Shown here one piece after another: positions 1 to 22,112 of a stretch of 22,112 bases of DNA. The stretch comes from a virus. Below the pieces are notes generated by a model, which was not told the origin of the DNA, searched no databases, and saw nothing but the letters and a program-made list of their open reading frames with translations. How positions within the stretch are numbered: the first letter of the stretch is position 1; the number at the start of each line of letters is the position of its first letter. The stretch spans positions 1-22,112 of the IMG/VR virus record IMGVR_UViG_3300044623_000302, one strand, 5' to 3'. The position numbers were made by a program, and so were the translations under genes.

Positions 1-770
1 GGTCTCCCATTAAGAACATTATGTATCTTTGTGAGCAAGCAGTGAATATGAATAAGACACCGAACTATGTTTTCTTTGAGAACAGAGATGGGTTTTATTT
101 TATAAGTTTAGAGACACTATATCAGACCAAACCATTCCAAGAATTCACATATGACAAATATAGTCGTGATAAATTACCCAATGGTGGTGATGTTAGAAAT
201 GTGAATGAAGATTATAAAAGAATTACAGATATCAGTATTCCAGTAGCATACGATTACATGGATAGAATCCGCAATGGTATGTTATCATCAAGACAGATTA
301 TGTATGATGTTACAAAGAAAACATATTCAGTTAAAAACTATAACATGTTCCAAAGATTTGAACAACAAAAACATTTAAACAAGTATCCAGTCAACTCCAA
401 TAAAGCAATCTTTAGATCAAACTCCACTCTTATTAATTACCCTAAAGACTACGGTAATTTTAATGGGTTTGGAGATGTCACTAACTCAAAGACTTTTCAA
501 GAACGAGCATCTTTAATGAAATTGGCAGAAGCCAATAAAATTAGTATTACAGTTCCAGGAAGAACTGATTACACTGTTGGACAAAAAGTTGGTGTGGTAT
601 TAAATAGAATAGAACCACTATCTCCAAAAGATAAAGATATCACTGACAAAATGTTTTCAGGGTATTATATTATTGCTGCCATTAATCATTATGTAGACAG
701 AGAAAAGCATGAGTGTTATATGGAGCTAATTAAAGAATCATCGCAAATGGATATGAATAGGAACAAATAA
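1..770 (+). CDS. Baseplate hub protein, gp27-like (5' partial)
   Basis: Likely subunit of the central baseplate hub that joins the tail tube to the gp5 needle. The reading frame is open to the left edge (first full codon at base 3, reading SPIKNI before the Met at 21), so the Met at 21 is probably internal and the gene is cut by the window. Visible hub-type features are an N-terminal 'YVFFENRDGFYFISLETLY' strand pair and a C-terminal part reading 'ISITVPGRTDYTVGQKVGVV' then 'SGYYIIAAINHYVDR'. This layout is typical of gp27/gpD-like hub proteins, where a final beta domain carries the phrase 'vpG...tvG..v'. It ends in TAATG shared with the gp5 gene, and hub next to needle is the expected partner order. 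The assignment rests on motif character and context, not on a full alignment. Another hub or wedge protein such as gp53 is the main alternative. Confidence 0.6.
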   Translation, partial: SPIKNIMYLCEQAVNMNKTPNYVFFENRDGFYFISLETLYQTKPFQEFTYDKYSRDKLPNGGDVRNVNEDYKRITDISIPVAYDYMDRIRNGMLSSRQIMYDVTKKTYSVKNYNMFQRFEQQKHLNKYPVNSNKAIFRSNSTLINYPKDYGNFNGFGDVTNSKTFQERASLMKLAEANKISITVPGRTDYTVGQKVGVVLNRIEPLSPKDKDITDKMFSGYYIIAAINHYVDREKHECYMELIKESSQMDMNRNK

Positions 771-3700
771 TGAATTTTCACTATGGTGTCGTAGAAAATA
801 GAAGTGATCCATTAAAACTTGGTCGTTGTCAAGTCCGAGTAGTTGGATTACACACTCACGATAAATCACAGCTTCCTACTGCAGATTTGCCATGGGCACA
901 CCCAATGCAGTCAGTTACTTCTGCTGCAATGAATGGTATTGGATCATCTCCGATTGGTCCAGTTGAAGGCACTTCCGTAATTATCATATTTGCTGATGAC
1001 GATAACCAACAACCAATTATGATTGGTACTGTTGGTGGTATTCCTTCTGCGCCAGCACCGATTGATCAAGAAGATGACGCACCTATCGGTTCTGGTGGTA
1101 AAATTGAAAACCTAGAACTAAGAACTATTCCTGGTCCAACAAATGGAACACAATTAACTTTCTACGATAAAGATACGGGATCAACTACTTTAACCAAAGA
1201 TTTAAGAGCCAATATGAAAGTATTGGCATTTGGTCTTCCATCTGATACCTTTATTGTTTCTGTTGATAGTGGAACTAGAATTACAGTAAGTAATCCAGTT
1301 GTAAACTATCAAGAGAATATTGTAAAGTTTCAAGCTGCACCAACAAACCTTGCTGCTGTTGCTGAAAGTAGAGTCACTAATCTAGTTACCAGCGATGGGA
1401 CTCCAGTAGTTACAGGCACTAGTGCAAATCCTGTAAAAGCTACAGCTAGTAATGTATCAATCCCTACTATACCTCCAGCGAAGTCCTCAAGTAATCCAAA
1501 CAAATCATCAGAAGGTATTAAAGCATTAATTGCAGCTTGTGATAAAGTTGGATTAACCACTAAAGAACAGAAGTGTGCATTGCTTGGTATTGCTGGTGGT
1601 GAGAGCACTTGGATTCCTCAGTTAGAAGCATACAATTATTCTGAGGCTCGTCTTAAAACAATTTATTCATTTGCCACTCCAGAAGATATTGCTAAGTATG
1701 CCAATGCTCAAAAACGAGGATTAACAAGAGCAGAATTTTTCTCATGGGCATATGGTCCAACAAAACGAGGAAAAGGATTCCTTGGTAATCAAACAGATGC
1801 AGATGGTGGTAAGTATTTTGGTCGTGGATTTATTCAGCTAACTGGTAAATCAAACTACACAAGATATCAAAAACTCGCCAATGCCATGGGATTGAATCTT
1901 GACATTGTCAATAATCCAGACTCACTTGATGCTGACATTAATGTATCAGCATTGGTTGCTGCATTGTATATTAAAGACAGAGTGCCAAAGGGTGTTAATA
2001 CTAATGACCATCCTGGATATTTCCTTGCAGCGAAACAAGCAGTTGGTGTAAACTCACCTGACATTTCAGCAAGAAAGAAATCATACTACGAATACTTCTA
2101 CGGACAGTCACCAGATGTTGGTGCTCCAGAGAAAGATGCAAATCCACCGATTCCAGATAAACCACCAGTAGGTATTGTTACAACACCACAACCATCGCCT
2201 GAATCTATCAGCAGTGGTTCTGGTACAACTGGATTTAGAGATCCAAATAACAAGTATCCTCTAAAAGAATACATTGGAGAGCCAGATACAAATCGTCTTG
2301 CTCGTGGTATTATTGAAGGCACAGTTATTAAGAAGAAAGATGCCATCCGTAAGTTGGGTGTACCAAAAGCACTTGACAATGGAACATGGGATCAGCCAGA
2401 AGCACCATATGGAGCAAAGTATCCATTTAACAAAGTGCTTGAAACAGAATCTGGTCATCTACAAGAATTTGATGATACTCCAGGATATGAAAGAATAAAC
2501 ACTTACCATAGATCTGGAACATTCAGTGAAATTGATCCAAACGGAACACAGGTAAATTTCATTGTTGGAGATAACTTTGTTGTCATGGAAAGAAATGGTT
2601 GTTTATCAGTAGCTGGTGAATTAAACATTACCGTAAGTGGCAATGCAAACATCTATGCTCGAACAGATGCCAATATTCAAGTTGAACAAAATGCTACCCT
2701 TACTGTTGGACAAAATCTAGACATCGGTGTTGCCAATGACATCTACATGTCTGCAGGTGGCGACATCCTCATTAAAGCAGTTGGTGATATTGATATTCAA
2801 GCTGCAAATATTAACCAAAGAGCAGACACTAATTATGCTATAAATGGTTCTGCAGTTTCAGTTGCTGCAGATGAAGGATTTAATCTATTTGGTGCCACAG
2901 TTAATCTTCAATCAAGTGGTAGTATGGATATCCTTGCAGGTGGAACATTATCCGCAGATTATGCTGAAGGTCAATTTGGTAATGGTGCAGCTGGTAGCGA
3001 AACTATTGTTACACCTGAGGTAGACTTAACTCCACCACCAGTGGGTAATCCAATATCTCCAGTTGTTCCTTTTGCTATTCCACCAGAAAGACAGTTCGAA
3101 GAAAAAACTGTTGCTGAAACTCCAGATGACTTTGATACACCAGAAGGTCGTGCAGCATCTGCAGAGACTAGTAGAAAAGAAGGTGTTATTGGTGCACCAA
3201 TACCAATTGCCACAGAAGAAGCACCAAAACCATCAGGTGGTTCTACCACGACAGTTCCAGTTAGTTGCGATATTATCTACGCATCTAAAGAGTTTACAAA
3301 TGACTTTAGAATGTCACAGAACTTTACTCTTGGAATGTTAATGGATGGTGGTGTTGGTGGTAAACATAAACTTGTTGACCAAATGCTTAAAGATAGTAAA
3401 GATGCACCAGAAAGATTATACACTGCTCAGGAAATTGTATGTAATCTTGCCCTGACCTGCCAGAATCTTCTTGAGCCAGCAGTAAATGTTCTTCCAGGTG
3501 GTATTGGTGGATATAAGAAACAGTGGAAGATTAACTCAGGTTATCGTCTAAAGGGTGTTGTTGCCAATGAGTCGCCAACATCAGACCATTGTAAAGGACA
3601 AGCATTAGATATCGGTATTATGCTTCCAGACAAATATGGCAAAACATACGAGTTTATTCAACAACTCGAAAAGATCCTTCCATACGACCAGTTAATTTTA

Positions 3701-3865
3701 GAGTATCGTTTCCCAGAATCATGTTGGATCCATGTGTCCTTTAAATCAAAGGGTGGAAGAAAACAAGCATTCACTATGGTAAATGATAAAGTTTATAAAC
3801 GAGATTCTAAGGGTATTCCTTCTGGATTCGTATTGTTAGACACTATTCCTCCGAAAGCAGCGTAA
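770..3865 (+). CDS. gp5: gp5-like baseplate hub/needle with GH19-like lysozyme and M15-like peptidase domains
   Basis: Tail needle that pierces the envelope and digests peptidoglycan; 1031 residues against about 575 in T4 gp5. Domains in order: OB-fold, residues 1-92 (starts FHYGVVENRSDPLKLGRCQV); a beta-rich extra domain, about 97-190; a GH19-chitinase/lysozyme-like domain, about 247-448, with candidate catalytic Glu278 in GGEST and the family signature GRGFIQLTG at 351-359; a Pro-rich linker, about 448-500; a VgrG/gp5-type junction ETESGHLQEFDD from 558; a triple-beta-helix region, about 598-745, with short alternating repeats; a second Pro/Glu-rich linker, about 745-830; and an M15-type D,D-peptidase domain, about 833-1031. 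The last has zinc-site motifs SDHCKGQALD (His940, Asp947) and WIH (His988), preceded by SGYR at 923. T4 gp5 has one lysozyme domain, placed before the helix; here a second hydrolase lies after it. Start and stop are both TAATG overlaps. The substrate of the GH19-like domain is inferred to be peptidoglycan. Confidence 0.9.
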   Translation: MNFHYGVVENRSDPLKLGRCQVRVVGLHTHDKSQLPTADLPWAHPMQSVTSAAMNGIGSSPIGPVEGTSVIIIFADDDNQQPIMIGTVGGIPSAPAPIDQEDDAPIGSGGKIENLELRTIPGPTNGTQLTFYDKDTGSTTLTKDLRANMKVLAFGLPSDTFIVSVDSGTRITVSNPVVNYQENIVKFQAAPTNLAAVAESRVTNLVTSDGTPVVTGTSANPVKATASNVSIPTIPPAKSSSNPNKSSEGIKALIAACDKVGLTTKEQKCALLGIAGGESTWIPQLEAYNYSEARLKTIYSFATPEDIAKYANAQKRGLTRAEFFSWAYGPTKRGKGFLGNQTDADGGKYFGRGFIQLTGKSNYTRYQKLANAMGLNLDIVNNPDSLDADINVSALVAALYIKDRVPKGVNTNDHPGYFLAAKQAVGVNSPDISARKKSYYEYFYGQSPDVGAPEKDANPPIPDKPPVGIVTTPQPSPESISSGSGTTGFRDPNNKYPLKEYIGEPDTNRLARGIIEGTVIKKKDAIRKLGVPKALDNGTWDQPEAPYGAKYPFNKVLETESGHLQEFDDTPGYERINTYHRSGTFSEIDPNGTQVNFIVGDNFVVMERNGCLSVAGELNITVSGNANIYARTDANIQVEQNATLTVGQNLDIGVANDIYMSAGGDILIKAVGDIDIQAANINQRADTNYAINGSAVSVAADEGFNLFGATVNLQSSGSMDILAGGTLSADYAEGQFGNGAAGSETIVTPEVDLTPPPVGNPISPVVPFAIPPERQFEEKTVAETPDDFDTPEGRAASAETSRKEGVIGAPIPIATEEAPKPSGGSTTTVPVSCDIIYASKEFTNDFRMSQNFTLGMLMDGGVGGKHKLVDQMLKDSKDAPERLYTAQEIVCNLALTCQNLLEPAVNVLPGGIGGYKKQWKINSGYRLKGVVANESPTSDHCKGQALDIGIMLPDKYGKTYEFIQQLEKILPYDQLILEYRFPESCWIHVSFKSKGGRKQAFTMVNDKVYKRDSKGIPSGFVLLDTIPPKAA

Positions 3866-4332
3866 TGCCTTGGACTCCTTCCACTACTGCTTTAACGACT
3901 TTAGATCAGTTGCCTGTTTATACTAGCTATTCGCAGTCATTTTCTTATGTTGATCCAGATCCATTAACTGATTACGCAGTTACTGGAATCGTTACGGATA
4001 AACCTAATGCTTTAATGACTGTAGGTACTAATAGTATTTCTGGACAGTATGACGCAGAATTCCATGGCGGAAGCATTATCACCTATTTGACTAAAGATAA
4101 AACATACAATACTGTTACTAATTTTAATGACATTACAAACTCATATGAAATTTGTTCTTTTACTGCACCGACTGTACAAACTGTAACTTATAGTTATACC
4201 GTAACTGCTGAAGATCAAAATAATATTGGTCCAGATGTTCAGCAGACTTATACTGTTGTTTCTACTTTTAACTGGGACACAGGTAAGACTGCTTTAATAA
4301 ATGCTATCGCCCAAACTAGGATAGGAAGATAA
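3865..4332 (+). CDS. Unrecognised structural-operon protein (155 aa)
   Basis: I do not recognise this protein. It is Thr/Ser/Tyr-rich and predicted to be mainly beta, with strand-like stretches 'TVTYSYTVTAEDQ' and 'QQTYTVVSTFNW'. It has no signal peptide or membrane segment. It ends in a short helix-like tail 'KTALINAIAQTRIGR'. It sits between the gp5 needle and the PAAR tip gene with TAATG overlaps at both ends, so it is co-translated with them. Position suggests a small hub or needle accessory, or an assembly factor, but nothing in the sequence proves this. The continuous frame and exact overlaps make it a real gene. Confidence 0.75.
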   Translation: MPWTPSTTALTTLDQLPVYTSYSQSFSYVDPDPLTDYAVTGIVTDKPNALMTVGTNSISGQYDAEFHGGSIITYLTKDKTYNTVTNFNDITNSYEICSFTAPTVQTVTYSYTVTAEDQNNIGPDVQQTYTVVSTFNWDTGKTALINAIAQTRIGR

Positions 4333-4634
4333 TGCCTGCTGTAGCAACAATCGGAGATAAAAGCACAGGACATGGGTGTTTTGCACCTACTGCACTGATA
4401 ACTACCCCAGTGGCTAAAACCTATTTCAATGGGAAATTGGCTGGGGTTGTAGATTCTAATTGTAAATTTGCAGCACACTCTTGTGGAATAACTACACATA
4501 ATTCTGATATCCGTATTCCCAGCAGTGGAGCGAGTAAGACTTATATTGAAGGTAAAAAAGCAGCTAGAATTGGAGATAGTATCCAATGTGGCGATGCAAT
4601 AGCGCAAGGTTCTAATAACTCTTTCATAGAATAA
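4332..4634 (+). CDS. PAAR-motif tail spike tip protein
   Basis: A 100-residue PAAR-type protein, the sharp metal-bound cone that caps the gp5 needle (the role of T4 gp5.4 and of type VI secretion PAAR tips). It starts with the family pattern MPAVATIGDKSTGHGCFAP. A middle segment has a conserved 'N-G-K-L-A' turn, and the C-terminal part has 'EGKKAARIGDSIQCGD', also a PAAR hallmark. Candidate metal ligands are His14, His49 and Cys86. The length matches the family. The gene overlaps the upstream stop by TAATG and lies two genes after the needle, as expected for a partner that is assembled on it. Confidence 0.9.
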   Translation: MPAVATIGDKSTGHGCFAPTALITTPVAKTYFNGKLAGVVDSNCKFAAHSCGITTHNSDIRIPSSGASKTYIEGKKAARIGDSIQCGDAIAQGSNNSFIE

Positions 4635-4648
4635 CCTAAATAAACGAT

Positions 4649-5041
4649 ATGGCACGAAACACAAGAATATTCTCGGATTTAGACCTTACCTTCACTAAGC
4701 ATCCAGTGACGAAGGATATAACTCGCCGATATGACGATGATGCTATTAAGCAGTCCGTCAAGAATTTGTTATTGACCCGAAATTTTGAGAGACCATTCCA
4801 TAGTGAAATTGGTTCTCCGATTAGACAGTTGCTGTTCGATCTACCTGGACCAATGTTTAATGTTATGCTTCAGCGAGCAGTCATCGATGTGATTAATAAC
4901 TTTGAACCACGAGTTAATATTATTGATGTTAGAGTGGACGATTATTCCGATGCAAATGAAGTTTATGTAACTTTAGAATTTACAATAGTAAACACCGAGA
5001 GACCAATAACTCTCGAATTAGCGTTAGAGAGAACACGATAA
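4649..5041 (+). CDS. gp25: Baseplate wedge protein gp25
   Basis: The conserved wedge component that, with gp6 and gp53, ties wedges to the hub and nucleates sheath assembly; also the T6SS TssE-like family. It has 130 residues, close to 132 in T4. The N-terminus 'IFSDLDLTFTKHPVTKDI' and the core 'NLLLTRNFERPFHSEIGSPI', followed by 'RQLLFDLPGP', are the family's typical sequence; the ERPF segment matches the conserved E-P-R-type region. The C-terminal half forms the expected beta strands ('NIIDVRVDDY', 'YVTLEFTIV'). It is followed with zero spacing by gp6, its structural partner. Confidence 0.93.
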   Translation: MARNTRIFSDLDLTFTKHPVTKDITRRYDDDAIKQSVKNLLLTRNFERPFHSEIGSPIRQLLFDLPGPMFNVMLQRAVIDVINNFEPRVNIIDVRVDDYSDANEVYVTLEFTIVNTERPITLELALERTR

Positions 5042-6886
5042 ATGGCAATCACAACAAACAGTAAAAGAATGAAGGTATCAGAGTTAGACTTTGATACCAT
5101 TAAAACTAATCTTAAAACATTCCTAAAGGCACAAGCTGAATTTTCAGATTATGACTTTGAGGGATCTGGTCTTTCTGTTCTTATAGATTTACTGGCATAC
5201 AACACTCACTATAATGGTGTTTATACTAACCTTGCTGTAAATGAAATGTTCCTTGACTCAGCGAGTAAGAGAGCGTCTGTAGTTTCTCTTTCAAAAATGC
5301 TTGGTTATACTCCAAGATCTGCAGTATGTGCAAGAGCCATTGTTAATGCAAGCATCACTGCTCCAACTTCTAGCCCAGCTGTTGCAACATTAAATGCGCA
5401 ACAACCATTCTTAACTTCTATTGATGGTGTGTCTTATGTTTTCTATAATTTAGAAGATGTGACCACTGCAAGAAGCACTGCTGGTAATTACACTTTTTCT
5501 AACTTAACACTGGTTGAAGGCACTCCGCTATCATTTAAATATACTGTGGCAACTGGTGTTCGTTATATTATACCAAATGCAAATATTGATATTTCTACTT
5601 TGTCTATTCAAGTTCAATCATCTTCAACTTCAGACATATATGAAACATACACAAGATCAGAAGATTTAACAGCAGTCACTGAAACCACAAAAGTATATTT
5701 CTTAAAAGAAATTGATGATGGTCTTTATGAGATAACTTTTGGTAATGGAGTTCTTGGAACTGCATTGAGTAATGGTAATGTAGTAACAATCAATTATTTC
5801 GTTTCTAGTTTAGAAGAACCGAATTCTGCAAACATTTTTACATACAATGGATCATCTGTATTGGGTAGTAATCTTTCAGTTACCACTGTTAGCCCTGCGA
5901 TAAATGGTTCTGCTTCAGAAGATCTTGCTTCAATTAAATTTAATGCACCAAGATTATTCGCTGCACAAAATCGTGCTGTTACACCTGACGACTACAAAGC
6001 ATTAATTTATAGTAAATTCCCTGCTGCACAAACAGTGTCAGTTTGGGGTGGCGAAGATAATAATCCTCCAGTTTATGGTAAGACATACATTTGTATTAAA
6101 CCAAAAGATGCCACCAAATTAACTAATCAACAAAAAGAAACAATAGCGAATGAGATTCTTACTCCAAGAAGTGTTGTTTCTATAACTCCAGAAATTGTTG
6201 ATCCAGAATATTTTAATATTAAGGTAACATCATTCGTCCACTATAATCCTAAAGAAACTGGCAAAACTGCATCACAGATTGAAACTATTGTTAAGAATGC
6301 TATCCTTGCTTATGACACAAATGAACTACAAAAGTTTGATGGTGTTCTTCGTTACACTAAACTAACAGGCATTATTGATCAATCAGATCCTTCTATTGTT
6401 AATAACATTACTCGTTTAATGGTTCGTCACCCACATACCCCACAGTATGGTGTTAATGCGCAATATGTGCTTAACTTAATTAACCCTATTTCTCAAGATG
6501 GTGGTAAACAAGGTGAGGTTTTTGCTTCCACTGGATTCTATATTCCAGGTAGCACTCAAGTTCACTATCTTGATGATGATTCTGTGGGTAACATTCGTTT
6601 ATACTATTTAAATTCAAATTTAGATAAAGTATTTGTGAATAGAACACAAGGAACTATTAACTACGAACTAGGTTTAATATTAGTTCGTGCTTTAAATATT
6701 GTATCTTTAGAAGGTGCATTTTTTGAATGGCAAGTTAAACCAGAATCATATGACATTGTTTCTGCTCTAAACCAAATTGTACAAATCGATCCAACCCTAT
6801 TGGATGTTACTGCCATCGCAGATAATACTGCAAATGGCGATCTCGGTGCTGGCTACAATTATCAGTTCAACTCAATTAGATCATAA
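5042..6886 (+). CDS. gp6: Baseplate wedge protein gp6
   Basis: Wedge protein that forms the inner ring of the baseplate, a dimer working with gp25, gp53 and gp7. It has 614 residues (T4 gp6, 660). The N-terminus ('MKVSELDFDTIKTNLKTFLK', then 'SGLSVLIDLLAYNTHYN', 'NEMFLDSASKRASVVSLSKM' and 'LGYTPRSA') is the well-conserved gp6/J-protein start. The central part 'YEITFGNGVLG' followed by 'NAPRLFAAQNRAVTPDDYKA' is the baseplate-J core. The C-terminal part contains 'QVHYLDDDSVGNIRLYYLNS', seen in phage gp6 tails. The start codon abuts the gp25 stop and the stop is a TAATG overlap with the gp7-like gene. Confidence 0.93.
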   Translation: MAITTNSKRMKVSELDFDTIKTNLKTFLKAQAEFSDYDFEGSGLSVLIDLLAYNTHYNGVYTNLAVNEMFLDSASKRASVVSLSKMLGYTPRSAVCARAIVNASITAPTSSPAVATLNAQQPFLTSIDGVSYVFYNLEDVTTARSTAGNYTFSNLTLVEGTPLSFKYTVATGVRYIIPNANIDISTLSIQVQSSSTSDIYETYTRSEDLTAVTETTKVYFLKEIDDGLYEITFGNGVLGTALSNGNVVTINYFVSSLEEPNSANIFTYNGSSVLGSNLSVTTVSPAINGSASEDLASIKFNAPRLFAAQNRAVTPDDYKALIYSKFPAAQTVSVWGGEDNNPPVYGKTYICIKPKDATKLTNQQKETIANEILTPRSVVSITPEIVDPEYFNIKVTSFVHYNPKETGKTASQIETIVKNAILAYDTNELQKFDGVLRYTKLTGIIDQSDPSIVNNITRLMVRHPHTPQYGVNAQYVLNLINPISQDGGKQGEVFASTGFYIPGSTQVHYLDDDSVGNIRLYYLNSNLDKVFVNRTQGTINYELGLILVRALNIVSLEGAFFEWQVKPESYDIVSALNQIVQIDPTLLDVTAIADNTANGDLGAGYNYQFNSIRS

Positions 6887-8718
6887 TGTCAAGAACCAAA
6901 TTATCATCTGTTGTATCTAGACAGATCCCTGAGTTCATCAGGGAAGACTACCCAACATTTGTTGCTTTTGTAGAAGCATACTATAAGTATTTACAAGATC
7001 AAGGAGTAGATCTTACAGCAGTTAGAGATATCGATCAAACCCTTGAACAGTTTATTGTTGAATTTAAAAAAGAACTAGCACACAATCTTCCGCAGATTCA
7101 AGGTGATGAAAGATTTATATTAACTAAAATTAAAGATCAATATCTTGCAAAAGGTTCTGAGTCGTCATATAAACTTTTGTTTAGATTATTATTTGGTAAA
7201 AAAGTAGAATTAACATATCCAGGTACTCAGATGCTTCGTGCTTCTGATGGTAGATGGAATCAAGAAATTTCTGTTTTTGCTAAAGTTGATTTTGGTCAAC
7301 CTCAAGATATTGTTGGTAAACTAGTAGACATTCAAACAGCAACAAGACTAATTAGAGTTCTTGTTGATAGAAAAGAAGACCTAGTTGGTGAAGTAGATCG
7401 AATTGTTGCTCTTGGTGGTAACATCTATGAATTCTTTTTAGATAAAAAATTCTTTGGTATTTTAAAACCAACAGATAAAATTAAATATAAAGATACATTT
7501 CAAGCTACTATTTTACCTGCAACTCAAACACCAAAAATTACACAGGCAGGAAAAAACTTCCGTGTTGGTCAGGTGTTTGAAGTTAAATCTGGAACTGGAA
7601 CTGGTGCTTTATTAAAAGTAACTGCAACCGATGATAACAATGGTATTAAGTATGCAGAATTTATTAAATTTGGTATTGGATATAATGCAGATTTCGCTGT
7701 AAGTTTATTAGCATCTAACACTGTTAATGCTGCTCAATTATTATTGTCTAGTGCATCATCCAGTAGATCTGGAGATAATTTAGCGATCGGTGATAGAACT
7801 GTAGGATTTGACGAACAAGGTTATGTGAACCTTGGAGACTATGTTACTACTGATTTCGTTGATGGTACATATGCAGGTTCTATTATTCGTGAGTTCTCAT
7901 TAAACTTTAGAAATGCTCAAGTTGCTTCTGATGATCCAGCTATTATTGAAGTTAATCTCGGTGCTCTTGTACGGTATCCTGGATACTTCACTTCTAATGC
8001 AGGTTTCTTAGATGATTCTATTTTTATTCAAGACAGTAAATATTATCAAGCATTCTCGTATGTTGTAAGAATTGATGAAAGATTAGACTCATATAAATCA
8101 GCTGTAAAAACTATGCTTCATCCAGCTGGTATGGCACTGTTTGGTGAGTACAATATTACCAATAATATCAATTTAAGTGTCGCTTTAGAATCGTTAGTTA
8201 AATCTCTTGGTATTGGTATTGAAGATACTTTTGCTATAGTAGATACTGGAGCAATAACATTAAGTTTCACAAAAGTTTTATCAGATTCTATCAGTACACC
8301 AAATGATGGTCTTTTTGTACAAGTCTTTTCTAAAGCACTAGATGACTCAATAGATACACCAACAGATAGTTTTGTACAATTATTCGGTAAAGCATTAAGC
8401 ACTGAATATAGTGGAATGTCAGATGATGCACCTGTTGTTTCACTTGGTAAAGCATTGGCTACCACCAGTGTAGGAACTTGGTCTGATTCTATTTCTTCCA
8501 TTGATACTGACAAAGTATTAGCAGATATTCCAGTAATTACTGAAACTCTTGGTTTAAGCACAGATAAATATCTATATACAGAAGCCGATCCTGATTTATT
8601 ACCTCCACAAGACCATGAAGGTTATGTGCAGTTAAATTCTTACTATGGGCAAGATTACATCATATTCGATGAAGAATATTCAGTGGGTTCAAGAGAATCC
8701 ACTTTTAGCACTCTATAA
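6886..8718 (+). CDS. gp7: Baseplate wedge protein, gp7-like (short form)
   Basis: Likely equivalent of T4 gp7, the wedge scaffold that binds gp6, gp8 and gp10. It has 610 residues against 1032 in T4. Residues about 18-110 resemble the C-terminal third of T4 gp7 as I recall it: 'FVAFVEAYYKYLQDQG' and 'KGSESSYKLLFRLLFGKKVEL' compare with T4 'FEAFCEAYIQYLSDGY' and 'KGIEASYKFLFKVLYNEEVEI'. Further on, 'YVVRIDERLDSYKSAVKTML' followed by 'HPAGMALFG' compares with the T4 segment ending 'HPVGFGFIAI'. The N-terminal half of T4 gp7 has no counterpart. The region after about residue 440 is a set of about 20-residue repeats ending in an acidic, Tyr-rich tail. Position between gp6 and gp8 supports the call. 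The match is from memory, not from a computed alignment. Confidence 0.75.
   Translation: MSRTKLSSVVSRQIPEFIREDYPTFVAFVEAYYKYLQDQGVDLTAVRDIDQTLEQFIVEFKKELAHNLPQIQGDERFILTKIKDQYLAKGSESSYKLLFRLLFGKKVELTYPGTQMLRASDGRWNQEISVFAKVDFGQPQDIVGKLVDIQTATRLIRVLVDRKEDLVGEVDRIVALGGNIYEFFLDKKFFGILKPTDKIKYKDTFQATILPATQTPKITQAGKNFRVGQVFEVKSGTGTGALLKVTATDDNNGIKYAEFIKFGIGYNADFAVSLLASNTVNAAQLLLSSASSSRSGDNLAIGDRTVGFDEQGYVNLGDYVTTDFVDGTYAGSIIREFSLNFRNAQVASDDPAIIEVNLGALVRYPGYFTSNAGFLDDSIFIQDSKYYQAFSYVVRIDERLDSYKSAVKTMLHPAGMALFGEYNITNNINLSVALESLVKSLGIGIEDTFAIVDTGAITLSFTKVLSDSISTPNDGLFVQVFSKALDDSIDTPTDSFVQLFGKALSTEYSGMSDDAPVVSLGKALATTSVGTWSDSISSIDTDKVLADIPVITETLGLSTDKYLYTEADPDLLPPQDHEGYVQLNSYYGQDYIIFDEEYSVGSRESTFSTL
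8251..8553 (+). repeat. Five degenerate ~20-residue repeats in the gp7-like protein
   Basis: Residues about 456-556 hold five units spaced 19-21 residues apart. Their anchors are TKVLSD, SKALDD, GKALST, GKALAT and DKVLAD, each usually followed by an acidic/Ser segment such as 'SISTPND' or 'SIDTPTD'. Similar Lys-Ala-Leu-x-Asp repeats occur at the ends of phage structural proteins. A fibrous or surface-exposed tail is inferred. Confidence 0.65.
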
Positions 8719-8725
8719 AATTAAC

Positions 8726-8731
8726 AAGGAG
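8726..8731 (+). promoter_or_regulatory. Canonical ribosome binding site (AAGGAG) setting the start at 8738
   Basis: AAGGAG lies six bases before the ATG at 8738. It is the strongest Shine-Dalgarno match in the window and selects this start over an in-frame ATG at 8645 that lies inside the upstream gene. It suggests that this small protein is made at higher levels than its TAATG-coupled neighbours. Confidence 0.8.
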
Positions 8732-8737
8732 ATCCCT

Positions 8738-9193
8738 ATGATTCAACAAAATGAAAACCTAAAAGCGACAGGTAAAGTTCGCATCGTTAAAACTAATGCA
8801 CAAGGTGTAACAACACAAGATTTTGAAGTGCCTAACTTAGTTGTAACATCAGGTAAAAACTTCATTGCTTCGTCAATGATTAAAACAACAACTAACAGCC
8901 CAGCTGCAATGACTCACATGGGTATTGGCACTGGTTCTTCTACTCCAGGTGCCAGTGATACTACATTGGGTACTCAAACTGGTCGTGTATCACTATCAGG
9001 TAATACAGTTTCTACAAACACAATCACATATACTGCTTCATTCCCAGCTGGTACTGGTGATGGTGCTATTACTGAGGCAGCTGTTTTTAACGCTTCTTCA
9101 GGTGGTACTATGCTTTGCCGTACTACATTCCCAGTTGTGACAAAGGGATCTGGCGACACAATCGCTGTGACATGGGTAGTGACAGTAAGTTAA
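8738..9193 (+). CDS. Small tail/fibre-type structural protein (151 aa)
   Basis: Probable minor virion or tail-fibre-associated protein. It begins MIQQNENLKATGKVRIVKTN. A typical phage-structural pattern follows: 'VPNLVVTSGKNFIASSMI', 'THMGIGTGSSTPGASDTTLG', and a final 'GDGAITEAAVFNASSGGTML' plus 'CRTTFPVV...GDTIAVTWVVTV' beta pattern. Such all-beta proteins recur near phage tail and baseplate genes. The start is fixed by the AAGGAG site just upstream; extending the frame to 8645 would add 31 residues wholly inside the gp7-like gene with no ribosome site. The gene interrupts the gp7-gp8 order found in T4. Its exact role is unknown to me. Confidence 0.8.
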   Translation: MIQQNENLKATGKVRIVKTNAQGVTTQDFEVPNLVVTSGKNFIASSMIKTTTNSPAAMTHMGIGTGSSTPGASDTTLGTQTGRVSLSGNTVSTNTITYTASFPAGTGDGAITEAAVFNASSGGTMLCRTTFPVVTKGSGDTIAVTWVVTVS

Positions 9194-9201
9194 TTTAAGT
9201 T

Positions 9202-9206
9202 TAAGG
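9202..9206 (+). promoter_or_regulatory. Ribosome binding site of the gp8 gene (TAAGG)
   Basis: TAAGG lies nine bases before the ATG at 9216, in one of the few intergenic gaps (22 bases). It indicates independent initiation of gp8 rather than coupling by overlap. Confidence 0.6.
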
Positions 9207-9215
9207 TTCTGCTAA

Positions 9216-12200
9216 ATGGCGACATCATCTTCTCTAATTAAAACAATCCTGCATAAAACTCTTGCAGAGGGTGTTTACAAGGATGTAACAACCAGAAGTA
9301 GTAATTACTACTACTTCCTCGGTAAAACATTGCAATGGAGCGATGAGGCTGCACCACCATATCCAGTGGATAGTTATGCATACGAACGAGCAGTTCGTGG
9401 TGATATTATCACTATGAAAGCGATTACACCATCTGATGTATCATTTGTTATTCCTCGTGTAAATTGGACTACTAATACAGTTTACGATATGTACGATGAT
9501 GAATATTCTACTGAGATTCTTGGTATTAATATTGTCAATGGTGGAACTGGTTATACTTCACTACCAACTATCACTGTTACAGGTGGTGGTGGAACAGGTG
9601 CTAAGTTTTACCCTATTGTTTATGATGGTTCGATTATTAATATTGAAGTAGTAGGAGTATCTGATACTTCAAGAGGAACTGGATATACTTCTACCCCAAC
9701 TGTGACTGTTACAGGTGGTGGTGGTACAGGTGCAATTCTACAGGCAATTCTTAACATTGCACCTTCTGGTGAACAAAAACTTGAAGAGTGTAATTATTAT
9801 GTTCTTACAGAAGATTATAATGTCTATAAATGTTTAGATAATAACAATAATGCTAGATCAACTGATAAACCATTGGGTACATCTACTTCTCCAATAACCG
9901 CAGCTGATGGTTATGTTTGGAAGTTTATGTATAATGTTCCTATTAATTTAAGAAGTAAGTTTTTGTCAGAAGATCAGATGCCAGTAGTTTCTGCTTTATC
10001 TAATCAGTTTTATTCTAATGGTGCCATGGATAGCATTATTATCAATAACAAAGGAACTGGATATACATCAGCGACCATAAGTGTCGTTGGTGACGGATAC
10101 AGAGAAGAAGATCCAACATTTTTAACTAGCATTTCAGTTGCTTCTGGTGGTAATGGTTATGATAATCCAACAGTAACATTCGGTGATCCTACTCTAAATG
10201 CCACTGCGTTTATTTCATCTGCTGCAGTATTTTTAGGACAAAAACTATACAATAGTGCTTTTGATTTCTATGAGGTAGTAACTCCTGGAACTATGTCATC
10301 ATCTGAACCTACACACAGATTAGGTACAGTTCAGAATAATACAGCTGCTCTAAAATATCTTGGAACTAGAGTTAAAGGAACTGTTAATACATCTAGCACC
10401 GAAGTTAATGCTGGCTCATTTACCACTGGTATAAAATATACAATTGTTTCTCTCGGAACTACTAACTTTGTCACAATTGGTGGAACTGCAAGTGCAGTAG
10501 TGACTGGAGCAATTTCTGGAACTACTTTAACTGTTTCTGCAGTGGCTTCTGGAACATTAGCTGTTGGTACTTATATCACTGGAACTGGTGTTACTGCAGG
10601 AACTAATATTACTGTTCTTGGTACTGGCACTGGCGGAGTTGGAACCTATACAGTTAGTGCGTCACAAACAGTATCCTCAACTACAATAACTGGTCAGCCA
10701 GTGGTGGGTGCAACTTTCACTGCTACTGGTGCTGGATCTGGATCTGGTACAGCTTCTTTTAAATCTATTAGTGGTATAACATTACTTGGTGGTGTTAAAG
10801 AAGTTAATATTATTAATGCTGGATCTGGATATACCTCTGCTCCAGCAATAACATTTTCTGGTGGTGGTGGATCAGGGGCAGTAGCCACTGCAAAAATGAG
10901 TTCTGGTTCAATATTATATTGTACTGTATCAAATGCGGGTGATAATTATACTACTGATCCAACAGTAACCTTTGGTACTGCGTGGAGTGCGTTATCAGCA
11001 GTATTAATTGGCGAACAATATTTTCAGTCTGGTAGGTTATACACTGTATCTACTGCTGGATTTTTTGGCTCAGTAGCACCATCTCATACATCTGGAACAG
11101 CAACAAACTCTCCAGCTTTTGCAGCATCAACTGCGTTGGCTTTAAATAGCACTGTCCATGTTTCTGGTAGATTGTATAAAGTTACAACTGCAGGTACAAC
11201 GCATGCTTCCACAGTTCCGTCACATACTACTGGAACTGTAACTAATGGAACTGCTGATTTATTATATCTTGGTGTCCCAGCTGCATTAACATATGCAGGT
11301 GTCCCAGCGACTGGTGAAGTTTCTCGTAAATTTGGATCTGGCTATTCCGCAGCACCTGCTATTGCTATCACTGATGCTGGTCGAGCAGGAACTGCTGCAG
11401 CAGAATTATCTTTTCTAACAGCAAAATCTGAAGCAAAATTGCTACCAGTAATTGAGGGTGGTCAAATAGTCGCAGTTATTGTTGAGAATTCAGGTATTGG
11501 ATATTCAACTGCAACTATTGCAGTTACTGGTGACGGAACTAATGCTGCACTAAAGGCAGATCTTAACATTGGAACAATCCAATCTCTTCAGGCAAATAAT
11601 GAAATTTTAACTTCACCTGGAACTATCAATGCCATTAAAATTATTTCTGGTGGATATGGTTACGGTGTGGCAGATATTGAAATACAAGGTGACGGAACAG
11701 GTGCTACAGCTACGAGTACACTTGATTCTGCCTCTGGAAAAATTACTAAAATTAATATCACAAATCCAGGACAAAATTATTCCTTTGCCAATGTTGTTGT
11801 AACAGGTAACGGATATGGTGCCAACCTTAGAGCAATTATGCCTCCTTTTGGTGGACATGGTAAAAATGCTCCAAATGAATTATTTGCTGAAACTTTAATG
11901 TTTTACAGCAATGTATCAACTGACTTAAATCAGGGTGTTTCTGTAAACAACGACTATCGTCAGTTAGGTATTATTAAAAATCCAAACCAATATAACTCTG
12001 ACCAAAGATTCCAAGGAACTATCGGTTCAGGATGTTTTATTGTTCAAGCAACAGTTAATACTACTCAGTTTCCAAGAGATACTGATGTGACAGTTACAAG
12101 AACTGTTGGTGGAGATCCCTTTGATAGAAGATATCGTGTAGTGGCTTCTTCTGCAACTAGTGCATTACTGCAGTCATTAGATAACGATATACCATTAGTC

Positions 12201-12365
12201 AATGATACTTTTTCAAATGCTGCTGGATCTACTTTTATCATAACATCAGTGGGTGCTCCAACAATAGATAAATATTCTGGTCAGTTAATGTTTATTGACA
12301 ACAAGGCTGGGTTTACACCTTCAGCGGATGAAACAGTTACTTTAAGAACAGTTATCAGATTCTAA
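9216..12365 (+). CDS. gp8: Baseplate wedge protein gp8 with large repeat insertions
   Basis: Equivalent of T4 gp8, a wedge protein binding gp7/gp10, but 1049 residues instead of 334. The gp8 core is split in three. Residues about 1-95 include APPYPVDSY (from 46) and VIPRVNW (from 78), like T4 'APPYPTDSV' and 'VIPRRDW'. Residues about 190-260 include VYKCLD (near 203) and [12 protein letters not shown] (from 231), like T4 'VYRCLD' and 'DGYVWEYLFEIP'. Residues about 880-1049 end in [13 protein letters not shown], like T4 'SGEMIYMENRPPI', and a final beta strand. The core pieces add up to roughly the length of T4 gp8. The two insertions (about 95-190 and 262-880) carry GxGYTS-type repeats, phage carbohydrate-binding-like repeats and a nested module. 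Insertions may form surface decorations on the wedge; that is inference. Confidence 0.85.
9531..11827 (+). repeat. About ten dispersed GxGYTSxPxITVxGGGGxGA repeats within gp8
   Basis: Copies are seen near 9531, 9666, 10036, 10134, 10803, 10920, 11322, 11480, 11635 and 11755. The consensus is an Asn-x-Gly-x-Gly-Tyr turn, then a Pro and a short beta strand (ITVTG), then a Gly-rich turn ending Gly-Ala. The first two copies are nearly identical in protein ([17 protein letters not shown] against [17 protein letters not shown]). Later ones are degenerate. These are protein-level repeats typical of phage structural proteins. Confidence 0.8.
10389..10766 (+). repeat. Nested beta module inside gp8 (one module interrupted by another)
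   Basis: An outer module begins '[20 protein letters not shown]' and ends '[20 protein letters not shown]'. Between its two halves (about 10506-10694, residues 431-493) lies a second, self-contained Gly/Thr-rich module starting '[20 protein letters not shown]' and ending '[18 protein letters not shown]'. Both look like portable beta modules common in phage structural proteins. The reading frame is kept throughout. Confidence 0.55.
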
Positions 12366-12373
12366 CATAAATA
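12366..12373 (+). promoter_or_regulatory. Candidate T4-like late promoter (CATAAATA)
   Basis: CATAAATA matches the T4 late promoter element TATAAATA at seven of eight bases. It lies directly after the gp8 stop, in the longest intergenic gap (38 bases), and 30 bases before the next ATG, which fits a short leader. The octamer is likely by chance in AT-rich DNA: GATAAATA occurs at 8563, 12267 and 19119 inside genes. The support is therefore mainly its position. A weak AAAGAGA ribosome site follows at 12388-12394. Confidence 0.4.
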
Positions 12374-12403
12374 GATTAGAAACAACTAAAGAGAAAACTA
12401 CGA

Positions 12404-15400
12404 ATGGCTATTGATTTTAACACCGAACCGTATTACGACGATTTCAACGAATCAAAAAGATTCTTGAAGATTCTTTATCGCCCAGGATATGCTGTCCAAG
12501 CACGAGAGTTAACTCAAATGCAGACCATTCTGCAAAATCAGATTTCTCGTTTTGGTGATCATGTATTTAAAGAAGGCTCCATGGTTATTCCAGGTGCTAT
12601 CGGTATTGACACTAAAATTGCGTATGTTAAATTAGAAGCAACATATAGTGCTGTTCTTGCCGATACTGTTGTGGCTAAATTTAATGGTTTAATCATTGAA
12701 AATGCAGCAGGTGTTCAGGCTCAGGTACTTTATTATACTGTTTCTGGTGGTGCTGATTCTGCAGCATTATTCGTTCGTTATTTAAATTCTGGTGATAATA
12801 ACACCACTAAAACATTCTCAAATTCAGACATTTTAACAAACCTTGCTGGCACAAACTCTGCTGGTACTGAAATTACAGCAGGACAATTTACAGTTCAAGC
12901 TGCAACATCTTCTGCTACTGGAACTGGTTCTTTAGCTACTATTCAACAAGGTGTTTACTACATTAAAGGACATTTTGTTCTAGTCCCAGAGCAAACAATT
13001 ATCCTTGACAAATTTACAAATACTCCATCTTATAGAATTGGTTTAGTTACTTCTGAAGATATCGTTACTGCAGAAGAAGACGGAACTCTTTTTGATAATG
13101 CACAAAACTCATTTAACTATGCTGCTCCAGGTGCTCATCGTTACTACATCGATGCCGTATTAACTAAACTTGCATCAGATAGTACAAGCGATACAGATTT
13201 CATTGAATTACTCCGTGTCAGTGCTGGACAAACTCAAAAGGTAGTTGATAAATCAGAATATTCATATCTTGAAAAAGAATTTGCTCATAGAACATATGAT
13301 GAGTCAGGTAACTACACAGTTAAGAATTTTGAAATCGATGTTCGTGAGTATAGAAATAATAATCGTGGTGCTTGGACGACAGGTCGTGTGTACTTAAATG
13401 GCGATGTGGTAACCAATGGTGGTTACATATATGTCGCAAAGAATAATGGTACTTCTTCTAGTAGCACTCCACCAACTCATACTGCTGGTCTTGTTTATGA
13501 CGGATCTGTTGCAGGTGTTGGTACTTCAGGTATTCAATGGGAATATAACGAAACTCCATACTACAATCGTGGTGTTTATACTCCAGGTACTTCAGAAAAT
13601 CTTGGAACACAACAGGGTAATGAAGCACAATTGGCAATTGGTTTAGAACCAGGAAAAGCGTATGTGCAAGGTTATGAAATTGAAAAACCTGCCACTGAAT
13701 ATGTAACAGTTCAAAAAGCCAGAGATTTTGTCGCAGTTGATAATGCAGTTATTCCTACCACAGTTGGTAACTATCTTTTAGTCACTAATGTTAATGGTGT
13801 TCCAGGAATCAATACATTAAAACAAGTCACTCTGTACAATAGAGTGACATCTTCAGTTGGAGTAATTCCAACTAGTGGAACTGCAGTTGGAACTGCTCGT
13901 GTTCGTTTTATGGAATATCATAATGGAACTATTGGTGCACAAACTGCTGTCTATAAATTAGGTTTGTTTGATGTCCAGATGGCATCTGGCTATGACTTTA
14001 ATAGGGATGTTAAATCAGTTTATCATGTTGGATCTAGTGCAGACGCTAACTTAAACTTTACTGCTGATATTGAAAGTACTGCTAGAACTATCCTTACAGT
14101 TGGTGGTGGTCCTGGAACATTAGTTCGTTTAATCGGTTCTGCTACAGCATCGGCATCGACTACAATTACTGGTGCTGGAACTTCTTTCCAAACAGATCTT
14201 AGAGTTGGTGACTATGTTTTCTTAGGAACTGCTCTACGAAGAGTTACTGCAATTGCCTCCCAGATTTCTTTAACAGTAGATGCTTCAATTTCAGTAACTG
14301 GTGTTACTATCGATAGAGTTGAAACTCAATTATATGAGCCAGAGCACACTTCTTTACTATTCCCATTCCCATATTACGCAATTAAAGACATAAGCGATAC
14401 AGTTTACACTGTATATGAAACATTTACTAGTAGCGTGTCTGCTGGATCTATTTCTATTTCTACCGCTTCAGGAACATTTGCTTCTGCTGCAGATAACGAC
14501 AATTATACTGTTATTGATACCGATGCTACCACAGGTGGCGCAATTATTCCAATTACTGGTACATTTACTTCTGGCACTGCAAATGCAGCAATTCCTGTTG
14601 ATACCGCATATAACACAAAAACAGTTTTTGTTATTGCAGCAGTTAATAAGAGTGGTGCTTCACTAACTCAAAAAACAAAAACATTAGTTGCGAGTGCTAC
14701 TAAAACATTTACCAATGCAGCGACTGCACAAGTTACTGAATTAAAACTCGGTAAGGGTGATGGATATCGTTTGATTTCTGTTAAAATGAAATCTGGTACA
14801 TTTGCATCTCCAGGTGCTACTTACTCTATCGATATTTCAGATCGTTTTATCTGGGATGATGGACAACGATCTACTCACTATGATCAATCAAGATTAATTC
14901 TTAAGAATTCATATGCCCCACCAGAAGCACCTGTTGAAGTGACATTTGATTATTTCACTCACGGTACTGGTGATTATTTTACTAAAGATTCATACCCAGC
15001 ATCTATTCAGTATGGTGCTCTACCTTATTTCCAAGGTACTGCTTTACGAGATGTTATTGACTTTAGACCAAAGATTGACGACGAGGGGACAGGATATACT
15101 GGCACAAATCCTTCTGTGACATTACTACCAAAGCGTGGTATTGATATTACAACTGATTTTGAATACTACCTAGCAAGAAAAACTAAGATTGCTGTAGACT
15201 TTGGTGGAACCTTCTTTGCTATTAATGGTGTGTCATCTTTAAATCCAGGAGAGCCATTAGACCCAACTCTTGGTCTTGTTCTCTATAATCTAACATTAGA
15301 GCCATACACTTTTGGTACATTAAACAATAATGTGCAAGTAAATAGAATTGATAATAAACGATACACTATGCGTGATATCGGTAAACTAGAAAAACGAATT

Positions 15401-18400
15401 GATAACCTAGAATACTACACATCACTATCATTGCTAGAACAACAGACAGAATCTTTAAATGTTATAGACAGTAATGGTTTAGACAGATTTAAAAATGGCT
15501 TTATTGTAGATAATTTTTCTGGACATAATACAGGTGACACAACATCGCCTGATTATTTAAATTCAATTGACATGGAGCGAGCAGAACTGCGTCCATTCTA
15601 CACAATGCAAAATGTAAATTTAATTGAAGCTGTCTCTTCTGATAGTGATCGTGGTGATGCAAATTACAAATTATATGGTGATGTTATTACATTACCTGTT
15701 GTTAATCATCTACCAATTATTACACAAGCGTATGCTTCTCGTTTAGAAAACATTAATCCATTCGCTGTATTTACATTCCTTGGTGATGTTAAAATTAATC
15801 CATCTTCTGACGATTGGTTTGAAACAGATCGTCGTCCAGATTTAGTGATTGATGTTGAAGGAAACTTTAACACAATCAAAAACATTGCTGAGAAAGCTGG
15901 TGTTCTTGGAACTGTATGGAATGCATGGCAAACACAGTGGACTGGTGCACCAGTTAGCACTGGTCGTGTAGTATATACAGCAGGTACTAACTGGGCATCT
16001 GGACACGGACAAGTTAGAATTTCTGTTGCTGAAATAAATGCTCGTTTTGGTGGTGTTGGGCGTCATGATAATGCTCGTCAAGTTACAGTAGAACAAACTG
16101 CTACTCAAGTTGGACAAAACAGAACAGGTATCAAAACTACTCTAGTTGAGAAAATTGACAGACAAGTTGTTGGCGATCGTGTTCTATCAACTGCAGCTAT
16201 TCCTTATATTCGTTCAAGAAACATTCTTGTTCAAATTCAAAAATTAAAACCAAGCACTCGTTTCTATCCATTCTTTGATGGTATTGATATTTCTGCTTAT
16301 TGCACACCAGCTTCTAAGATTGCATATACTCCTACTGGAGCAACTGCTGCAGCAAAATTAATAACACATAATAAATTTGATACTGATACTAATGTTGGTT
16401 CCAATGCTACTGCAGCTGCACGAAGAGTTGATGGCGACTCACAGGTTTGTTTAAATCGTGGTGATATTATTACTGGTGGAACTTCTGCTGCAACTGCTGT
16501 TGTTGTTGGTAAAGAATACAACCCAGACGCTGGCACATATGCATTATTCGTAGTTAATATTCAGGGTACATTCTCTGCTAGCGAAACAATTACTGCATCA
16601 AATCCATTAGGTTATCCTACTGCTGCATCTGGAACAGTTGGAACAATTACAACTAAGGCACTTGGTAGCACTTTAATCTCTAACTTCAATGGCGAGTTAA
16701 ATTTACTATTCAATATTCCAAATAATGAACAATTAAGATTCCGTTGTGGTAGTCGTGAATTAAAACTGGTAGATGTAACCACTGCAACTGGAGCGTTTAC
16801 TTCTCGTGCAAGAGCAAATTATCGTGCAGAGGGTATTCTTGAAACTAAACAAAGAACAGTGCATGCTGTTCGTAATGCAGAACTAGCGCAAGAACCACTT
16901 GAGGATAACCAAGTTATTACTCAAACTTCTGACCGAGTTGTTGCTGATACTGGTTGGTGGGATCCTCTTGCACAAACATTCTTAATCGAACAAAAGGGTG
17001 GTTGCTTCTTATCTAAAGTTGATGTATTCTTTGCATCTAAAGATACTGCAATCCCAGCTACATTAGAAATTCGTGAGGTAGTTAATGGATATCCAGGAAA
17101 ACGAGTTTTACCGTTCTCCCGTGTTACATTAAAACCAGAATCTATAAATCTTTCTGAGACAACAGTATTATTAGATGGTGTAGATATACCTTCTTATAAT
17201 ACACCAACTACATTCACATTCCCTAGCCCAGTTTATGTTCAGGAAAATACTGAGTACGCTATCGTGTTAGCGTCAGATTCAAACAACTATAAAGTTTGGA
17301 TTTCTCAAGTGGGTGATCAAATGCCTGGAACTGCTCGTACTATTTCTGAACAACCATATCTTGGATCATTGTTTAAATCTCAAAATGCTTCTACTTGGAC
17401 AGCAGATCAAACTCAAGATTTGAAGTTTACAATTTATCGTTGTCAGTTCGAAACTGGTGTTAATTCTAATATTGAGTACACAAATGATGCTTTATCAAAA
17501 GTTACATTAGGTGTTAATCCATTCGAAACTCGAGCAGGAGTTGCTAAAGTTCGTGTCTGGCAAGACAATCATGGTATCCCATCTGGTTCTTATGTAACTA
17601 TTAGTGGTGTTTCTGCCGATGTCAATGGTATTGCTTTTGCAGGATTTAATACAACTCATACAATTAGTGATGTTGATTTGGACAGCTATTGTATTACACT
17701 TGCTTCAAATGCAACGGCATCTGGATATGGTGGTGGTTCTGTAGTTAAGGCAACAAGACACATTCAGTATGATGCAGTTCAACCATTAGTTCAACTACAA
17801 TCTTTCTCTGAAACTCCAATTAGTTTTGGAATTCAAGGTGTTACTGGTAAATCCGTTGATTCAACTTCACAAGTAGCTTATGTTCAAGATACTGTTTATA
17901 GTGGTGTGTTAGCAAATGAGACTAACTATTTCGGTATACCGAAGATGATTGCTTCTGAACAAAATGAAGCTGATGCTGTATTTGGATTAAGTGGTGATAA
18001 ATCAGTTAAATTTAACATTGTTATGAGCAGTTCAAATGACGCATTATCACCAATTATTGATACTCATAGAACAAGTTTGATTGCTATTGGAAATAAAGTT
18101 AATAATCCATCAGAGACTAATCTCAATGTGGCTTCTTTAGATTACAATGTATTAATAAGTAACAGTCCTACAATAAGCATTAGTGGTAGTACTATTGTAA
18201 CTGCAGCTAGTGCAGTTGCTTCGCCAGCGACTTTATCTGGTGTTGCTATCTCTGGCACTGCTGGTCAATTTACTTGTACTGCAACTACATTAGTGGTTGG
18301 TAGTAGAATTACCATCACTGGTACACTAGGTGGTACTGGTACTATTACTGGTTATGCAACTGGTACACAATATCAAGTTTCTGCCATTACTGGTAGCGGT

Positions 18401-19054
18401 TCTTCTGTGACTGGGTTTACTTTAAAAACTACTGCTGATGTTGCTATTGTTACTACTTCTGGTACACCTACTGGCTTGACATATACCGCATACATTGCTC
18501 CTGCGCAAGATGCATTTAAAACTGCCACTGTTGGTAAGTATCTTACTATCGCTGGCGCAAGTTCTGGAACAAGCACTAAGTTAATTACAGCGGTTGCTGC
18601 AGATGGTACTTCTATCACATTGGACTCTGCACCAACAGCAGTTACTGGTAATGTAACAATAACTCAAAGAGAAAGATTTGCATCTGAAAATGCTCCTTCA
18701 GAAAGTTCTACATATAGTAAATATGTGACTAAGAGAGTTAATCTAGCAGCGCACTCTAATTATCTAAGAGTTAAATTTGCAGCTAATCTTCCAGCTGATG
18801 CTTCTATTGAAGTTTGGTACAAAACTAATATTGTTGGTTCCAATGTACCATTCGGAAATGCTTCATATTCACAAATGACAATAGATTCTCCTATTATAAC
18901 TTCATCTAATCAAGAAGATCAATTCTATGATGCTTCTTATTCACTGGATGATTTGATTGCGTTTGATGCTGTGCAAATTAAGATTGTTATGAAATCTTCT
19001 AATAGTTCTCAAGTGCCAAGAATTAAAGATCTTCGTGTGCTTGCCTGCGTATAA
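12404..19054 (+). CDS. Giant DUF4815-type virion structural protein (2216 aa)
   Basis: Very large tail/baseplate-associated structural protein of the type found in aquatic T4-like phages, lying in the position of gp9/gp10 after gp8. The N-terminus 'NTEPYYDDFNESKRFLKILY' followed by 'RPGYAVQARELTQMQTILQN' and 'QISRFGDHVFKEGSMV' is the DUF4815 signature. Other landmarks: a beta repeat with 'YLNGDVVTNGGYIYVAKNNG' (about 330-380); a short predicted coiled coil 'DIGKLEKRIDNLEYYTSLSL' (about 990-1012); and 'WWDPLAQTFLIEQKGGCFLS' near 1520, followed by 'KVDVFFASKD', which is strongly conserved in this family. The C-terminus reads 'SKYVTKRVNLAAHSNYLRVK'. Residues about 1943-2028 look like an inserted Gly/Thr-rich beta module. 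The protein probably forms a peripheral baseplate or side-fibre base. Its exact T4 counterpart is unclear to me. Confidence 0.8.
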   Translation: MAIDFNTEPYYDDFNESKRFLKILYRPGYAVQARELTQMQTILQNQISRFGDHVFKEGSMVIPGAIGIDTKIAYVKLEATYSAVLADTVVAKFNGLIIENAAGVQAQVLYYTVSGGADSAALFVRYLNSGDNNTTKTFSNSDILTNLAGTNSAGTEITAGQFTVQAATSSATGTGSLATIQQGVYYIKGHFVLVPEQTIILDKFTNTPSYRIGLVTSEDIVTAEEDGTLFDNAQNSFNYAAPGAHRYYIDAVLTKLASDSTSDTDFIELLRVSAGQTQKVVDKSEYSYLEKEFAHRTYDESGNYTVKNFEIDVREYRNNNRGAWTTGRVYLNGDVVTNGGYIYVAKNNGTSSSSTPPTHTAGLVYDGSVAGVGTSGIQWEYNETPYYNRGVYTPGTSENLGTQQGNEAQLAIGLEPGKAYVQGYEIEKPATEYVTVQKARDFVAVDNAVIPTTVGNYLLVTNVNGVPGINTLKQVTLYNRVTSSVGVIPTSGTAVGTARVRFMEYHNGTIGAQTAVYKLGLFDVQMASGYDFNRDVKSVYHVGSSADANLNFTADIESTARTILTVGGGPGTLVRLIGSATASASTTITGAGTSFQTDLRVGDYVFLGTALRRVTAIASQISLTVDASISVTGVTIDRVETQLYEPEHTSLLFPFPYYAIKDISDTVYTVYETFTSSVSAGSISISTASGTFASAADNDNYTVIDTDATTGGAIIPITGTFTSGTANAAIPVDTAYNTKTVFVIAAVNKSGASLTQKTKTLVASATKTFTNAATAQVTELKLGKGDGYRLISVKMKSGTFASPGATYSIDISDRFIWDDGQRSTHYDQSRLILKNSYAPPEAPVEVTFDYFTHGTGDYFTKDSYPASIQYGALPYFQGTALRDVIDFRPKIDDEGTGYTGTNPSVTLLPKRGIDITTDFEYYLARKTKIAVDFGGTFFAINGVSSLNPGEPLDPTLGLVLYNLTLEPYTFGTLNNNVQVNRIDNKRYTMRDIGKLEKRIDNLEYYTSLSLLEQQTESLNVIDSNGLDRFKNGFIVDNFSGHNTGDTTSPDYLNSIDMERAELRPFYTMQNVNLIEAVSSDSDRGDANYKLYGDVITLPVVNHLPIITQAYASRLENINPFAVFTFLGDVKINPSSDDWFETDRRPDLVIDVEGNFNTIKNIAEKAGVLGTVWNAWQTQWTGAPVSTGRVVYTAGTNWASGHGQVRISVAEINARFGGVGRHDNARQVTVEQTATQVGQNRTGIKTTLVEKIDRQVVGDRVLSTAAIPYIRSRNILVQIQKLKPSTRFYPFFDGIDISAYCTPASKIAYTPTGATAAAKLITHNKFDTDTNVGSNATAAARRVDGDSQVCLNRGDIITGGTSAATAVVVGKEYNPDAGTYALFVVNIQGTFSASETITASNPLGYPTAASGTVGTITTKALGSTLISNFNGELNLLFNIPNNEQLRFRCGSRELKLVDVTTATGAFTSRARANYRAEGILETKQRTVHAVRNAELAQEPLEDNQVITQTSDRVVADTGWWDPLAQTFLIEQKGGCFLSKVDVFFASKDTAIPATLEIREVVNGYPGKRVLPFSRVTLKPESINLSETTVLLDGVDIPSYNTPTTFTFPSPVYVQENTEYAIVLASDSNNYKVWISQVGDQMPGTARTISEQPYLGSLFKSQNASTWTADQTQDLKFTIYRCQFETGVNSNIEYTNDALSKVTLGVNPFETRAGVAKVRVWQDNHGIPSGSYVTISGVSADVNGIAFAGFNTTHTISDVDLDSYCITLASNATASGYGGGSVVKATRHIQYDAVQPLVQLQSFSETPISFGIQGVTGKSVDSTSQVAYVQDTVYSGVLANETNYFGIPKMIASEQNEADAVFGLSGDKSVKFNIVMSSSNDALSPIIDTHRTSLIAIGNKVNNPSETNLNVASLDYNVLISNSPTISISGSTIVTAASAVASPATLSGVAISGTAGQFTCTATTLVVGSRITITGTLGGTGTITGYATGTQYQVSAITGSGSSVTGFTLKTTADVAIVTTSGTPTGLTYTAYIAPAQDAFKTATVGKYLTIAGASSGTSTKLITAVAADGTSITLDSAPTAVTGNVTITQRERFASENAPSESSTYSKYVTKRVNLAAHSNYLRVKFAANLPADASIEVWYKTNIVGSNVPFGNASYSQMTIDSPIITSSNQEDQFYDASYSLDDLIAFDAVQIKIVMKSSNSSQVPRIKDLRVLACV
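18230..18487 (+). repeat. Inserted portable beta module near the C-terminus of the 2216-aa protein
   Basis: Residues about 1943-2028 run from 'ATLSGVAISGTAGQFTCTAT' to 'TTSGTPTGLTYTAY', a Gly/Thr-rich module. It is flanked by sequence that reads as one native domain: 'STIVTAASAV' before and 'VGKYLTIAGASSG...VTITQRE' after. It resembles the kind of module nested in gp8 but is not the same sequence. The boundaries are estimated by eye. Confidence 0.45.
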
Positions 19055-19284
19055 TGGAAGGTTTCGTTAAAATACAAAACAAGGATGGTCTTATAAGAGA
19101 TCTATCCAGTGGTGCAGTGATAAATACAAATAGAACAGATCGTGAAAACTATTTGCAAAAAAGAAATGCAGCTAAAGAATTGAATCAACAAATTAAACAA
19201 AACGCTGATAAAATTGAAAAGATTGAGTCAGATGTAACAGAGATAAAAGAGATGCTCGCAATGCTTATTAAGGGTAAACAATAA
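19054..19284 (+). CDS. Small coiled-coil protein (76 aa)
   Basis: I do not recognise a named family. The first 25 residues (FVKIQNKDGLIRDLSSGAVI) look like a short beta segment. Residues about 28-72 are strongly helical and charged, with a heptad-like pattern in 'LNQQIKQNADKIEKIESDVT' then 'EIKEMLAMLI', so a coiled-coil oligomer is likely. It has TAATG overlaps at both ends, joined to the 2216-residue protein and the fibre gene. A role as an adaptor or trimerisation/assembly factor for the fibre is inferred from position only. Confidence 0.8.
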   Translation: MEGFVKIQNKDGLIRDLSSGAVINTNRTDRENYLQKRNAAKELNQQIKQNADKIEKIESDVTEIKEMLAMLIKGKQ

Positions 19285-20498
19285 TGGCAACAATCGTACT
19301 TCGCAGTGTAAAAGGCAGTCCGCTAACGATTGCAGAGGCAGACGCTAACTTTGATAACTTGAACACTGAGGTTGGAACAAAACTAGCAACAGCTACATAT
19401 ACTGCTTCAGATGTTCTTACAAAAATTAAAACAGTTGATGGGACAGGTTCTGGTTTAGATGCAGACTTACTGGATGGTTTGAATACTAGTGTCAATGATA
19501 CTAGTGGAAATTCTGTTGTCATTAGATCTTCTGGTAATTTTTCGGCAAATATTATTACTGCCAATTTAGTTGGTGCTGTTACTGGTAATGTTACTGGTAA
19601 CCTAACTGGAACTGTTACTGGTAATGCAACCAATGTTAGTGGTGTTGTGGCAATTAATAATGGTGGTACTGGTGCTACAACTGAGTCTGCAGCTAGAACT
19701 GCGCTCGGTTTAGGAACTATGGCTACGCAAGCTGCAAATAATGTTACTATTACTGGCGGATCTGTAACTCTAACGACTGCATTGGCAATTGCCTCTGGTG
19801 GTACTGCAGCTACATCGACAACACAAGCAAGAACAAACTTAGGTTTAGTTATTGGTTCTGACATTCAACCATTCTCTAATAATCTAACAGCACTCGCTGC
19901 AGTAACTACTCATGGCTTCTTTGTTAAAGATTCTGCAGGTACAGCACTAACAAGAAGTATTGCAGCTGGATTTAATATGTCTATTAGTAATGGAGATGGA
20001 GTTTCTGGAAACCCAACTATTAACATGTCTTCAACTCCAACTGTAGATTACATTGTTAAACAAGGTGCTAACGGATCTGGTGACATTGGACAATCTGCGA
20101 ATAGATTCGCTGTTATTTACGGTACGAGCACTTCTGCTCGCTACGCTGACTTGGCAGAAAAATATACAACTGATCAAGAATATGAAACAGGAACTGTTAT
20201 TACAGTATCGTTAGACTCTTCTGCAGAAGGTACTGCTTCTTTTAAATATGCTCAAAGAGTTCTTGGTGTTGTTTCTGCCAAACCTGCATTTATTATGAAT
20301 GATGAAGCAGAAGGACAGGCATTGGCACTTCGTGGTCGTGTTCCAGTTAAAGTTGCTGGTCCGATCAACAAAGGACAACCTCTTGTTGCAAATCAAGATG
20401 GTCGTGCCATTGCTGGAGATCATCCAAATAGTTTTGCCATTGCTCTTGAAACTAATTTAGATCCTAATGTAAAACTTGTTGAATGTGTGATTTTATAA
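19284..20498 (+). CDS. Short tail fibre protein
   Basis: Likely trimeric tail fibre or tail-tip adhesin (404 residues). The N-terminus 'MATIVLRSVKGSPLTIAEAD' then 'ANFDNLNTEV' is the baseplate-attachment type found at the start of many T4-like and cyanophage fibres. It is followed by 'GSGLDADLLDGL'. Residues about 99-114 are four tandem V-T-G-N units, and residues about 125-195 contain two fibre repeats with 'NNGGTGATTESAARTALGLG' and 'ASGGTAATSTTQARTNLGLV'. The C-terminal domain, from about residue 286 (RYADLAEKYTTDQEYETGTV), continues with 'VLGVVSAKPAFIMN' and 'LRGRVPVKVAGPINKGQPLV'. This recurring phage fibre end domain is reminiscent of the G2-type autoproteolytic end domain. Whether it cleaves itself cannot be judged here. 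The radical SAM gene follows seven bases later. Confidence 0.85.
   Translation: MATIVLRSVKGSPLTIAEADANFDNLNTEVGTKLATATYTASDVLTKIKTVDGTGSGLDADLLDGLNTSVNDTSGNSVVIRSSGNFSANIITANLVGAVTGNVTGNLTGTVTGNATNVSGVVAINNGGTGATTESAARTALGLGTMATQAANNVTITGGSVTLTTALAIASGGTAATSTTQARTNLGLVIGSDIQPFSNNLTALAAVTTHGFFVKDSAGTALTRSIAAGFNMSISNGDGVSGNPTINMSSTPTVDYIVKQGANGSGDIGQSANRFAVIYGTSTSARYADLAEKYTTDQEYETGTVITVSLDSSAEGTASFKYAQRVLGVVSAKPAFIMNDEAEGQALALRGRVPVKVAGPINKGQPLVANQDGRAIAGDHPNSFAIALETNLDPNVKLVECVIL
19578..19625 (+). repeat. Four tandem 12-base repeats in the fibre gene
   Basis: Units are GTTACTGGTAAT, GTTACTGGTAAC, CTAACTGGAACT and GTTACTGGTAAT, encoding VTGN, VTGN, LTGT and VTGN. The frame is preserved, so changes in copy number would lengthen or shorten the fibre shaft by four residues. 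Confidence 0.8.
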
Positions 20499-20504
20499 TG
20501 CTTT

Positions 20505-21584
20505 ATGACATCTCAACCAATCGTCTTTCATAAGACAAATGTATCTCTTTCAGATATACTAATCCCAAAAGACTTAGTGGTCTATCTTAAGACCACTGAG
20601 ACTTGCCAATTAAATTGCCAACACTGTTTTACTAATGGTGTCAACGGCAAGAAGATATACTTTAATCCCCAGAATACTGTAGAGTGGTTTGAACGACTCC
20701 ACGAGGAATGCCCAACTTTTAATGGTGGGAACATTACATTTCATGGAGGAGAACCATTCCTTGCTCCTCTAGATGACATGTACTATGTTTGGGATAAAGT
20801 ATCTAAGTTATTCCCAAATCTTAACTGGTCGTGTTCTACTAATCTCTGCTTCAATCTAACAGAAGACCACATGGAGTTTTTCAGAACTGTTCTAAAGAAT
20901 GGATTCTGCACTTCATGGGATAAGGGTATTCGTTTTGAGAATGATAAACAAGAAAAACTCTGGCGAAAGAATCTACAAACTGTAGTAGATGCTGGATTTA
21001 ATATCACACTGAATATTAGTCTAAACAAACAACTCTTAGAAATGGATACCACAGAGTTAGTTCTCTGGCTCAATACTCTGGGTGTTAATTGGGTACAGTT
21101 TGAACGACTAACCCATGATGGTTCGGCTCTGGAAAACACTCATATTTTTCCTAGAAATAAAGATCAAGATGACTGGTTCGTTAGAATGCATGAAACCTAT
21201 CAGACAATAAAACCTAAATATAAAGATGTCCTCTTAGAGGGTGTGTATTCCTCTATAACTAAAGGGATACATGGTGGAGTTAGATGCAGAGATTGTGAGC
21301 AGAAAATTTTCACAATCAATGCCGATGGAACTGTGGCTGGATGTCCAAATGCTGCAGTTGGTAATGGCTTTGGAGATATATCTCAGCCCATTAGAACTCT
21401 ACTCTCCGCCAGAGGAAGAATAAATAACATTACATGCGAGATAGAAAGAGACCCTCGTTGCTATACATGCGATGTATTTGATATCTGTAATAGCGATTGT
21501 CACCAATTAAAGTGGCAAGGAGATATCTGTGCAGCACCGAAAACACTAATGCAAAGGTTAAAGAATGACAACAGCTGGCGATAG
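20505..21584 (+). CDS. Radical SAM/SPASM maturase
   Basis: Radical S-adenosylmethionine enzyme of the SPASM class, 359 residues. The SAM-cleaving 4Fe-4S motif is CQLNCQHC (Cys34, Cys38, Cys41). The SAM-contact motif is GGEP at 81-84. The C-terminal SPASM motif is complete: Cys264-x10-Gly275-x4-Cys280, then Cys319-x2-Cys322-x5-Cys328-x3-Cys332, then Cys342, enough for two auxiliary clusters. Cys261 and Cys311 are extra. SPASM enzymes mostly modify peptides or proteins (sactipeptide thioethers, PqqE, QhpD, HxsB/C, sulfatase maturases). No RiPP recognition element is evident by eye. ATG 20505 is the first in frame after a stop at 20496. It has no clear ribosome site, so translation probably depends on coupling to the fibre gene. 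The 3' end overlaps the next gene by 20 bases. The substrate is most likely that next protein (inference). Confidence 0.93.
   Translation: MTSQPIVFHKTNVSLSDILIPKDLVVYLKTTETCQLNCQHCFTNGVNGKKIYFNPQNTVEWFERLHEECPTFNGGNITFHGGEPFLAPLDDMYYVWDKVSKLFPNLNWSCSTNLCFNLTEDHMEFFRTVLKNGFCTSWDKGIRFENDKQEKLWRKNLQTVVDAGFNITLNISLNKQLLEMDTTELVLWLNTLGVNWVQFERLTHDGSALENTHIFPRNKDQDDWFVRMHETYQTIKPKYKDVLLEGVYSSITKGIHGGVRCRDCEQKIFTINADGTVAGCPNAAVGNGFGDISQPIRTLLSARGRINNITCEIERDPRCYTCDVFDICNSDCHQLKWQGDICAAPKTLMQRLKNDNSWR
21553..21557 (+). promoter_or_regulatory. Ribosome binding site (AAAGG) inside the radical SAM gene, for the overlapping gene
   Basis: AAAGG lies seven bases before the ATG at 21565. With the 20-base overlap it supports this start and translational coupling of the small protein to its presumed maturase. 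Confidence 0.55.
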
Positions 21585-22080
21585 TATAACAAAAGCAAAC
21601 ATCGTTGCTTCAATGGCAGCGTTGTCGAGCACATATAATACTGGTATTGTGTGGGGAACTCACAGTCAACCATTTCAAACAGATATTACTGGTGGTAATG
21701 CTAGTGGTTATTCTCAAACATTAGAAGCGGATATATCAGATACCAATATTACTGCTTCTACCATTACAACAAACTTTAGAGCATATGCTGTATTATTATC
21801 TAGAATTAGAAGTGTTAAATTATTAAAATATTATCAGATTCAAGGTAATGTTAGAGCAAGAACAGATTACAACGAAACAAACATTACTAATTTACAAGAT
21901 AGTTATAAAAAAGATATGACTGGTGGACCAGCTTCTGATAATATTATTGATGCTTCTGATTTAGATGATTTTGTTAGTGCTCTATCAACTGCAATTAATA
22001 ATAATAGAACAGATACTGTTACAATTGAAGAATTTTACTGCCATAGTAATTGTCATGGGTCTTGCCACGGAAGTATTTAA
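21565..22080 (+). CDS. Candidate maturase substrate with C-terminal (Cys-His-x-x)3 tail
   Basis: 171 residues; I do not recognise the family. Residues 1-155 are ordinary phage-like sequence, rich in Ser/Thr/Asn, with amphipathic helices ('FRAYAVLLSRIRSVKLLKYY', 'DASDLDDFVSALSTAINN') and a start 'MTTAGDSITKANIVASMAAL'. The last residues are EEFYCHSNCHGSCHGSI: three Cys-His-x-x units at 159-170 plus a final Ile. All three Cys and three of the four His of the protein lie there. The gene starts 20 bases inside the radical SAM gene and ends in TAATG with the next gene. A long body with a short C-terminal modifiable tail, next to a SPASM enzyme, is the pattern of a RiPP precursor or of a structural protein with a modified end. 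Alternatives are a metal-binding or disulfide-bonded tail needing no enzyme. The gene is certain; the role is inferred. Confidence 0.75.
   Translation: MTTAGDSITKANIVASMAALSSTYNTGIVWGTHSQPFQTDITGGNASGYSQTLEADISDTNITASTITTNFRAYAVLLSRIRSVKLLKYYQIQGNVRARTDYNETNITNLQDSYKKDMTGGPASDNIIDASDLDDFVSALSTAINNNRTDTVTIEEFYCHSNCHGSCHGSI
22047..22076 (+). other. (Cys-His-x-x)3 candidate core region
   Basis: Covers residues 161-170 and most of the repeat set that begins at residue 159 (base 22039). The units read CHSN, CHGS and CHGS. The codons differ between units (TGC CAT, TGT CAT, TGC CAC; GGG TCT against GGA AGT), so the protein repeat is kept while the DNA is not a recent duplication. Confidence 0.6.
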
Positions 22081-22112
22081 TGTACACTATACCATTTGAT
22101 TCTGAAACTTTA
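22080..22112 (+). CDS. Start of the next gene (3' partial)
   Basis: An ATG at 22080 shares TAATG with the stop of the Cys-His-tail protein and reads MYTIPFDSETL to the window edge. Too short to identify. The same stop/start overlap marks six other real gene starts here, which supports it as a genuine start. Confidence 0.55.
   Translation, partial: MYTIPFDSETL

Follow-up and report, generated by a model that had tools for sequence, protein, structure and literature searches.

The window analysed here, a stretch of viral DNA of 22,112 nucleotides, contains an operon of the T4-like tail type, including a tail-lysozyme hub, PAAR, gp25, gp6, and other wedge proteins. After the wedge genes, the operon continues with genes for a 2216-aa protein, a 76-aa protein, and a fibre-like protein of 404 aa, followed by a radical SAM/SPASM enzyme and a protein with a Cys-His (CH) tail (Table 1). 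The record ends about 30 bases past the next start codon, and the residues encoded there match the start of a phrog_20767-family gene in three related loci (L035, L030, and L023). A first-pass annotation had described a complete radical SAM enzyme with full SPASM cysteines, overlapped by 20 bases by a gene whose product has all of its Cys in a C-terminal (CHxx)3 tail, and both ORFs are as described.

Table 1. Features of the enzyme and CH-tailed protein locus in the window.
Feature	Position	Strand	Evidence
404-aa tail-fibre-like protein, directly upstream of the enzyme	19284..20498	+	phrog_22593 1.3e-19 (function unknown); phrog_19602 tail fiber 9.2e-17
Radical SAM/SPASM enzyme gene, 359 aa, proposed tail-modifying enzyme	20505..21584	+	Pfam Fer4_12/Radical_SAM; PHROG 1802 (radical SAM) 2.6e-56; complete SPASM motif
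CxxxCxxC radical SAM cluster motif (C34, C38, C41)	20604..20627	+	Invariant in 20 relatives
SPASM domain cysteines C261-C342, auxiliary Fe-S clusters	21285..21530	+	TIGR04085 SPASM 6.9e-5, below its cut-off
20-base overlap of enzyme gene and putative substrate gene	21565..21584	+	ORFs
171-aa CH-tailed protein, phrog_35144 family, proposed substrate and virion tip protein	21565..22080	+	phrog match; AF2
C-terminal (C-H-x-[SN])3 repeat CHSNCHGSCHGS, proposed modification site	22039..22074	+	Sequence; low AF2 confidence
Start of next cassette gene, phrog_20767 family, cut by window end (22112)	22080..22112	+	MYTIPFDSETL

The enzyme has the cysteine pattern of the radical SAM/SPASM proteins (CxxxCxxC with CX9-15GX4C-CX2CX5CX3C-C). 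The SPASM set is full (C264-x10-G-x4-C280, C319-x2-C322-x5-C328-x3-C332, and C342), and all of these cysteines, together with CxxxCxxC, are invariant across 20 relatives with identities down to 37%. Pfam matches were obtained to Fer4_12 (1.2e-5, above the cut-off) and Radical_SAM (8e-5, below the cut-off), and none of the NCBIfam peptide-maturase cut-offs was reached. The best NCBIfam matches, extending over most of the enzyme, are the darobactin/dynobactin maturases DarE, DarW, and DynA, at 26-33 bits versus cut-offs of 450-650 (DarE, 33.4 of 650 bits; DynA, 26.4 of 450), and the YhhB profile likewise falls short (18.7 of 445 bits). Among the solved structures related by sequence are those of anaerobic sulfatase-maturating enzymes and 5wgg, the thioether enzyme CteB. 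In the phylogenetic tree the enzymes of the phages group together (support 99/99), next to a clade of enzymes from plasmids.

All three Cys of the 171-aa product fall within the C-terminal tail CHSNCHGSCHGSI, and 61 of its 62 relatives match phrog_35144. The AF2 model of the protein (pLDDT 86, pTM 0.78) has its structural matches exclusively among phage proteins, with Atu_ph07 gp170 and one from Myoviridae sp. ctijX18 among them; a PDB fold search with the model returned no match, and thus gave no fold-level support for a trimeric fibre. The repeat tail is modelled at low confidence (pLDDT 54 and 42 for the last blocks). Across the phages, CH-tailed proteins are 130-300 aa long and have three to about a dozen units per tail. 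The largest tails (L367 and L384) are expanded, with blocks separated by VPV or VV spacers. The commonest ending is CHxSCHxSCHxS-RGRR, while the clade of the window instead ends in CHGS-I/L.

It should be noted that the invariance of C and H in pattern-selected tails is partly built in by the selecting regular expression, and for this reason the repeat statistics rest on enzyme-anchored sets. Across 161 units from 45 distinct enzyme-anchored tails, the repeat unit is C-(His, rarely Tyr)-x-(Ser/Asn/Ala). The position after Cys (X1) is His in 156 units, Tyr in 4, and Asn in 1, although in the two leading units of a tail X1 had been preselected as His/Tyr; X2 takes nine residues; and X3, which was free of selection, is Ser (99), Asn (44), or Ala (18) in all 161. 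Among members of the window clade, identity averages 94% over the final 14 residues, compared to 63% for the body. The Cys and His codons of the tails vary synonymously (TGT/TGC, CAT/CAC) while the residues are fixed. The tail protein as a whole is 60-89% identical within the window clade versus 94-99% for the enzyme, and its protein-changing divergence, scaled to the synonymous divergence, exceeds that of the enzyme by a factor of several to about ten, as would be expected for a protein in contact with the host.

The pairing of enzyme and tail is more than local chance. An enzyme-anchored scan covered 72 loci, 14 of which were cut too early to judge, and a CH tail is encoded by the next gene at 55 of the 58 usable phage loci. 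The exceptions are a contig that ends inside the tail gene (L020), a 9.5-kb fragment (L072), and a 151-kb contig on which a tail pair lies ~10 kb from the enzyme, in addition to a normal cassette at another position (L073). When the divergent enzyme of L116 was used as the query, the tail was next door at 27/27 loci. Conversely, a scan with a DNA pattern for the tail identified 120 viral loci, comprising 62 genuine C-terminal tails, 55 chance matches, and 3 internal repeats. The enzyme occurs within the fetched DNA at 49 of the 62 genuine loci and, for most others, elsewhere on the same contig; the remaining tail loci (L102, L123, L162, L181, and L186) are fragments (24-39 kb) or have the tail at a contig edge. 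The enzyme is absent from all 55 chance loci. Each of five large phage genomes has a single match to the (C[HY]xx)3 pattern, located in every case in the gene of the CH-tailed protein, and the reversed pattern has no hits in the same genomes. Campylobacter phage CP220, which is rich in other radical SAM genes (PMC2853527), had no match to the enzyme, and its pattern search yielded three scattered two-unit matches versus one in the reversed control. Among genome contigs, 118 of 120 pattern matches have no tail signature. The proposal that the phage tail operon encodes an enzyme together with its substrate is therefore supported by both enzyme-anchored scans; co-occurrence holds wherever there is enough DNA, and a search for tails routinely lacking the enzyme, or for an enzyme tied to another substrate, found neither. 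The accompanying claim that the substrate is encoded next door applies to most loci, but adjacency is not universal because some phages and Vibrio plasmids hold the tail kilobases away.

The gene pair belongs to a larger cassette. Of the 74 loci for which 4 kb or more of DNA beyond the tail gene is available, 72 have phrog_20767 downstream of the tail gene and 67 an LFxxYL protein family, while a cupin gene precedes the enzyme at 73 of 122 loci and is absent there in the window clade (these counts include some loci from the same contig). Further radical SAM genes also occur downstream of the tail gene. The AF2 model of the phrog_20767 partner (pLDDT 85) had no PDB match.

A role for the tail protein at a fibre tip, in line with the virion role first suggested from the position in the tail operon, is further supported by gene fusions. 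In L116 the phrog_35144 domain is followed by four CH units and a Peptidase_S74 domain (Pfam 1.5e-11), placing a fibre-specific domain within the tail-protein family; this is the single S74 fusion seen among the relatives, and the window member is without S74. In L194 a Hint domain (Hom_end_hint 1.3e-16) begins immediately after four CH units, and in L121 the repeat precedes a Hint-like module with no Pfam match. The enzyme is present at all three loci, where the repeat is internal to a longer ORF rather than C-terminal and sits directly before an autoprocessing module (one S74, two Hint or Hint-like). S74 domains cut themselves off tail fibres, and so the repeat would be left at the tip, as the mature C-terminus. 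Most CH-tailed proteins differ from S74-chaperone tail fibres in that they lack the chaperone and end at the repeat. L055-type loci have an adjacent Gly-rich fibre-like ORF. The published description of Atu_ph07 reports a virion-protein cluster at CDS 170-215 (PMC6102473), of which the CH-tailed gene, CDS 170, is the first gene; the cluster boundary as reported would place CDS 170 in the virion.

The pairing extends beyond phages. The closest plasmid relatives of the enzyme (29% identity) are encoded by Pseudomonas megaplasmids, within a type IV pilus operon, where the enzyme gene is followed by a gene for a 124-aa protein. The N-terminus of this protein has a hydrophobic segment, and in pQBR103 its C-terminus reads CHSACHGACHGACHGARGWR. 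This protein is matched by 129 plasmid records; the FeN3W tail is CYSNCYSNCHGSRGWR, and the variants CYSNCYSNCHGS (L397) and CYTNCHSNCHGS (L402) keep the aromatic-x-Asn/Ser pattern. Vibrio megaplasmids carry a pilus-enzyme cluster with two tail proteins elsewhere on the same plasmid, ending CYTNCHSNCHGSRSWR and CHSNCHTNCHNNCHGSRSWR, whose N-terminal segments are similar to that of the pQBR103 protein; one of the two genes adjoins a thioredoxin-fold gene. In a gammaproteobacterial genome (L401), CYSNCHGNCHGNCHGSRGWR is encoded just downstream of a radical SAM gene. The plasmid pairs were recovered through the enzyme alone, and the plasmid loci share no recognised neighbours with the phage loci other than radical SAM genes. 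The view of the pair as a phage system thus holds for many phages, but not as a phage-only system. In the Pseudomonas (L393, L394, and L396) and Vibrio (L395/L399) megaplasmids, several radical SAM genes follow the type IV pilus operon, with the CH-tailed proteins of L393-L396/L399 next door or in trans.

As read from its sequence, the repeat has the i/i+2 pattern of the three-residue cyclophane RiPPs. The closest parallel is with the triceptides (XncB, OscB, MscB, HaaB, and YhhB), in which SPASM radical SAM enzymes act on aromatic-x-(Asn/Ser/Ala) motifs with i/i+2 spacing and both His and Tyr can be used; the 161 units conform to this motif (with Asn at X1 in one). The system described here differs in that the enzyme is far below the family cut-offs, the cross-link is a prediction, each unit starts with a conserved Cys, and the putative substrate would be a folded virion or exported protein. 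Classical RiPPs have a short precursor and a protease-cut leader, whereas the CH-tailed proteins are 130-300 aa and that of the window is predicted to be folded. The His-Xaa-Ser system (HxsA, HxsB, HxsC, and HxsD), to which the pair had earlier been likened, also has a repeated His-Xaa-Ser core near a radical SAM enzyme, in contrast to CHxS units in a phage or pilus context. The resemblance of the motifs stands, but membership in the system lacks support: the 171-aa protein has no NCBIfam match at E up to 1, to HxsA or any other family, HxsB and HxsC are not among the best 25 of the 39 NCBIfam families matching the enzyme, and no HxsD was seen among the cassette genes examined. Membership in the darobactin/dynobactin and YhhB families was rejected and that in the His-Xaa-Ser system is not supported, as the 171-aa protein or the enzyme misses the curated models. 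The darobactin/dynobactin systems additionally use small antibiotic precursors, while the CH-tailed proteins appear to be structural.

We consider it probable, though well short of assured, that the enzyme and the 171-aa protein constitute a maturation module, in which a protein at the tip of a virion fibre has its exposed tail cross-linked by the enzyme at His/Tyr. For this phage we infer the modification, the type of bond, the location in the virion, and what the tip does. The N-terminal domain, itself folded, would present a flexible C-terminal (C-H-x-S/N)3 tail, each repeat of which would be cross-linked through radical chemistry by the SPASM enzyme encoded just upstream. The likeliest bond would run from the aromatic ring at X1, which is His or in some relatives Tyr, to the C-beta of Ser/Asn/Ala at X3. 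This suggestion draws on the motif and on precedent, as HaaB forms C2(His)-Cb(Ala), YhhB C2(His)- and C3(Tyr)-Cb(Arg), and MscB C4(Phe)-Cb(Ser) bonds, all i to i+2, and dynobactin has a His cross-link at i/i+2 (PMC11002830). The product would be a row of rigid three-residue rings with the Cys between them free or capable of metal binding or disulfide formation. The modified protein would ride on the phage tail, probably at the fibre tip, where the repeat, at the mature C-terminus, would help to contact the host surface. The Cys of the tail is at least as conserved as the His and is not required by a pure His-cyclophane model; it may be a metal ligand, an interchain disulfide, or the true target.

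This last possibility underlies the foremost alternative, in which the enzyme makes Cys thioethers (ranthipeptide/sactipeptide-like) or another Cys modification, with His as a helper or metal ligand. The invariant repeat Cys, which survives the replacement of His by Tyr or Asn, would be explained, and the solved sequence relatives 5wgg (CteB) and the anaerobic sulfatase-maturating enzymes are in keeping with such a chemistry. However, this alternative leaves the restriction of X3 to Ser/Asn/Ala and the interchange of His and Tyr unexplained, and CHxSCHxS is without evident classical thioether acceptor spacing. It is judged unlikely, while retaining a real share of the probability. The original proposal of thioether or other radical crosslinks is therefore modified: the limits on X1 and X3 favour an aromatic i/i+2 bond over thioether as the leading chemistry, while the conserved Cys keeps thioether alive.

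Less probable again, at a low likelihood, is a tail that serves as a metal-binding or disulfide-forming fibre tip while the enzyme acts elsewhere, for example on another cassette protein. Alternating Cys-His could bind Zn, Fe, or Cu, and both the thioredoxin-fold gene beside one Vibrio tail gene and the additional downstream radical SAM genes would be accommodated, but the enzyme tracks the tail even at kilobase distances and in plasmids where radical SAM genes are the only neighbours shared with phages, and Tyr or Asn at X1 is a poor fit to metal binding. A phage RiPP effector, whose tail would be released as a free peptide and attack the host in the way that darobactin targets BamA, is marginally more doubtful; the weak best matches to DarE, DarW, and DynA and the dibasic RGRR ends, as potential cleavage sites, are set against the lack of a recurrent protease among the cassette genes profiled, a putative substrate body that is a 130-300 aa domain encoded in a tail operon, S74/Hint fusions that would expose rather than release the tail, and a window clade without RGRR. 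A chance or low-complexity repeat with no functional link to the enzyme was rejected as very improbable, for while the motif is short and chance CH repeats occur in bacterial contigs, the co-occurrence scans, their controls, and the recurrence in plasmids found via the enzyme alone rule it out.

Should the tip of the virion fibre be cross-linked as proposed, the pair would provide a mechanism and a precise substrate site for radical SAM modification of virion proteins; in the literature searched, no radical SAM enzyme is described as having a virion protein as its target. A broader and more tentative possibility, which we hold to be somewhat doubtful, is that phages and mobile plasmids share an unnamed form of surface-tip capping, in which SPASM enzymes turn the (C-[H/Y]-x-[S/N/A])n tails of fibre and pilus-associated proteins into cross-linked rods that grip or recognise recipient cells. 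If true, this would extend radical SAM modification to both virion and conjugation-related surface proteins. The pair bears on a published open question concerning the pQBR/IncP-2 plasmids, whose type IV pilus genes adjoin a radical SAM cluster with a role described as unclear (PMC13391042). That cluster likewise has a related enzyme followed by an exported CH-tailed protein, and differs in its plasmid pilus operon, the N-terminal signal/TM-like segment, and a tail that ends in RGWR. It may likewise be relevant to the giant phage 332-Vera, the structural cluster of which includes radical SAM genes termed 'highly unusual' (PMC12390700).

Several further observations concern the distribution and company of the genes. 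Tandem pairs of 126-140 aa CH-tailed genes are located kilobases from the enzyme in L102, L123, L135, L138, L159, L177, and L197. The two genome-contig pattern matches with a genuine CH tail (L222 and L313) lie on phage-like contigs binned into archaeal and Rickettsiales MAGs, which are probably phage DNA. A small cupin gene lies directly upstream of the enzyme in L053 (5543-5992) and at most loci outside the window clade. Additional conserved radical SAM enzymes are present in cassettes L035:10160-13055 (one of them B12-binding), L090:11491-16968, and L086:11743-15156, and 2OG-Fe oxygenases sit in the same cassettes of some phages.
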